NCBI GenBank assembly: GCA_903882665.1
Contig: CAIRXW010000038.1
Location: 47,686-111,685, forward strand
DNA from: an uncultured Chlorobiaceae bacterium
GTDB lineage: Bacteria; Bacteroidota; Chlorobiia; Chlorobiales; Chlorobiaceae
Reading direction: 5' to 3'
Length of the DNA: 64,000 nucleotides
Shown here piece after piece: positions 1 to 64,000 of the stretch. The stretch's first letter is position 1, and each line of letters opens with the position of its first letter. The translations under genes and the position numbers were made by a program. The notes beneath the pieces were generated by a model. That model saw only the letters and a list, made by a program, of their open reading frames with translations. It ran no database searches and was not told where the DNA came from.

Positions 1-476
1 CCCTCCGCTTTATCAACTCCTCCCAATTGGCCGAGCTTCTGGGAAGCTGCGGACTTCTCTCCGGAGGCATTGACCTTGCCCTCCTTGGCGAGTCGATGCA
101 CTTCAGGCCGGTCAAAGGAATGCTCATGGGCTTTATGGACATGGTTTTTGAGCAGGATGGCCGCTACTACCTGCTCGACTGGAAATCAAACCATCTGGGC
201 AACAGCCTTGACGATTACGGGGAGGATGGCATGAGGCAGGCCATGCAAAAAAACCTCTACCCGCTGCAATACCTGCTCTATAGTGTGGCGCTCAATCGCT
301 ACCTTTCGTTGCGGATCAAGAACTACCGGTACAGCAGCCATTTTGGTGGAGTGATCTATGTTTTTTTGCGCGGAGTGAGCATGGAGCATGGTGAAGAGCG
401 AGGCTTTTTCCGTGACGTGCCCCCCCAAGGGTTGATTGATGCGTTGACCAATCTGTTGATAGAGGAGAGAGGATAA
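1..476 (+). CDS. recB: RecB, C-terminal nuclease domain (5' end outside window)
   Basis: This is the last roughly 158 codons of the RecBCD beta subunit; the reading frame is open from base 3, so the TTG 'start' in the ORF track is only internal. The fragment is the nuclease domain: GFMDMVF supplies one metal-binding Asp, LDWKSN supplies the second Asp and the catalytic Lys, and YPLQYLLYSVAL is the QxxxY element of RecB-type nucleases. The C-terminal HFGGVIYVFLRG block also matches RecB. It degrades and processes DNA ends during double-strand break repair together with RecC and RecD. It ends three bases before recD, so the two are almost certainly co-transcribed. Confidence 0.93.
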   Translation, partial: LRFINSSQLAELLGSCGLLSGGIDLALLGESMHFRPVKGMLMGFMDMVFEQDGRYYLLDWKSNHLGNSLDDYGEDGMRQAMQKNLYPLQYLLYSVALNRYLSLRIKNYRYSSHFGGVIYVFLRGVSMEHGEERGFFRDVPPQGLIDALTNLLIEERG

Positions 477-479
477 AAT

Positions 480-2201
480 ATGGGCATAGAGTATCAGGAG
501 CGGGCCATCGACCGCCATTTTGCGGCATTTATCTGCCGTGCTGCTGCCGGTGAGGTGAGCGATCTTTTTCGTCTTCTGGTCTCCCTTGGAAGCAGCGCTG
601 TCGGGAAGGGGAGCAGTTGTTTTAACCTTGCCGATCTTGAGGGAGAGAGCATCGTGGTTGGAAAGCGGGAGTTTCTTCTGCCCCGGTTTGAAGGGCTGGT
701 AAAGCTTTTGAAGGACAGTCCGGCCGTCGGTTTGCCGGGCGGGCCGCCTTGCCCTCTCGTGCTTGACGGCTCCGGTCATCTCTACCTCTACCGTTACTGG
801 CAGTATGAGCAGGAGCTTGCAAGGAGAATTCTGCAAAAGGCGGGAGCTGCCTCTCCCAATCTTGATGAATATCTCCTGCTTGACGGCCTTGCACGACTTT
901 TTCCGGGGAGAGGGGAGCTTGACCGTCAAAAAGAGGCGGCTGTTGTTGCCCTGCACCGGCAGTTCTGCGTTATTTCAGGTGCGCCCGGCACTGGCAAAAC
1001 TTCGACGGTTGTCCGTATTCTTGTCTTGCTGCTTGAGCAGGATGGAGAGCGCAGGCAGCGGATTGCCATGGCCGCGCCTACGGGAAAGGCGGCTGCCCGG
1101 CTGAAACGATCCATACACGATATGAAGAACTCCCTCGATTGTTCTGATGAAGTCAAAGCGGCTATTCCTGATGATGTTGTCACCATTCACCGCCTGCTTG
1201 GCACTCTGGCAGGGTCGGCCCGTTTTCGCCATTCGCTCAAAAACCCTCTTCCATTTGATACGGTTATCATTGACGAGGCCTCAATGGTTGCACTGCCGAT
1301 GATGAGCGCCCTCGTCACTGCTCTCAGGCCCGACGCCCGACTTGTTCTTCTTGGTGACCGCGATCAGCTCGCTTCGGTTGAGCCGGGTTCGGTACTTGGA
1401 GATATTTGCCGTGCCGGATCAGAAACGCGGGCTTCACCACTGAGCGGTTCGCTGGTCATGCTTGAAAAAAATTATCGCTTTCAGGCAGGAAGCGGTATTG
1501 CTGAAATCAGCCGCGCCGTTAACGCCGGGCAGGAGAGTGAGGCGCTGGAGCTTTTGAAAAGCTGTGCGGGCGGCATCTCCTGGCAGAGGTCGCCAGCCCG
1601 TGAAGAGTTGCAGAGCTCTTTGGCAAAAAAAGTGGTAGAGGGATATCGGGGCTATCTTGAGGGCACTTCACCTCTGGATGCGCTGGAGCAGTTTGACCGT
1701 TTCAGGCTGCTTTGCGCCCTCCGTGAGGGCCCTTATGGGGTGGGAGGCCTCAACCATACCGTCGAGAGCATTCTTGACCGTGAAGGGCTGATAGGCCCGA
1801 AAGGGAGCTTTTACCGTGGCCGTCCCCTCATGATTACGGTCAACAACCATCCAATGCAGCTTTTTAATGGCGATACCGGCATACTGTTCCCCGATTCGGA
1901 AAATGGCGGGGAGCTCAGGGCATTTTTTCCCGCTCCCGATGGGGGCGCCCGAAGCATTGCGCCGGAACGCTTGCCGCAGCATGAAACAGCTTATGCCATA
2001 ACCATCCATAAAAGCCAGGGCTCGGAGTTTGGGCGGGTACTGATGATTTTGCCTCCGGTTGATGGAGAGCTGATGACAAGGGAGCTGCTCTATACCGGCA
2101 TCACAAGGGCGAAAGAGAGCGTAGAGATTTGGGCGAATGAGGAGGTTTTTTGTGCAGCAGTCAGGAAAAAAACAAAAAGAAGCTCCGGGTTTAATTTTTA
2201 A
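480..2201 (+). CDS. recD: RecD, exodeoxyribonuclease V alpha subunit
   Basis: A 573-aa superfamily 1 (5'-3') helicase subunit of RecBCD. Visible motifs in order: Walker A GAPGTGKT near residue 167, motif Ia AAPTGKAAARL, Walker B VIIDEASM, motif III LLGDRDQLASVEPGSVLGD, and near the C-terminus [10 protein letters not shown] followed by LLYTGITRAKE. The length is typical for RecD and shorter than RecD2, whose gene is also in this window. The ATG lies three bases after the recB stop. An N-terminal domain of about 150 residues precedes the motor, as in E. coli RecD. I see nothing broken. Confidence 0.93.
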   Translation: MGIEYQERAIDRHFAAFICRAAAGEVSDLFRLLVSLGSSAVGKGSSCFNLADLEGESIVVGKREFLLPRFEGLVKLLKDSPAVGLPGGPPCPLVLDGSGHLYLYRYWQYEQELARRILQKAGAASPNLDEYLLLDGLARLFPGRGELDRQKEAAVVALHRQFCVISGAPGTGKTSTVVRILVLLLEQDGERRQRIAMAAPTGKAAARLKRSIHDMKNSLDCSDEVKAAIPDDVVTIHRLLGTLAGSARFRHSLKNPLPFDTVIIDEASMVALPMMSALVTALRPDARLVLLGDRDQLASVEPGSVLGDICRAGSETRASPLSGSLVMLEKNYRFQAGSGIAEISRAVNAGQESEALELLKSCAGGISWQRSPAREELQSSLAKKVVEGYRGYLEGTSPLDALEQFDRFRLLCALREGPYGVGGLNHTVESILDREGLIGPKGSFYRGRPLMITVNNHPMQLFNGDTGILFPDSENGGELRAFFPAPDGGARSIAPERLPQHETAYAITIHKSQGSEFGRVLMILPPVDGELMTRELLYTGITRAKESVEIWANEEVFCAAVRKKTKRSSGFNF

Positions 2202-2353
2202 TACTTTTTGTGCGCAGGAAATAAGGGAAATGATCGTCATAAGTTACAGAGGCCGGAAGTGACCGGAAATAAGGCGGTGGAGCAGGCCTCTTACTTATAA
2301 CAGTTTTGAAAAGTTTTGATCACTGAACAATATCGTAAAACAGGAGAATCGCA

Positions 2354-2848
2354 ATGAAAAAACAGATCTGGCTGGCGGCAGGAATTGCAGGCATGCTTCT
2401 CGGAAGCCCTGCTGCAAACGCAGAAGTAAATGTCCGTATCGGTGGGGGTGATAGGCCGCCCTCTTTTGTTCTTCACAGTCGTCCGAATTTTATCAATATC
2501 CCCAATCTTGGCTTTTCCGTTTCGGTAGGAGGTACTCAGGATGTTATCAGCTTTGGCGATCGTTACTATGTCAACCATAATGGCCGGTGGTATGTAGCTT
2601 CAAATTTCCGCGGACCGTGGATTCTTGTCCATGAGGGGAGACTTCCGAGGCAGATTGGACGTCATCGCTGGGAAGAGATAAGGAATTATCGTGATGTCGA
2701 GTATCGTCGCCACGAAGGAAGGGGTAACCGCGACAACAACAACAACTTCCACAACAATAACCAGAACAATTCTGACGGCAGAGGCCAAAATGACGGCAGG
2801 GGCCAGAATGATGGCAGAGGTCAAAATGATGGCGGCAGAAGAAACTGA
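2354..2848 (+). CDS. Exported Asn/Gly/Arg-rich protein, first of a three-gene paralogous set
   Basis: A 164-aa protein of unknown function. The N-terminus MKKQIWLAAGIAGMLL...ANA is a clear Sec signal peptide cleaved near residue 23. The middle contains a block (FSVSVGG, then GDRYYVNHNGRWYV, then RGPWILVHEGRLP) that recurs almost residue for residue in the minus-strand protein ending at 3333. The tail is low complexity: NNNNFHNNNQNN and then GRGQNDGRGQND-type repeats. AGGAG sits seven bases before the ATG. A strong terminator follows. It stands alone on its strand and probably acts in the periplasm or on the surface; I do not recognise a named family. Confidence 0.8.
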   Translation: MKKQIWLAAGIAGMLLGSPAANAEVNVRIGGGDRPPSFVLHSRPNFINIPNLGFSVSVGGTQDVISFGDRYYVNHNGRWYVASNFRGPWILVHEGRLPRQIGRHRWEEIRNYRDVEYRRHEGRGNRDNNNNFHNNNQNNSDGRGQNDGRGQNDGRGQNDGGRRN

Positions 2849-2869
2849 ATTCGGTTATAGCTCTTAAAC

Positions 2870-2909
2870 AAAAAGAGGGAACTGTCGTTGTTGTCAGTTC
2901 CCTCTTTTT
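2870..2909 (+). terminator. Strong intrinsic terminator
   Basis: A perfect 15-bp stem, AAAAAGAGGGAACTG (2870-2884) with CAGTTCCCTCTTTTT (2895-2909), encloses a 10-nt loop. The A- and T-rich ends make it work in both directions, so it can end the 2354 gene and also the converging minus-strand gene at 2956. Confidence 0.9.
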
Positions 2910-2955
2910 GTTATCAATTATTTCGTCATCGTGACAATGGTCGCAAATTTACTTT

Positions 2956-3222
2956 TCAGTATCTTCTGTCATGGCGATGCTCGTGACGACGCTCGAAGTC
3001 ATGCCGACGACGTCTCTCTTCCTCACGCCACCGTCTTCTTCTTTCCTCGCGATCATAAAAGTCCCTGCGATACTCGCCTCTGTCATGCCGATGTTCATAA
3101 CGGCGATACCCTTCGTCATGCCGATGCCTGAAACCATCACCGTAATGCGCCTGAGCGGTAAACTGTGGCATACAAAGAAGCATTCCGGCAATTCCGGTAA
3201 TCAACCAGATCTTTTTTTTCAT
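2956..3222 (-). CDS. Small exported His/Arg-rich protein, second of the paralogous set
   Basis: An 88-aa protein with the same N-terminal sequence style as its neighbours (MKKKIWLITGIAGMLL, signal peptide ending near TAQA). The mature part is almost entirely charged: HRHDEGYRRYEHRHDRGEYRRDF, then long Arg/Glu runs such as REERRRRWREEERRRRHD. The His-rich stretches could bind metal, but that is a guess. Two ATGs are adjacent; the second (3222) keeps the same seven-base spacing to AGGAG seen in both paralogs, so I prefer it over 3225. No catalytic motif is visible. Confidence 0.7.
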   Translation of the reverse strand: MKKKIWLITGIAGMLLCMPQFTAQAHYGDGFRHRHDEGYRRYEHRHDRGEYRRDFYDREERRRRWREEERRRRHDFERRHEHRHDRRY

Positions 3223-3332
3223 CATTCATCTCCTTTTAATGTTGTTTATGCTTGACCAGAATTTAGTATATAAGGCGATAAAGCATTTATTTATTAAACG
3301 GTAAGCGGCGAATTCCTTACGGTCATCCCGCT

Positions 3333-3986
3333 CTATCTTCCGCCCCTGCCATCACCGTCATGTTGTCCTCTACCGCCATCTCTGCCACCGTCTCTACCGC
3401 CGTCTCTGCCACCGTCTCTACCGCCGTCTCTGCCGCCGTCTCTACCGCCGTCTCTACCGCCATCCCTGCCACCGTCTCTGCCACCGTCTCTGCCGCCATC
3501 TCTGCCGCCGTCTCTGCCGCCGTCTCTGCCGCCGTCTCTGCCGCCATCCCTGTAGTGGCGATCATAGCGTCGGTTCATATCGTCCCAGTATCTGCGGTCA
3601 TGACGGCGGTACTCATCATCACGGTACCTCCATACATCACCACGATGCCTTCTTATTTTGTAAGGAAGGTCGTAATCCATGATCAGTATCCAGTCACCAC
3701 GATAGTCACCGGAGACGTACCAGCTTCCATCACGATGCAGGTAATAGCGGTCGCCGTAGTAGATGATGTCATAGGGTCCGCCTACAGATACGGAGAAACC
3801 CCGATCTCTGAGATAGATAAAGTCCGGACGCCTGTCGACAATAAAAGCTGGTATATGCCGCCCTCTCTCACCAATACCGATACGTACGTCACCGACACGT
3901 AAACCGACTTCGGCTTGGCTAACGGTTGGTGGATTAGCGCAAAACATTCCCGCAATCCCTGCAACAAGCCAGATCTGTTTTTTCAT
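3333..3986 (-). CDS. Exported protein with a long Gly-Gly-Arg-Asp repeat tail, third of the paralogous set
   Basis: About 217 aa. Signal peptide MKKQIWLVAGIAGMF...SQA, then a middle block shared with the 2354 protein: FSVSVGG, YGDRYYLHRDGSWYV, YRGDWILIMDYDLPYKIRRHR. The region after that is rich in Arg, Tyr and Asp, and the C-terminal third is an uninterrupted GGRD repeat encoded by 12-bp tandem units, ending in GQHDGDGRGGR. The ATG at 3986 is chosen because GGGAG lies seven bases upstream; the ATG at 3992 would sit almost on top of it. Likely an extracytoplasmic, highly charged, unstructured tail on a small folded domain. Function unknown. Confidence 0.75.
   Translation of the reverse strand: MKKQIWLVAGIAGMFCANPPTVSQAEVGLRVGDVRIGIGERGRHIPAFIVDRRPDFIYLRDRGFSVSVGGPYDIIYYGDRYYLHRDGSWYVSGDYRGDWILIMDYDLPYKIRRHRGDVWRYRDDEYRRHDRRYWDDMNRRYDRHYRDGGRDGGRDGGRDGGRDGGRDGGRDGGRDGGRDGGRDGGRDGGRDGGRDGGRDGGRDGGRGQHDGDGRGGR
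3371..3550 (-). repeat. Fifteen 12-bp tandem units encoding GGRD
   Basis: On the plus strand the unit is TRCCRCCRTCYC, for example taccgccgtctc or tgccaccgtctc, repeated fifteen times without interruption over 180 bp. Differences between units fall at only a few positions (t/a/g at the second base, a/g at the sixth and ninth, one t/c). On the coding strand each unit reads RDGG in frame, so loss or gain of units changes tail length without breaking the frame. The six-frame track gives long shadow ORFs on both strands here for this reason. Confidence 0.95.
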
Positions 3987-4493
3987 AGTCATTCTCCCGT
4001 TAACATTTTGTTTAATTGTGACAACACCGCAAACACTCTCTGTTATATTGAAAAGCTATATTTTTTTTGCCGAGCGATCAATGAAAAACTGCTGATAAGC
4101 CTTTATTGCCATTTTTTTTACATTCGCATTTACAGTATCAAAACGATTTATAATTCTGATCGTCATAAAAAAGATCAGATGAAAAAAACCGGAACAGGTC
4201 ACAAGAGAGCAATAGCAAACAATCAAAGACGTTAGCAAAACAACCTAATCAAATTTAACGTAATTAAGTTCAACTTTTCCGGACTTTTTTTTCAATGAAT
4301 CAGATTATTTCGCAGATCGAAGAAGAGCCCTGTCACGCCCTGGGTGGCGGAATCGTTTTAAAGAGCATAAGGGATTTATATATTTAACGTTATTTCATCT
4401 ATACGGTTAACTCTCTTATCGAAAGCAACGGGATGATCCCCCGTGAAAGCATTTTCAGCAAACTGACTGACCGCCAGATTTACAGGAGCATCA
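3987..4493. other. 500-bp intergenic stretch, no gene seen
   Basis: AT-rich DNA between the minus-strand exported protein and the AlbA_2-type gene. ORFs on either strand (3915-4235, 4056-4238, 4376-4759) show no recognisable protein and overlap neighbours or shadow them. It must contain the promoters of both divergent neighbours. The string tttaacgtaatta at 4255 recurs near 21178, which may only reflect common AT-rich sequence. Confidence 0.5.
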
Positions 4494-6377
4494 ATGAATG
4501 AATTTCTGAACAACATTATTACAAAATCCGACGGTAAAACACTCGAATTCAAGCGAGACAGCGCCTCACCCACACTGTTGATGAAAACGCTGGTGGCGTT
4601 TGCCAACACTGCAGGCGGCAGGCTGATTATCGGAGTGGGTGACGACCGCCAAATTGTCGGCCTGAAAGCTCCACTCGACGAAGAGGAGAGGCTTCGCAGT
4701 CTGATTGCCGACTCCATTGCTCCCCATCTTTTTTCCAATATAGAACTCATTACCATCAACGAAACAACACTTCTTGTGGTGGAGGTGTTTGTCAGCGCAC
4801 TGCGTCCGCACTGGTTGAAAGCTGAAGGTCATGAACAGGGCGTTTATGTCCGTATTGGCTGCTCTAATGTGCAGGCAGACAGGGCACTGATCGCTGAACT
4901 TGGCCGCTCGGCAGAGGGGATCTCTTTTGACGAAATGCCTATGGCGGAACTGAGTAAAGATGATCTTGACTTGGTCGCTGTCCAGAAATTTTTTGCCAGC
5001 GACTGGCGATTGGACGAACAGGCGCTTGTTACCATCAAACTTCTCACCTCTTACCAGAGAAGGCTGGTGCCTACCAGGGGCGCCATACTGCTGTTTGGAA
5101 AAGAGCGTGCACTCCATTTTTCAGACTGCTGGGTGCAATGCGGACGATTTACAGGAACAGACAAAGCTCTCCTTTTTGACCATAGTGACATTCACGACCA
5201 CTTGCCCCAGGCGGTTGACGGTATCATGCAGTTTTTCCGTAAACACACAAGGCAAGAGGCAGCCATACCGCTCCCCATTCTGAGGGAAGTTGCCATCAAT
5301 GCACTGATGCATGCCGACTATTCCCAGCGTGGAGCCCCGATTCGTATCGCATTTTTTGATGACAGGATTGAAATTGAAAATCCAGGAACCCTTTTGGCTG
5401 GCATGACCCTAGAGAGCATGAAACAAGGCTCATCGAGAATCCGTAATCATGTCATTGCCAGAGTCTTCCGCGAACTCAAACTCACTGAACGATGGGGCTG
5501 TGGCATAAGCTTTATTTTCAGTGAAGCAGAGGCTCTTGGATTGCCCGAACCGCAGATTATGGAGATTGGTATACGGATACGGGTCACCGTACATTTAGCA
5601 GCGGCGACCACTGTTTTTGGTGGTCAGGCACAAGAGAAACAAGAGAACCTGCGCGAGGCACAAGAATATAAAGATAGCGAGGCACAAGATAAAAGGCACA
5701 AGAGTTGTGCCAGTGAAGCACAAGGTGGCGAGGAGTTAAAAGAGCTGAAAAAGGTACAAGTAAGAGGGGAAGTGGACATTCATATTCTTGCAGCATGTTC
5801 TGTCGAGCCGCTTTCATCAACGGAGATTGCCCATACGCTCGGGCACAAGCAGTTGAGTGGCAATATCCGCAAAGCTCTCCCTCGTCTCAGGGATTCAGGT
5901 CTTCTTGCCTATACTATTCCTGAAAGTCATAACAGTCGCCTGCAGAAATACCGGATAACCGAAAGTGGAAGGGCCGCTCTTTTAACTTGTACCTCCATCA
6001 CCGACACAGAAAAGGAACGGTCGTTAGCACAAGTCAGAGATTCAGGTAAAGCACAAGATGAGCATAGTGTCGGGGCACAAGTGCCGCTATTATTTGAGGC
6101 ACAAGACGAGTTCGGCGAAGTGGCACAAGTTCACCTGCTGATTCTTTCAACTTGTTCCACCTCACCACTCTCATCAGCGGAAATTGCCAATGCTCTCGGG
6201 CACAAGCAATTGAGCGGAAACCTCCGTAAAGCCATTCCGCAACTCCGAATAGCCGGATTGCTTCAATACACTATTCCTGAAAAACCCAACAGCAGGCTAC
6301 AGAGATACCGTCTCACAGCAAAAGGCAGGGCATTGTTGAGTGCAAAACGGTTTTCAGCTTTAATGGTTACTGAGTAA
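4494..6377 (+). CDS. AlbA_2 / RecG-like ATPase-type transcriptional regulator with duplicated C-terminal HTH units
   Basis: 627 aa. Residues 1-130 form an AlbA_2 (Schlafen/divergent AAA-4) DNA-binding domain: KTLEFKRD, FANTAGGRLIIGVGDD. Residues about 230-370 form the HATPase_c_4-type domain seen in this family: LREVAINALMHADYSQRGAPIRIAFFDDRIEIENPG. After residue 380 the protein changes to a charged, Ala-Gln-rich linker and then two near-identical winged-helix units, each with LGHKQLSGN and a following NSRLQKYR or NSRLQRYR block. AGGAG lies five bases before the ATG. Family members are usually predicted regulators, sometimes phage or toxin-linked; the ligand is unknown. The linkers carry a striking repeated heptamer at DNA level, described separately. 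Confidence 0.8.
   Translation: MNEFLNNIITKSDGKTLEFKRDSASPTLLMKTLVAFANTAGGRLIIGVGDDRQIVGLKAPLDEEERLRSLIADSIAPHLFSNIELITINETTLLVVEVFVSALRPHWLKAEGHEQGVYVRIGCSNVQADRALIAELGRSAEGISFDEMPMAELSKDDLDLVAVQKFFASDWRLDEQALVTIKLLTSYQRRLVPTRGAILLFGKERALHFSDCWVQCGRFTGTDKALLFDHSDIHDHLPQAVDGIMQFFRKHTRQEAAIPLPILREVAINALMHADYSQRGAPIRIAFFDDRIEIENPGTLLAGMTLESMKQGSSRIRNHVIARVFRELKLTERWGCGISFIFSEAEALGLPEPQIMEIGIRIRVTVHLAAATTVFGGQAQEKQENLREAQEYKDSEAQDKRHKSCASEAQGGEELKELKKVQVRGEVDIHILAACSVEPLSSTEIAHTLGHKQLSGNIRKALPRLRDSGLLAYTIPESHNSRLQKYRITESGRAALLTCTSITDTEKERSLAQVRDSGKAQDEHSVGAQVPLLFEAQDEFGEVAQVHLLILSTCSTSPLSSAEIANALGHKQLSGNLRKAIPQLRIAGLLQYTIPEKPNSRLQRYRLTAKGRALLSAKRFSALMVTE
5781..6339 (+). repeat. Internal duplication: two ~200-bp winged-helix units
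   Basis: 5781-5982 and 6138-6339, 357 bp apart, encode the same module. Both contain cgggcacaagca[g/a]ttgag[t/c]gg and the protein string LGHKQLSGN, then a leucine-rich recognition region and a KYRIT or RYRLT ending. The copies have diverged at many third positions, so the duplication is not recent. Between them runs a linker with several copies of gcacaag. Confidence 0.85.
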
Positions 6378-6483
6378 TATTTGTGGATTTTTGGGGTGCC
6401 GTGGAACGATTATGATTATTTCTATATTTCATGTATATATTTAGTGTGGCTTTTTCGCGGCTTTATATATAAAAAATGTACCC

Positions 6484-8604
6484 ATGAACCATTCCTGTAA
6501 CAGGCTGGATATTGGTCATAAGGAACTCAGGCATAAGGAGGATTCGCTCATAAACAGCGAACCGTGTCAGAGGTCCCTCATTAATTTCATGCGGAATGGT
6601 TATGCCTACTGTCAGGTTATTTTCGAAGAGGGATGCCCTTTAGATTTTATTTATAAAGAGGTTAATGCCTGTTACGAAAATTTTATATGCCTGAAAAATA
6701 TTGCCGGGCGAAAAGCCTCAGAGATTTTTCCTGGAGCAGTGAAGTCATATAGGGAGTTTATTGAGAAGCAGGTGTGGGTAGCTGAGACGGGGATTTCTGA
6801 TCGATTTGAAATCTATATGGACTCACTGAAGTTATGGTTGGACATTTCTGTCTGCAGTCCCAAAAAGGGGTATTTCGTTTCGATGATCGATAACATAACT
6901 GAACGCAAGCAGGCTGAGGAGGCTTTGCGTGAAAGCGAATCGCGATTCAGGAAACTGTTTCAGGAGCATTCCGCCATCATGATGGTTATTGAGCCTGATA
7001 CTGGCCGAATAGTGGATGCCAATTTTGCAGCGGCCGGTTTTTATGGCTGGTCGGTTAAAGAACTCCGCAGGATGTATGTACAGGAAATTAATACACTCCC
7101 TTCTGAAGAGGTGAAAAAGGAGATGGAAAAGAGCTGTTCATTGGTGCAAAATTACTTTTTATTCCGTCACCGCAGGGCCGACGGTTCAATTCGTGATGTG
7201 GATGTTTTCAGCAACAAGGTCAATATTGCCGGGAAGCCTCTTCTCTATTCAGTTATCCATGACGTCACCGAGCGCATGCGTTACGAATTTTTAGTGACTT
7301 TCAGGCTCCGTATTCTTCAGTTGGCCGAAACCTCTTCGGTGCAAGTGTTGCTCCAAACGGCACTTGATGAGGCGCAACGGCTGACACAAAGCACCATCGG
7401 GTTTGTCTTTTTTCTTTCGAAAGACCAGATGTCACTTTCTCTGCAGGCTTGCTCACCAAACTCCCAGTGCAGTATGGATGGAAAGGGAGAAGAGACTCTA
7501 CTGGACAATGCTGGATTATGGGCTGATGCCGTACGTGAACGCAGAACAGTCATTGAGAACGACTGTTCTGTACTCTCGAACAGCAAAGATATACCTGAAT
7601 GCTATCTTCAGGTGAAACGAGAACTTGTTGTTCCCATTATTCGTGATGACAGGGTTGTGGCAATTATGGGTATCGGAAACAAACCAGGAGAATATGACGA
7701 GAGCGATGTTGACTGGGCAGATATTCTTGTCAACCTGACATGGGACATTGTTGCAAAAATAATTGCCGAGGAAGAGCGGGAAAAACTGCACATTCAGCTT
7801 CATCATTCACAGAAAATGGATATGGTTTGCCAGCTTGCTGCAGGCCTTGCGCATGAAATCAACAATCCCCTGAACTTTATTGCCATTAATTTTGCAAACA
7901 TTCAGGAGGCTGTTTCTGATTTAAAAATAATGGTTAAGGAGTATCAAGCCGTCACCAAAAAACTTGAGGCAGGGGCATTCTCCCCGCTCGACCTCCAAAA
8001 ACTGCATCAAAAAGAAGCTGAACTCGCTCTTGATACGCTGGTCAATGATATTCCGGTTATTCTTGCTGAATCACGACGTGGTTTTGATCGGACAACATCC
8101 ATTATCAACAGAATTCGAAACCTCTCTCACCAGGAGACCGTTGATAAAAAGGTTGCTTTCGATATCAACAAGGGAATCATCGATATTCTCGCTCTTACGC
8201 GTCATGAATACCGTTTGTGTGCCAACATCAAAACCGCTCTCGGGAAGGTGCCGCTTTTTCATTGCAACCCGGAGCAGATCAAACAGGTGCTTTTTAACCT
8301 GATTATCAACAGTGTCCACGCTATCCAGTCACAACGGCGGAGATCAAACGGTATAATCACTATAAATACCTGGTTCGACAGCGCCAATATCTCTTGCTCC
8401 ATCACCGATGACGGGCCTGGCATACCCGATGCAATCCTGAAAAACATTTTCAACCCCTTTTTTACTACTAAAAGCCCTGGCAAAGGCACGGGACTTGGAC
8501 TGAGTATTACCTGGGATATTATTGTTGCCAAGCATAACGGCACGATTTCCGTTGAGACCCCTGCCGAAGGCGGAACTGTTTTTACTTTTTCTTTTCCGAG
8601 GTAA
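6484..8604 (+). CDS. PAS-PAS-GAF sensor histidine kinase
   Basis: 706 aa and apparently cytoplasmic: no membrane segment is visible. Order: N-terminal PAS-like domain ending at the DNITERKQAEEALRESE linker (residues 30-150), second PAS (about 155-265, ending VIHDVTERM), GAF (about 275-430), then HisKA with the phospho-acceptor in GLAHEINNPLNF near residue 457, and HATPase_c with N-box NLIINSVHAI, G1 DDGPGIPD, and GKGTGLGLSI. The dimerisation region is extended (about 80 extra residues between the H-box and ATPase), as in NtrB-like kinases with long DHp linkers. No receiver domain and no adjacent response regulator, so the partner lies elsewhere. Ligand unknown. Confidence 0.88.
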   Translation: MNHSCNRLDIGHKELRHKEDSLINSEPCQRSLINFMRNGYAYCQVIFEEGCPLDFIYKEVNACYENFICLKNIAGRKASEIFPGAVKSYREFIEKQVWVAETGISDRFEIYMDSLKLWLDISVCSPKKGYFVSMIDNITERKQAEEALRESESRFRKLFQEHSAIMMVIEPDTGRIVDANFAAAGFYGWSVKELRRMYVQEINTLPSEEVKKEMEKSCSLVQNYFLFRHRRADGSIRDVDVFSNKVNIAGKPLLYSVIHDVTERMRYEFLVTFRLRILQLAETSSVQVLLQTALDEAQRLTQSTIGFVFFLSKDQMSLSLQACSPNSQCSMDGKGEETLLDNAGLWADAVRERRTVIENDCSVLSNSKDIPECYLQVKRELVVPIIRDDRVVAIMGIGNKPGEYDESDVDWADILVNLTWDIVAKIIAEEEREKLHIQLHHSQKMDMVCQLAAGLAHEINNPLNFIAINFANIQEAVSDLKIMVKEYQAVTKKLEAGAFSPLDLQKLHQKEAELALDTLVNDIPVILAESRRGFDRTTSIINRIRNLSHQETVDKKVAFDINKGIIDILALTRHEYRLCANIKTALGKVPLFHCNPEQIKQVLFNLIINSVHAIQSQRRRSNGIITINTWFDSANISCSITDDGPGIPDAILKNIFNPFFTTKSPGKGTGLGLSITWDIIVAKHNGTISVETPAEGGTVFTFSFPR

Positions 8605-8727
8605 ATACTCTTAAAACAGGTGAAAAATATTTAAATATAGAGCCTCTTACAGCTTCGAATCAAGCCAAAGAATAGTAAATTCCATGGTTATGAAGATTTC
8701 CCCATAATTTTAAAGCCACACACCGCC

Positions 8728-9036
8728 ATGGGAACCACAACCACAAAAGTTGATCTGGTCAATGTTATTGCCCACAGGACCGGTCTGACAAAAATTGAAA
8801 CGGAATCTGTGGTTAACTCTCTGTTTGAAAGCATCATTGATTCACTGAAAGCCGGAAAGCGAATTGAAATCAGGGGGTTCGGCTCGTTCAACATCCGCCA
8901 CAAAAATCTTCGCCAGGCAAGAAACCCGAGAACGGGGGAGAAAGTGACGGTTGAACCAAAAAATGTACCGTCATTTAAAATCTCGAAAGAGTTCAAGACG
9001 GCGGTTAGTGAAAGCCTTAAATCTGATGGCCAGTAG
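8728..9036 (+). CDS. HU/IHF-family DNA-bending protein
   Basis: 102 aa, the usual length for IHF/HU subunits. The DNA-binding arm region is present: [26 protein letters not shown] with the conserved RNP tip, and the dimerisation helices [18 protein letters not shown] and [15 protein letters not shown] precede it. It bends DNA and organises the nucleoid. Homologs in Chlorobi are usually labelled integration host factor beta; the sequence alone does not separate IHF-beta from HU, so I leave the symbol blank. The recD2 start codon lies inside its last codons (11-base overlap), implying translational coupling. Confidence 0.92.
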
Positions 9037-11260
9037 CTTTTCCTCCTCTCACAAATTTTATAGTGGCGGCCCCCCGCCTGAACGCCTTTCCGGTTCGGTT
9101 GAGCGGGTCACCTTTCACAGTGAAGAGTCGGGGTTCTGCATCTTGCGGACAAAGGTAAAAGGGCGTCGTGATCTCGTTACCGTTGTTGGTTCAGCAGCTT
9201 CCATTGCTCCTGGTGAATATGTCGAGTGCCTTGGAAGCTGGCAGAATGACCGTAACTACGGTCTTCAGTTCAAGACAACACAGTTGACCGTTGTGCCCCC
9301 CAGTACCCTTGAAGGAATCGAGAAATACCTTGGTTCCGGCATGGTCAAGGGGATAGGCCCCCATTTTGCCAAGGCGCTGGTTTACGCTTTCAGGGAAGAG
9401 GTTTTTACCGTGATAGAGGAAGAGCCGCAGCGCATGCTCGAGCTTCCCGGCATCGGCCAGAAACGGATGGAGAAGGTGACCACCGCCTGGGCTGACCAGA
9501 AGGTGATCCGCGAGATCATGGTCTTTCTCCAGTCGAACGGGCTCGGCACAGGTCGAGCGGTCAGGATATTTAAAACATACGGCAACGAGTCGATCATCAA
9601 GGTGAGTGAAAATCCCTATCGCCTCGCCCTCGACATCCACGGCATAGGCTTTACCACCGCCGACACCCTGGCCAGGCAGCTTGGCATTGCGCCCGACTCC
9701 CTTATCCGCGCACAGGCAGGCGTACACCACGTCTTGCAGGAGATTTCTGGCAACGGCCATTGTGCCACCCCGCTGGAGTATCTTGTGGCCGAGGCCGCCA
9801 AATTGCTCGACATTACCCCGGAGATCATCGAAACAGCGATAGGAGCGGAAGTTGCCGCAGAGAACCTTGTCTCTGAAGAGATCAACGGCACTCCGGCACT
9901 CTTTTTGACCCCTCTCTACCGCGCTGAAATTGGTACGGCCACAAGCCTCCAGAGGCTGCTCCGGGGAGAACCGCCTTGGGGAGTGATTGATTCCGAAAAG
10001 GCAATTCCCTGGGTAGAAGGGAAAACGGGGCTCATCCTTTCTGACTCACAGCGGAGAGCCATAAACCTCGCCCTTTCAAGCAAGGCTGTGGTCATTACCG
10101 GCGGCCCCGGTGTGGGAAAAACGACCCTCGTCAACAGCATCCTGCTCATGCTTCAGGCAAAACAGATAGCCGTTACCCTCTGTGCCCCGACAGGACGGGC
10201 GGCCAAACGGCTCTCCGAATCAACCGGCCTTGAAGCCAAAACCATCCACCGCCTGCTGGAATTCGATCCCCAGTCATTCGGCTTCAAACGAAACCGCGAC
10301 AACCCGCTCGAAACCGATCTTATCGTCATTGATGAAGCCTCTATGGTTGATATTGTGCTCATGAACCGCCTTCTCGCTGCGGTGCCTGACAATGCAGCCC
10401 TGATGCTGGTCGGCGATGTAGACCAGCTTCCATCCGTAGGCCCAGGAGCGGTGCTTGGCGACATTATCCGCTCCGGCAGTATACCAACGATCAGTTTGAC
10501 CGAAATATTCCGTCAGGCCGCCTCTTCACGCATCATCATCAACGCACACCGCATCAACCACGGAGAGATGCCCCTTAACCGGGAGGGCCACGGCCTCTCC
10601 GACTTCTACTTTATCCCGGCCACTTCCCCCGAAGAGATCTACCAAAAACTGATCCTGCTTGTCACCGAACGCATACCGAAACGGTTTGGTTTCCACCCGG
10701 TAAGGGACGTTCAGGTACTGACCCCGATGAACAGGGGAGGGCTTGGTGCCCGTTCGCTCAATGTCGAACTGCAACGGGCGCTCAACGAAAAAGCTGAACC
10801 AAAAGTCACCCGGTTCGGCACCACCTTCGCTCCCGGCGACAAGGTGATCCAGACCGTCAATAACTACGACAAAGAGGTCTTTAACGGCGACATCGGTCAT
10901 ATCCTCAAAATTGATATCGAAGAGAGTATTCTGCTGGTCGACTACGATGGCCGGGCGGTAGAATATGAGTTCGGAGAACTCGACGAAGTGTCGCTCGCCT
11001 ACGCAACGAGTATCCATAAAAGCCAGGGGTCAGAATATCCGGCAGTCATCATCCCGCTTGCCATGCAGCACTACACCTTGCTGGAGCGCAACCTCATCTA
11101 CACCGCCGTCACCCGGGGCAAAAAGCTGGTCACCATCATCGGAGAGCCCAAAGCGCTCGCCATGGCCGTCAAAAACCAGAAATCCAACAACAGGGTAACC
11201 AATCTGACCGCACGAATAGCCCCGGAAAAGGGGAGTGCCATGAGCTCAGAAGGCGAATAG
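9026..11260 (+). CDS. recD2: RecD2-type ATP-dependent 5'-3' DNA helicase
   Basis: 744 aa from the ATG at 9026; the ORF track begins at an upstream TTG inside the HU/IHF gene, which I reject because the conserved protein starts close to [19 protein letters not shown]. The N-terminal OB-like domain is followed by helix-hairpin-helix elements ([25 protein letters not shown]) and then the SF1B motor: Walker A GGPGVGKT near residue 359, [37 protein letters not shown], and [12 protein letters not shown]. This is the RecBC-independent RecD2 (ExoV-like) family. It acts in replication fork and mismatch-linked repair in other bacteria. It coexists here with a bona fide recD 7 kb away. Confidence 0.92.
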
Positions 11261-11298
11261 CTTCACGTGAAACATAAAGCTTTATGCCAGTCACCTTT

Positions 11299-11339
11299 TG
11301 TTGCATGTAACACTGTTTTGCATTATGTTACATGTAACA
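11299..11339. promoter_or_regulatory. Twin palindromic operator upstream of the MazEF-like pair
   Basis: Two copies of TGTTRCATGTAACA: TGTTGCATGTAACA (11299-11312) and the perfect palindrome TGTTACATGTAACA (11326-11339). They are 27 bp apart start to start and end 34 bp before the antitoxin ATG. The spacing and location fit the autorepressor operators of type II toxin-antitoxin operons. That the pair's own antitoxin binds here is inference. Confidence 0.75.
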
Positions 11340-11373
11340 ATGCTGGTTTGATGAAAACGATAATGATAAGAGC

Positions 11374-11586
11374 ATGGCTGGAGTTATTGAAAGGGTGAGG
11401 AAGCATAGGGTAAGTTTGCGCAAGGCAGGGATGCGCCCGCTGCAAATATGGGTTCCCGATACCCGGCGTCCGGGGTTCGCCGAGGAGTGCAAGCGGCAAT
11501 CGGCGCTGATAAAAAATGATATGGAAGAGAAGGAACTCCTGCGTTTTCTGGACGAGGCGGCAGACCGTACAGGATGGGATGCATGA
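11374..11586 (+). CDS. MazE-like antitoxin (DUF3018-type)
   Basis: 70 aa: VRKHRVSLRKAGMRPLQIWVPDTRRPGFAEECKRQ is characteristic of the short antitoxins of the DUF3018 family, an N-terminal DNA-binding segment followed by an acidic tail (MEEKELLRFLDEAAD) that would wrap the toxin. It neutralises the toxin encoded immediately downstream and probably represses the operon through the twin palindrome just upstream. Its stop overlaps the toxin start as ATGA, the usual coupled arrangement. Confidence 0.85.
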   Translation: MAGVIERVRKHRVSLRKAGMRPLQIWVPDTRRPGFAEECKRQSALIKNDMEEKELLRFLDEAADRTGWDA

Positions 11587-11906
11587 AAAGAGGTGACCTG
11601 GCTACCATTGCGCTGCAAGGTGAATACGGCAAGCCTCGTCCAGCACTTGTTATTCAGTCCGATTTGTTTTCTGAGCATCCATCAGTGACCATCCTTCCAG
11701 TAACAAGTGAGCTGCGTCAGGCTCCATTATTTCGGATTCAAGTTGAGCCAACCATTGAAAACGGCCTTAAAAAGAGGTCGCAAGTAATGGTAGACAAGGC
11801 TCAAACCATACCGAGTGAAAAAGTTGGTCTCCCTTTCGGGCGTCTGGACGATGCAACAATGGTGACAATTAACCGCGCCCTTGCGGTTTGGCTTGGTTTT
11901 GTGTAG
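11583..11906 (+). CDS. MazF/PemK-family endoribonuclease toxin
   Basis: 107 aa from the ATG at 11583, which overlaps the antitoxin stop; the ATG three codons earlier is less likely. The PemK/MazF core is intact: RGDLATIALQGEYGKPRPALVIQSDLF, then TILPVTSEL, and SQVMVDKAQTIPSEKVG with the conserved Asp/Lys stretch before the closing helix DDATMVTINRALAVWLGF. Members cleave mRNA in a sequence-specific way and slow growth when the antitoxin is lost. This is the only toxin-antitoxin pair of the island that looks whole in every part. Confidence 0.88.
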   Translation: MKRGDLATIALQGEYGKPRPALVIQSDLFSEHPSVTILPVTSELRQAPLFRIQVEPTIENGLKKRSQVMVDKAQTIPSEKVGLPFGRLDDATMVTINRALAVWLGFV

Positions 11907-12576
11907 GCAGGCTCCTGTCTTTGTGCCATTCGCAGAATAAAAGTATAACGTGGCAATCTTGAAAACAGGCTATTGGTCATGGAAATTACATTTCTGGCAA
12001 TCACAATGGCGCTGTTTTGAATTTTTTTCTCTCATCATCGATAAAGATTACGCACGAACAGGGACGTCTGACAGAGAGCAAAGGGCGTTGCCAGAAAAAC
12101 TGACAACCATGCAGAGTCCTCTGCATGCTCTTTGATTGAGGTACCAAAATCTTGCGGATGCTCAGTTTCAAATTAGAACCCAATCACCAAGCCCTCAAGC
12201 CAAAATCCGGAATTGGAAGCAACGCGCGGCACCAACTCGAAGGGAAAAAGCCGGGGAACATGCCGATGTTTTGAATCTTTCCCTCTCATCCCCGTGAGAG
12301 ATGACGTACGAACAGGGGGGGCTGCCAACTCTTCTTCTCTCCCGGCATGGACGCCAGCAAATAGAAATATTTTTTTGTATCGGACGGCCGTTGTCTCAGG
12401 TCACCTGCTCTTATTAAGCCGTGAAGCTGAAAAGGATTGATGCAAAACCATCTTCAGACAGAGCAATTTGGCAGTACCGTAACACCCTGATTTTTGAAGT
12501 ATTACAGCATTATGATTAACATGGCAGAGATGGTGCAAAAAAAGAACATCATCATGTTCAGCAAAAGGGAATTCCT
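11907..12576. other. 670-bp non-coding stretch with diverged repeats
   Basis: No credible gene. It holds an imperfect ~52-bp direct repeat (annotated separately) and a tight hairpin, CATGCAGAG-TC-CTCTGCATG at 12108-12127. Short ORFs at 11950-12135 and 12213-12440 look random. The stretch may be eroded remains of earlier inserts. Confidence 0.5.
12013..12318 (+). repeat. Imperfect 52-bp direct repeat (12013-12064 and 12267-12318)
   Basis: Both copies begin tgttttgaat, contain ctctcatc near the middle and end acgaacaggg; about four fifths of the positions agree without gaps. The intervening 200 bp show no clear similarity. The origin is unknown; it could be a decayed mobile or regulatory element. 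Confidence 0.6.
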
Positions 12577-14004
12577 GTGACAACAGCAAAAGAGCTTCCA
12601 GTCGGCATGTACGATCTGCTCCATACCACGCAACTGCATAAGCGAATTGAAAAAGCGGGTCTGCTTGAGCGTGCTGTTTGGTCAGACTTTGCCGCAGAAG
12701 AGTTTCATCATCACCTCGCCATCCCGCTGGCACACGAAATTGCCGCCTTTATCAGTGAAGCGATTACCGGTAAAAGGGGAGAGGCTTTGACGCAAGCGCT
12801 AAAGTTGGCATTTCAAACACCGGAACACCTCTCTTCAATTATCGAGGCGCTTCGCCCGCTCTCAGCAGAGACCCTTCAGCAGATCAAACCGCCACCGCCT
12901 TTTTCGGCACCAACGCTTCGCCCCGATACACCACTCTCGGTATCAGCCCTGCTTACCGGCTCATCACGAACTCCCTCCCTGCTCACACAGCTCATAAAAG
13001 AACTGGCGAGCTGTGACCGTGCCGACTGGCTTGTCTCGTTTATCAAATTTGCGGGAATCCTGCCCCTGCTTCCCGCCCTGCCTGAGTTCACGCAGAAAGC
13101 CGCACCTGATGGCGGGCCACGCCTGCGCATTGCGACCACATCATACATGGGCACAACAGACCTGAAGGCCATCAAGAACTTGCTTGAACTGCCCAATACT
13201 GAAGTACGGATTTCCTCCGATACCCGGCGCACTCGCCTGCATGCCAAGGCTTATTTATTCCATCGGGCTTCAGGTTTTGGCTCGGCCTATATCGGATCGG
13301 CCAACGTTTCCAAGGCAACGCTTGATGAAGGGCTGGAATGGACGGCAAAAATCAGCCAATATGAGACCGATCATTTGTGGCAGCACGCCAAAGCCACCTT
13401 TTAATCACACTGAGAGGATACAGCAGAATTCACGCCGTGCCGAACAGAGGATTTACCAACCCTTGAGCAAGCTCTGTTGCAGGAGCGCACTTAAGCAAGC
13501 ACGGACGACACCATCTCCTTTTTCGATTTGCGCCCTTACGGCTATCAGCAGGTTATCCTTGAAGATATTGCCGCTGAAAGGGGAGCCGGAAAACAGAAAC
13601 ATCTCGTGATAGCCGCAACAGGTAACGGAAAAACCATGATTGCCGCATTCGACTACAGCCGTTTTTGCAAGGATAACACCGGACGAACAAGGCTGTTGTA
13701 CATTGCCCATCGGGAAGAGATCCTCAAACAAGCCCGGGGAGCATTCCGTCAGGTACTGCGGAATGGAAGCTTCGGCGACCTTGTTGCTGGGAGCTCACAA
13801 CCAACGCAAACCAATAACCTCTTCTGCACCGTACAAAGCTGGAACAGCCGTGGGTATGACCAGTTTCCGGCAACGCATTTTGACTATATCGTGCTTGATG
13901 AAGCCCATCATGCCAGCGCCGCCTCATACCAGAAGCTGATCGGTCATATCCGCCCTTACTCGTTGCTTGGCCTCACCGCCACCCCTGAATGGAAACTTTG
14001 GTAA
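12577..14004 (+). pseudogene. Broken PLD-nuclease/DEAH helicase (DUF3427-type), truncated at the 3' end
   Basis: The 5' part (275 codons, GTG start with GGGA upstream) carries a phospholipase-D-type nuclease motif, HAKAYLFHR...GSAYIGSANVS. The reading frame then breaks: near 13396-13412 a frameshift gives TAA and TGA, after which frame 1 resumes as AEFTPCRTEDLPTLEQALLQER, meets an in-frame TAA at 13492, and continues into FFDLRPYGYQQ and a superfamily 2 helicase: ATGNGKT (Walker A), VLDEAHHA (DEAH box), LLGLTATPE (motif III). Just after motif III it ends abruptly, fused to unrelated toxin sequence. The whole helicase C-terminal lobe is gone. Relatives are defence- or repair-linked restriction-like helicases. 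Clearly inactive. Confidence 0.85.
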
Positions 14005-14188
14005 TTGCGCCCCTGTCGGTGAAGAGGTTTCAGAAATGAAGATTGATGTTGGCCCAGGTTATCGAGTGTACTACACCAGAATAGGGGATACGACTTACTT
14101 TCTTTTGGCGGGCGGAGATAAGTCGACGCAATCAAAAGATATTATCCGAGCAAAAAGACTTTCTAAAGAACTTAAGGAGAATAATTAA
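13989..14188 (+). pseudogene. RelE/HigB-type toxin, N-terminus missing
   Basis: The C-terminal two thirds of a RelE/ParE-superfamily toxin of the phage Gp49-like/HigB group: NFGNCAPVGEEVSEMKIDVGPGYRVYY, then LLAGGDKSTQSKDIIRAKRL. A complete protein would have about 30 more residues before the GNFG motif. Upstream sequence is instead the out-of-frame helicase fragment, so a deletion joined the two genes within about 13985-13994. The 73-codon ORF in the track starts inside helicase DNA. The stop overlaps the next gene's ATG as TAATG, preserving the original toxin-antitoxin coupling. Confidence 0.82.
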
Positions 14189-14478
14189 TGAAAACTACAT
14201 GAGTCCCATTTGATATAGCTGATTATCTCGACAACGAAGAAGTTATCGAGGGTTATCTTTCTGCTGCGGCGGAATCCGAGAATCCTGATGTATTTATTTC
14301 CGCTATAGGAGACGTTGCAAAGGCTCGTGAAATGACTAAAATATTAAAAGAAAAGTGGTTAGGCCGCGAAAGCCTCTATAAGGCGTTAAGATTAGGATCG
14401 CACCCACGGTTTGAAACGATCAAAACCGTTCTTCACGCACTCGGAGTTAAGATTGTGGTGAAGTCGAACCAAGTTTAA
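14188..14478 (+). pseudogene. HigA-like/XRE 'addiction module antidote' gene with an early stop codon
   Basis: Missing from the ORF track because codon 5 is TGA (14200-14202): ATG AAA ACT ACA TGA GTC. After that the frame stays open to TAA at 14476-14478 and encodes a recognisable antidote: FDIADYLDNEEVIEGYLSAA, then DVFISAIGDVAKAREMTKILKE, and GRESLYKALR...FETIKTVLHALGVKI, the helix-turn-helix core of the family. A single CGA-to-TGA change would explain the stop (relatives commonly have Arg or similar after MKTT). It is the natural partner of the truncated toxin just upstream, so both halves of the module are dead. Confidence 0.82.
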
Positions 14479-14612
14479 ATTATCGTTTTGCTATTCGCCG
14501 TCGTTTTGTTGCTGGTCTTAATAATTTTAACAAAAAATTCAGAGTCGTGGCGGACTCATGGGTACTCTATGATGGCACATATACTCCTCCAAAACTCATT
14601 GAATGGAGCTGA
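14479..14612 (+). pseudogene. C-terminal fragment of a zeta-toxin-like P-loop protein
   Basis: In frame 3 the DNA reads YRFAIRRRFVAGLNNFNKKF and then VVADSWVLYDGTYTPPKLIEWS before TGA at 14610. This matches the end of the 'predicted ABC-type ATPase / zeta toxin' family (RRRF..GL.NF..LYR.LAD.W.LYDN). The P-loop and the rest of the protein are absent, replaced by the antidote gene, so it is a leftover of about 43 codons. It lies directly before a small gene that may have been its partner. Confidence 0.65.
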
Positions 14613-14616
14613 CATT

Positions 14617-14832
14617 ATGACAGTAAAAGATATTCGACTTTCCCCCGACTCTGACATGGCAGGCTCCTATGCAGCAATGCAACGAGCAGGAAGAGCTGCC
14701 GAGGAACTCGCCATTCGTACCAATACCGAGATTATCACCATGATTGACGGGAAGGTCGTGCGCCTCACGGCTGAAGAGATCATCAAAAGACGTCAAGCTG
14801 AAAACAGCTCTCCCGGAACGGAGTCGGAGTAA
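14617..14832 (+). CDS. Small conserved-looking protein downstream of the zeta-like fragment
   Basis: 71 aa from the ATG at 14617; the 114-codon ORF in the track runs out of frame through the zeta-like fragment. Sequence: VKDIRLSPDSDMAGSYAAMQRAGRAA, then ELAIRTNTEIITMIDGKVVRLTAEEI. The amphipathic helix followed by a short beta hairpin resembles small proteins encoded next to zeta-like P-loop genes, so it may be the surviving partner of that lost toxin. Codon use looks natural. Function unproven. Confidence 0.6.
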   Translation: MTVKDIRLSPDSDMAGSYAAMQRAGRAAEELAIRTNTEIITMIDGKVVRLTAEEIIKRRQAENSSPGTESE

Positions 14833-14972
14833 TCGGTGACTCACGAGGGGCTGTCCAGGAACTCTTTATCCGTGACCACAAACACCACTCCACGGTTTAA
14901 CCTCTCGTGCCTTTTATGCCTTTTGCAAAAAGTTGCATCCATACCTGTCTGCAGTGTCATTAATAATGAATT

Positions 14973-15472
14973 TCACTTACCCCTTTCGTTGAAACTCCAT
15001 GATATCCGGCGCTCTTTCCCATCGAGAGTGCAGTCGAAGTGCTGAAGGAGTTCGGTGCCGATAACGGCTTTGGTGTTGGTCCTGTTCAGGGTCATATCGA
15101 CGGGCGGTTCCCAGTTCGCCGGAGAGTGTGCCGAACTCCATAGTAAAAGCCCTGCCTCCAAGAGCGGTTTCTATTGTGTAGGTCGGGGAGGTGAAGTGGC
15201 CGTTAAAGGGGTGAAAGTCGGCTTTTTGGCCTGTTTGCGCCATGCCGGCAACGAGCGCCGGGGAGAATGTCGATGGGAATTCCGGCCAGATCGCTGAGTT
15301 GCCTGGTTGTGAAACCCATGAATTGAGCCGGGGTGGTGTGGCGCTCACCCCCAAAGCTGAAGGGGTGGGAGGAGATGCTTGCTGGCGATCCGGTATCGAT
15401 AAGGGCCATCTGATCTCCAAGCGGGAGCGTGATGTGCCCCTTATTCTGGAGAAAATGGAGTGTTACTGCCAT
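14973..15472 (-). pseudogene. Retropepsin-like aspartyl protease gene with two frameshifts
   Basis: Read from 15472: MAVTLHFLQNKGHITLPLGDQMALIDTGSPASISS carries the DTGSP active-site motif of clan AA aspartic proteases. The frame then shifts after GIPIDILPG to continue as ALVAGMAQTGQKADF...TYTIETALGGRAFTMEFGT, and shifts again to VDMTLNRTNTKAVIGTELLQHFDC...RRISWSFNERGK, ending in TGA at 14973. Each of the three track ORFs (15203-15472, 14977-15420, 14973-15161) holds one piece. An intact gene would give about 165 residues. It is unlikely to make a working enzyme unless the shifts are sequencing errors. Confidence 0.75.
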
Positions 15473-16042
15473 GGCTCTTTTTTTGAGTAGTTATGTCAGT
15501 CTGAATAGGGGAGTGAACTGATCGTTGTTTCAGGTCGCTTTCTGCTGGTGCTTCTTATCATGGAAGTGTGTGCAGCCTCTGACTGTATGTATCATGATAC
15601 AATACTTTTACAATATGGAAGATTATTTTTTCCTTTTTTTGAGTCGGCTTCACACTATCGGCACTGTTTTCAGAGGATTAAAGCATTGGTTTTCAAAGTG
15701 AAGATTTTTAAAGCCGATACTATCTATATTGCTGTGTTGTGAGAAATATATCTTGTATTGTGAATGTATTTACGTAAATACATATTGAATAAAAAATATA
15801 AATACTTTTTTATAGTCAAATAGTTTCAATAAAAATAGTTATGGTAATGGACTTTCAGGCGAAGCAAGTGATATTTGTGGCTGAGCTCGATTTAATTAGG
15901 GCTTGAACGTTTTAGTGTCAGTAAGAAATGATGGTAGTTGAAGGGTAGTCGACGATTGCTGCTTTAAGCAACGGCAAGAATTTTGTAACCGGTTTTATAA
16001 CTCGACAAGCCACATGGTTGTTCTGTGGCTCGTCAGGGAATG
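15473..16042. other. AT-rich intergenic stretch
   Basis: 570 bp without a credible gene; the 64-codon ORF at 15548 looks random. It contains two sequences that recur 1-2 kb to the right (15777-15815 and 15926-15951, annotated as repeats) and the terminator of the mqsA-like gene. Confidence 0.5.
16004..16034 (-). terminator. Hairpin downstream of the mqsA-like gene
   Basis: GACAAGCCACA (16004-16014) pairs with TGTGGCTCGTC (16024-16034), 11 bp with one mismatch, 9-nt loop, nine bases beyond the mqsA stop. There is no strong T run, so termination strength is uncertain. Confidence 0.55.
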
Positions 16043-16438
16043 TCAAACCTCACCCATTTCTCTCAATAAATCAGGATGACGATCCACAAGTTTGAGAAGT
16101 TTTACGAGTGGTGCAGGAGGACGTGTTTCGCCTCGTTCATATCTTGAAAAGGCTACTTTTCCAACGCCAAACATTTTTGACAGTTCAGTCTGAGTCAGAT
16201 GAAGTTTTTTTCGGATACGTCGAATATCAGCCCCGACATCACCCTTTACAGTTCGCAAAAGTCCAGCCTGAGCCTCGGTATAACGTCTGTAACTCTCCGC
16301 GTCCCAAACACCTTCGCCGCAGGAAGCGCAAAACTTTACACGCATGGCATGCAAGGTTAAGGATTGACCGCCATAAGAGAGTGTTTCATCAAGAACTTTG
16401 TCACTCATATCAGGAGAGCCACATGCTGGACAATTCAT
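16043..16438 (-). CDS. MqsA-like antitoxin (zinc-binding N-terminus plus XRE-type HTH)
   Basis: 131 aa, the length of E. coli MqsA. The N-terminal half has two Cys pairs for zinc, CPAC and CASC, around a beta-rich toxin-binding fold. The C-terminal half is an XRE helix-turn-helix: IRRIRKKLHLTQTELSKMFGVGKVAFSRYERGETRPPAPLVKLLKL, closely following MqsA (LTQKEASEIFGG..AFSRYEKG). It should neutralise the MqsR-like product encoded 12 bp upstream and repress the operon. As in E. coli the toxin gene comes first. It appears intact. Confidence 0.88.
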   Translation of the reverse strand: MNCPACGSPDMSDKVLDETLSYGGQSLTLHAMRVKFCASCGEGVWDAESYRRYTEAQAGLLRTVKGDVGADIRRIRKKLHLTQTELSKMFGVGKVAFSRYERGETRPPAPLVKLLKLVDRHPDLLREMGEV

Positions 16439-16450
16439 AAGAGGTATACC

Positions 16451-16834
16451 TTATTTTGCTTTAAACTGAATAATCGGAGGTCGATTATCTGAAAACCCTG
16501 CAATCTTGATGTAGACAACCACTCCTTCCAAAGTTTCACCATGGTAGACATCCTGACATACGTGGTAATCTGTATGGGTAGTTATTGATTTATAAAAATC
16601 AGTTCTTGAAAGAGAAAGAACAACCTGTCGCATTTCCAACTCTGTCAATCCTAAAGATAGTCCACCGATCAATGCTAACCTTGTAAACACACGAGTGTAT
16701 GTATTCGCCACAGTATCACCAGCAAGGATAAGAAGGGAATCTTTGTCGCTCTCAAGTTCAGGAATAACGTAGTTACGGCCGTATTCGCCAAAATAGAACT
16801 CGTTGTGGATGTCAGAGAGCACTCTTATCAGCAT
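16451..16834 (-). CDS. Chimera: calcineurin-like phosphoesterase N-terminus joined to MqsR-type toxin
   Basis: 127 aa. Residues 1-41 are the start of a calcineurin-like metallophosphoesterase: MLIRVLSDIHNEF (first DxH metal motif) through LLILAGD (second Asp motif). From about residue 43 the sequence is MqsR: FTRLALIGGLSLGLTELEMRQVVLSL, then DFYKSITTHTDYHVCQDVYHG, VVYIKIAGF and IIQFKAK. The four positions important in E. coli MqsR (Lys56, Gln68, Tyr81, Lys96) are all kept, but roughly the first 20 residues of a normal MqsR are missing. The frame is open throughout, so an in-frame deletion or recombination fused two genes. The phosphoesterase part is too short to be an enzyme. Whether the toxin is active is unknown. 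Confidence 0.8.
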   Translation of the reverse strand: MLIRVLSDIHNEFYFGEYGRNYVIPELESDKDSLLILAGDTVANTYTRVFTRLALIGGLSLGLTELEMRQVVLSLSRTDFYKSITTHTDYHVCQDVYHGETLEGVVVYIKIAGFSDNRPPIIQFKAK

Positions 16835-17029
16835 AAGCTCTTCTCTATTTATCGGTTAAGAAGTATTTTTCCGCAAAAAAAACGATTGCGGTATTCCGCC
16901 AGCGTCATCTTTTCTTGCAATATATGCAGGGCAATAGGACAATGGCAGTCTCAGACGGCAGAATTGTGGCTTCGTCCGGAAAAATGATGATAGTTGAAGG
17001 TGAGTCGCGGAGAGGGAATAATCCTCTGG

Positions 17030-17287
17030 TCATGCCAGAACCTTGTCTGTAATACTACCGGTTACTTTCCATTTGGCTTCGATGGTATCGACGGACAAAT
17101 CGGCGCCGCAGGCCCATTCAACAAAATAGCCACCGTTCGAAATCTCCATAAACTCGGCTACTGTTTTTAACGCTTCAAAAGCTTCGTATTGCAGGTACGG
17201 ATTCACATCAAATTCACCGACACGACCATCATCAGCAACAATGGTTATCGTTTTATCTTGGTGAGGTGTAATGTTCATGATTTTCAT
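17030..17287 (-). CDS. DUF2442-family protein
   Basis: 85 aa. Sequence ITPHQDKTITIVADDGRVGEFDVNPYL...FEALKTVAEFMEISNGGYFVEWACGADLSVDTIEAKW is typical of DUF2442, small proteins regularly found next to DUF4160 proteins. Its ATG overlaps the DUF4160 stop by four bases, so the two are translated together. The pair has the size and layout of a toxin-antitoxin module, and its position in an island of such modules supports that, but no activity is known from the sequence. The gene looks intact. Confidence 0.8.
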   Translation of the reverse strand: MKIMNITPHQDKTITIVADDGRVGEFDVNPYLQYEAFEALKTVAEFMEISNGGYFVEWACGADLSVDTIEAKWKVTGSITDKVLA

Positions 17288-17541
17288 TGGTCAAGCCCCT
17301 TGATTGTAAAAGGTTTTCTGCCATTGACAGCCAGTTCCCAATCAGCGATAAGATCGTCTCTATGAATTTCAATCCAAGCTACGACAAGTTTGTGCTTGTT
17401 CGGTGTCAACTCACCAGCGAGAAGAATCCCGTCAGGAATAGAATACACTCCAACCAGTCCCTGATAATCTGCATGAATATGGGGAATAAAGTGCTTTTCA
17501 GTGTCGCGGAAAAACATACGAATAAGCACCCCGTAAAACAT
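17284..17541 (-). CDS. DUF4160-family protein, start codon uncertain
   Basis: 85 aa from the ATG at 17541: MFYGVLIRMFFRDTEKHFIPHIHADYQG, then GELTPNKHKLVVAWIEIHRDDLIADWELAVNG. The HIHADYQ...WIEIHRDDLIADWE pattern defines DUF4160. Relatives usually start MPTIS-MFYG; here the upstream codons read ATC CCA ACC ATA TCG ATG, so the family's normal ATG appears to be ATC and translation would have to begin at the internal ATG with no good ribosome-binding site. It forms a coupled pair with DUF2442. Confidence 0.75.
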   Translation of the reverse strand: MFYGVLIRMFFRDTEKHFIPHIHADYQGLVGVYSIPDGILLAGELTPNKHKLVVAWIEIHRDDLIADWELAVNGRKPFTIKGLDQ

Positions 17542-18216
17542 CGATATGGTTGGGATAAAAAGATCAAATTCACCATTTATTACTTTAATGTCAAGGTTAA
17601 TTTTTTATTTCGGATCGACAAAGATGCTGGTAACACACGATTTCCAACAAGAGAATGTGACGTCATGTTGTGAAACCCAATAAGATTGTTTGTAGTAATG
17701 TTTGGAATATATATATCCATCAATACATACTGAAGAAAAAACACAAATACGGATTTATAGGAATTCAGATAATGAGCATGAGTGTACCAAGCCTGATCGA
17801 TCATAACAAAAGTTGATCATGTAAAGCACTTTAATAAATATCATTACGTTGTTTACTTTACATAACTAATATTATACAACAAATCGCAGTAAATATAAAC
17901 AGCTATTCTGCGGTTAACTTTTTTCAAGTTTCATGTCCGGGTTTATCCGTCACCTGATTTGGTTTGGTTTTGTCGCCACTTTGGCAAACGCGTTGTTATC
18001 ACGATCTAAATTGAATCCGAGGCGCAACACGTTGTCCTTAACATATCCGGCACATATCTTTTTGCACGACAAATGAAAATTATTCCAATCACTCTTGAGT
18101 TACGCCATTAATATTTATGAGCCGAGCTGAAGTTCCGCGTTCCCGGATTGCTAATGTAGAAACTCCAAAGTACACCAATACAGGCATCGTAAGCCTGATC
18201 TTAAGAATATATTCCA
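17542..18216. other. 675-bp AT-rich intergenic stretch
   Basis: No gene recognised. It contains the right-hand copy of repeat R1 (17722-17760) and must hold the promoter of the DUF4160/DUF2442 pair. The ORF at 18117-18305 overlaps the next gene and looks random. It marks the right edge of the toxin-antitoxin island. Confidence 0.5.
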
Positions 18217-20097
18217 TTAATGTTTGCGGCTCATTATCAGAACCATATTCCCATATAACTCATGAATCACCACCTTATCCTGGTTCTGAGAAAAGGAGAT
18301 GTTAGATGGAATGGATGAGGTAACATGAAACCCTGAAGGTACACTTAAGGTCAGTCCTTGAATTTTTTGGGGCGCGTTGATTGAAACCCTTAAGCCGGTA
18401 GCGGTGGTCTTGACATCAACTCCCACATCATCTCTGGCAGACCAGAATGCCCCAAACTCACGCAACGCACCAAACCACGCCCTTTCATGATTAGCTTTTA
18501 TAAATTTCCGCTCGTATTCTAACTTCTCCCCGGTGTCATCGGGGTGAATTAATATTACAAAGAGGCCGCCATACTCAGCTAATCTATCTGCAATATCAAT
18601 GCTACTTTGGAAACGATCAACAAGACTTGGCGTCTCCTGATCCTCGATGGTTACCGGGAATTCAAATATATTGGTTTGAAAATTTTGGCGCAAATTATTG
18701 GATAATCTAAAGGGAAGGTGGGTTAATGCATTATTGGCAGTCACAGAAGAATCATATTTATAACCTGTAGCTTCAAGCATTTGCGATAAAGTTGAAGGAA
18801 TCCTTAAGTAACCTGCCCTAAAACTTTCCACCTGAAACCCAGGAAGAACTTGTTCCAGTAAAAATCTACTAACACGTAACTCACCAAAAACAGATGCATT
18901 ATCGGTATGCTTCTTATCCCGTATATAAGGACGGTATTCGGGGTACACTTCATCGCCGACACCAAGTGGCATCGTATTAAAAAGCAAAGAATGGGAAACC
19001 GAGTGACTGGCTATCTCCATGCCCATAGATCGCAAGCTCGCCAAATAGGGAATAGTTTCATTGTTAAAAAATGCAAAATCATTCCAGTCTTTAGTATATT
19101 TTGTTTGGACAAAATAAGTGGCTTTGATGTCCAAAGATCGCTCCAGTTTTGCATATTCCACCGCATTCTTGAACGCCGGACCGTAATCAATGTCGTGGGT
19201 CATGATAGCCGTCAGGAGCTTGCCTTCAGGTACAGTATTTAAGGTTACGGCGACAGGCTCACGAGCTTTATATATCTCCTTTATCAGGCGTAAAAATACA
19301 TCCAGGGTGGGTTCATAGCCATCGACGTAAGTACGAGATACCTCCATCCTGTTATTGTAACCCGTAAGCAATAAGAAACCCAGGTCAACACCAAATGCAT
19401 AGGTCATCCCGGTCCCAATTGAATGGGTGATGATGGCAGCCGTACCATCTTCAAATTGTGCGACCTGATCTGTTGGATTGAGGTATCCCATGCTTACAGA
19501 AGCGTATTGGCTGGAAGCTTTGCTGGAAAATGGAAATACTCTTTCATGCGGATCTTGAAATATTTTTGTCATTGAATTTGAGGAACTGAGCGAAATTTGA
19601 TGCCTTGAATTCGACTGAATAGCTTGCGCAAAACCAAATACCCGCTTTAGATCATCTTTTACCATAATTCCAATAAGCGTTCCTCCTGATGCTGGAAATG
19701 CTGAGAGCGCGCTCATTTCCTCATGAGTTAAATCCACGGATGAGGCCCCTGGATAGACCAAAACTACTTTGTGACGTAGCGCTTCACGGTAGTCGCGAGT
19801 CACTCGAAATGGTATTCCAATGCTTTTTAATCCATGCGCCAAGCCCAGCCAGGCAGAGTCTGTATTGAATAAAAGAACAGCCAATCGACTATTTTCACCA
19901 CGATTAAAGTCTTCCCACTTTGTTTGGTCTGGAGGTGGAAGTTTTGAGATTGAGCCGGGGCCATGAACCCCAGGAAAAATATGTTCTGACTCTTGATTAT
20001 GAAAATCTTTAAGAGCATAGATTGCTATCGCAAGAGATAAAACAACCGCTGAAAGCTTAAGACCAATGCTCATTTTGCGCGACTGATGCTTTGACAT
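18217..20097 (-). CDS. Membrane-anchored polysaccharide deacetylase-like (NodB-fold) protein
   Basis: 626 aa. One N-terminal membrane segment (residues about 12-28, LKLSAVVLSLAIAIYAL) then a large extracytoplasmic part. Residues about 60-270 resemble a glutamine-amidotransferase-like/unknown domain. From about residue 295 the NodB homology domain is visible: THDIDYG (metal Asp pair), SHSVSHS (His pair), ESFRAGYLR and LIHPDD. It probably removes acetyl groups from a surface polysaccharide or acts as a non-catalytic relative. No glycosyltransferase lies nearby. DNA is more AT-rich than the flanking housekeeping genes, which fits acquisition together with the island to its left. Confidence 0.75.
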   Translation of the reverse strand: MSKHQSRKMSIGLKLSAVVLSLAIAIYALKDFHNQESEHIFPGVHGPGSISKLPPPDQTKWEDFNRGENSRLAVLLFNTDSAWLGLAHGLKSIGIPFRVTRDYREALRHKVVLVYPGASSVDLTHEEMSALSAFPASGGTLIGIMVKDDLKRVFGFAQAIQSNSRHQISLSSSNSMTKIFQDPHERVFPFSSKASSQYASVSMGYLNPTDQVAQFEDGTAAIITHSIGTGMTYAFGVDLGFLLLTGYNNRMEVSRTYVDGYEPTLDVFLRLIKEIYKAREPVAVTLNTVPEGKLLTAIMTHDIDYGPAFKNAVEYAKLERSLDIKATYFVQTKYTKDWNDFAFFNNETIPYLASLRSMGMEIASHSVSHSLLFNTMPLGVGDEVYPEYRPYIRDKKHTDNASVFGELRVSRFLLEQVLPGFQVESFRAGYLRIPSTLSQMLEATGYKYDSSVTANNALTHLPFRLSNNLRQNFQTNIFEFPVTIEDQETPSLVDRFQSSIDIADRLAEYGGLFVILIHPDDTGEKLEYERKFIKANHERAWFGALREFGAFWSARDDVGVDVKTTATGLRVSINAPQKIQGLTLSVPSGFHVTSSIPSNISFSQNQDKVVIHELYGNMVLIMSRKH

Positions 20098-20154
20098 ATT
20101 TTCTTTTTCTTAGCAGTTATTATCTCACGCATGATTACCACCGTAAAGAAGGTA

Positions 20155-20700
20155 TCATTTCGTGTCACTTTGGACAAATTTGCTGTGCATGTCGCTGGTC
20201 AGCGATTCAATATGCTGGCTGAGCTCTTTAACGAGTTCAGTCAGTTGCGTATTCTGTTGAAGCAACACAAGCAGTTGTTCTGACTGTTGCACGGCAAGGG
20301 TCTGGCGCTCTTCGCTTGCTTTGGCAAGTGCTTCCCGGTGTTGTGCGTCGGCGTCAGCATGCGCCTTGTCGCGGTCGGCTTGTCGAGTCTGTGCAAGCAG
20401 AATAAGCGGGGCTGCATAGGCTGCCTGGAGGCTGAAGGCTAAATTGAGCAAGATAAAGGGGTAAAGATCAAACCTGGCAAAACCAGTGGCGTTCAGGCTT
20501 ATCCAGATGGCGACGATGACCGTCTGACCGACAAGAAACACAGGTGTTCCAAAAAATCGGGCAAAAGCCTCCGCTTTGAGTGAGAACCAGTCGTCACCGA
20601 AAACTGAGCCAAGATGAATATGTGGAAAATGGAATCGGAAGTAATTGTTTGGCACTTCGGTGGTTGGGGTCGTATCCGGTTGTTTTGAGATGGTTTCCAT
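20155..20700 (-). CDS. DUF1003 membrane protein
   Basis: 181 aa from the ATG at 20700, which has AAAGGAG eight bases upstream; the longer ORF runs back through the terminator of the next gene. Two membrane helices: FLVGQTVIVAIWISLN and FILLNLAFSLQAAYAAPLILLAQ, the DUF1003 signature, with RFF at their start. The C-terminal half is a cytoplasmic coiled coil (DKAHADADAQHREALAKASEERQ...LLQQNTQLTELVKEL). Family function unknown; no clear partner in the neighbourhood. Confidence 0.85.
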   Translation of the reverse strand: METISKQPDTTPTTEVPNNYFRFHFPHIHLGSVFGDDWFSLKAEAFARFFGTPVFLVGQTVIVAIWISLNATGFARFDLYPFILLNLAFSLQAAYAAPLILLAQTRQADRDKAHADADAQHREALAKASEERQTLAVQQSEQLLVLLQQNTQLTELVKELSQHIESLTSDMHSKFVQSDTK

Positions 20701-20723
20701 ACAATCTCCTTTGTTTAAATAAG

Positions 20724-20757
20724 AAACCCGGACAAAACTTGCGTCCTGTCCGGGTTT
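20724..20757 (-). terminator. Intrinsic terminator after the RRM protein
   Basis: Perfect 11-bp stem AAACCCGGACA (20724-20734) with TGTCCGGGTTT (20747-20757), 12-nt loop, 22 bp beyond the stop of the RNA-binding protein gene on the minus strand. Confidence 0.85.
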
Positions 20758-20779
20758 TTGGTAAAAATAGCCGAAAAGC

Positions 20780-21067
20780 TTAGTAGCGATCTCTTCTTGG
20801 CGACCTTTCTTCGCGAGGTCTTTCTTCGCGAGGTTTCGCTTCATTCACCGTTACGGTGCGGCCATTCAAATCTTTGCCGTTCATAGATTCGATAGCTTCA
20901 CGAGCTTCACTGTCCTTAGGCATTTCAACAAATCCAAAACCCTTGGAGCGGCCTGAAAACTTGTCGTTGATAATGCTCGCGTTTGCAACCTCTCCAAACT
21001 CGGAGAAAGCATCACGAAGATCATCCTCAGAAACAGTATAAGCCAAATTACCGATGTAAATATTCAT
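20780..21067 (-). CDS. RRM-domain RNA-binding protein
   Basis: 95 aa from the ATG at 21067; the 20 residues before it in the track are not part of the family. It is a single RNA recognition motif: RNP2 IYIGNL at residues 3-8 and RNP1 KGFGFVEM near residue 43, followed by a short Arg/Glu-rich tail (REERPREERSPRRDRY). Proteins of this type in cyanobacteria and green sulfur bacteria respond to cold or stress and chaperone RNA. The long leader upstream (about 60 bases before the ORF's first Met) could be a regulated 5' UTR, but I see no defined element. Confidence 0.9.
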   Translation of the reverse strand: MNIYIGNLAYTVSEDDLRDAFSEFGEVANASIINDKFSGRSKGFGFVEMPKDSEAREAIESMNGKDLNGRTVTVNEAKPREERPREERSPRRDRY

Positions 21068-21435
21068 TTTTAATATCAGTGTACATGTGCATTGATAGAG
21101 AGAGATACCTGCAAGTAACCAAAGCACAAATTACTTGAATAGCGATCAGCCAACCATTGACTGAATTCTATATCAAGTTTAACGTAATTACCGGCCGTTT
21201 TCAAACATAAAATGCATTGAGTGAATTATTTCTGAAATATTTTATCCAGGCGAGGCGCATACCGGTTGTAAAAATTGATGCTAAAGAATTAAAAAAAAAT
21301 GCGTTACATCAATTTTTTCAAAAAATCAAGAATGTCGAGCCTATTTCGGACAGACAAAAAAAAGGCAGGAATTGTGGTTCCTGCCTTTTTTAATACCAAA
21401 AGCATGGCGCTCAATGGCGGATAATCATGAATAGA
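21068..21435. other. Intergenic stretch with the terminator of aclA
   Basis: Promoter region of the RRM gene (right to left) and, at 21356-21391, the terminator that ends the aclBA operon. No gene seen. Confidence 0.5.
21356..21391 (-). terminator. Intrinsic terminator of the aclBA operon
   Basis: GGCAGGAA (21364-21371) pairs with TTCCTGCC (21378-21385), 6-nt loop, flanked by eight A on one side and six T on the other, so it works in either direction. It lies 45 bp beyond the aclA stop. Confidence 0.88.
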
Positions 21436-23268
21436 CTACTTTTTTTCTGGTACTTCGCGCTCTTCCTTGACGGCATAGTTGATCAGATAGTCGTAGAGCC
21501 TGATAAGGCGCGAATTCTGATTGTTCTGATCGATCCAGTGACCAATCATACCGATGGTACGAGCCAGAACGAAGAAGCCGTTGAGTGAGTATTCCGGGAA
21601 GTCAAGATCCACAAGAATGCAGCCGATGGTGCCGTCTACGTTCAGGATGAGGTTATCCTTCTTGGCTGTGGTAATCTTTTCGACCTGAAGTGCATAGTCG
21701 AGGCAAGGGGTATGCAGCGTCGTCTGCTTTGTAACGTATTCAACCAGATATTTTACCCGTTTATCCGGATTTTTGACGCTCTTCACCCTGTGGCCGATGC
21801 CCGGAACCGGACCGACATTCTGCTTCATCCAGTTCAGAAATCCCGGGATATCATTCGGATACTCCTTGACGCCGTACTTGAAATATTTTCCGGCATTGGT
21901 AACTGCGCCGCCGAATCTTGGCCCGATCATGGTCATGCCTGCAGAGACCGCCTGTGGCAGGTCGATTCCTGCACATGCGGCAATAATGGCGCCGAATGCG
22001 CCGGAAACTGCCGGGCCGTGGTCGGCTGAAATCATGATAATGCGTTTGATGATTTCAGACTCTTCTTTTGATGGAAGTTTTTTGTTCCACAAAAGACCGA
22101 TAACGTCCTCGATGCCATATCCTTTCTCGCACAGTTCTGATGCGGCATAGCCAACGTAACGGGGCTCTTCTCCACGGTCGTCAGAAATGGTGGTACGAAT
22201 AAGGGGTTCGACAATGACGTCGCCCTGCTTCATGACCTCCTGAACACTCGGAGGAAGTGCTGGAAGGAGTGCCTCCTCAAGTTCTGCTTCCGGTTTTATC
22301 ACGCCACTCTTGAGCAACTCCTGGTAAACTTGCTTGATCGCCTTGCTGAGTCCACCGAAGGTCTCGGGAACAACGGCTCCAGCTTCCCGCAGTGCATTGA
22401 TTTTCGAGCGTGCTGATCCAAGCCCTTTTTTACCCTCTTTTGCACCGGCATGTCCGAATTTCATTCCCTGGGGAAGTACATCCTGGCAGGTTCCACCGAT
22501 TGAAGCGATCACTTTAATGCGTCGTATCTCTTTGCCGAGCCATTCAGCAGCCTCTTCTTCAAGCGTTCCGCCAACCTCTCCGATGATAACGACAGCCTTG
22601 GTGTCTGGATCGTTTTCAAACATATTGAGGTAGGTGACGAAGTCCGTACCTGGATAGGAGTCTCCGCCGATAGCTACGGCCGAAGTGATTCCATTACCAT
22701 TCTGGGCACAGAGCCACATCGCTTCGTTCGAAAGTCCGCCTGACTTGGTGATGACACCAAATGAACCTGGACGGTAAAGGTTACAAAGTTTCAGGTTTTT
22801 AAACTCTCCACCAATAACGCCAAGGCGACACTCTCCTGCCGACATGATACCAATCGAGGATGGTCCGTTGAAAATTTTGCCTTTCTCAATTGCATACTTG
22901 CGCAGTCGTTTGGCATCTTTTTCCGGAACCCCTTCGGTAATCATGGTCACAAGCTTGATCCCTTTTGCATCAAGCGCCTCTTTTGCTGACTGGTATGCAC
23001 GGGATGCGCCGATATAGATAAGCGCGGTATTGATTTGAGGGTTCTCCTCAAGAGCTTTTTCGAGCGAGGAGTAAACAGTAACATTGTTCAGCTCCCCTCC
23101 CCGGTAAATCTCTTTCTGCTGGCCCTCTTCCGGCGGGTAAACAAACGCCTGCACCGTCAGCGACCGGTTAATCAGAAAGTCGAACTGAGCCATCCGCCTT
23201 GCAGCATTCACTCCAGCAATACCGCCAATGATGACCGCTCGTGTATCCTTATTTGCTAAAATACTCAC
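21436..23268 (-). CDS. aclA: ATP-citrate lyase, large subunit (AclA)
   Basis: 610 aa, matching the large subunit of the two-gene ATP-citrate lyase of Chlorobium. The N-terminal part is succinyl-CoA-synthetase-like: the phosphohistidine lies in KFGHAGAKEGKKG near residue 273, preceded by GPSSIGI and KSGGLSNEA. The C-terminal ~230 residues form the citrate-synthase-like domain (SADHGPAVSGAFGA; GIGHRVKSVKNPDKRV near residue 490). With AclB it cleaves citrate to acetyl-CoA and oxaloacetate at the cost of ATP, the key step of the reductive TCA cycle in green sulfur bacteria. It lies 61 bp behind aclB and ends at a strong terminator. Confidence 0.95.
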   Translation of the reverse strand: MSILANKDTRAVIIGGIAGVNAARRMAQFDFLINRSLTVQAFVYPPEEGQQKEIYRGGELNNVTVYSSLEKALEENPQINTALIYIGASRAYQSAKEALDAKGIKLVTMITEGVPEKDAKRLRKYAIEKGKIFNGPSSIGIMSAGECRLGVIGGEFKNLKLCNLYRPGSFGVITKSGGLSNEAMWLCAQNGNGITSAVAIGGDSYPGTDFVTYLNMFENDPDTKAVVIIGEVGGTLEEEAAEWLGKEIRRIKVIASIGGTCQDVLPQGMKFGHAGAKEGKKGLGSARSKINALREAGAVVPETFGGLSKAIKQVYQELLKSGVIKPEAELEEALLPALPPSVQEVMKQGDVIVEPLIRTTISDDRGEEPRYVGYAASELCEKGYGIEDVIGLLWNKKLPSKEESEIIKRIIMISADHGPAVSGAFGAIIAACAGIDLPQAVSAGMTMIGPRFGGAVTNAGKYFKYGVKEYPNDIPGFLNWMKQNVGPVPGIGHRVKSVKNPDKRVKYLVEYVTKQTTLHTPCLDYALQVEKITTAKKDNLILNVDGTIGCILVDLDFPEYSLNGFFVLARTIGMIGHWIDQNNQNSRLIRLYDYLINYAVKEEREVPEKK

Positions 23269-23329
23269 GATTCTTACGGTTTATAAGTTAGAAGTTTCTC
23301 TTTGGGGTTCCTGCGATACCGCCTTGCTG

Positions 23330-24526
23330 TTATGAATTCAGGGCAAGGTCAACAATATCGGTCATAGGCATGCTGCGATCGTAAACATGGATGTCGAATC
23401 CTTCTTCTTGCAGCTTTTTCATTGCGGCAAGTCCCTGGTTTTCATTCGGTCCACCGCGTCTGACCCAAATTTGCACATTTTCAAGATACCCTTTCGATTT
23501 GCTCTCACGGAATCCGTTGATAATGCCGCTGAAGGTCGCCTTGACATCAGTGAAATTGGCTATGGCACCGCCGACAATAATATGTTTGATATGGGGAAGT
23601 CGGCAGATAGTCTCTGTCAGAGCCTCTACTGCCCAGTCCGGAGGATCACCGGAATATTCTGCGTAATTGGCAATGGAACCACCTCTGGCGACCACAGCAT
23701 CAGAATAAAAGACCGAAGCGCCACCGCCAGCCGTAAGCAGTGCAATGTCTCCACCCGGCACTTCAACCAGCTTGACCGATCCCTTGATACGGGCATCGAT
23801 ATCCATGATCTGCTGTTCAGCTTCAGTGTAAGAGCGTCCGATTTCGGAAACCGGTTTAAAATCCCAGTCAGCATGACGGAAGCGAGCGTCCCAATCAATG
23901 TTCATGACAGCATCAAGTGCAGCAAAGCGCATGTCACTCTTGCGTATGACAAGCGGATTGATTTCAATCGACTGTGCGTCTTCATCTTCAAAACAGAGAA
24001 TAAGACGTGATGCAATTTTAGCGACACGCTCAGCGATCTCACCCGTGAAACCAGCTTCATGGGCTGCTTCGGTAATACTTTCAAGAGTCGGCGTTTCATC
24101 AAGAGGAATGAAAAGCCGCTTTACGGTATCCCAGTTCTCTTCGATATCCACACCACCCTTGTTGGAAAGGAGAAGCTCGCTTCCGTCGCGGTTACCGGCA
24201 ATGGATAAATAGTACTCCTCATCATGGTCAAGCATCTCGGCAACAATAACCTGATGAACAACCGATGTACCGATTTCGCGTCCAATCATCTCTTTTGCTG
24301 CGTCATAAGCCTCGTCAAGATTCAGTCCAAGCTTGACCAGTCCGAGCTTGAATCGCCCTCCGATAGCTTCATGAGCTTTCACAACGAGTTTTGATTCTCT
24401 CAACCATTTATTAGCTTCCCCAAGCTGCGCAAGGCGGTCGGGATCCATGATAACAACATAATTTGGCACAGGAATGCCCCATTTGTTGAATAGTTTCATG
24501 GCTGGCCCTTCAAGTATCTTAGCCAT
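23330..24526 (-). CDS. aclB: ATP-citrate lyase, small subunit (AclB)
   Basis: 398 aa, the size of Chlorobium AclB. It is an ATP-grasp protein of the succinyl-CoA synthetase beta type: MAKILEGPAMKLFNKWGIPVPNYV at the N-terminus, VVKAHEAIGGRFKLGLVKLG in the ATP-grasp core, and SIEINPLVIRKSD, then a CoA-ligase-like C-terminal part with GGGASVFYSDAVV and IIVGGAIANFTDVKATFSGI. First gene of aclBA. Divergent from lgt, with a shared 110-bp AT-rich promoter region. This pair is the best single indicator that the window comes from an organism using the reverse TCA cycle. Confidence 0.95.
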   Translation of the reverse strand: MAKILEGPAMKLFNKWGIPVPNYVVIMDPDRLAQLGEANKWLRESKLVVKAHEAIGGRFKLGLVKLGLNLDEAYDAAKEMIGREIGTSVVHQVIVAEMLDHDEEYYLSIAGNRDGSELLLSNKGGVDIEENWDTVKRLFIPLDETPTLESITEAAHEAGFTGEIAERVAKIASRLILCFEDEDAQSIEINPLVIRKSDMRFAALDAVMNIDWDARFRHADWDFKPVSEIGRSYTEAEQQIMDIDARIKGSVKLVEVPGGDIALLTAGGGASVFYSDAVVARGGSIANYAEYSGDPPDWAVEALTETICRLPHIKHIIVGGAIANFTDVKATFSGIINGFRESKSKGYLENVQIWVRRGGPNENQGLAAMKKLQEEGFDIHVYDRSMPMTDIVDLALNS

Positions 24527-24636
24527 ACTATCGGATTTTGTATGTTAATGGGTAGAAACACTGCACAGAAAAGTGCAAGATTTTAAGTTAACTAAATATT
24601 TATTTGTTCCAATAGTTTCACAAATAAACGATCCTT

Positions 24637-25488
24637 ATGAATAATTTTCTGCTTTGGTGGCAGTCGTTGCCCTCACAGATGAATCCTGTGATCTTTTCCG
24701 CCGGTACATTTGCCATTCGCTGGTATGGCATGATGTATGTCATTGCCTTCGGAGTCGTCTATCTGCTGAGCCGTTATCGCATCGAGAGTGAAAAGCTTCC
24801 TTTTGAGCGCTCCTTTGTCGGTGATGGACTGACCTGGGCTATGGTTGGTGTTGTGCTGGGTGGTCGTCTGGGCTATATCCTTTTCTATGGATTAGGCTCT
24901 TTTCTTGCCGATCCTCTCGGCACGCTTATACCCTTTGTCTTTTCTCCGGGAGGATGTCGTTTTTCCGGCATTACCGGTATGTCCTATCATGGAGGGGTTA
25001 TCGGAGTCATTCTCGCACTTTTGCTCTTTACCCGCTCGCAGAAAAGAGGGTTTTTTGAAACATTTGACCTTTATATCCCGGCCATACCTCTTGGCTATAC
25101 CTTCGGTCGTCTTGGCAACTTCATCAACGGCGAACTCTATGGACGGGTGACCGATTCGGCATTCGGCATGTATTTCCCGCTTGCTCCTGCCTGGCAACTT
25201 CGCCATCCTTCTCAGCTTTATGAAGCATTTTTCGAAGGGATTGTGCTTTTTGTTGTCTTATGGTTCCTGCGTAAAAAATCCCCGTTTCCGGGGTTTCTCT
25301 CAGCAGTCTACCTCTTCGGTTACGGATTTGTCCGCTTTTTTATTGAATACGTGCGTGAACCTGATGCCCAGCTCGGCTTTGTCTTCCTGAATTTTTCGAT
25401 GGGTCAGGTGCTCTGTTTCATCATGATGATTGCTGGTGTGGCGGTGTTTCTCTTCAACAAGCCTTCGGCCCGCTCAACGGGAATGTAG
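24637..25488 (+). CDS. lgt: Prolipoprotein diacylglyceryl transferase
   Basis: 283 aa integral membrane enzyme with about seven helices. It shows the Lgt signature: IRWYGMMYVIAF at the start, VLGGRLGYILFY, MSYHGGVIGV, then GRLGNFINGELYG with the conserved Arg/Asn, and RHPSQLYEAFFEG. It transfers diacylglycerol from phosphatidylglycerol to the Cys of lipoprotein signal peptides, and so serves the lipobox proteins found here (phosphate-binding-like and BMP-type). Single gene; the next gene converges on it. Confidence 0.94.
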   Translation: MNNFLLWWQSLPSQMNPVIFSAGTFAIRWYGMMYVIAFGVVYLLSRYRIESEKLPFERSFVGDGLTWAMVGVVLGGRLGYILFYGLGSFLADPLGTLIPFVFSPGGCRFSGITGMSYHGGVIGVILALLLFTRSQKRGFFETFDLYIPAIPLGYTFGRLGNFINGELYGRVTDSAFGMYFPLAPAWQLRHPSQLYEAFFEGIVLFVVLWFLRKKSPFPGFLSAVYLFGYGFVRFFIEYVREPDAQLGFVFLNFSMGQVLCFIMMIAGVAVFLFNKPSARSTGM

Positions 25489-25521
25489 GAGTACCTCTTC
25501 CCCGCTGACGAAAAATCGGGG

Positions 25522-26163
25522 TCAGGCTTTTGGTTTCCGCAGAAAGATGTACCCCGTGAGGGCAATGAGCGCAGCAGCAACTCCCCAGATAAATAGCGCA
25601 AACCCCGATCCGCCCTCGTACATGCTGAAAATTCCGAAGAGAAAAAAGATGACCGCGGCCCCGATTTTTATGATGTTTTCAGGGAGTCGCGCTCCGAGCA
25701 TTTTTCCTGCAATAATTGCCAGCCCATCCGAAATCACCATTCCGATGGTTGAGCCGAGCCAGACCGGCAGAAAGGGATGTGTTGAAGCAAGGGTGATGGT
25801 GGAGAGCATGGTTTTGTCGCCAAGCTCAGCCATGAAGAAAGTTGAAAAGACCAGCCAGAAGGGGTTTATGCCGGTTTTGCAACTTTTTTCGTCGTCATCA
25901 AGCGTGTCTCCGCGAAGTGTCCAGAAACCGAAAGCAATAAAGGCAATACCGGCCACGAATTTGATCCACTCTGTCGGCAGTTTGTCGCCGATAAACCATC
26001 CAATGCCTGCCGAAAAAACGTGAATGGCAAGCGTTGCCCAGAAAATCCCCCATAATACAACGCTGGTATTGTAACAGGTTGCAAGCGTCAGGGCTACAAG
26101 CTGGGTTTTATCTCCAAGTTCAGCCAGAAAAATCATGACCAGCGATAGCCAGAATGCGTCCAT
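25522..26163 (-). CDS. Gdt1/TMEM165-family (UPF0016) membrane cation transporter
   Basis: 213 aa with six predicted membrane helices in two homologous halves, each carrying the family motif: [17 protein letters not shown] in the first and [19 protein letters not shown] in the second. The halves are separated by an acidic cytoplasmic loop ([13 protein letters not shown]). Members export Mn2+ or exchange Ca2+/H+ in bacteria, plants and yeast. In cyanobacteria close relatives supply or remove Mn2+ for photosynthesis; what it moves here is not visible from sequence. Monocistronic, convergent with lgt. Confidence 0.9.
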
Positions 26164-26419
26164 TGATGAGTGGGGTTAGAGGTAGAAAATGAAACAACAA
26201 GTATAGGGGAATGGAGCGGGAGGTGCAAGCAGAAAAAAACAGAGCCAATGCGTTACTGAAATAAACGCAAAAAGACTCACGTTACATGAGTCCTTCTGCG
26301 TCTGGCGGATGCTTGAGCAAAAACCTTCTTTATTGATTATTTCCTGATTTCAAATAAAAGAAGGATTCCCGCATCAAAGTCCATGGCACCACATTTGCGC
26401 ATCATCGGATCAAGATGGC

Positions 26420-26593
26420 TCAGTCTTCAATCTTTTTGTTCAGTGAATCCTCCGCTTCAGCCCAGTCTTCCTTGTCCGCTCCCTGTTGTTTCCCTTTCGC
26501 TTCCCACAAGTGATAGGCTGCAAGTTTGATCTGCTCCTCCCGCTCTTTCTGTGGCAGCGACTGTTCTGCCGTTTTGTTTGATCCGTTTGACAT
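26420..26593 (-). CDS. Small DUF2934 protein
   Basis: 57 aa. The pattern IKLAAYHLWEAKGKQQGADKEDWAEAEDSL is the DUF2934 helix-turn signature (AYxLWE...G....DWxxAE). Starting at the ATG at 26593 is preferred over the TTG nine codons upstream. These proteins are common small cytoplasmic proteins of unknown role, often single genes. A weak hairpin (gactca/tgagtc, 26274-26292) lies about 130 bp downstream. Confidence 0.75.
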   Translation of the reverse strand: MSNGSNKTAEQSLPQKEREEQIKLAAYHLWEAKGKQQGADKEDWAEAEDSLNKKIED

Positions 26594-26949
26594 GGCTTTT
26601 TCGAAATTATGGTTGAACAAAAACTAAAAACAACATTACCTTCAAAAAATAACAATCATTTTTACTTGAAAATTCACAAAAAAAACACGGTTACATTTTT
26701 TTTTCAAGAACTGACTTTTTTTGTTGTCATGACTGCTGTCATGAGCTCGAAAAGGCAGCCAAATGGTTTTCGCAAAAATCAGGGTTTTTCACGCTTCATT
26801 AATCCCCGGACTGATGAAAAGAGGTTTCAGTAACAGAGGAATTCTGCTAAATTAAACGTAGGACGTCCTGTATCAGAGAGTAGATTGTCGCTGCTGCCGT
26901 TTGGTGACATCAACTTTTTTTCGATAAAATAATTGAAAGGAGATTGCTC
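26594..26949. other. Intergenic stretch, no gene seen
   Basis: 356 bp between divergent DUF2934 and Cache genes, rich in T and A runs. It includes the AAGGAG ribosome-binding site of the Cache gene (26937-26942). The 74-codon plus ORF at 26609 is a run of low-complexity codons and is rejected. Confidence 0.5.
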
Positions 26950-27723
26950 ATGGCAAAGATTTTTTCGCTGATTATCTCTGTTATCATTATGATTTCTTTG
27001 TTAACAGTCCGGGCCGAATCAAAATCAGCTTCTCTCAAACTGGATCCCCAAGTCACCCTTGGTACCTATAAGGGGCTGGTTGAAAATCATTTGGGCGGTG
27101 TTTTGCGGACGGCAAGGGTAATTACATTGACTTCAGAAGCACAGTCGGCCAAGTGGCAATCAGTCAAACCCTTGCTTGATCGTTTCAGCAATGACCTTGC
27201 TACCGATGCAACGGTGTGGTTTGTGCTGCCGGATGGCAGTTATTTCTCAACAGAAACCGGAGGAATAAGCGATCAGAATTTGAAGGATCGCAACTATTTC
27301 CCGAAACTCATGTCGGGTCAGGACGTTTTGGGCGACCTGGTGATAAGCAAATCGACCGGTCACCGCTCGATAATTGTTGCCAGTCCAGTGATGGTGAATG
27401 GAAAAGTTGTTGCGGCCGTTGGCGTCTCCGTAAGTGTCCGTTTGCTGTCAGGACTTCTTGAATCGAATACAAAATTGCCGGATAACGCCTATTTCTATGC
27501 CCTCGACTCTGCTACCAGGATCGTTCTGCACAGAAATGTGGATCGCATGTTCAAGAGCGTCAGTGATGTGGGTGACGAGAGCCTTGGGGATGCATTCAAA
27601 ACCATTATGACCAAGGATCAGGGGGGCTTCAACTACACGCTACACGGCAAGAAAATGACGTCGATATTCCAGAAATCAACCCTTTTGGGATGGTATTTCT
27701 TTATTGCACAGGAACGGAAGTGA
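26950..27723 (+). CDS. Periplasmic Cache-domain protein without a signalling partner
   Basis: 257 aa from the ATG at 26950, seven bases after AAGGAG; the TTG two codons earlier is unlikely. An N-terminal signal peptide (IFSLIISVIIMISLLTVRA) is followed by one extracellular dCache-like sensor: TVWFVLPDGSYFSTETGG, LKDRNYFPKLMSGQD, IVASPVMVNGKVVAAVGVSVSV. The RDYF/NYF and PV..NGKVVGVVG blocks are typical of Cache domains that bind small molecules. There is no second membrane helix, HAMP, kinase or methyl-accepting domain, so it is a free-standing sensor or binding protein. Nothing nearby is an obvious partner. Confidence 0.8.
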   Translation: MAKIFSLIISVIIMISLLTVRAESKSASLKLDPQVTLGTYKGLVENHLGGVLRTARVITLTSEAQSAKWQSVKPLLDRFSNDLATDATVWFVLPDGSYFSTETGGISDQNLKDRNYFPKLMSGQDVLGDLVISKSTGHRSIIVASPVMVNGKVVAAVGVSVSVRLLSGLLESNTKLPDNAYFYALDSATRIVLHRNVDRMFKSVSDVGDESLGDAFKTIMTKDQGGFNYTLHGKKMTSIFQKSTLLGWYFFIAQERK

Positions 27724-27830
27724 TCAATTGAACAAGAAAATTTTTGAAATCTCAAGGAATTATCCTGAACTTGCGACCCTGTATGAGCCGTAAGATAGAG
27801 TAACGTATTTTAAAAAAAAGAGAATAAGAT

Positions 27831-28475
27831 GTGCCTATGATACCCGCAACCAGAACAGCTATAGAGCGTGATGTAACGAGATGTGGCGAGCTTCTTGGAA
27901 TTCTTTTCAGCCAGGAGCAGGAGTTTACCGCCGATGCTGAAGCGCAGTCGAGAGCGCTCAACATGATTATTGGCAATCCTGAGCTTGGCCGGATATTTGT
28001 CATCGACATTGATGGAGCAATTCAGGGGATGGTAATGCTCCTTTTTACAGTAAGTACCTTTCTTGGCCGAAAAGTCGCTTTGCTTGAAGATATGGTTGTA
28101 GCACCTGCATGGCGGGGAAAGGGACTCGGCACCCTGCTGATCAATCATGCTGTGGATGTTGCCCACAAGGAGGGATTTGGGCGCATCACGCTCCTCACCG
28201 ACCGCGATAACGAGGCTGCACAGCAATTTTACCGATTACAGGGTTTTGCACAGTCGGAGATGGTGGTTTTCAGAAAGCTTCTTGACGACGGAGCAACTCT
28301 GAACAAGTGTGAATCAGATACATGGATGTGCCGTGAGTGCGGCTACCTCTATGACCCTGCCGAAGGTGATCCTGAAAGCCGGATAAAGGAAGGTACTCCC
28401 TTTGTTGAGGTATCCGGCCAGTGGAGTTGCCCGGTCTGCTTTGCCTCAAAAGCAGATTTCGATCCATTTTCATGA
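27831..28475 (+). CDS. GNAT acetyltransferase fused to rubredoxin
   Basis: 214 aa (GTG at 27831; ATG at 27837 is equally possible). Residues 1-150 are a GNAT fold: RDVTRCGELLGILF, VALLEDMVVAPAWRGKGLGTLLINHA with the acetyl-CoA pyrophosphate loop (RGKGLG), and LTDRDNEAAQQFYRLQGF. After a short linker, residues 165-214 form a complete rubredoxin: WMCRECGYLYDPAEGDP, GTPFVEV, WSCPVCFASKADFDPF, with both Cys pairs that bind one iron. A redox centre on an acetyltransferase is unusual. A decayed second copy of the GNAT part lies at 32117-32206. Confidence 0.88.
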   Translation: MPMIPATRTAIERDVTRCGELLGILFSQEQEFTADAEAQSRALNMIIGNPELGRIFVIDIDGAIQGMVMLLFTVSTFLGRKVALLEDMVVAPAWRGKGLGTLLINHAVDVAHKEGFGRITLLTDRDNEAAQQFYRLQGFAQSEMVVFRKLLDDGATLNKCESDTWMCRECGYLYDPAEGDPESRIKEGTPFVEVSGQWSCPVCFASKADFDPFS

Positions 28476-28549
28476 TTTCTTCGATAAAGCCATCATGACA
28501 AAAAAGGAAATGATTGATGGCATGTGCCTCTAAATGCTTAAAGAAGCAG

Positions 28550-28571
28550 TGCCCTTAGCTTAAAGAGGGCA
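28550..28571. terminator. Short hairpin between convergent genes
   Basis: TGCCCT (28550-28555) and AGGGCA (28566-28571), 10-nt loop. It sits between the GNAT-rubredoxin gene and the end of the kai operon. No clear T run; weak candidate. Confidence 0.4.
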
Positions 28572-28575
28572 AACT

Positions 28576-29727
28576 TCAAACGAAAGAAAACCTTTTTTCT
28601 TCAAAAAGCCTTACGCAAGCATCCACGACAGTTGGATCATAAAGAGTTCCACGGCCTTGCCTGATTTCTGCTAATGCGGCATCAATGCCAAGCTCTGAGC
28701 GATAAGGGCGACGCGATGCCATAGCTTCAATAACGTCTGCCACCGCAATAATTCTTGATCCAGGCAAAATTTCTTCACCCTTGAGTCCCTGCGGATATCC
28801 GCTTCCATCAATCCTCTCGTGATGCTGCAAGATAAAAAGAGCAATTGGCCATGGAAATTTAATATTTTTGACAATGTCATAACCAGCCTCGGCATGGGTT
28901 TGAATCAACAGATATTCGATCTTGCTGAGCTTTGCCGGCTTCGTCAGAATTTCAACAGGAATACTGATTTTCCCTACATCATGAATAGTTGAGGCCAGCT
29001 CAATACCATGGATAGTCTCTTCCGATAAACCCAGCTCCCTTGCAATCGCTGGCGCCAATTGCCCGACACGACGCATGTGGCCAGCAGTATATTCATCACG
29101 GGATTCAACGGTATTGGCTATCGCTTTGATTGACTCTTCCAGGCTCTCCTGCAGTTCATGAGATGCTTGTACAACAGCCAGTGCCATTTTTTTGGCAGCT
29201 ACAATCTCCTCGATCTGCTTAACTTCGGTAAGGTCAGTAGCTACCAGACAAATAATATCAGCCTCTTTACCAACATGAACTTTACCAATCGAAATATAAA
29301 TAGGTACCCGGTCTCCATCTTTAGTCACTAAAATCAATTCACCGCGATGTTTTGCGGTAGAATCCATGCTCAGGAGTGATTCCAGAATCTTTCGATGTTC
29401 AGGCTCAACCCAGGTTTGAAAGTTTCCACCAATAACCTTGTTCAAGGGAGAGTTCACCATCCGGGCAAACCGCTTGTTGGCGAATAAAACAAGGCCATCA
29501 GGCGTCAGGGTCAGGGCGCCTTCACTCATCTCCTCAAGCAATATCCGATAGGGTTGATCAGCATTGGACAGAGAATAAATATGCTCACCCGATGTACCGG
29601 ATACCACAAAAGCATCAACAGCACCCTCGCGAATGGCATTCAGGGTTGCATGGGCTTCCTGCAATGCAGTGCGCAATTCTTCTACTTCCCGGGAGAGCTC
29701 TGCTTTGGATTTCAATGCTGCTTTCAT
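28576..29727 (-). CDS. PAS plus HD-GYP cyclic-di-GMP phosphodiesterase, last gene of the kai operon
   Basis: 383 aa. An N-terminal coiled coil (SKAELSREVEELRTALQEAH) and a PAS domain (about residues 60-180) precede an HD-GYP domain with an intact metal and catalytic set: ESRDEYTAGHMRRV, STIHDVGKISIP, THAEAGYDI, HHERIDGSGYPQGL (the GYP motif) and AVADVIEAMASRRPY. It should hydrolyse c-di-GMP. It begins two bases after kaiB, so it is co-transcribed with kaiC and kaiB and probably is the output of that module. No regulatory histidine kinase is in the operon. Confidence 0.92.
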   Translation of the reverse strand: MKAALKSKAELSREVEELRTALQEAHATLNAIREGAVDAFVVSGTSGEHIYSLSNADQPYRILLEEMSEGALTLTPDGLVLFANKRFARMVNSPLNKVIGGNFQTWVEPEHRKILESLLSMDSTAKHRGELILVTKDGDRVPIYISIGKVHVGKEADIICLVATDLTEVKQIEEIVAAKKMALAVVQASHELQESLEESIKAIANTVESRDEYTAGHMRRVGQLAPAIARELGLSEETIHGIELASTIHDVGKISIPVEILTKPAKLSKIEYLLIQTHAEAGYDIVKNIKFPWPIALFILQHHERIDGSGYPQGLKGEEILPGSRIIAVADVIEAMASRRPYRSELGIDAALAEIRQGRGTLYDPTVVDACVRLFEEKRFSFV

Positions 29728-29729
29728 CG

Positions 29730-30065
29730 TTATAAAGGTTTCAAATCCAAACCGACAAGTACCTTCTCGGTATCTGACAGGTCGCCAATAATACGGCGAA
29801 GAGGAGGTGGAAGCTCTCTAATGAGTGTCGGTATGGCAATGATCTGATCCCCGGCAGCGAGATGGGGCTGCTGATATAAATCAATCACCTCCAGAACGTA
29901 CCGCCCATCCAGTTTTTCTTCGCAAATCTTCTTGATATTTGCAATGGCGGTCATCGAATGTATCGTTGATCCGGCCACATACAACCGCAAAATCCATTTT
30001 TTTGATGGATCGTCTTCAGGTCCTGTTTTTTTATGAACTCTTAAATCAATCGGTTTATCACTCAT
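29730..30065 (-). CDS. kaiB: KaiB, clock-like protein
   Basis: 111 aa; KaiB core with the thioredoxin-like start [29 protein letters not shown], then [45 protein letters not shown], the conserved strand-helix region that switches fold in cyanobacterial KaiB. About 20 extra residues precede the usual start. In cyanobacteria KaiB binds KaiC and sets clock phase. The operon has no kaiA, so any rhythm would be of the KaiA-free type reported for other phototrophs. It follows kaiC after a 37-bp gap. Confidence 0.93.
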
Positions 30066-30102
30066 TTGCCACCCCTTGGGGTTACGTCGATTATAGCCCC
30101 TT

Positions 30103-31863
30103 TCATGTTGATTTCCTTTTGACTTTTACATGCGTATTGTTTTCATCAACGTTACGTATTTTGCCCATTGCAGTTCGATCTGTGCTTAGTTGCGCTTGAC
30201 GGGTTTTTTCCTGTGCTATCATTTTGAGATTGCTGGCTTCCTGGGCTGCGAATTCAGCTCGCATGGCCGCGATCCTCGAATCTAAAATACTCCGCTTGTT
30301 TTCCAGATCAAATTGCCGAAGTTCTATCTCTTCCTGTAATTTGAGACCTAATGCCTTTTCCTGAGCCAGCATATTCAGGCGTGCTCCACCTGTTGCAACC
30401 CCACCTGTGCCGATATAAACATCACATATTTCTATGCCGTGATCTGTCATCAAAAATTCCCGAACCTGGTTGGAGTGGCTCATGCCGCGTGACTTGAGAA
30501 CATAGATAGCACGACTTCGCTCCCCATTACTTTCAAGATCCCTCAATAAAATCCATGAATCAATGATTGATGATATATTAATTGAGGAACTCTCTGATTG
30601 CACTTCACTCGGCGTCAAGCTGCCAAACACGATAGTGATGCCAAGAGATTTCATAAGGTCAACAAACTTCATTACAATTCTTTTGACATCACTGGTGTTT
30701 GCAATATCATCAAAGCTTGTAACAGGATCCATGATGACAACTTTGGGGGTGTACTCGGCGATCAGTTTTTGAGCCAGAAGCAAATGCATATCAAGACCAT
30801 ACTGGGTAATCCGCCTGCATTCCATGACCAGAAGACCTTTTTTTACCCAATGGTCGAGGTTTAACCCAACGGAGCGCATATTTCTTATGATTTGATCCGA
30901 CGACTCCTCGAAGGAAAAATAGACAACGCGCTCATTGCGCCGACAGGCTGCATCCGCAAAATGTGCCAAAAAGGTGGTCTTACCCGTGCCGGGCGAACCG
31001 GAAATCATAATGACGCTGTCCTCAAAGAACCCGTTGCCTCCAAGCATAGCGTCTAACCTTTGAATGCCGCTGGAAACTCTCGTATATGAGACCTTGTGCT
31101 CCAGCCTTGCAGAAGTAACCGGTATGAGAGAAATGCCATCTCCGTCAATGACGAAAGGATAATCGTTGCTGCCGTGAGATGAACCACGATACTTCACAAT
31201 ACGTAATCTTCGTGAAGCAACCCGTTCCTCAATGCTGACAGTTACATTAATCACACAGTCTGAAACGTACTCTTCTATACCGTGACGGGAAAGGGTATCG
31301 GTGCCGCCTTCTCCGGTAATGACCGCAGTAACACCCTTCTCCTTGAGCCAACGAAACAGACGGCGCAATTCAGCGCGCAAAACGGCTGGATTGGGCAGGT
31401 TGCTGAAGAGTGATTCAATGGTATCAAGGACGACTCGTTTGGCGCCAATGGAATCAATGGCGGCACCCAATCGAATAAACAGGGCATCGAGGTTGTACTC
31501 TCCTGCCTCAACTATTTCATATTGATCGATATAAACAAAATCGACAACAATCTTTTTGCTTGCAATCAACCCATCCAGGTCAAAGCCGATCGAGACGACA
31601 TTGGTGATTAAATCGTTTGTCGATTCTTCAAAGGCCATGAAGACGCCAGGCTCATTATATTGCATGGCACCTCTGAGCAAAAACTCCATGGCGAGCAGTG
31701 TTTTTCCGGTACCTGTTCCTCCGCAAATGAGTGTGGCTCGACCCTTCGGCAGCCCACCATTGGTAATGATGTCTAACCCTTCAATCCCAGTTAACGCCTT
31801 GGGAAGTTGCCGCCTGTTTTCAGGCATCGACTTCGGTTTCAGATTTATTTTCGCTTTTGTCAT
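30103..31863 (-). CDS. kaiC: KaiC, two-domain clock ATPase
   Basis: 586 aa from the ATG at 31863 (AAAGGAA upstream); the longer ORF in the track extends over other sequence. Two RecA-like domains: CI with Walker A GGTGTGKT at residues 48-55 and the catalytic FEESTND, and CII with GSPGTGKT near residue 290 and FEESSDQ. The autophosphorylation site of cyanobacterial CII (Ser431/Thr432 in HISTITD) corresponds to NISSIID here, two serines. The C-terminus is longer than in cyanobacteria and forms a coiled coil ([24 protein letters not shown]). First gene of kaiC-kaiB-HD-GYP. Confidence 0.93.
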
Positions 31864-32089
31864 AATGTATTCCTTTCGTAATTTCAATTGACCAGGATGC
31901 GGTAACACGTTCTTGACAGGCGCATGAGTATGATCGGCGTAGCGCCTCAGACACTTTTTGGTCTGATCCCTCGATAGAAAAAGTTGTTGTTTCGGAAGTA
32001 TCATCTGCAGGATCAATGTTTTTTTTCACAGGTATTTTTTTGGCAACACTTGTTTTGCTTATGCACGTATAACGGAACAAATAGTTCAT
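31820..32089 (-). CDS. Possible small protein overlapping the kaiC start
   Basis: 89 aa if started at the ATG at 32089. The sequence (NYLFRYTCISKTSVAKKIPVKK, then FSIEGSDQKVSEALRRSYSCACQERVTASWSIEITKG) has a plausible helix-rich composition but no family I know. It overlaps the first 14 codons of kaiC in another frame and ends shortly after. It could be a short leader gene of the kai operon, or simply chance. Low confidence; codon use is not diagnostic. Confidence 0.35.
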   Translation of the reverse strand: MNYLFRYTCISKTSVAKKIPVKKNIDPADDTSETTTFSIEGSDQKVSEALRRSYSCACQERVTASWSIEITKGIHYDKSENKSETEVDA

Positions 32090-32116
32090 AAAATTTACGC
32101 TTTTTTTAATTCTCTT

Positions 32117-32206
32117 TAGCAAATACCTTTTCAGCGGAAGATCCCTGCTTGAGGATATGGTTGTGGCGGGTGCATGGCGGAGCAAGGATCCCGGCACCTG
32201 ACTCAA
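32117..32206 (+). pseudogene. Remnant of a second GNAT gene upstream of kaiC
   Basis: About 90 bp align, with a few small gaps, to 28048-28141 inside the GNAT-rubredoxin gene; 'tgcttgaggatatggttgt' here matches 'tgcttgaagatatggttgt' there and reads LEDMVVAGAWRSK before a stop (TGA at 32200). Same orientation as the intact gene. Only this piece of the acetyl-CoA-binding region survives. Confidence 0.75.
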
Positions 32207-32254
32207 GCTCGGAGATGATTGTCATCAGGAAGCTTCCTGGTTAAGAGCGCCTCT

Positions 32255-33508
32255 TCAATTTGTCTTGAGATCAAGCGAGCGGCTTGTGGCAATGAGGGCC
32301 GCCTTTCGTGCGGGATAGAGGCTTACCAGAAAACAGAGGAGGATGGCCGTGATGCTGACGGCAATAAAATCTCCAGCCTGCATGTTGACGGGATAGGCCT
32401 GGATGATGAAGGCGCTTTTTGAGGGGAGCTGCACCATGCCGTAGAGCTGCTGGAGGGTGCAGAGGCTCCAGGCAATGATGGTTCCAGCAGCCGTTCCTGC
32501 GATTCCGGTCATTCCTCCCTGAATAATAAAAATGGCCATGAACTGCGGTTTTTCCATTCCGAGACAGCGGAGATAGAAGAGTTCACGCTGTTTGTCGATG
32601 GCGGTCATAGCAAGGGCTCCGGTGAGGCTGAGGGCGGCGACAAGGATGATGAGCATCAGGACGCTGAAGCTGACCCATTTTTCGAGCTGCATGACAGCGA
32701 AGATGTTGTTGTATTTTTCTTCGAGTGTGCGCACCTTGACGCTTGTTTTCAGGGGGCTACAAGCCAGCCACTCCCTGAGGTTGCCGGTGAAGGCATCGCC
32801 CGATAATACCCCCTCTTTTCCCCTGATGTCGATTCCTGAGTACTCTCCCTGGCCCATGAGCAGGATTTTTTGGCCAAATAGGCTGGAGGTAAGGACGTAG
32901 CGGTCATCAAATACTTTTTGCAGGGAAAAGAGCGATGAGACACTGGTTTCAGGAATGGCGAGCATCGGGATCAGGTAGGGTTCCGAGAGCGATTCGAGGC
33001 CGAGGGAGATCAGTTCCGGACTGAAAATTTTGACCTCCCTGAAGGGGTAGAGGTTGGTGCGGTAGGCCAGAAGCTCTCCGACGGCAATGGTTTCGGAGGT
33101 GAAAAAGGGGCGGGGCGTATGGGTTTGACGCATCAGGCGGTGGTGCGCCGTTTCGCTGATTCCTTTGACCATGACCAGTTCGCTTTTCTCCCGGGTCGCC
33201 ATAATGGCCTCCCCTTCGGCAAAGGGCTCGGCAGATCCGACGCCTTCGATGGCGCGTAGTGATTGCAGGATGTTGTCGGAGACTTTCATGGTTCTGCCCG
33301 CAAGGGGAACAATCTGTGCGGGACTGTCGATGGTGATAAAGAGATCGCGGGCAAGTTTCTGGAATCCGTTCAGGACGCTCATGACTACAAGGAGGGTGCT
33401 GACGCCAAGAACGATTCCGGCAAGGCTGATTGCTGAGATGATGTTGATGACCCTGAACCGTTTTCGGGCAAAACTGAAGCGCCGGGCAATCCATAAGGCT
33501 GTTTTCAT
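32255..33508 (-). CDS. LolC/LolE-type ABC permease (FtsX-fold), second of two
   Basis: 417 aa. N-terminal [44 protein letters not shown] is the hallmark of LolC/E permeases, followed by a large periplasmic domain and three C-terminal helices ([63 protein letters not shown]). With an ATPase of the LolD type it would release lipoproteins from the inner membrane. No LolD gene is present in the window. It lies 20 bp behind a similar permease and ends the operon. Confidence 0.85.
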
Positions 33509-33528
33509 AGAGGCGGAAGTATGATGGT

Positions 33529-34800
33529 TTACGTGCCCAGTGCGGTGCCGGGTTTAAGGGAGGCGGCAATCCGTGCAGGAATAAAGGCAAAGAGCAGGGT
33601 GAGGGCCATTACAGCGATGGAGACGGCGGCGTAGTCGAGCGGCTCAATCAGGAGTGGCACATATTTGATGAAATAGCTTTTTTCGGGCAGGGTGATTAGG
33701 TGAAAGCGCAGCTCAAAGAGTGAGAGGGAGAGGGCAAGGATGTTGCCGGTAACCACTCCCGAAAGCGAGACGAGAAAAGCCTGTGTCAGAAATACGGCGC
33801 TGATTTTTCCGGGTTCAAGGCCGAGTGCGCTGAGCATGCCGATTTCACGCGTCTTTTCAATAATAAGTACCAGCAGCGTGGAGATAATGTTGAAAACGGC
33901 CACAATGGTGATGGTGACAATGAGCAGTGGTGTGATATTTTTTTGAAGCTTCAGCCATTCAAAGAGGTTGGCATAGCGCTCAAAAACCGTATAGCCATAA
34001 AAGGGAAGTCCAAGGAGATTGACCAGCTCTTTGACCGTGCGCGGCAGTTGGCTGAGGTCGTGCACGTTGGCATCGTAACCACTGATCGTCAAGGGATTGA
34101 ATTGCTGCTGAAGCTTTTTCAGGTCGGCGATCACCACAAAATCATCAAACCCCTCCTGAAGCCCTGTGTCGTAGATTCCTCGTATCACTCCGACCTCCAG
34201 ATCAAGGGTGGAGAGCATGTCAACAATGTTTTTGTTGCCGGCAATAAGTTTTGCGCCCGATGCATTGTTTCCAAGGCCGACAAGCATCACCTTTTTACCA
34301 ACCTTGAGATCAAGATTTTCGGCCAGCGTCTGACCTGCGTAGAGAGCAATACCGGTAACATTATCGTTCGCTTCAAAGCTTCCAGCCCGAAGAAATTTTG
34401 TCAGAAAGATTCTGCGTTGCTCTTCGCCCACTCCCCTGACCACAACCGGTTTGCTGTGCCAGATTTTATCAGAGTCTGTACTGCGACTACGAAGGATAAA
34501 GCTTTTTTCCAGAAAGGGTGAGGCGTTTGCAATGTTCGGGTTCCCGGCGATCCGTGCAAGATCGGTTCGGCGTTCCTGAAAAAGCTGTTCGTCGGGATGA
34601 CGGATCTGCAGGTGAGCGCTGAAGCTGATCAGTTTACTTTCCACACTGCTGGCAAATCCGCTTACAATCGAGAGTGTGAGGATAAGTGCTGCCGTCCCCA
34701 CGGCAATACCGACAACGGCAACCATGACGATAAAGGTTGGTTTCGTTGTCGATCGCGGTTTGAATGCAAAGCGCCTTGCAATGTAGAACTCGGGTTTCAC
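33529..34800 (-). CDS. LolC/LolE-type ABC permease (FtsX-fold), first of two
   Basis: 423 aa, same architecture as the downstream permease: [48 protein letters not shown] at the N-terminus, an extracytoplasmic domain (residues about 50-260), and a C-terminal FtsX region, [22 protein letters not shown]...[17 protein letters not shown]. The two copies are clearly divergent paralogs and probably form the LolC-LolE heterodimer. It starts two bases after the phosphate-binding-like lipoprotein gene, so the three are one operon. Confidence 0.85.
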
Positions 34801-34802
34801 CG

Positions 34803-35747
34803 TTATTTCAGAATTATTGTGCGTTCAACAAGCCTGTACGGAGCAAGGGAGCTTCTTTCGAAAGCCTTCTGCCCGGCGCCACTGCCGAGCCACGAACCGA
34901 ATCCTGCAGCAAGCGCATCGCCGGGATAATAGAGATAGTAAACCAGAGTAACAAGCGGATAGCTTCCGTCGAAGATGTTTTGCTGTGTTGGCATATATGG
35001 TGCACCATCCCCTTTTGCTATCGGAAGGAGACGGATGTTTGCCGTGTTTAGGTTTTTTTCAAACGAGGAGCGGAAGAGCAGCCCGACAGCACGCCTGTCG
35101 GTTGATACCCTTTCAATCAGTGCAGCATCGCTGCTGCATGACCAGGAATGAAGCTCCCCTCTTTTTTTCCCTGTTGTTGCGGCCAATAGAGAGAGCAGGC
35201 GAAAATCATCAGCTCTGACAAGCGGTATAATAGCTCCCCCCTCCCCTTTTGCGGACAAGAGGGTTCCAAGCTCTGTTGTTGAGAACATGCTGGCGGGGTT
35301 GCGGCGATTGACAATACAGACAATGGCGTCACGGGCAACCGGTTCACGGCGAATGGGGCGTTTGAGTTCGCCAAAAAGAGAGTCTTCAGCAGCTTCAGGG
35401 TTACCGCTGATTAATGCGGCCTTGACCGAGCCCTCAAGCAGATGTTTCAGACTCTTTCCGGAGGCGTCAGGCAGCAGCGTTACCGTTGCTGCGGGATAAT
35501 ACCAGCTGAAGCTCTCCGCCTGGATAGCGGCGATCTCTTCGAGATGGCGATCGACCGCGAGCTTCATGCTTCCGCTTTTTGCGGTTTCTCCAGTTTGTTG
35601 CTGCGTGCAGTTCAGCAATAAAAACGCTGTGCAAAAAAACAGCAGGCCACCCACGACCCTGAATATGGCTCTTTTTGTGGCTTTTTTTTTCACAGTCACT
35701 CCTTTTTTCTTCTTTACCTCTTTGACAGCGCTCTTTTGGAAGTTCAA
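34803..35747 (-). CDS. PstS-like periplasmic solute-binding lipoprotein
   Basis: 314 aa. A very basic N-terminus (VKEVKKKKGVTVKKKATKR) precedes a membrane segment ending LLNC, a lipobox candidate. The mature protein belongs to the phosphate-binding PBP-like family: SVKAALISGNPEAAEDS, AIVCIVNRRNPASMFSTTELGTLLSA, VSTDRRAVGLLF and a C-terminal part DGSYPLVTLVYYLYYP...LGSGAGQKAFERSSLAPYRL resembling PstS tails. No pst permease is nearby; instead it precedes two Lol-type permeases. Whether it binds phosphate is unknown. Confidence 0.8.
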   Translation of the reverse strand: MNFQKSAVKEVKKKKGVTVKKKATKRAIFRVVGGLLFFCTAFLLLNCTQQQTGETAKSGSMKLAVDRHLEEIAAIQAESFSWYYPAATVTLLPDASGKSLKHLLEGSVKAALISGNPEAAEDSLFGELKRPIRREPVARDAIVCIVNRRNPASMFSTTELGTLLSAKGEGGAIIPLVRADDFRLLSLLAATTGKKRGELHSWSCSSDAALIERVSTDRRAVGLLFRSSFEKNLNTANIRLLPIAKGDGAPYMPTQQNIFDGSYPLVTLVYYLYYPGDALAAGFGSWLGSGAGQKAFERSSLAPYRLVERTIILK

Positions 35748-35963
35748 TTGCTAAGATAAGGAGAAAAAATATGTTGCCATAAAAAACAGCTCCGATGTTG
35801 CCGTGGTGAAAAAAAACATTTCACATTCTTGAAAATCACGTAAAAAAGGTTAATATTTCGGCCTTCCGGAACACCTGATTGCGAAAACATATCTTTTTGT
35901 ATTGAAAACGTTTATTACAAGCATATTATCGGCATGGCGGCACCTGTAGCGGAGAGTTCGACA

Positions 35964-36974
35964 ATGTACTCAGTATCAGTAATCGGAGCTTCCGGCTATT
36001 CCGGAGCTGAGTTGACACGGCTGCTTCTTCAACATCCAAAAGTCGAGTTACAGGAACTCTATGCTTTTTCACAGGCAGATAAACGCGTTTCGGATCTCTA
36101 TCCTCTCCTGTCCAGCAACAAGGTGTACAAGCCTTATTGCGGAGAGAGTGGAAGTGATATTTATTTTCTTGCCCTTCCCCACGGTGAAGCTCTGCAACTG
36201 GTTCCCCCCCTTGTGGCTGCGGGAAAAAGGGTGATTGATCTTTCCGGCGACTTCAGGCTGAAAAGTGTGGTTGAGCATGAACAGTTCTACAAACAGCCAA
36301 AATCTCCCGAATCGGTGATGACCTACGGCATGGCGGAGTTGTTCCGTGACGAGATTGTCAAGGCGAAGGCGATCAGTAATCCCGGCTGTTTTGCAACAAG
36401 CATCATTCTTGGTGTTGCACCGCTTTTTGCAGGCAGTGAGAGCGGCATAAAGGTTCGTGCCATCAACTGTACCTCCACGTCCGGTATTTCCGGAGCGGGA
36501 CGAAGCAGCAAGACAGAGTTGTCTTTTGCGGAGATGAGCGAAAATGTCAGGGCCTACAAGGTGGGTGTTCATCAGCATATTCCTGAAATCATGCAGGCTC
36601 TCGGCACCTCCGCCACCACTCCATCGTTTGATTTTACCTTTACGCCAATGATCGGTTCGTTGGTGAGGGGTATTTACAGTATCCTTACGATTCAACTGGA
36701 AAAGCCTGTTGAAACAGAACGGATCAGGTCGCTCTATAATGGCTTTTATCCAACCAATAGGGCTCCATTTGTCAGGCTGCGCGACACCATGACCGAGGTG
36801 AGGCATGTTGCCCATACCAATTTTTGTGATATCCATATCGCTCATGCCTCTGCAAGCGGTTCGCTGGTCATTGTCACCGCCATCGACAACCTTTTGAAAG
36901 GTGCCGCCGGGCAGGCAGTCCAGAACATGAATCTCATGCTTGGCCTGGATGAAACAACCGGATTGTCGTTTTAA
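35964..36974 (+). CDS. argC: N-acetyl-gamma-glutamyl-phosphate reductase
   Basis: 336 aa from the ATG at 35964, which has GGAGAG seven bases upstream; the ATG at 35934 is possible. NADP-binding [16 protein letters not shown] at the N-terminus, catalytic Cys in [14 protein letters not shown], and [11 protein letters not shown] in the C-terminal domain. It reduces N-acetylglutamyl-5-phosphate to the semialdehyde, third step of arginine synthesis. First gene of argC-J-B-F-G. The 190 bp before it carry the operon promoter; I saw no sure ARG box. Confidence 0.95.
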
Positions 36975-37005
36975 TTTTATAACTATTAATCAGGCCAATA
37001 CTGCA

Positions 37006-38289
37006 TTGGAGAAATTCCATAAAGGGCTTAAAGTTATCCGTCAGCTTTCTGCTGTAACTCCCTGGCCGGTATCGGTCACCCCCATGTCGGCGGATTCAGA
37101 TGGAACGCACGGCTTCTGGCCTGAGGGTTTTTCTGCTGCTGCGGTCTCTGCCGCTATCAAGTATGAGCGCAAAGACCTGATGCTGCTCGTGACCGATCGC
37201 CCTGCAAGCGCCGCAGCACTCTTTACCCGGAACCTCTGTTGTGCTGCCCCGGTACTGCTTTCGCGTGACCATCTGCAGCGCTCCCCTGCCTCCATTCGTG
37301 CCGTTGTATGCAACAGTGGCAATGCCAATGCGGCCACCGGCAAAAAAGGAATGGATGATGCACTTGCCATGGCTGAAGCCGTTGCGCGGGAGTTTGCCAT
37401 CAAGCCTGAAGAGGTGCTTGTTGCTTCAACCGGCGTTATCGGTCAACTCCTGCCGATGGAGAGGGTTCTTGGCGGCATTTCCGAACTTCCATCCAGCTTG
37501 CAGCGTGAGTCGGTTCTTGATGCAGCCCAGGCAATCATGACGACCGATACCTTTCCGAAATTTTTCTCGCTTGAAGTTCAGCTTTCGGGTGGACGAGTCC
37601 GCTTGAGTGGCATAGCCAAAGGCTCAGGCATGATTTGCCCGAACATGGCGACCATGCTGGCCATTCTTGCCACTGATGCGTCAATAGCTCCAGACCTCCT
37701 TCAGAAAGCGCTGAAGCTTGCAAACCAGAAGAGTTTTAACGCCATTACGGTCGATGGCGATACAAGCACGAACGATATGGTCTCTCTTCTTGCAGGCTGC
37801 ACCGGCCCTGAAATTGTGGCAGAGAGCGATGATTTTGCTCTTTTTTGCGAAGCACTTGAAGCGCTGATGACCTTTCTGGCCAAGCTCATTGTCATTGACG
37901 GAGAGGGTGCAACAAAACTGGTTACCATTACCGTTGAAGGGGCGGCTGATGACCGGGATGCAGAGCTTGCGGCAAGAACCATAGCGCAGTCGAGCCTGGT
38001 CAAAACAGCCATTCACGGAGAAGATGCCAACTGGGGAAGAATCGTTGCTGCAGCGGGTCGCTCTGGCGCGAGTTTTAACCAGGAGGAGCTTGAACTGCAT
38101 TTTAACGATCTCTCCATTCTCAAGCCGGGTTTTATTGCCGACTTCTCTGAAACGGCGGCATCGGAGATCATGGCAAAAGATTCGTATACCATCACGCTCC
38201 GTCTTGGCAGCGGCCCGGGACGGGCAACCGTCTGGAGTTGCGATTTGAGCAAAGAGTATGTCGATATCAACGGAAGCTACAGAAGCTGA
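37006..38289 (+). CDS. argJ: Glutamate N-acetyltransferase / bifunctional ArgJ (start uncertain)
   Basis: About 428 aa. The self-cleavage site is present: [21 protein letters not shown], where the Thr of ATML becomes the N-terminal nucleophile. [39 protein letters not shown] and [11 protein letters not shown] also match. ArgJ moves the acetyl group from N-acetylornithine to glutamate, making the pathway cyclic. No convincing ATG: the TTG at 37006 is used here because the [12 protein letters not shown] segment looks conserved, but ATG 37084 is possible; the track's 36940 start lies inside argC. It follows argC closely. Confidence 0.9.
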
Positions 38290-38324
38290 CACTTCCCTTA
38301 ACCATCAAGAGCAATTTTTCCGCA

Positions 38325-39239
38325 ATGGAAACCTTACCGTGCAATGAACTCAATTTGGCCAGAAAAGCCCCCCATGCCGCTATCGGGCCAGTGCTTATTG
38401 AGGCGTTACCCTATATCCGCAAGTTCGAAGGCAAGACTTTTGTCATTAAATATGGCGGTGCCGCCATGAAGGATTCCTGCCTTAAAAGCAGTTTTGCCCA
38501 GAATGTTACCCTTCTGCGTAAAGTAGGTATCAAGATTGTGCTGGTGCACGGCGGAGGAGACGCCATTACAAAAACGGCTGAAAAGCTTGGAATCGCGTCA
38601 CGCTTTTTGCACGGACGCAGGGTTACCGACAAGGAGATGATCTCGGTTATCCAGATGACCCTTGCCGGAAAGGTGAACCAGGATATAGTTCAGTTGATCA
38701 GCGAGCATGGCGGCAAGGCGGTTGGTGTTACCGGCCTTGATGCCGATACCATCAAGGCAGTGCCCCACCCGAATGCTGAATCACTTGGCCTGGTGGGTGA
38801 GGTCGAGCAAATCAACACCGGCTACATTGATCTGCTCTGCGGTGCAGGACTCATTCCGGTCATCGCCCCGACAGGGTTTGACGACAAGGGAAATATCTAC
38901 AACATCAACGCTGATGATGCCGCAAGCGGTATTGCCATTGCCCTGAAAGCTGAAAAGCTCATCTACGTCAGTGATGTCGCAGGCATTCATGTGGGCGACA
39001 GAATTCTCAAAACCATCTCCAAGGGCGAAGCCGCTGACTTTATTGAACAGGGAATCATTTCTGGCGGCATGATTCCGAAAGTTCTCTCTGCATTCAAAAC
39101 GCTCGACAGTGGGGTCGGAAAAGTTCATCTCATTGACGGAAAATCAACACATTCGCTTTTGCTCGAAATATTCACGCACGAAGGGGTCGGAACCCAGTTT
39201 GTTGCAGAGCAGGAGAGTGATCAATTTTTAAACAGGTAA
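38325..39239 (+). CDS. argB: Acetylglutamate kinase
   Basis: 304 aa from the ATG at 38325, before which the track ORF runs into argJ. Amino-acid kinase fold: [15 protein letters not shown] (phosphate loop with the catalytic Lys), [35 protein letters not shown], and [28 protein letters not shown]. It phosphorylates N-acetylglutamate, the usual point of arginine feedback. The N-terminal extension of about 20 residues before the core could provide the arginine-binding helix, inference only. Next gene argF follows after four bases. Confidence 0.95.
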
Positions 39240-39243
39240 AGGC

Positions 39244-40260
39244 ATGGAAGAGGTTCAAATAAAAAAAGCCCCCGCTAAACGTGATTTTCTTGGCTTTTCA
39301 CCGCTTGATGGCAGCAAGATTATTGAGTTGTTCGACTACTCCCTCTATATCAAGAAAAAAAGGAGAGAGCACTCCGCCGATGCACCATTTCTGCCGCTGC
39401 GCGACAAAACGGTAGCCATGATTTTCAGCAAGCCCTCTTTGAGGACGAGGGTCTCTTTTGAACTCGGCATCCATGAGCTGGGTGGATATGCCATCAACCT
39501 TGATGGTCAGTCGATTGGCCTCGGCTCACGTGAATCGGTGCAGGATGTGGCGCAACTGCTTTCCCGCTACAATGATGCCATCGTCGCCCGTTTGCACGAA
39601 CATGCTATCATCGAAGGGCTTGCGGAGCACGCCTCCATTCCGGTTATCAATGCGCTGACCGATCTGTCGCACCCCTGCCAGATACTGGCTGACGCCTTTA
39701 CGCTTTACGAAAAGTCGCTGTGGCATGAGGGAATCAAGGTAGTCTTTGTCGGGGATGGCAATAATGTGGCCAATTCATGGATAGAGCTGGCAGGACTGCT
39801 CCCCTTTCACTTTGTGCTTGCCTGCCCGGAAGGGTACATGCCAAACGAGGGAGTGCTCAAGGCGGCCCGCCAGAAAAGGATCAGCCGTATCGAGATTCTG
39901 CACGATCCGAAAGAGGCGGCAGCCAACGCCGATGTGCTCTATACCGATGTCTGGACCAGTATGGGAAAAGAGAAAGAGATAGATGAGCGCCTCAGAATTT
40001 TCTCCCCCTTTCAGATCAACAGTGCCTTGCTTGCAGAGGCTAAACCGGGTGCGGTGGTCATGCACTGTATGCCCGCACACCGTGGTCAGGAGATAAGCGC
40101 AGAGGTGATGGATGGGCCACACTCCATTATCCTCGATGAGGCCGAAAACCGCCTGCATGTCCAGAAAGCGCTTCTGGTCAAACTGCTGAACCATGAAGAG
40201 TACAGAAAGTTTCACCTGACCCACCGGCTTTTGAATGCCGCCAAAAAAATCAGGAGCTGA
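39244..40260 (+). CDS. argF: Ornithine carbamoyltransferase
   Basis: 338 aa. Carbamoyl-phosphate site SLRTRVSFELG, HEHAII and LSHPCQILADAFT; ornithine site residues in VFVGDGNNVANSW and VMHCMPAHRGQEIS. It makes citrulline from ornithine and carbamoyl phosphate. It starts four bases after argB and is thus co-translated. An argR gene, often adjacent in other bacteria, is not here: argG follows after a 129-bp gap. Confidence 0.95.
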   Translation: MEEVQIKKAPAKRDFLGFSPLDGSKIIELFDYSLYIKKKRREHSADAPFLPLRDKTVAMIFSKPSLRTRVSFELGIHELGGYAINLDGQSIGLGSRESVQDVAQLLSRYNDAIVARLHEHAIIEGLAEHASIPVINALTDLSHPCQILADAFTLYEKSLWHEGIKVVFVGDGNNVANSWIELAGLLPFHFVLACPEGYMPNEGVLKAARQKRISRIEILHDPKEAAANADVLYTDVWTSMGKEKEIDERLRIFSPFQINSALLAEAKPGAVVMHCMPAHRGQEISAEVMDGPHSIILDEAENRLHVQKALLVKLLNHEEYRKFHLTHRLLNAAKKIRS

Positions 40261-40278
40261 CAAGGGTGATGCGACAAT

Positions 40279-40307
40279 GAACAAGTGCGATGGTGGGTTG
40301 CTTGTTC
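40279..40307 (+). terminator. Hairpin between argF and argG
   Basis: GAACAAG (40279-40285) pairs with CTTGTTC (40301-40307), 15-nt loop, followed by tttcctcttct. It could be a weak terminator or an attenuator-like element before argG. Confidence 0.4.
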
Positions 40308-40389
40308 TTTCCTCTTCTGTGCTGAACATTTCTGTACTGAAATCATATATTCATAAAAATCTTTCCAAAAACTGATAATTCACGACAAC

Positions 40390-41592
40390 ATGAGCAAGGA
40401 AAAAATTGCAATAGCCTATTCCGGTGGACTCGATACCTCCATCATGATCAAGTGGCTGAAAGACAAATATGATGCCGAAATTGTTGCTGTTACCGGTAAT
40501 CTGGGTCAGCAGAAAGAGATTGAAAACCTCGAATCGAAAGCAATCGCCACAGGAGCCTCAAAATTTCAGTTTGTTGATTTGCGCAAAGAGTTTGTTGAAG
40601 AGTACATCTGGCGTGCTCTCAAGGCTGGCGCCCTCTATGAGGATGTCTATCCGCTTGCAACTGCACTTGGACGCCCCCTGCTTGCAAAAGCGATTGTTGA
40701 TGCCGCCCTCGCCGAAGGATGCACCATGCTTGCCCACGGCTGCACCGGAAAAGGGAACGACCAGGTACGATTTGAAGTGACCTTTGCCTCACTTGCCCCC
40801 CACCTCAAGGTACTTGCACCCCTGCGCGAATGGGAGTTCACCTCAAGGGAGGCTGAAATTGCCTATGCCCTCGAGCACAACATTCCGGTCTCTGCTACCA
40901 AGAAAAACCCCTACTCCATTGACGAGAACATCTGGGGTATCAGCATTGAGTGCGGTGTGCTCGAAGATCCGATGGTTGCACCTCCCGAAGATGCCTACCA
41001 GATCACCACGTCACCGGAAAATGCGCCCGGCACTCCGTCCGTTGTTGAAATTGAGTTCGAAAAAGGTATTCCTGTCTCCCTTGATGGCAAAAAGATGAGT
41101 GGCCTTGACCTCATTATCCGCCTGAACGAAATTGGTGCAGCCAATGGCGTCGGACGCCTCGACATGATTGAGAATCGCGTTGTCGGCATCAAGTCACGCG
41201 AAATTTATGAAGCTCCGGCAGCAACCATCCTGCACTTCGCCCATCGCGAACTCGAACGCCTCACGCTCGAAAAAACCGTTTTCCAGTACAAAAAGAATAT
41301 CAGCCAGGACTACGCAAACATCATCTATAACGGACTCTGGTTCTCGCCAATGAGAAAGGCGCTCGATGCCTTTGTGGATGAAACACAGCTCCCGGTGACC
41401 GGTCTTGTGCGCCTCAAGTTATACAAGGGCGGTGTCTCCCTGCTTGGCCGCAACTCCCCTTACTCGCTCTACAACGAGGAGCTTGCCACCTACACTGAAG
41501 CTGACACCTTCAACCACAAGGCAGCAGCAGGCTTCATCCACCTCTATGGACTTGGGCTGAAAACCTACAGCGAAGTGCACTCCGCCAAATAA
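40390..41592 (+). CDS. argG: Argininosuccinate synthase
   Basis: 400 aa. ATP pyrophosphatase motif [15 protein letters not shown] at the N-terminus, [17 protein letters not shown], and [22 protein letters not shown] are diagnostic. It joins citrulline and aspartate. The gap of 129 bp after argF carries the possible hairpin; expression may be partly separate. The last enzyme, ArgH, lies 3.6 kb further on beyond a minus-strand hybrid kinase. Confidence 0.95.
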
Positions 41593-41699
41593 GAGCTGCA
41601 CCCTTCAGTCATCCGCGCAGGCCATACTTTCCGGCCTTCGCGGCGCTGGCTTGTACCATTTTCTCGTTGTCAGAGAGTGCTGTCTTGACCAAGCAACGC

Positions 41700-41897
41700 T
41701 CAAACCTTTTCTTTGTTCTGCGACGAAACAGTTTTCTCCTGTCGGTTTTTTTCCTGGCGAACGACCATGGCTTGTGTACGTTTCTGCCAAAACTCCAACT
41801 GCTCTTGTTGCGACATGTTCACTATTAATTTTTCCACATAATCATCGCCACGCCGCTTCAACATGACGCATTCCGGTTCACGAATCATCACTGTCAT
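41700..41897 (-). CDS. Small hypothetical protein between argG and a hybrid kinase
   Basis: About 65 aa (ATG at 41897 or 41906). Sequence MIREPECVMLKRRGDDYVEKLIVNMSQQEQLEFWQKRTQAMVVRQEKNRQEKT is charged and helical and looks like a true small cytoplasmic protein, but I do not recognise a family. It stands on the strand opposite to the arg genes. The overlapping plus ORF at 41651 is its shadow. Confidence 0.5.
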   Translation of the reverse strand: MTVMIREPECVMLKRRGDDYVEKLIVNMSQQEQLEFWQKRTQAMVVRQEKNRQEKTVSSQNKEKV

Positions 41898-42076
41898 GAT
41901 GAACAAAATTTCCGCATTGCATTACCATTCATCTCTATCTTACAAAAATGCCAATAAAACGTTAAATTCACGAAAAATTTATGACCAAATAAATGGCAAT
42001 GGTTTTTTATTTTTATCCTCGGACATCGAACAGTTCATCCCCGAAAAAGCGCTTCAACGGCAAAAAAAATAGAAAC

Positions 42077-44920
42077 TCAGGATTGGTTCACGATATTCTG
42101 CACCATTCTGGAGAGGGATTTGAGGGAGAAGGGCTTCTGGATAAAATTAATCCCGTCTTCAAGCAAATTGTTTTTGGCTATAACATCGCTTGAATAACCG
42201 GACATAAAGAGAACTTTGAGTGAAGGATTGAGCTGTTGAAGCTTTTTGAAGAGATCACATCCATTCATTCCGGGCATGACAACATCGGTCAGAAGGAGTG
42301 AGATGACTCCCTCATACTCTCCGGCAACCCGAATTGCTTCATGGGGTGACGGAGCTCCAAGTACCCTGTATTCTTTGTTTTCCAGCTCAATTTTACAGAG
42401 CTCCAGAATCTCTTGTTCATCTTCAACGAGCAGTATGGTCTCTTTGCCGTATTTGTTTATTGCTGAGAGTTGTTGACTCTCAACAGGATCAGCGAATACC
42501 TCTTCCTTGTATCGCGGCAGGTGGATCTTGAAGGTCGTCCCTTCTCCCTCTTCGCTTCTGCATTCAAGACAACCCTTGTTTTGTTTGACAATACCATAGA
42601 CCGTCGAAAGCCCCATGCCGTAGCCTTTTCCCTTTTTTTTTGTAGTGAAAAAGGGCTCGAAAATATGGGGCAAATGCTTTTTTTTGATACCCTTGCCGTT
42701 ATCGGTGACGGAAAGCGTTACATAGTCGCCAGGAACCTTGCAGGGATGGTGGGGTGTCTGAATAATTTTGTAATCACAGAGTTTGCCAATTTCGATGGTG
42801 ATGATGCCGCCACAGTTGTCAACGGCATCACGGGCATTGACGCAAAGATTGACAAGAATCTGGTCGAGTTGTGAGGGATCAGCTTTTACCAAAGCGGGCT
42901 CAATGTCGGGACTCCAGATAATGGTGATATTTTTACCAATCATTTGTCTCAGAACGGTGAGCATCTTGTCGACAAGGGAGTTCAGTTCGAGAACTATTGG
43001 CATCACCGTCTCTTTTCGGGCAAAGGCAAGGAGTTGACGGGTAAGGTTTGCCGATCGGTTCGTTGCCGCAAGAATATTTTTGAGATTGTATTGCAATGGC
43101 TCATCAAGAGTCTCTGTTTGATCCAGAGCCATTTCAATATTGCCGAGGATCACGCCAAGCATATTGTTGAAGTCGTGGGCGATTCCACTGGCAAGCTGCC
43201 CCACGAGATCCATTTTTTGTGACTGCACCAGTATTGCCTGCATTTCATTTGCCTGCATTTCCGCACGTTTACGGGAGACAATATCGCATACCATAGCTGT
43301 AAGGGTACTCAAGAGCTTGAGATCATCATCATTATAATCCGACGATTTGTTTCCTACTCCAAGAACAGCCATCACTTTGCCCGCATGAAGCATGGGAACG
43401 ACAAGCGTGCGACTGATTTCGGGATGGCCATTCGCAAACCTGATTCCATGATTTTCGAAGCTGTAATTGTTGGTAATCAATGGTTGCTGATGCATTATGA
43501 CGCTGGACCATAAACCAGAGTCGGTCAGTGACGGATGTGGTATATCACCCTCAAGCCCGTGTATTGACTTCTGAATAGTTGACGATGCTCCTTCCAAAAA
43601 TTGAAAAGAGGGATCGTCCTCAATAAAGTGGCACCAACCTACAGGACTCTCCGTAAGCCGTTCGGCTTCGTCGAGCGTGGCCCTCAGGATTTCCTCTGCC
43701 GAATGGGACTCTGCCATCTGGAGAATACGCAGACGGACTTCCGTAAAGGATTCATAGTGCTTGCGTCTGGTGATATCAAAGAGTAAGCCGATTGTGCCTG
43801 AATTGTCCCCGTTCTCATATTTTTGCACATGCATCTCCCCCCAATACATCGAACCGTCCTTTTTTTTCATGCAGTGTTCAACAACCCTTATCTGCGAAGC
43901 ACTTGATCGTATTTCGGCAAAATCTTTGATAGCCCCTGGAATCTCCTTTTCGGTGAGGAACTCTGTAAATCGATGGCCAATCATCTCCTGAGGCATAAAT
44001 CCCGAGATTTTTTCGGAGGCTTGAGATACAAAGGTGAAGATTCCATCTCGATCACAGATAAAGACCTCTCCATCCAACTGCTCCGCAATAGTGCGGAACT
44101 TCTTTTCGCTGAGTTTCAATGCGTATTCCACCTGCTTGCGCTCGTCGATGTCTATACCCGTTGCTATCAAAAAGGAATTACCGTCGATAACAACTCTTTT
44201 GGCCTTCAGGAGAAACCATCGGAATTTCGCTCCACCACAAGATTGAACCCTCACTTCAGCATGCTCTTCAAGGCCTTCAATCAAAACATTCCGGATTTTT
44301 TGCTCGATCAGCGGTCGGTCATCCGGATAAACGATTGTTATCGCATCACTGCCGGCAATTTCACTATCTGATTTACAGAGAATTTCGTCGCGCATACGAG
44401 CATTCCATGCAGCAAATCGCCCGTTTATATCAATCATACAAAATACCCCAGGGGTGGCATCAATAAGTGTCTGTATGAAACGCCGTTTGTTTTCTACCTC
44501 ATTTTTACTCCTTATGTGCGAGGTGACATTTTGAGCAATAATCAGTAACCGGGTGATATCACCTTCTGAAGAGCGGAGTGGATAAAGTGTTGAGCGATAG
44601 ACCTGGTCATCCTGCAGATCATCAAAAGAGAGTTGCTTGCCTGAGCGCAGAACATCTTCTGCGATTTTTCTGCGTTGTACTGCGTGTTCAGGCATGAGAA
44701 GATCACAAGAAAGCAAATCGTAAACGTTGGCGCCCAGGCACTCTTCCGGGCATTTGCCAAACCTTGACGCAAATGAACTGTTGGCTTCAAGAATTGTTCC
44801 TTCACGATCGATAATAAAAACCGGTTCAGTAAAGGAATCAAACAAAGCGGAAATACTATTATCGAACAGTTGAGCTTTGTCCGCTCCATTTTGTTCTTTT
44901 TCGTTTTTTGCTTCCAGCAT
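42077..44920 (-). CDS. Hybrid sensor histidine kinase (PAS x3, GAF, HisKA, HATPase, receiver)
   Basis: 947 aa, no membrane segment. PAS domains about residues 20-140, 145-270 and 275-395 (each ending in a DI.ER / DITRR-type linker), then GAF (about 400-560), HisKA with QLASGIAHDFNNMLGVILG, HATPase_c (NLCVNARDAVDN; VTDNGKGIKKKHLPHIFEPFFTTKKKGKGYGMGLSTVYGI), and a receiver with phospho-acceptor in LLLTDVVMPGMNGCDLF. The receiver follows the kinase directly; no DNA-binding output exists. It lies alone on its strand between argG and argH. The damaged kinase at the right edge is its close relative. Confidence 0.9.
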   Translation of the reverse strand: MLEAKNEKEQNGADKAQLFDNSISALFDSFTEPVFIIDREGTILEANSSFASRFGKCPEECLGANVYDLLSCDLLMPEHAVQRRKIAEDVLRSGKQLSFDDLQDDQVYRSTLYPLRSSEGDITRLLIIAQNVTSHIRSKNEVENKRRFIQTLIDATPGVFCMIDINGRFAAWNARMRDEILCKSDSEIAGSDAITIVYPDDRPLIEQKIRNVLIEGLEEHAEVRVQSCGGAKFRWFLLKAKRVVIDGNSFLIATGIDIDERKQVEYALKLSEKKFRTIAEQLDGEVFICDRDGIFTFVSQASEKISGFMPQEMIGHRFTEFLTEKEIPGAIKDFAEIRSSASQIRVVEHCMKKKDGSMYWGEMHVQKYENGDNSGTIGLLFDITRRKHYESFTEVRLRILQMAESHSAEEILRATLDEAERLTESPVGWCHFIEDDPSFQFLEGASSTIQKSIHGLEGDIPHPSLTDSGLWSSVIMHQQPLITNNYSFENHGIRFANGHPEISRTLVVPMLHAGKVMAVLGVGNKSSDYNDDDLKLLSTLTAMVCDIVSRKRAEMQANEMQAILVQSQKMDLVGQLASGIAHDFNNMLGVILGNIEMALDQTETLDEPLQYNLKNILAATNRSANLTRQLLAFARKETVMPIVLELNSLVDKMLTVLRQMIGKNITIIWSPDIEPALVKADPSQLDQILVNLCVNARDAVDNCGGIITIEIGKLCDYKIIQTPHHPCKVPGDYVTLSVTDNGKGIKKKHLPHIFEPFFTTKKKGKGYGMGLSTVYGIVKQNKGCLECRSEEGEGTTFKIHLPRYKEEVFADPVESQQLSAINKYGKETILLVEDEQEILELCKIELENKEYRVLGAPSPHEAIRVAGEYEGVISLLLTDVVMPGMNGCDLFKKLQQLNPSLKVLFMSGYSSDVIAKNNLLEDGINFIQKPFSLKSLSRMVQNIVNQS

Positions 44921-45243
44921 GGGAATGTTCGGAAGTGTTTTTGCAATACCCTCGGATAATCCCGAATGGGTAGTCAGCTCTCTGCCGTTTTGATACTCAG
45001 CAATAAACGGCCCAAGCTGTCTAAAATGAACTTACCATTTTATTTCAACAATAATCTTATCCATTTATCCTCAGATGCTCCCATCAGGCAAGTCACCGGT
45101 TGCATTATTAACGCGATCCGAAGGTTGCTGGGAATCGGCATCAAAAAATGCGCTTCCCCCTGCCCGGGCTGCATGATTCGGAAACAAGGCAAAAGGATAA
45201 AATTTACTATTTTACGAAACAGTTCAACTTCCAAACAACCAAG
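44921..45243. other. Intergenic stretch before argH
   Basis: 323 bp between the divergent hybrid kinase and argH. Moderately AT-rich with one GC patch (ccctgcccgggctgc, 45159-45173). Nothing recognisable; it must hold the argH promoter, unless argH is read from elsewhere. Confidence 0.5.
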
Positions 45244-46632
45244 ATGTTTATGAACAGCAAGAAAGAATTACTCTGGCAGAGCCGATTTTCATTACCCTTT
45301 GACCGAGATGCGCTTTTGTTTTCTTCGTCGGTTCATGTCGACAAGAAGCTCTATCGTGAAGATATTCAGGGTTCCATTGCCCATGTTACCATGCTTTCCG
45401 AAGAGAATATTGTCAGTGTTGAGGATGCTGCCCAAATCATTGCAGGACTCAGGGAGATTGAGGAGGAACTTTCAGGCGGTTCACTTCTTCCCCAGTGGGA
45501 GGATGAGGATATTCATACGGTTATTGAGAACAGGTTGAAGGAAAAGATTGGAGCTGTCGCTGGCAAACTTCACTCTGGCCGGAGCCGTAACGATCAGGTG
45601 GCAACCGATACCCGTCTCTACATGCGCCGCCAGATTACCGAACTTCAGGTGGCTCTTGGAGGACTTTTAGGGGTTCTTATTGAAAAAGCAGAGTGCTACC
45701 ACAAAACCATCATCTTCGGTTATACCCACCTGCAGCGTGCCCAGCCGATTTCTGCCGGACACTACTACCTGGCTTATTTCAACATGTTCAGCCGTGATCG
45801 TCAGCGGTTACATGATCTCATGAAAAGGGTGAATATCTCTCCTCTCGGTGCAGCAGCCTTTGCTGGCAGTACTCTGCCGCTCAATGCAGAACGAACTGCG
45901 GTACTGCTTGGTTTTGACGATCTTTTTTCAAACAGTATTGATGCGGTCAGTGATCGCGACATTGTTATTGAGTTCATTTCTGACTGCTCCATGATCATGA
46001 TGCACCTGTCGCGGTTTGCAGAAGATCTGATTCTCTGGAGCTCCTACGAGTTCGGCTATCTTGAGATCAGCGATGCTTTTGCAACGGGATCGTCAATCAT
46101 GCCACAGAAAAAAAATGCCGATATCGCCGAACTGGTAAGAGGAAAAACGGGAAGGGTATATGGTAATCTTATGGCCATGCTGACCATCATGAAAGGGCTA
46201 CCGCTCTCGTACAATCGCGATATGCAGGAAGATAAACAACCACTGTTCGATAGCGCAGAGACAACGATTGGAAGTGTCACCATCTTTGCCAAACTGCTTG
46301 AGCATACCAAGCTGAAGGAGGAACGACTGGCAAAACTGACTGCCGAAGATCTCAGCCTGGCGACAGAAATAGCAGAATATCTGGTTCGTCGTCAGATTCC
46401 GTTCCGCGATGCCCACCGTATTACCGGTAAAATTGTCACCTGGAGCATCGCTTCGGATGTTACCCTGCCGAACATCCCGATAGAAAAGTTCAGGGAGTTC
46501 TGTGATGCTTTTGAACCCGATATTTACAACTGTCTCAAGGCAGATGTGAGTGTGAACTCAAAAAAAACCCATGGCAGTTGCTCTTTTGACTCGGTAGCCC
46601 TCCAGATTGAGATGGCCAGAAAAGAGCTTTAA
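45244..46632 (+). CDS. argH: Argininosuccinate lyase
   Basis: 462 aa from the ATG at 45244 (an ATG two codons later is also possible); the track's earlier start at 45148 has no support. Fumarase/aspartase fold with [39 protein letters not shown] and the signature [24 protein letters not shown]. It splits argininosuccinate to arginine and fumarate, the last step of the pathway. It is separated from argG by a minus-strand kinase, so it has its own promoter. Its stop overlaps by a few bases the stop of the convergent prc gene. Confidence 0.95.
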
Positions 46633-48689
46633 TGTGATAACGGCAGAGTTTTTGCAGGCGGTTGCGCGGCATCAAGCTCTGCCAGATCAGCAACAACTGC
46701 CACTGACTGGTTGAGCACAGCGTCCTTGCTCAGCTCTTTGGTGTCATCAGGCTCTTTGACCCACTCTTTCTCTATCCTTTTTATCGTCTCTGTCTCCGAT
46801 TTTGCTGTCGCATCCTGAAGTGATACGGTCTTTTTTTTACGAATTTGATCAAGGGTATCCAAGTCACGCAGATAGCTCTGATAGAGGGGATTCTTCGCTG
46901 ATCGTTCCTGAAATTTTTGCCGGAGTATCTCGATTTTCCCTGGGTTTATCTCCGCGGCAGGGGTATAAAATGAGGGAGAGATTGTGCTCCATGGCAGACT
47001 GCTGGTATAGGTATCCTCGCCAATTCTTGCCGTGTCTATCATGGAAGGCATGGTAATATCCGCCTCTACCCCCTTATGCTGAGTACTGCCTCCCGATATC
47101 CGGTAAAACTTCGCTATGGTCAGTTTTATTTCTCCCAACTCAGGCTGCTTGCCAGCAAAAGAGTCTGGCTTTGAAAGTTTGATGAGGCTTTGAACGGTTC
47201 CCTTTCCGAATGTCCTCTCCCCGATGATAACACCACGGCCGTAATCCTGAATGGCTGCAGCAAAAATTTCTGATGCTGAGGCGCTGTAACGATTGACCAG
47301 CACAGCAAGCGGTCCACTATACTGCACCCTGCTGTCTTCGTCCTTGAGTACTATTTTTCCGCCAGTTGAGTTACTGATCTGAACAACGGGCCCGCTTGGA
47401 ATAAAGAGTCCGGTAACCGTTACAGACTCTTCAAGCGAACCGCCACCATTATCACGAAGATCAACAATGATACCATCAACATGCTCTGCATTCAGGTCCT
47501 CAAGAATACGGGCGACATCGCGACTTGTGCTGTTGTAATTGCCTGTATTCTGCTGCTCACCTTCAAAATCAAGATAAAACGAGGGTATGGTAATAACACC
47601 GATTTTTTTTGCATTTTGCACGATAATGCTTTTCTTTGCGGCCTGTTCCTGCAGGTTGACCTTGTCGCGTGTAAGTGCAACTATTTTTTCCGGCCCACGT
47701 CCGCCCTGGCTTGCCGGCAAAATTTTCAGACGGACCGTGGTGCCTTTCTTGCCCCGGATCAGCTTTACCACATCATTGATTCTCCAACCGGAGACATCAA
47801 CAATGTCAACGGCTTTTCCCTGACCGACGCCAATAATTTTATCCCCTTTTTTCAGTGTGTTGCTTTTGAATGCCGGGCCTCCTGGAATGAGCTCATTGAC
47901 AACGGTATACTCCCCTTCTGTCTGAAGTTTGGCGCCTATTCCTTCAAGTGAGCGGCTCATGTCGATCTGAAAGTTTTGATATTCGTCCGGAGAGAAATAG
48001 TTTGTATGGGGATCGAACGATGTTGTCAATGCATAGGTATAGGCATGAAAAGCATCTTCCGGTTTCTGGCGGTTCAGAAGATTCAGCCTGCTTTTGTAGC
48101 TTTTTGCAAGCGCAACTCGAATTGCCTTGTCACTTTCTCCGGAATATTTCAGGTTGAGCCACTGATATTTCAGCTCTTTTCTCCACAGTTCGGTCAACTG
48201 ACGCTGGTCAGCAGGCCACGGATCGCTTTTCCGATCAAGATCAAGGGTTTCTGGTGATGAAAAGTCGAGATGAATCGTATCGGCAGAAGCCCTCATATAC
48301 CGCATTTTCTCCCTGGCCCGTTTCAGAAAGAGGTTGTATATGTCAAAACCGATAGTTGCTTTACCGGCAAGAAATTCATCATCAATCTTGTTGCCGTAGA
48401 TCTTTCTGAGACGATCAACATCGCTTGCCACAAAGTAGCTTTTGCTGCCGTCAAGATTATCGATATAACGGTTAAAAATCTGCTGAGACAGGGAGTCATT
48501 GACTGAAACCTTCCTGTAGTGGTTCTGCAACAGATATTTACTGATATAGTTGCCAGCATCCTTTTCGGCTGCAGTCGGCTGGAGGGCTGTCGCAACTTTA
48601 GGCGAAGCTCTCTCTACGATGTTTCTGGCAAAAAGTGGAGTAATACTTCCGGATGCAACTATAAAAAGAAAGAGGCTTTTTCTCAGCAT
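46629..48689 (-). CDS. prc: C-terminal processing peptidase (Prc/Tsp-type, S41), copy 1
   Basis: 686 aa. An N-terminal signal peptide ([20 protein letters not shown]) is followed by an N-terminal helical domain with [11 protein letters not shown], a PDZ domain (about 250-330: [44 protein letters not shown]) and the S41 catalytic domain: [49 protein letters not shown] with the Ser of SASE and the Lys of GKG. It trims proteins at their C-terminus in the periplasm. A very similar second copy lies 3 kb downstream on the same strand. Confidence 0.93.
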
Positions 48690-48706
48690 TGTCGTGTATG
48701 ATAATC

Positions 48707-49225
48707 TTATGAGTAAACCCAGACAGATGCTGGTGGAATGTTTTTTATGACAAACCGCTTTCTAACTTTACTCTGGAAATTCACTTCACCAAGAGGATTA
48801 TTGAGGCCATAAGTATACATGACACACCATTTGAGGAGGCCATTGCTGTAGAGCGTGTTTATAATGGGAACAAATGACGATTTGAACGGGTTGTTGATCA
48901 GCGGAATGGAGAGTACCAGTCCGAATCGTTCATCAACTTTTTTTAACTGCTCCAGTGCACATGAATTGATGGTCTTCAAATGAGGATAATTTTGCCGAAG
49001 CACAGCACAGAATTCCTTGTCGATTTCAACCAATACTGGATTCAAGCTTGAGATATGCTTTGTAATAGCTCCGGTTCCCGCACCGATCTCAATGACCGAG
49101 GTTTGATCCAGCTCTTTAATTGATTTAAAGATAGCCTTTGCCAAAAACTCTGATGAAGGTATTACAGAACCAACACTCTGGGGGTTTCTTAAATATTTTT
49201 TCAGAAACAGTATCTCTTTGCGCAT
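48707..49225 (-). CDS. PmtA-like SAM-dependent methyltransferase
   Basis: 172 aa. MRKEILFLKKYLRNPQSVGSVIPSSEFLAKAI is the start typical of the phospholipid N-methyltransferase/rRNA adenine dimethylase-like group, and VIEIGAGTGAITKHI is the SAM-binding motif I. The N-terminal basic segment would contact the membrane surface. The family methylates phosphatidylethanolamine in some bacteria or unknown acceptors in others. It lies between the two prc copies, 17 bp behind tatA. Confidence 0.78.
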   Translation of the reverse strand: MRKEILFLKKYLRNPQSVGSVIPSSEFLAKAIFKSIKELDQTSVIEIGAGTGAITKHISSLNPVLVEIDKEFCAVLRQNYPHLKTINSCALEQLKKVDERFGLVLSIPLINNPFKSSFVPIINTLYSNGLLKWCVMYTYGLNNPLGEVNFQSKVRKRFVIKNIPPASVWVYS

Positions 49226-49242
49226 CTAACTTGTTTTATGTT

Positions 49243-49458
49243 TTATGTTTTCTTCCTGGCCGAAACATCCTCTTCATCTTTTGATGCTGCAGTATCAACG
49301 GCCTTATTGAATTCGTTTTCAAGATCAGCCTGCGCTTTTTTAAACTCCCTCATTCCTTTTCCGAGCCCCCTGGCCAGCTCAGGCAGTTTTGACGGGCCAA
49401 AAAATAACAGGACGACAAACAGTATAAGCAACAATTCCTGACCACCAAGTCCAAACAT
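49243..49458 (-). CDS. tatA: Twin-arginine translocase subunit TatA/E
   Basis: 71 aa. One membrane helix [21 protein letters not shown], the [23 protein letters not shown] amphipathic helix that defines TatA, and an acidic tail. It forms the Tat pore with TatC, which is not in this window. It precedes the methyltransferase by 17 bp and lies between the two prc proteases, so it may share a transcript with them. Confidence 0.93.
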
Positions 49459-49569
49459 GTTACTTCCTCCTCATAGTTTACGTTATCGATAAAACATTTT
49501 TCGAAAAAGATTTATCGTTTTTCTCATTGACTCTAATACGCACCCCGCCTGATTTTCTTTCAATAAGCC

Positions 49570-51642
49570 TTAATTCAACGAAGGCAAAGTCCGGGTAATC
49601 GTGTGGCGCTGGGTTGCCTTAAGTCCTGCAAGGTCAGAAACAACTGCGGCTGACTGGTTGAGCAACACATCCTTGTTCTGGCTTTTGGTAGAATCCTGAT
49701 CCACAACCCATTGACCCTCAATCTGCTTTATTTTCTCTATTTCCGACTTGAAGGCCGAGTCCTGAAGTGATACCGCCTTTTTTTTGCGAATCTGGTTCAG
49801 GGTATTCAAGTCATGCAGGTAAGTTTGGTAATAACGGCTCTTCAATGCCCGCTCCTGCTGCTTCTGGCGGAGCAGTATAATCTCTTCCGGGCTGACCTCT
49901 GCTGTCGGACGATAAAATGAGCGAGAGATAGTACTCCATGGCAAACTGCTGCTATAGGTGTCCTCTCCAACAACCGAGGTATCAATCATTGAGGGCATGA
50001 CAATGTCGGGTATAACACCTTTATGCTGAGTGCTGCCTCCTGATATCCGGTAAAACTTTGCAATGGTAAGCTTTATTTCGCCAAGTTCAGGCTGTTTTCC
50101 GAAAAAAGCAAACGGCCTTAGTTCGGAAAGTTTTTTGAGGCTTTGAACAGTCCCCTTTCCGAACGTCCTCTCGCCAATAATAATGCCTCGTCCGTAATCC
50201 TGGATTGCTGCAGCAAATATTTCAGATGCAGAGGCACTGTAACGGTTGACAAGCACAGCAAGTGGACCACTATAGAGCACCCTGCGGTCTTCGTCCCTGA
50301 GTACCATTTTGCCTCCTGTCGAGTTGCTGATCTGCACCACCGGGCCGGTAGGAATAAAAAGTCCTGTAACATTGACAGACTCTTCAAGCGAGCCTCCCCC
50401 GTTATCACGAAGATCAATGACAATACCATCAACATGCTCTGTATTCAGTTCATTCAGTATACGGGCTACATCACGGCTTGTGCTGTTGAAATTGCCGGTG
50501 TTTTGCTGTTGACCTTCGAAATCAAGATAAAATGAAGGAATGGTAATAACACCAATTCGCTCACCATTTTGCGTAATAATGCTTTTCTTTGCCGCCTGTT
50601 CCTGCAAGTCTACCTTCTCTCGTAAAAGCACAACTATTTTGGCTGGTCCTCGTCCGCTCTGGCTTGCCGGGAAGATTTTCAGACGAACAATGGTATTTTT
50701 CTTTCCACGGATCAATTTGACCACATCGTTGATTCTCCAGCCAAAGATATCCACAATTTCACCACTCCTTCCCTGACCAACACCAATAATTTTATCTCCT
50801 TTTTTCAGTGTATTGCTTTTAAATGCCGGTCCTCCCGCAATAACCTCATTAACAACGGTATACTCGCCTTCGGTCTGGAGTTTTGCTCCGATTCCTTCAA
50901 GAGAGCGACTCATGTCTATTTGAAAGTTTTCATATTCATCCGGAGAAAAATAATTTGTATGGGGGTCAAACGACGTTGTCACAGCGTAGGTGTAAGCCTG
51001 GAAAGCATCTTCCGGTTTCTGGCGGTTCAGGAGGTTCAACCGGGTCGTAAAGCTTTTTGCAAGAGTCTCCCGGATACTCTTGTTATTTTCCCCTGAATAT
51101 TTAAGGTTAAGCCACTGGTATTTCAGCTCTTTTTTCCATAACTCAGCGAGTTCACGCCTGTCGGCGGGCCAGGCATCGTTCTTGCGGTCAAGGTCAAAAG
51201 TTTCTGGTATTGAAAAGTTGAACCGCACGGTATCGGCAGTTGCCTTCATGTACCGCATTTTTTCTTTGGCCCGTTTAAGAAAAAAGTTATATACACCAAA
51301 TCCGGAATTTACCTTGCCAGCAAGAAATTCATCATCAATATGGTTTCCATAAACATGCCGGAGGCTTTCAACTTCGCTTGCTACAAAATAGCTTTTACTG
51401 CCGTCGAGATTATCGATGTAGCGATTGAGTATCTGCTGAGAAAGAGAGTCATTGACTGATATTTTTCTATAGTGGTTCTGCAGAAGATATTGACTGATAT
51501 ATTTGCTTGCCTCTTCCTCGGCAGCCGTTGGTCTGAGGGTCACGACGGGTACGGCTGGAGAGGTATCTCCTGCATGTATTGTGGATAACGGTACAGTACT
51601 TCCCAATGCCATAATCATGAGAAGGAGATTTTTTCTAACCAT
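49570..51642 (-). CDS. C-terminal processing peptidase (Prc/Tsp-type, S41), copy 2
   Basis: About 690 aa from the ATG at 51642; the longer track ORF reads upstream of the signal peptide. Signal peptide (VRKNLLLMIMALGSTVPLSTIHA), PDZ domain [32 protein letters not shown] and catalytic core [21 protein letters not shown]...[13 protein letters not shown] as in copy 1. Most of the two proteins can be aligned by eye without gaps, with the differences mainly at the C-terminus. Both active-site residues are kept in both copies, so neither looks like a pseudogene. Order on the minus strand: this copy, tatA, methyltransferase, copy 1. Confidence 0.92.
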   Translation of the reverse strand: MVRKNLLLMIMALGSTVPLSTIHAGDTSPAVPVVTLRPTAAEEEASKYISQYLLQNHYRKISVNDSLSQQILNRYIDNLDGSKSYFVASEVESLRHVYGNHIDDEFLAGKVNSGFGVYNFFLKRAKEKMRYMKATADTVRFNFSIPETFDLDRKNDAWPADRRELAELWKKELKYQWLNLKYSGENNKSIRETLAKSFTTRLNLLNRQKPEDAFQAYTYAVTTSFDPHTNYFSPDEYENFQIDMSRSLEGIGAKLQTEGEYTVVNEVIAGGPAFKSNTLKKGDKIIGVGQGRSGEIVDIFGWRINDVVKLIRGKKNTIVRLKIFPASQSGRGPAKIVVLLREKVDLQEQAAKKSIITQNGERIGVITIPSFYLDFEGQQQNTGNFNSTSRDVARILNELNTEHVDGIVIDLRDNGGGSLEESVNVTGLFIPTGPVVQISNSTGGKMVLRDEDRRVLYSGPLAVLVNRYSASASEIFAAAIQDYGRGIIIGERTFGKGTVQSLKKLSELRPFAFFGKQPELGEIKLTIAKFYRISGGSTQHKGVIPDIVMPSMIDTSVVGEDTYSSSLPWSTISRSFYRPTAEVSPEEIILLRQKQQERALKSRYYQTYLHDLNTLNQIRKKKAVSLQDSAFKSEIEKIKQIEGQWVVDQDSTKSQNKDVLLNQSAAVVSDLAGLKATQRHTITRTLPSLN

Positions 51643-51803
51643 TTTTTTTGCGTGGTGATTCAAAGGTTTAACGGCAGTATGCAAGCTGTTTTTGAATGAG
51701 AGAGCAAATATACGTATATTACGTAGCACATGGCAAGTCTTTACCAGCAGAGATCATGAAGAAAAATTGCCGCACATAATAATAAATAAAAGAGAAGCTT
51801 TCA

Positions 51804-52778
51804 ATGGAAAAGAAAAAAATCAGTTACAAAGAGCTCGGCCTGTGCAACAGCCGGGAACTTTTCAAAAAAGCTGTGACGGGAGGTTATGCAATCCCTGCCT
51901 ACAACTTCAACAATCTTGAACAGATGCAGGCAATTATCCTCGCCTGTGCTGAAACCAGCTCTCCGGTTATTCTGCAGGTTTCAAAGGGAGCCAGAAGCTA
52001 TGCAAACGAAACCCTGCTTCGCTACCTTGCCCAGGGAGCTGTAGCTTATGCCGCCGAACTCGGCAACCCCATTCCTATTGTACTTCATCTTGATCATGGT
52101 GACAGCTTTGAACTCTGTAAAGATTGCATCGATTCCGGTTTTTCTTCTGTGATGATTGATGGTTCACACCTCTCTTATGAGGACAACATTGAACTGACCA
52201 AAAAAGTTGTCGCCTATGCTCATCAGTACGATGTTACCGTTGAGGGTGAACTTGGTGTTCTGGCTGGCATTGAAGATGAGGTTTCTGCGGCCCACCATAC
52301 CTATACCCAGCCGGAAGAGGTTGAGGATTTTGTTGCCAAAACCGGCGTAGACAGTCTTGCCATCTCTATCGGCACCTCACACGGCGCCTTCAAATTCAAG
52401 CCAGGTGAAGATCCGAAAATCCGTCTTGATATTCTTACCGAAATTGAACACCGTATTCCGGGATTTCCTATTGTGCTGCATGGTTCATCTTCCGTTCCGC
52501 AGGACTTGGTTAAAACGATCAATGAGCACGGTGGAAAACTGAAGGATGCAATTGGTATCAGTGAAGACCAGCTTCGTCTTGCAGCCAAATCAGCGGTATG
52601 CAAAATCAATATTGATTCTGACGGTCGTCTTGCCATGACTGCCGCTATCCGTAAAGTGCTTGACGAAAAACCCGAAGAGTTTGATCCGAGGAAATATCTC
52701 GGACCTGCCCGTGATGCTCTCAAAAAACTCTATGTTCACAAGATCATCAACGTTCTCGGCTCTAACGGAAAGGCATAA
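51804..52778 (+). CDS. fba: Class II fructose-bisphosphate aldolase
   Basis: 324 aa. PAYNFNNLEQMQAIILA, HLDHGDSFELCKDCIDSGFSSVMIDGSHL (zinc-binding His and the substrate Asp of DH), EGELGVLAGIEDEV and VLHGSSSVPQ are class IIB aldolase signatures. It cleaves fructose 1,6-bisphosphate in glycolysis and, in a reverse-TCA organism, mainly works in gluconeogenic direction. Single gene on the plus strand with a strong terminator behind it. Confidence 0.93.
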   Translation: MEKKKISYKELGLCNSRELFKKAVTGGYAIPAYNFNNLEQMQAIILACAETSSPVILQVSKGARSYANETLLRYLAQGAVAYAAELGNPIPIVLHLDHGDSFELCKDCIDSGFSSVMIDGSHLSYEDNIELTKKVVAYAHQYDVTVEGELGVLAGIEDEVSAAHHTYTQPEEVEDFVAKTGVDSLAISIGTSHGAFKFKPGEDPKIRLDILTEIEHRIPGFPIVLHGSSSVPQDLVKTINEHGGKLKDAIGISEDQLRLAAKSAVCKINIDSDGRLAMTAAIRKVLDEKPEEFDPRKYLGPARDALKKLYVHKIINVLGSNGKA

Positions 52779-52792
52779 TTTATTTCACCGTC

Positions 52793-52822
52793 AAAAAAAG
52801 GCGCCAGCAGGCGCCTTTTTTT
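52793..52822 (+). terminator. Intrinsic terminator after fba
   Basis: AAAAAAAGGCGCC (52793-52805), loop AGCA, GGCGCCTTTTTTT (52810-52822); a perfect stem with T run on one side and A run on the other, so bidirectional for fba and the convergent amidohydrolase gene. Confidence 0.92.
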
Positions 52823-52863
52823 ATGACAAGACCGGGAGCTATTGAAAAAGCGAAAAAGATCAA

Positions 52864-54081
52864 TCAAGCAGTCTGAAGAAGGCGTAACGCCGAATAGGCA
52901 AGTAATCCACTGCCAATTTCAAGGGCGCGTTCTTCGGGATTGAAGGTGGGAGAGTGCAGTGTATTGCTTTTGTCATGTTGCAGGGTTCCTGTCCCGATTT
53001 GCCAGAATGTTCCAGGACACTCCTGCAGGTAGTAGGCAAAGTCCTCCGCAGTCATGATCGGTTCACTCTCATGCACATTCTCTGCACCCAGATATTCCCT
53101 GCAAATGTTTTCGGCTTTTTCGGTAACAGCAAGATCGTTGAAAAGAACCGGATAACCCTTCCTGATTTCTACTTCTGCATCAACACCAAGTCCTGCTGCA
53201 ACATGCGTGACCGTTTGGCGTAACCTCTCCTGCAGCAGAGCGCGTACATCTTCATTCATGGTTCTCATTGTCCCGGACATGGTCACCTGTCTCGGGATGA
53301 CATTGGGCGCATTGCCACCATGAATGGATGCTATCGAAACAACTGCTGGTTCATGAGGAGGAACAACCCGGCTGACGAGATGCTGAACTGCTGTAATGAT
53401 ATGAGCTGCAGCCAGAACAGGATCGGCTGCCCTGTGCGGCGCAGAAGCATGACCACCCTGCCCTGTCACGGTGAAATACAGTTCATCGGTGGCAGCCATA
53501 AAACTTCCTTTGCAAAGGGCAACTTTCCCGGTTTCAACATTTGGAAAGCAGTGCTGACCAATGATCATTGCTGGATTGAAACGCTTGAAAAGACCTGCGT
53601 CAAGAAATGGTTTTGCTCCGCCAGGTGCTTTTTCCTCGGCGGGCTGAAACACAAGAAGCACATCGCCTTCGAGCTCATCTTTCATTCCTGAAAGGATTTT
53701 TGCTGCACCGAGAAGCATGGCTGTATGCATGTCATGTCCACAGGCATGCATTTTTCCGGATTCGAGGGAACAAAAGCCATGCAGATTCTCTTCATGAAGC
53801 GGCAGTGCATCAATATCGGCCCTTAAAGCCACAACCTTGTCTTTGCTCGACTTATGCTCTCCATGGATCAGGGCGATAACCCCGGTATCCAGAAGAGGCT
53901 TTTCCGGAGTGATACCAAGATCAATAAGATAGTTGGTTATCAATGCGGTTGTTCTTTTCTCCTCATAAGAAAGCTCAGGATGGAGATGAATATCGCGACG
54001 CAAAGCAACAATTTCCGAAAAAATATCTGCTGCGCGCTCCTGAATTCGTTCAGCAAGCCCGGTAAAGTATTCTGTTTCCAT
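52864..54081 (-). CDS. M20-family amidohydrolase (N-acyl amino acid / hippurate type)
   Basis: 405 aa. Metal-binding motifs MHACGHDMHTAMLLGAA, FQPAEEKAPGGA and TAEDFAYYLQ are intact, with RADIDALPLHE before them. Members hydrolyse N-acylated amino acids such as N-acetyl- or indole-acetyl-amino acids. The N-terminal lead IQERAADIFSEIVALRRDIHLHPELSYEE is typical. It starts one base after the CBS protein gene, so the two form an operon together with rpiB and ppk upstream. Confidence 0.9.
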   Translation of the reverse strand: METEYFTGLAERIQERAADIFSEIVALRRDIHLHPELSYEEKRTTALITNYLIDLGITPEKPLLDTGVIALIHGEHKSSKDKVVALRADIDALPLHEENLHGFCSLESGKMHACGHDMHTAMLLGAAKILSGMKDELEGDVLLVFQPAEEKAPGGAKPFLDAGLFKRFNPAMIIGQHCFPNVETGKVALCKGSFMAATDELYFTVTGQGGHASAPHRAADPVLAAAHIITAVQHLVSRVVPPHEPAVVSIASIHGGNAPNVIPRQVTMSGTMRTMNEDVRALLQERLRQTVTHVAAGLGVDAEVEIRKGYPVLFNDLAVTEKAENICREYLGAENVHESEPIMTAEDFAYYLQECPGTFWQIGTGTLQHDKSNTLHSPTFNPEERALEIGSGLLAYSALRLLQTA

Positions 54082-54082
54082 A

Positions 54083-54772
54083 CTACATTTCCATTAAGCG
54101 AATAAATTCAAGGGCCCTTTCTCGCATCTCATCATCTTTTTCCTTGAAGGATGGTGAGGTGTAGCGGATTGAATAACCATATTTTTCGAGATTTTTTACC
54201 AGACGAAAAAGGTCGTATGTCTGAAGCCTGAAGGCGACCACAATCCCCTCACCATCCGGAGTCGCAGGATACATACCAAAACTCAACACGGTTGTATCGT
54301 TTTTTTCAAGTACGGCAATAACCTCTGAGAGCTTCAGATCAAATGATGGAACCTCAAGTTCAAGGGTCACTGCCTCTTCACCCAAATGAAAAATAGCGGC
54401 TATACGTTCAAGAAGGATTGTTTTTTCCATAACACCAGCATACCGGCCGCCCTGTCCTGATACAGGTATGAGAGGTGATGGAAAGGTGCGAATCCGGGAG
54501 AAAATATCGAATATATGCTCATCAAGCCCAATACTTTCTGCTTGTTCAAGCTTCAGCTCACAGAGACGCACTCCTTTTGTTTTTTTTGACTGCTCCAAAG
54601 GCAAGAGATCCATAAGAGTCACCATTGCCGTGATCTGCCCATCATGCAGTACCGGTGCACACTCAAGCCCCCCTTTTTGCATGAAGGCCAGAACCTCCCC
54701 AACCAACGCGTCATCGGGAAATACCGGAAAGGTTGTGTCAAGGGTGTTTTCTACGTATTCATTTAGCAGCAT
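54083..54772 (-). CDS. CBS-domain protein with an ACT-like C-terminus
   Basis: 229 aa. The N-terminal 130 residues form a CBS pair (FPVFPDDALVGEVLAFMQKGGLECAPVLHDGQITAMVTLMDLL; then PSPLIPVSGQGGRYAGVMEKTILLERI), a typical nucleotide-sensing unit. The C-terminal part (VTLELEVPSFDLKLSEVIAVLEKNDTTVLSFGMYP) reads like an ACT-type ligand domain. Bacterial proteins of this layout bind AMP/ATP-type ligands or amino acids. Its first codons overlap the end of rpiB by ten bases. Confidence 0.82.
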   Translation of the reverse strand: MLLNEYVENTLDTTFPVFPDDALVGEVLAFMQKGGLECAPVLHDGQITAMVTLMDLLPLEQSKKTKGVRLCELKLEQAESIGLDEHIFDIFSRIRTFPSPLIPVSGQGGRYAGVMEKTILLERIAAIFHLGEEAVTLELEVPSFDLKLSEVIAVLEKNDTTVLSFGMYPATPDGEGIVVAFRLQTYDLFRLVKNLEKYGYSIRYTSPSFKEKDDEMRERALEFIRLMEM

Positions 54773-55197
54773 GGTTCGATTTTATTCACCCTTTGCTGGT
54801 GCCTCCCTCCTTCAAAATCGGTGGAAAACCAGTTGTGAAGACTTTGTTCAATTGTGGCCTGATCCGTAAAGCGCGCGGAAAAACAGATGATATTGGCATT
54901 ATTGTGCTGCCGGGCCAGTGTTGCAAATTCCGGGTTGCAGGCAACTGCTGCACGGATACCCTTGATTTTATTTGCAGAGATAGAAACACCTATACCAGTA
55001 CCGCACAGCAGTACCCCGGAATCACAGAGCCCTTCGGCAACAGCTTTTGCAACTTTGCGGGCATAATCGGGATAGTCAACTGATCCTTCATCATAAGGTC
55101 CCATATCGGTGAATTCATAGCCGCTTCGCTCCAGCCATGCCAGCACCGTTTTTTTGAATTCAAATCCGGCATGATCACTTCCAACTGCAATGTTCAT
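54763..55197 (-). CDS. rpiB: Ribose-5-phosphate isomerase B
   Basis: 144 aa. [15 protein letters not shown] at the N-terminus, [16 protein letters not shown] and [25 protein letters not shown] (catalytic Cys in LLCGTG) identify RpiB. It converts ribose 5-phosphate to ribulose 5-phosphate. It is sandwiched between ppk (four-base overlap with its end) and the CBS gene (ten-base overlap), so translation is coupled in a ppk-rpiB-CBS-amidohydrolase operon. Confidence 0.92.
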
Positions 55198-57332
55198 AAT
55201 TTTTTCGCATTAAATTTACAAGAATTTTTTTTCAGACTTGCCCGAATTAAAAAAAAAGCCTGACTGTTTATTTTGGGTTCGTCATTATGAATCTTCGAAT
55301 ATATGCCGTCAGCATTCATCTGCCAAGCCTTGACGTTATCGCTCAGGAGAAGATCAAGATCTGATTTTACCAACTGAATGAACGCTTTGTCGAACACAGG
55401 GAAAAGCGTTTCAACCCGATCATCGAGGTTTCTCGGCATGATATCTGCACTTCCAAGATATAACTGTTCTTTTCCTCCATTATGGAAGTAGTATGCCCTG
55501 CTGTGTTCAAGAAAGCGCCCGATAACACTGATGACCCTGATATTTTCACTGATTGCCGCTATACCTGGTTTCAGGCAGCAGACTCCCCTGATGATAAGAT
55601 CGATTTTTACCCCTTCGCACGATGCCCTGTAAAGTGTCCGTATGGTTTTTGCATCCACAAGAGCATTCATTTTCATGATTATTCTCCCCTTGTTCTCCTT
55701 ACGGCTCCACTCAATCTCCCTTTCAATCATCTCGATAATTCTTTTTCTGGTATTAATCGGTGAAACAAGCAGTTTTCTGTACTCGGTATGCTTTGAATAT
55801 CCTGTCAAGGCGTTGAACAGTTCTGCAACATCGTTGGCAATCTGTTCATTTGTTGTAAAATAGCTGTAATCAGTATAAATCCTTCCTGTTGTCAGATTGT
55901 AATTGCCCGTACCAAGATGAAGATACCTTTTCAGTTTCTGTTGTTCGCGGCGAACAATAAGGGTTAGCTTCGCGTGAGTTTTAAGACCTGGCAGACCATA
56001 GGCGACATGCGCTCCTACATCTTCAAGCGCTCTTGCCCAGACGATGTTGTTCTCTTCATCAAATCTTGCCTTGAGTTCAACAAGCACGGCAACCTGTTTA
56101 CCCTCTTCAGCGGCTTTCATCAATGCCTGGACAATCGGTGAATTACTTCCAACCCTGTACAAGGTCTGCTTTATCGAAAGCACATCAGGATCAAGAGCTG
56201 CCTGGTTGATAAAATCGACCACCGGTTGAAACGAGTCGTACGGATGGTAGAGTAGACGATCTTTGGCTTTTATGGCACTGAAAATATCACTGCCGAACTG
56301 TTCTGCGATGCGGTTACTGGGCACAAAAGGCTCATCTTTCAGTTCTGGTCGATCTATCTTTAAAAGATCCAGAAGACAACTGAAGCCGAATGCGCCATCT
56401 ATTTCATAAACGTTTCTTGCGGTGACTTCAAGATTTTTCATGAGAAGTCTTCTGACTGAATGGGGCATTTGCGGAGTAATGTCAAGCCGAACAACCTTCC
56501 CGTAACGGCGTGACCGGATTCCCTGCTCAATAGTTTCAAGCAGATCGCCTGCCTCATCCTCCTCAATTTCGATATCGGCATCACGAATCAATCTGAAAAG
56601 ATGCGATTGTATAATCCTCATTTTCGGAAAAAGGTGTGCCAGATTGCTTTCAATGAGATCTTCTATCCAGATAAACCGAATGATCCCGTCATCATCATGA
56701 AAACCCTTGATATCATTGAGCCGAAGAAGTCGGGGAAGAATACCCGGCACCTTTACGCGGGCAAACTTCAGTGCTTTGCTTTCCTCGTCTTCCAGTTCAA
56801 TGGCAAGATTCAACGAAAGGTTCGACATAAACGGAAATGGATGACCTGTATCGAAAGCGAGCGGGGTCAGTACCGGGTAGATCTCCTTTCGAAAATAGTG
56901 ACTCAGAGATTTTTGCTGTTGAGGGGAGAGTTCTGAAACTCGCAGAAATTCTATCCCTTCCCGTTGCAATGCCGGCACCAGATCGTGATAAAAACAATCG
57001 TTTCTTTCGCGAAACTGCCTCAAAACCATCATACGAATCTTTTCGAGCTGTTCGAAAGGAGTTTGGCCATCAATCGTTCGATCCTGAATACCTGCCTCAT
57101 ACTGATCCTCAATACCGGCAACACGGATCATGAAATATTCATCGAGGTTTGAACTGAAAATGGAGATGAATTTCACTCGCTCAAGAAGAGGGTGTGCCGC
57201 AGGATCAAGCGCTTCTTCAAGTACCCGTTGATTGAAATAGATCCAACTCAGCTCCCTGTTGACATAAAGGCAGGTGTCAATAAAATCAGGAGGCATTTGT
57301 CCTGTTCCATTTTCTTCATTCCCTGTTTGCAT
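55194..57332 (-). CDS. ppk: Polyphosphate kinase 1
   Basis: 712 aa from the ATG at 57332 (a TTG four codons upstream is the other choice). The N-terminal domain has [23 protein letters not shown]; the head domain [19 protein letters not shown]; and the C-terminal phospholipase-D-like part contains the autophosphorylated His region [16 protein letters not shown] and [19 protein letters not shown]. It makes polyphosphate from ATP. The C-terminus is 15-20 residues longer than in E. coli and ends in a Lys-rich tail. Directly behind the 5-formyl-THF cyclo-ligase gene. Confidence 0.94.
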
Positions 57333-57340
57333 AAAAAGCT

Positions 57341-57946
57341 TCAAAGATTAGAGTTGAACCGAATGACCCCCTCTTCATGAACGACAGCATCAAGAGGTTC
57401 ATCCCATGAGTCGGCAGGAACTGCATCAACCTTCTGCTGAAGGAATGAAAGTCCGATACGACGCGGGGTTATTCCCTTGCGGGAAAGCCGTTGTAAAAAA
57501 CGATCATAAAACCCTTTCCCATAACCGATACGAAATCCCCTTTCGTCAAACGCGAGGAGCGGCATCAGTATAACATCAAGATTCGACTCATCCGCAATCA
57601 AGGGCTCCTGAGGCTCAGATTGACCGAATTGTGCAGGCTGGACAAGATCCCCTTTCCGGAAAGCCGCAGTCATAAGCTCCCCATTTCGGATAACAGGAAC
57701 GGAAAGTTGTTTATTCATTGCGGTGAGCCGATCAACAATTGCCGAAGTACAGACTTCAGCCAAAGCTGGAATAGAGAGATAAAGATGAATATGACGGGAA
57801 TTGACAACTTCAGCCAAAATGATCACATATCCTGCAATGGCCACACTCATTTCACTCCGGGATTTTTCCGGGATTGAGCGCCTGCGGGCGATCATCTTCA
57901 CCCTCAGCGCGGCTTTTTCAGCAGCAACAGTTGCATCTCTATCCAT
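57341..57946 (-). CDS. 5-formyltetrahydrofolate cyclo-ligase
   Basis: 201 aa. [18 protein letters not shown] at the start and the ATP-binding [28 protein letters not shown] are diagnostic for the YgfA/MTHFS family. It recycles 5-formyl-THF to methenyl-THF. First gene of the operon leading to ppk (nine-base gap). The upstream 85-codon ORF 57904-58161 overlaps its start and is not credible. Confidence 0.92.
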
Positions 57947-58232
57947 GGCGTTTTATCTCTGTATCCGTACTGTTCAATTGCTCCTGCATTTTGCGGCGTC
58001 AACAATAATAAACAGATCAACCACTGTACCATCAAATGTAAAATAATAAAATAGAGCACTTTCTCTCTTGATCTATGCACGATGTCAAGATGCGGAATCG
58101 CTTTCATCATAAAGAGGCATTGTAACCGTGTGTCTGACACGATCCAGTCATGCTTCTCCATTATTTGTCGTATCTTCTGGGATCGTGCAGCGGTAAACTT
58201 ATGCAGGGAAACACTAAAATTATTCAGGAACC

Positions 58233-59561
58233 ATGAGTGTTATTTTTCAGCAGGCCCGTATCATCAATCCTCTTGAGCACGTCGATAGCACGGGAACCCT
58301 AAAAGTGGACGATAACGGAATCATCGAAGCAGTCGTTTATGGCAGCCAGACTCTTGCTCAATCACCGGGAGACCGGGTTATTGATCTTCGGGGGCAGATT
58401 CTTTCTCCTGGACTTTTCGATATGCACTGTCATTTCAGGGAACCTGGCCAGGAATACAAGGAGACTCTTGAAAGTGGATCAAATGCAGCGGTTGCTGGTG
58501 GATTTACCGGTGTAGCCCTCATGCCGAACACAAAGCCCGTTATTGACAGTCCGCTCGGTGTCGCCTATATCCGCCATCATGCGACAACGCTTCCCATAGA
58601 TATCGAAGTGATCGGGGCAATGACCGTTGAAAGCAAGGGTGAACACCTCGCTCCGTTCGGGAAATTCTGCTCCTACGGAGTCACGGCCGTTTCGGATGAC
58701 GGTTCCGCAATTCAGAACAGCCAGATCATGCGTCTTGCCTTTGAATACGCATCAAACTTTGATCTTCTCATAATTCAGCACTGCGAAGAGCGGTCGCTTA
58801 CCATGGGAGGAATCATGAATGAAGGACTTTTTTCGACACAACTCGGCCTGAAGGGAATTCCTGATGTTTCCGAAGCCATTACCCTTGCCAGGGATCTGCT
58901 GTTGATGCACTATCTCGAACAGCACAAACTGCATGACCCGCTCAGAAGGCCTCGCTACCATGTCGCCCATATCAGCACAAAAACAGCACTTGATCTTGTC
59001 CGGAAAGCAAAGCAGGATGGGCTCAAGGTTACTTGCGAAGTAACGCCACACCATTTCACCCTCTGTGATGAAGATCTTTTTCATGCTGGAATGAAAGGCA
59101 ATTATATCATGAAACCACCGCTTTCCTCAAGGGAAAATCGTGAGGCTTTGCTTGAGGCTCTTGCCGATGGAACTATTGATGTCATAGCTACAGACCATGC
59201 GCCCCATGCCTCCCATGAAAAAGAGTGTCCCTCCGACCAGGCTGCGTTTGGAATTACAGGCCTTGAAACCTCTCTGGCCCTGACCATAACAGAACTTGTT
59301 GATAAACATATTATCACCATATCGCGTGCTATCGAACTGCTGTCGGTCAATCCAAGAAAAATAATGCGGCTGAAACCTCTTCTTTTTGCACCGGGAGAAG
59401 AGGCAAATTTTACAATCATTGACCCGGAGGCCCAATGGAGTCTAACCTCCAGTTCACTCAAGTCCAAATCGACAAATACACCCTTTCTCAATCGCTCACT
59501 GAAAGGAAGGGCGCGTGGAATTTTCCATAAGGGACAACTTCTTGAATCTGATGCCCTTTAA
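58233..59561 (+). CDS. pyrC: Dihydroorotase
   Basis: 442 aa. Metal-binding DMHCHFREPGQEYKETLESG, GVALMPNTKP, YHVAHIST, CEVTPHHFTL and IATDHAPH are class I dihydroorotase motifs; the length agrees with the type found with aspartate carbamoyltransferase. It closes the carbamoyl-aspartate ring in pyrimidine synthesis. The metal-bridging Lys of E. coli type II enzymes is not expected here. Single gene, plus strand. Confidence 0.94.
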   Translation: MSVIFQQARIINPLEHVDSTGTLKVDDNGIIEAVVYGSQTLAQSPGDRVIDLRGQILSPGLFDMHCHFREPGQEYKETLESGSNAAVAGGFTGVALMPNTKPVIDSPLGVAYIRHHATTLPIDIEVIGAMTVESKGEHLAPFGKFCSYGVTAVSDDGSAIQNSQIMRLAFEYASNFDLLIIQHCEERSLTMGGIMNEGLFSTQLGLKGIPDVSEAITLARDLLLMHYLEQHKLHDPLRRPRYHVAHISTKTALDLVRKAKQDGLKVTCEVTPHHFTLCDEDLFHAGMKGNYIMKPPLSSRENREALLEALADGTIDVIATDHAPHASHEKECPSDQAAFGITGLETSLALTITELVDKHIITISRAIELLSVNPRKIMRLKPLLFAPGEEANFTIIDPEAQWSLTSSSLKSKSTNTPFLNRSLKGRARGIFHKGQLLESDAL

Positions 59562-59675
59562 GAAATAATTCAAGAAGAAGGTTTTTTGATTATCGATAAA
59601 ATTTTTATTACCTTCATTGACTTTTTGGGCAGAAAACAAATCCGCCTTTTAACCTAAAGAACTATCGTACGAGTC

Positions 59676-59870
59676 ATGGCAAAGAAACAATCGTTTGCAG
59701 ATAAAGGCAAAAAAACGGGTACCAGCGATTTCAAGTGTGCCAAAGTCATTTTTTCTGTAAAATCAGAGAAAACCAATGCGTGGAAATTCATTGAAAAGAA
59801 CGTCCGGATTCCTAACGGAGAAAATGACCAGGTGATTCTTGCAAAGGCAATCACCGATTACGCAAAGTAA
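59676..59870 (+). CDS. Small basic conserved-looking protein
   Basis: 64 aa: AKKQSFADKGKKTGTSDFKCAKVIFSVKSEKTNAWKFIEKNVRIPNGENDQVILAKAITDYAK. Rich in Lys, with a beta-hairpin-like KVIFSVKSEKTNAWKFIEKNV core that resembles small ribosome-associated or chaperone-type proteins, but no family is certain. It has its own promoter region after pyrC (AT-rich, 59565-59660) and a hairpin behind it. The opposite-strand ORF 59654-59854 is its shadow. Confidence 0.65.
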   Translation: MAKKQSFADKGKKTGTSDFKCAKVIFSVKSEKTNAWKFIEKNVRIPNGENDQVILAKAITDYAK

Positions 59871-59886
59871 TCATACCCCGATACCT

Positions 59887-59914
59887 CTTCAGGGCATCCC
59901 AGGGTGCCCTGAAG
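59887..59914 (+). terminator. Hairpin behind the small basic protein
   Basis: CTTCAGGGCA (59887-59896) pairs perfectly with TGCCCTGAAG (59905-59914), 8-nt loop; followed by a T-rich run only about 17 bases later (cttttttct). Confidence 0.65.
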
Positions 59915-59947
59915 CTTCCCTGCTTCATCACCTTTTTTCTCCTCAGT

Positions 59948-60736
59948 ATGACTGATTATTCTGATAGTTCGGAGACGAACTCGTCACCGCTCTGGTTTGA
60001 AGAGTGGTTTAACCATCCGCTCTATCTTGAGGTTTACAGCCACCGCGACCGTGATGAAGCGGTGCGCTGCATTCAAACCATCCTCTCCCTTTCCGGCCTT
60101 GAACACCAGGAGCTTGCATCGCTATCGGTACTTGATATCGCATGTGGAGCTGGCCGACACGCTCTTGAGCTTGCCAGACTCGGCTGCTCGGTCACAGGAA
60201 ATGACCTTTCCCCGTTTCTGCTCGAAGAAGCGCGAAAAGAGGCCATGAAAAGCCAGTTACAGCTCAACCTTACCTGCTGTGATATGAGGCATGTTCCCGC
60301 CACTGGTCATTTTGATCTTATCGTTCAGCTCTTTACAAGTTTCGGCTATTTTGAACGGAAGGAAGATGACCGGTTGGTGCTTGACAAGGCTTATGGTGCG
60401 CTTAAAGAGGGTGGATGGTACGTTCTGGATCTTCTTAACCCCATCCCTCTTGCACGAAACCTGGTGCCTCACTCCCTGAAAACTGCTGGCAACCTTACCA
60501 TTCATGAAGAGCGTGCATTTGATAGCGACAAGATTACAAAAACAATTACCATTACCCCTCAAGCAGGCGAAACGTTTACATTTTCTGAATCGGTAAGGCT
60601 TTATGGCAAGGAGGAGATTCTGTCAATGCTTATGGAGGCAGGCTTTTCAGTCGCTCATATTGCAGGCAACTACCAAGGCGAACCTTATATGGGAAATGAT
60701 TCGCCAAGGATGATGCTTTTTTGCCAGAAACCGTAA
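59948..60736 (+). CDS. Class I SAM-dependent methyltransferase
   Basis: 262 aa. SAM-binding motif I LDIACGAGRHALELARLGCSVTGNDLSP, then motif region HFDLIVQLFTSFGYFERKEDDRLVLDKAYGALKEGGWYVLDLLNP. The GAGRHALELA start groups it with small-molecule methyltransferases. The substrate is unknown; FTSFGYF after motif II is typical of the methyltransferase_25/11 families. Not linked to an obvious pathway in the window. Confidence 0.82.
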   Translation: MTDYSDSSETNSSPLWFEEWFNHPLYLEVYSHRDRDEAVRCIQTILSLSGLEHQELASLSVLDIACGAGRHALELARLGCSVTGNDLSPFLLEEARKEAMKSQLQLNLTCCDMRHVPATGHFDLIVQLFTSFGYFERKEDDRLVLDKAYGALKEGGWYVLDLLNPIPLARNLVPHSLKTAGNLTIHEERAFDSDKITKTITITPQAGETFTFSESVRLYGKEEILSMLMEAGFSVAHIAGNYQGEPYMGNDSPRMMLFCQKP

Positions 60737-60770
60737 AGAGGAGAACAATCAGCTCCGGCAGAATAATATC

Positions 60771-61763
60771 CTAAAGCATTTTGCGATCCCGGTACCACTC
60801 GTATGCGTTGCGGATGCTGTGTTCATGGGGTTCATACTGCATATTCAGCTCACGCGTTGCCTTGGCTGAATCAAAATAGAGAAAATGAGAGGCCACCCCG
60901 AACATCGACATATTGAAAAGCTTCGATATCCGGTTCTTGTTTTTATAGAGATCAAGCCCCAGTTTCAATATTTTGGCCATCCAGAACGGAAGAGGGAAAT
61001 GAACCCTTGGTGCTCCGGTAATCTTCGAAATCGTATCAGCAAGCTGCTTGTAAGAGACGTTTTCTCCACCAAGGATGTAACGCTCCCCTGTCTTTCCTTT
61101 TTTCATCGCGGTGATGATCGTATCTGCAACGATCTCAACATCGACCACACAGATGCCACCAAGAGGATAAAAGGGAAGCTTTCTGTTGTAAATATCCTTG
61201 ATGATCCGTCCTGCATTAAAATTGATGTCTCCTGCACCAAACACAAATGCGGGATTGACAATAACACAGTCCAACCCTTTTTTGACTGCTTCAGCGACCT
61301 CTACTTCTGAAAGGTGTTTTGTTCTGGCATACTCAAGGTCGATCTGATGGAAATTCCAGATAACGGATTCATCGACAGGTTTTTTGTCGAAGGCAATTCC
61401 TACAGCGGTTATAGAACTGACATGCACAACTCTTGTAACACCAGCGGCGGCAGAGGCCTGCAGAATATTGCGGGTACCTTCAACATTGATTCTATAGAGC
61501 AGTGCATTTTTCTTGTCCCCCATATAGGTAAGACCTGCTGAGTGATAGACCAAATCAATTCCTTTCAGCGCCCTGTCAAGCGAAGCCCGGTCAGTAATAT
61601 CGCCATAAACAAGCTTGACCTTGTGCAAAACATCGGTGAGTGATGTTAAATCCGAATTTTTTCGTACAAGAATTGATACTTCATCGTCGGTTAAAGCCAG
61701 TTTTTTCACCAAACTTGAACCAATAAAACCAGTTGCCCCGGTTACAAGGATTTTTTTATTCAC
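60771..61763 (-). CDS. NAD(P)-dependent epimerase/dehydratase (SDR superfamily)
   Basis: 330 aa. TGATGFIGSSLVKKLA is the dinucleotide-binding motif; YARTKHLSEVEVAEA contains the catalytic YxxxK (YARTK). The rest (VYHSAGLTYMGDKKNALLYRINVEGTRNIL; GAGDINFNAGRIIKDI) resembles the dihydroflavonol-4-reductase/hopanoid-associated sugar epimerase group. Substrate not defined. Convergent with the methyltransferase. Confidence 0.88.
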   Translation of the reverse strand: MNKKILVTGATGFIGSSLVKKLALTDDEVSILVRKNSDLTSLTDVLHKVKLVYGDITDRASLDRALKGIDLVYHSAGLTYMGDKKNALLYRINVEGTRNILQASAAAGVTRVVHVSSITAVGIAFDKKPVDESVIWNFHQIDLEYARTKHLSEVEVAEAVKKGLDCVIVNPAFVFGAGDINFNAGRIIKDIYNRKLPFYPLGGICVVDVEIVADTIITAMKKGKTGERYILGGENVSYKQLADTISKITGAPRVHFPLPFWMAKILKLGLDLYKNKNRISKLFNMSMFGVASHFLYFDSAKATRELNMQYEPHEHSIRNAYEWYRDRKML

Positions 61764-61853
61764 CAGTATTGTACTTCAAATCAATTAACAATCCTTCATT
61801 TTTCCGCTCACCCAAAAAAGCAGCCGGTTTCATACTGGCGGCTCCAGCAACCA

Positions 61854-62897
61854 TTATTGTACAACGGCGGTCTCATCGACAACAATTTCTCCTGCTATTA
61901 ATTTTTTTCTGATATCCTCCAGTTGTTGATAATTTTTTATGCCAATCAATGATGCATTTTTGTTGTTGTAAACGTAGTCCGTATAACGATCGGCCAGACC
62001 GAATACCGAGACGCAACCACCCTTGAAACTGCCGTCAAGAAACGTCTCTACTGTTTTCAGCAGAGCCCTGTCAACAGCTTTGGTCATACTTGTCAGCACG
62101 AATCCTGGAGCTTCTGGTTCCTGATCGCGATCAGTGCAGATAACAAGCTTCCTGGTTTCCTTCGCTGCTTCGATGACACCGAGTCCACTGGCTCCGGCTG
62201 CCTGATAAACAATGTCCGCACCTCTGCCATATTGACCAAGTGCAAGTTCTTTGCCCTTGGCAGGATCGGCAAAAGCGCTTCCGGTCATACCGATATAACC
62301 GGAAATAACTCTGACTGCGGGATTGATTGAACGGACACCCTCAATGAAACCACTCTCAAATTTCTTGATGACACTTGACTCCATCCCTCCGATGAAACCG
62401 ACAGTTTTTGTTTTGGTAACCATTGCAGCAAGGGCTCCTGCCAGAAAAGAGCCTTTTTTCTCTTCAAAAGCAATACCCTGGAGATTAGCGGGTATGACAA
62501 CTTTCGGTTGGTGAATATAGTCAATGCAGACAAATTTTTTATCAGGAAATTCCCTTGCTATGGCAGTAATATCCTCACTGAAAAGCATACCAACACCGAT
62601 AATCAGTCCTATATCCGGATCCACGGCCATCTGGCGTAACGAAGCCTCGCGATCGGCTCCCTCTCCCTGTGGTTCTATGAAGATAAAGTTGACACCGTGC
62701 TTCGCTTTTGCAATTTCCAGGCCGTTATAGGCCGAATCATTGAATGATTTATCACCCCTGCCTCCAACATCAAAGACCAGGCCAATCCGGGATTTGCCCA
62801 CTGAAGAGGGGGCACTGATTTGTTTTTCCCTGTTTTGGCCTGAACAGCCAGCAAGAAAAAATAAAAAAAGCACAAACAAAGAAAGCGATGGCTTCAT
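61854..62897 (-). CDS. BMP/PnrA-family substrate-binding lipoprotein
   Basis: 347 aa. Lipobox FFLAGC near residue 18. The binding protein core GLVFDVGGRGDKSFNDSAYNGLEIAKA and GADIVYQAAGASGLGVIEAA are the BMP-family signature. Members bind purine nucleosides for an ABC transporter; the ATPase and permease genes (normally rbsA-like and yufP/Q-like) are not next to it. It lies alone between an epimerase and a broken kinase. Confidence 0.88.
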   Translation of the reverse strand: MKPSLSLFVLFLFFLAGCSGQNREKQISAPSSVGKSRIGLVFDVGGRGDKSFNDSAYNGLEIAKAKHGVNFIFIEPQGEGADREASLRQMAVDPDIGLIIGVGMLFSEDITAIAREFPDKKFVCIDYIHQPKVVIPANLQGIAFEEKKGSFLAGALAAMVTKTKTVGFIGGMESSVIKKFESGFIEGVRSINPAVRVISGYIGMTGSAFADPAKGKELALGQYGRGADIVYQAAGASGLGVIEAAKETRKLVICTDRDQEPEAPGFVLTSMTKAVDRALLKTVETFLDGSFKGGCVSVFGLADRYTDYVYNNKNASLIGIKNYQQLEDIRKKLIAGEIVVDETAVVQ

Positions 62898-63024
62898 CGA
62901 TTTTTTTGAAAAAGGTTATTCAAAACCCCGATAACTTTTTGACGCTGCCAATTTATGAAAAACTCGCTATAATTAAAAGCCGCAAAAGAGATAAAAGCTG
63001 TTATCTGGTGCTCGCCCATTGCGA

Positions 63025-63868
63025 TCAGGAATTGACAAGAATTTTATCAACGGCAGCAAGAAATGTTTTGATGGAAAAAGGCTTCTGGATAAAGTTCACT
63101 TTCAGATCAAACTCCCCTTGATTAGTAACCGTGTCTGCAGCGTAACCGGACATAAAGAGGGTCTTTAACTTTGGGGATGTTAACTGGAGTCTTTTTGAAA
63201 GATCACAACCATTCATCTCGGGCAACACAACGTCGGTTATAAGCAGTTTAATTTGGCACTTGTACTCATCGGCAATCCGGATTGCAGTACTTGGTGAAGC
63301 CGCATCGAGTACCCCGTATCCTCTGTTTTCAAGCACAAGCTTGCATATACTCAGGTTATCGGGCGCATCATCAACAAGCAGTATCAGCTCTTTACACTGA
63401 GCTGTCGAGAGCGCTGGCTGGTTGCCATCATGCAGATCAGCATAAGCATACCCAGTTTGTTGCGGGAACCAGATTGTAAAGGTCGTTCCCCTGCCAGGCT
63501 CGCTGGTGCATTCGATAGAGGCACCGTTCTGCTTGATGATACCATAGACTGTTGCAAGGCCCATGCCAGCACCTGTTCTTTTCTCCTTTGTGGTGAAAAA
63601 CGGTTCAAAAATGAAGGGAAGAATTTTTTTTGCGACTCCGCATCCGTCATCAGTCACGGAAAGAACCGCATAATTGCCCGGCTCCTTGCAGGGATGGCCA
63701 TCGGCGCATTCAGATTTTCCAACATGGATCCTGCTGGTTTTGATGGTAATTTTGCCAATACCATGTATAGCATCCCGGGAATTGACACAAAGGTTGCCAA
63801 GAATCAGATCAATTTGTTCGGGATCAATCTTGACAGAAAGAGTCCGAGGGTCGGGTATCCATATATAG
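63025..63868 (-). pseudogene. Hybrid histidine kinase cut by an insertion sequence
   Basis: The 3' part of a kinase much like that at 42077-44920: IWIPDPRTLSVKIDPEQIDLILGNLCVNSRDAIHG, DDGCGVAKKILPFIFEPFFTTKEKRTGAGMGLATVYGIIKQ (ATPase), and a receiver with LLITDVVLPEMNGCDLSKRL. The 5' part (sensor, HisKA) is separated by the IS element on the right. The ORF in the track begins within IS sequence (VHY... into the kinase), which is an artefact. As it stands the product would have no His site. Confidence 0.85.
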
Positions 63869-64000
63869 TGGACCCCGATTTTTAGACAGCGGTTTAAGAT
63901 GTTAACTTGCCCCAAAAGGGAGCAAGTAATGACAAAAAGGACACGAAAAAATTTCAGCGGTGACTTCAAGGCCAAGGTAGCACTTGAGGCTATTCAAGGG
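63869..64000 (+). mobile_element. IS3-family-like insertion sequence, left end
   Basis: The kinase reading frame stops matching its paralog at the sequence TGGACCCCGATTTTTAGACA (63869 on), a plausible terminal inverted repeat starting with TGGACC. The transposase begins 60 bases inside. The right end and any target duplication lie outside the window. Confidence 0.75.
63929..64000 (+). CDS. IS3-type transposase OrfA, N-terminus only
   Basis: 24 codons visible: MTKRTRKNFSGDFKAKVALEAI and then the window ends. RRxFSxEFKAKVALEAIxG is the standard opening of the OrfA helix-turn-helix of IS3-family transposases. GGGAG is six bases before the ATG. It would be followed by OrfB with the DDE domain through a programmed frameshift in most members, not visible here. 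Confidence 0.85.
   Translation, partial: MTKRTRKNFSGDFKAKVALEAIQG

What the first reader, a model, noticed from the sequence alone, without database searches (positions are those of the whole stretch)
27831..28475. Acetyltransferase-rubredoxin fusion
A complete GNAT domain with RGKGLG is followed by a complete rubredoxin with four iron-binding cysteines. An electron carrier tied to an acyl transfer enzyme may make acetylation respond to redox state, an attractive idea in a strict anaerobe with high sulfide.
Basis: partly seen in the sequence, partly recalled or inferred. Interest (0 to 1): 0.55.

Follow-up and report, generated by a model that had tools for sequence, protein, structure and literature searches.

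The report
Green-sulfur-bacterial acetyltransferase fused to rubredoxin
Green sulfur bacteria carry a small acetyl-transferring enzyme that in most species is paired with, and several times in evolution has been fused to, its own modified iron protein (rubredoxin); the pairing is real and undescribed in the papers searched, but what the iron protein does for the enzyme is still unknown.

Summary
ORF 27837-28475 (+; ATG two codons inside the GTG proposed) is a GNAT acetyltransferase joined by a short variable linker to a four-cysteine rubredoxin. The host is a green sulfur bacterium. Across 86 Chlorobiaceae genomes the GNAT occurs in 83 (84 loci): 19 fused, 34 with a separate rubredoxin gene immediately downstream, 31 without. 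Fusion arose at least three times by the simplest reading. The linked rubredoxins form one clade, and 53 of 53 lack the glycine after the second CxxC that all 35 other family rubredoxins examined keep. No linked-type rubredoxin turned up without the GNAT. Both domains are under purifying selection. By profile and fold the GNAT is closest to polyamine acetyltransferases (Dpa, SSAT), with the acidic pair and catalytic tyrosine invariant; the host encodes a decarboxylase and homospermidine synthase. So the rubredoxin looks like a dedicated accessory of a small-amine acetyltransferase. Redox control is possible but unproven, and the enzyme is kept without rubredoxin in over a third of loci. Known parts, new pairing.

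The parts
27837..28475 (+).
27837..28286 (+). GNAT acetyltransferase domain, residues 1-150, Dpa/SSAT-like
   Evidence: Pfam; PDB profile; Foldseek
27882..27884 (+). Cys16, invariant in 84/84 Chlorobiaceae GNATs, absent from the two gammaproteobacterial relatives
28086..28091 (+). Glu84-Asp85, invariant acidic pair, aligned with Dpa D80-D81 at the amine site
28095..28130 (+). Acetyl-CoA motif A, VVAPAWRGKGLG
28230..28232 (+). Tyr132, invariant; aligned with the catalytic Tyr128 of Dpa
28287..28322 (+). Linker, residues 151-162; disordered in the model (152-159 pLDDT under 50), dN/dS 0.55
28323..28472 (+). Rubredoxin domain, residues 163-212, CxxCG...CPVCF; dN/dS 0.07
28440..28442 (+). Phe202 in place of the usual Gly after the second CPxC; non-Gly in 53/53 GNAT-linked rubredoxins, Gly in 35/35 others

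Best explanation
The gene encodes a small-amine (probably polyamine-type) N-acetyltransferase of the Dpa/SSAT kind carrying its own dedicated rubredoxin on a flexible tail. Shown by sequence: both domains intact, the rubredoxin lineage specific to this GNAT, the pair conserved across the family, fused repeatedly, both under purifying selection. Inferred: it acetylates putrescine, homospermidine or a similar amine with acetyl-CoA. Inferred: like Dpa and SSAT it dimerises by swapping its last strand, so that the rubredoxin, attached just after that strand, sits near the dimer interface and substrate channel. Inferred, the weakest step: the Fe(Cys)4 centre acts as an accessory input, its redox state or its docking on a redox partner tuning acetyltransferase activity or location rather than taking part in the chemistry, which needs no electrons.
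For: GNAT and rubredoxin both over cut-off. Three states in 84 loci: 19 fused, 34 adjacent with the rubredoxin domain starting at most 80 bp past the GNAT stop, same strand, and 31 alone. Separate fusions in two genera. Linked rubredoxins are one clade (SH-aLRT 99) with a shared knuckle-2 Gly loss. Lone-GNAT genomes carry only the ordinary rubredoxin (some also a rubredoxin-glutamate synthase fusion), so the linked type was never seen without the GNAT. dN/dS 0.14, 0.55 and 0.07 for GNAT, linker and rubredoxin. Closest structure is the 1,3-diaminopropane acetyltransferase Dpa (profile E 4e-15, Foldseek TM 0.88 by target length); E84, D85 and Y132, invariant in 84/84, match D80, D81 and Y128 of Dpa (PMC10267138). 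The genome has homospermidine synthase next to an ornithine/lysine-decarboxylase-like gene.
Against: Over a third of loci keep the GNAT without the rubredoxin, so it is dispensable. Fusion between genes tens of bases apart needs little more than loss of a stop, so recurrence is weak evidence for coupling. No redox partner gene is conserved beside the pair. Dpa E116 is not conserved (Leu120 by alignment), so the amine substrate is unsure. The domain orientation is not determined (pTM 0.66), and the model is of a monomer.
Confidence: 0.4

Rival explanations
1. Co-expression only: GNAT and rubredoxin are two independent stress or housekeeping proteins in one transcript. Fusions are near-neutral stop-loss events, and both domains work separately on one chain.
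For: Genes lie at most 80 bp apart or overlap. In L231 (G228), sister to two fused genomes, a single in-frame TGA separates the two parts. The GNAT persists alone in 31 loci. The linker is variable and disordered. The host has a flavodiiron protein and a rubrerythrin, typical users of rubredoxin.
Against: The linked rubredoxin is a distinct clade with its own altered knuckle and was not found without the GNAT; an unrelated passenger should sometimes part from it. It coexists with an ordinary rubredoxin elsewhere in the genomes.
Confidence: 0.3
2. Structural or docking module: the rubredoxin fold, with Fe or Zn, is a rigid knob that stabilises the dimer or recruits the enzyme to a partner, with no electron transfer. 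The lost knuckle-2 glycine marks relaxed redox tuning.
For: The Gly after the second CxxC is lost in 53/53 while the four cysteines are kept. Rubredoxin-like domains occur in large non-redox proteins (LapB, own knowledge). The model places it on a flexible tether.
Against: The sequence is otherwise that of an electron-transfer rubredoxin (best PDB hits are rubredoxins), and the GNAT persists without it, so stability does not require it.
Confidence: 0.2
3. Targeting of a protein acetylase: the GNAT acetylates a protein partner of rubredoxin (for example a reductase or oxidoreductase), and the rubredoxin domain brings it there.
For: The linkage itself; some GNATs are protein acetylases (own knowledge).
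Against: The GNAT is nearest to small-amine acetyltransferases and survives without the rubredoxin.
Confidence: 0.08

Closest known systems
Dpa, 1,3-diaminopropane acetyltransferase of Acinetobacter baumannii (PDB 8a9n, 8a9o; PMC10267138), and SSAT1/SSAT2
   Same: GNAT fold (TM 0.88 by target length), adjacent acidic pair before motif A, catalytic Tyr, similar length
   Different: Only about 26% identity; Dpa E116 and tyrosines Y21/Y25 not conserved; no rubredoxin in Dpa; substrate untested here
   Same: Same GNAT followed by the same Gly-less rubredoxin
   Different: Separate genes, not fused; followed by a second, ordinary rubredoxin
Known rubredoxin fusions: rubrerythrin, flavorubredoxin, flavodiiron-rubredoxin proteins, BCR of Fusobacterium nucleatum (PMC12288474, PMC9364112)
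   Same: A rubredoxin domain on the same chain as an enzyme
   Different: In those the partner is a redox enzyme that exchanges electrons with the rubredoxin; a GNAT reaction needs none
Ada-GNAT fusion of Sulfuricurvum kujiense (L232:1336-2616)
   Same: A GNAT about 45% identical to this one, at the C-terminus of a multidomain protein
   Different: Fused to an AraC-type HTH and O6-methylguanine DNA methyltransferase, not to rubredoxin

Membership tests
GNAT superfamily | GNAT fold and acetyl-CoA motif A (Q/RxxGxG/A) | tested here: met
   PF00583 E 1.9e-19; Foldseek TM 0.88 to Dpa by target length; motif VVAPAWRGKGLG
Rubredoxin (PF00301) | Two CxxC knuckles and domain over the curated cut-off | tested here: met
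   58.7 bits against cut-off 23; four Cys kept in 53/53 linked copies
Rubredoxin (PF00301) | Gly after each CxxC knuckle | tested here: not met
   First Gly kept; second is F here and N/F/Y/S/D/H in all 53 linked copies. Lowers the claim of a canonical rubredoxin, not of a rubredoxin fold
Rubredoxin (PF00301) | Binds iron and cycles Fe(III)/Fe(II) | not testable with these tools
   Needs purified protein
Dpa/SSAT polyamine acetyltransferases | Acidic pair and catalytic Tyr | tested here: met
   E84, D85, Y132 in 84/84, aligned with D80, D81, Y128
Dpa/SSAT polyamine acetyltransferases | Rest of the amine pocket (Dpa Y21, Y25, E116) | tested here: not met
   Aligned with E27, T31 and L120 by the profile alignment
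Dpa/SSAT polyamine acetyltransferases | Strand-swapped dimer | tested here: inconclusive
   Monomer model only; last GNAT strand not formed, pLDDT 69 in block 141-150
Dpa/SSAT polyamine acetyltransferases | Acetylates polyamines | not testable with these tools
   Needs enzyme assay

The most novel reading that the evidence does not exclude
A redox-gated acetyltransferase. The modified rubredoxin couples the acetylation of a small amine to electron flow, for example by docking on pyruvate:ferredoxin oxidoreductase, which makes acetyl-CoA and is reported to reduce rubredoxin in Chlorobium tepidum (title of PMID 10514453, cited in PMC3772215), so that acetyl-CoA supply and redox state are read together.
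Probability: 0.12. Interest if true: 0.75.

Novelty: new variant of a known kind. Interest (0 to 1): 0.42.

Why it matters
Rubredoxin normally serves redox enzymes. A whole bacterial family pairing a dedicated, altered rubredoxin with an acetyltransferase, and fusing them more than once, points to an unrecognised link between redox state and acetylation that can be tested with one purified protein and, in a cultured relative, one gene knockout.

Tried and rejected
Assembly artefact: rejected, the same frame is intact in many independent genomes. Recent one-off fusion: rejected. Clue from the operon: none; the pair stands alone between GDT1, lipocalin or lgt-type genes upstream and convergent FtsX-type permeases downstream. 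A weak hit in G042 was a plain GNAT. Spermidine synthase: absent; a homospermidine synthase is present instead. Literature: no paper in the library describes this pairing.

Full report
Observation. The open frame at 27831-28475 (+) holds a GNAT domain and a full rubredoxin domain without a stop between them. Relatives align at the ATG at 27837, so I number from there: GNAT 1-150, linker 151-162, rubredoxin 163-212. The window belongs to a green sulfur bacterium: ATP-citrate-lyase-type genes lie at 21436-24526 (identification from the sequence and own knowledge), and nearly all close relatives are labelled Chlorobiaceae or Chlorobium.

Distribution. In 86 genomes of the family the GNAT is found in 83, with 84 loci: 19 fused, 34 with a separate rubredoxin gene right behind it on the same strand (rubredoxin domain from 10 bp before to 80 bp after the GNAT stop), and 31 without. 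In genus g19 all 21 genomes have the pair; 13 of their adjacent loci and one fused locus carry a second, ordinary rubredoxin in tandem. G137 has 2,154,946 bases in one contig, which from memory is the length of the Chlorobaculum tepidum TLS genome.

History. On an aclB tree of 70 loci (quick search) the label fused/not changes at least 6 times and rubredoxin present/absent at least 6 times; on the GNAT tree 7 and 8. Fused pairs G180/G215 and G101/G224 lie in separate parts of g19, and the g1 fusions in another genus, so at least three fusion origins are the simplest reading if the pair was ancestrally separate; a fused ancestor with repeated splitting is not formally excluded. Three lone GNATs (G021, G238, G244) are nested in the window's fused clade, so the rubredoxin can be dropped. 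In L231 (G228) a single in-frame TGA separates GNAT and rubredoxin.

A dedicated rubredoxin. The 53 linked rubredoxins form one clade (SH-aLRT 99; short sequences, so treat with care) apart from 14 second tandem copies and 21 stand-alone copies. All 53 lack the glycine after the second CxxC (N 19, F 14, Y 10, S 7, D 2, H 1) and all 35 others have it; in five linked copies an extra upstream Cys shifted the automatic reading of the first knuckle, whose Gly is in fact present in the printed sequences. Lone-GNAT genomes hold one ordinary rubredoxin, in some cases plus a rubredoxin-glutamate synthase fusion. The GNAT thus occurs without the linked rubredoxin, but the reverse was not seen. Own knowledge: this glycine supports NH-S hydrogen bonds at the iron site, so its loss should shift the potential; not tested.

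Selection. Among nine fused relatives the median pairwise dN/dS is 0.14 for the GNAT, 0.55 for the linker and 0.07 for the rubredoxin. The rubredoxin is the most constrained part.

What the GNAT is. Profile search against solved structures gives Dpa polyamine acetyltransferase first (E 4e-15), with thialysine, diamine and ornithine acetyltransferases and SSAT in the list. Foldseek with the AlphaFold2 model (pLDDT 84, pTM 0.66) also puts Dpa first (TM 0.88 by target length, 26% identity). The acidic pair E84-D85 and Y132 are invariant in 84/84 and align with D80-D81 and catalytic Y128 of Dpa; Y21, Y25 and E116 of Dpa do not match. The genome has homospermidine synthase (E 1e-107) beside an ornithine/lysine-decarboxylase-like gene and no spermidine synthase, so putrescine and homospermidine are plausible substrates. 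This is inference.

How it may work. In Dpa and SSAT the last strand swaps between subunits and lines the substrate channel (PMC10267138). If the same holds here, the rubredoxin tail leaves the GNAT at that strand and could reach the channel or the dimer interface. The acetyl transfer itself needs no electrons, so I regard the rubredoxin as an accessory input (redox state or docking). Passenger and structural readings remain close rivals.

Comparison and novelty. Rubredoxin fusions to redox enzymes are well known (PMC12288474, PMC9364112). I found no paper on a GNAT partner in the library searches, and no other case among the sampled genomes of the phylum outside Chlorobiaceae or in plasmids. 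Other phyla were not sampled systematically. Hence a new variant of a known kind.

Noticed in passing
window 28576-32016 (-): Next to the fusion lies a PAS/HD-domain gene, a KaiB gene and a KaiC-type gene; neighbour clustering finds the HD gene in 3 and the KaiB gene in 2 of the compared loci, so this is a rare insertion between the GNAT and the FtsX-type permeases.
   Followed up: partly
L229:1681-3288: Some relatives encode two short rubredoxin-like domains followed by a glutamate-synthase-like domain in one frame of about 536 aa, another unusual rubredoxin fusion (second domain named from the sequence, not searched).
   Followed up: partly
L232:1336-2616: Sulfuricurvum kujiense plasmid protein with AraC HTH, O6-methylguanine DNA methyltransferase and a GNAT related to this one in a single chain.
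   Followed up: partly
L227:752-3364: Homospermidine synthase directly followed by an ornithine/lysine decarboxylase-like gene in the host genome.
   Followed up: yes
L024 and L025: A MAG contig titled Klebsiella pneumoniae carries a region nearly identical to one titled Gammaproteobacteria bacterium; the first label looks doubtful.
   Followed up: no
window 26944-27723 (+): A dCache-domain protein of 259 aa with no output domain lies just upstream of the fusion and recurs in 5 of the compared loci.
   Followed up: no
window 21436-28475: The GNAT locus lies within roughly 5-20 kb of aclB in many family genomes, a conserved neighbourhood.
   Followed up: no
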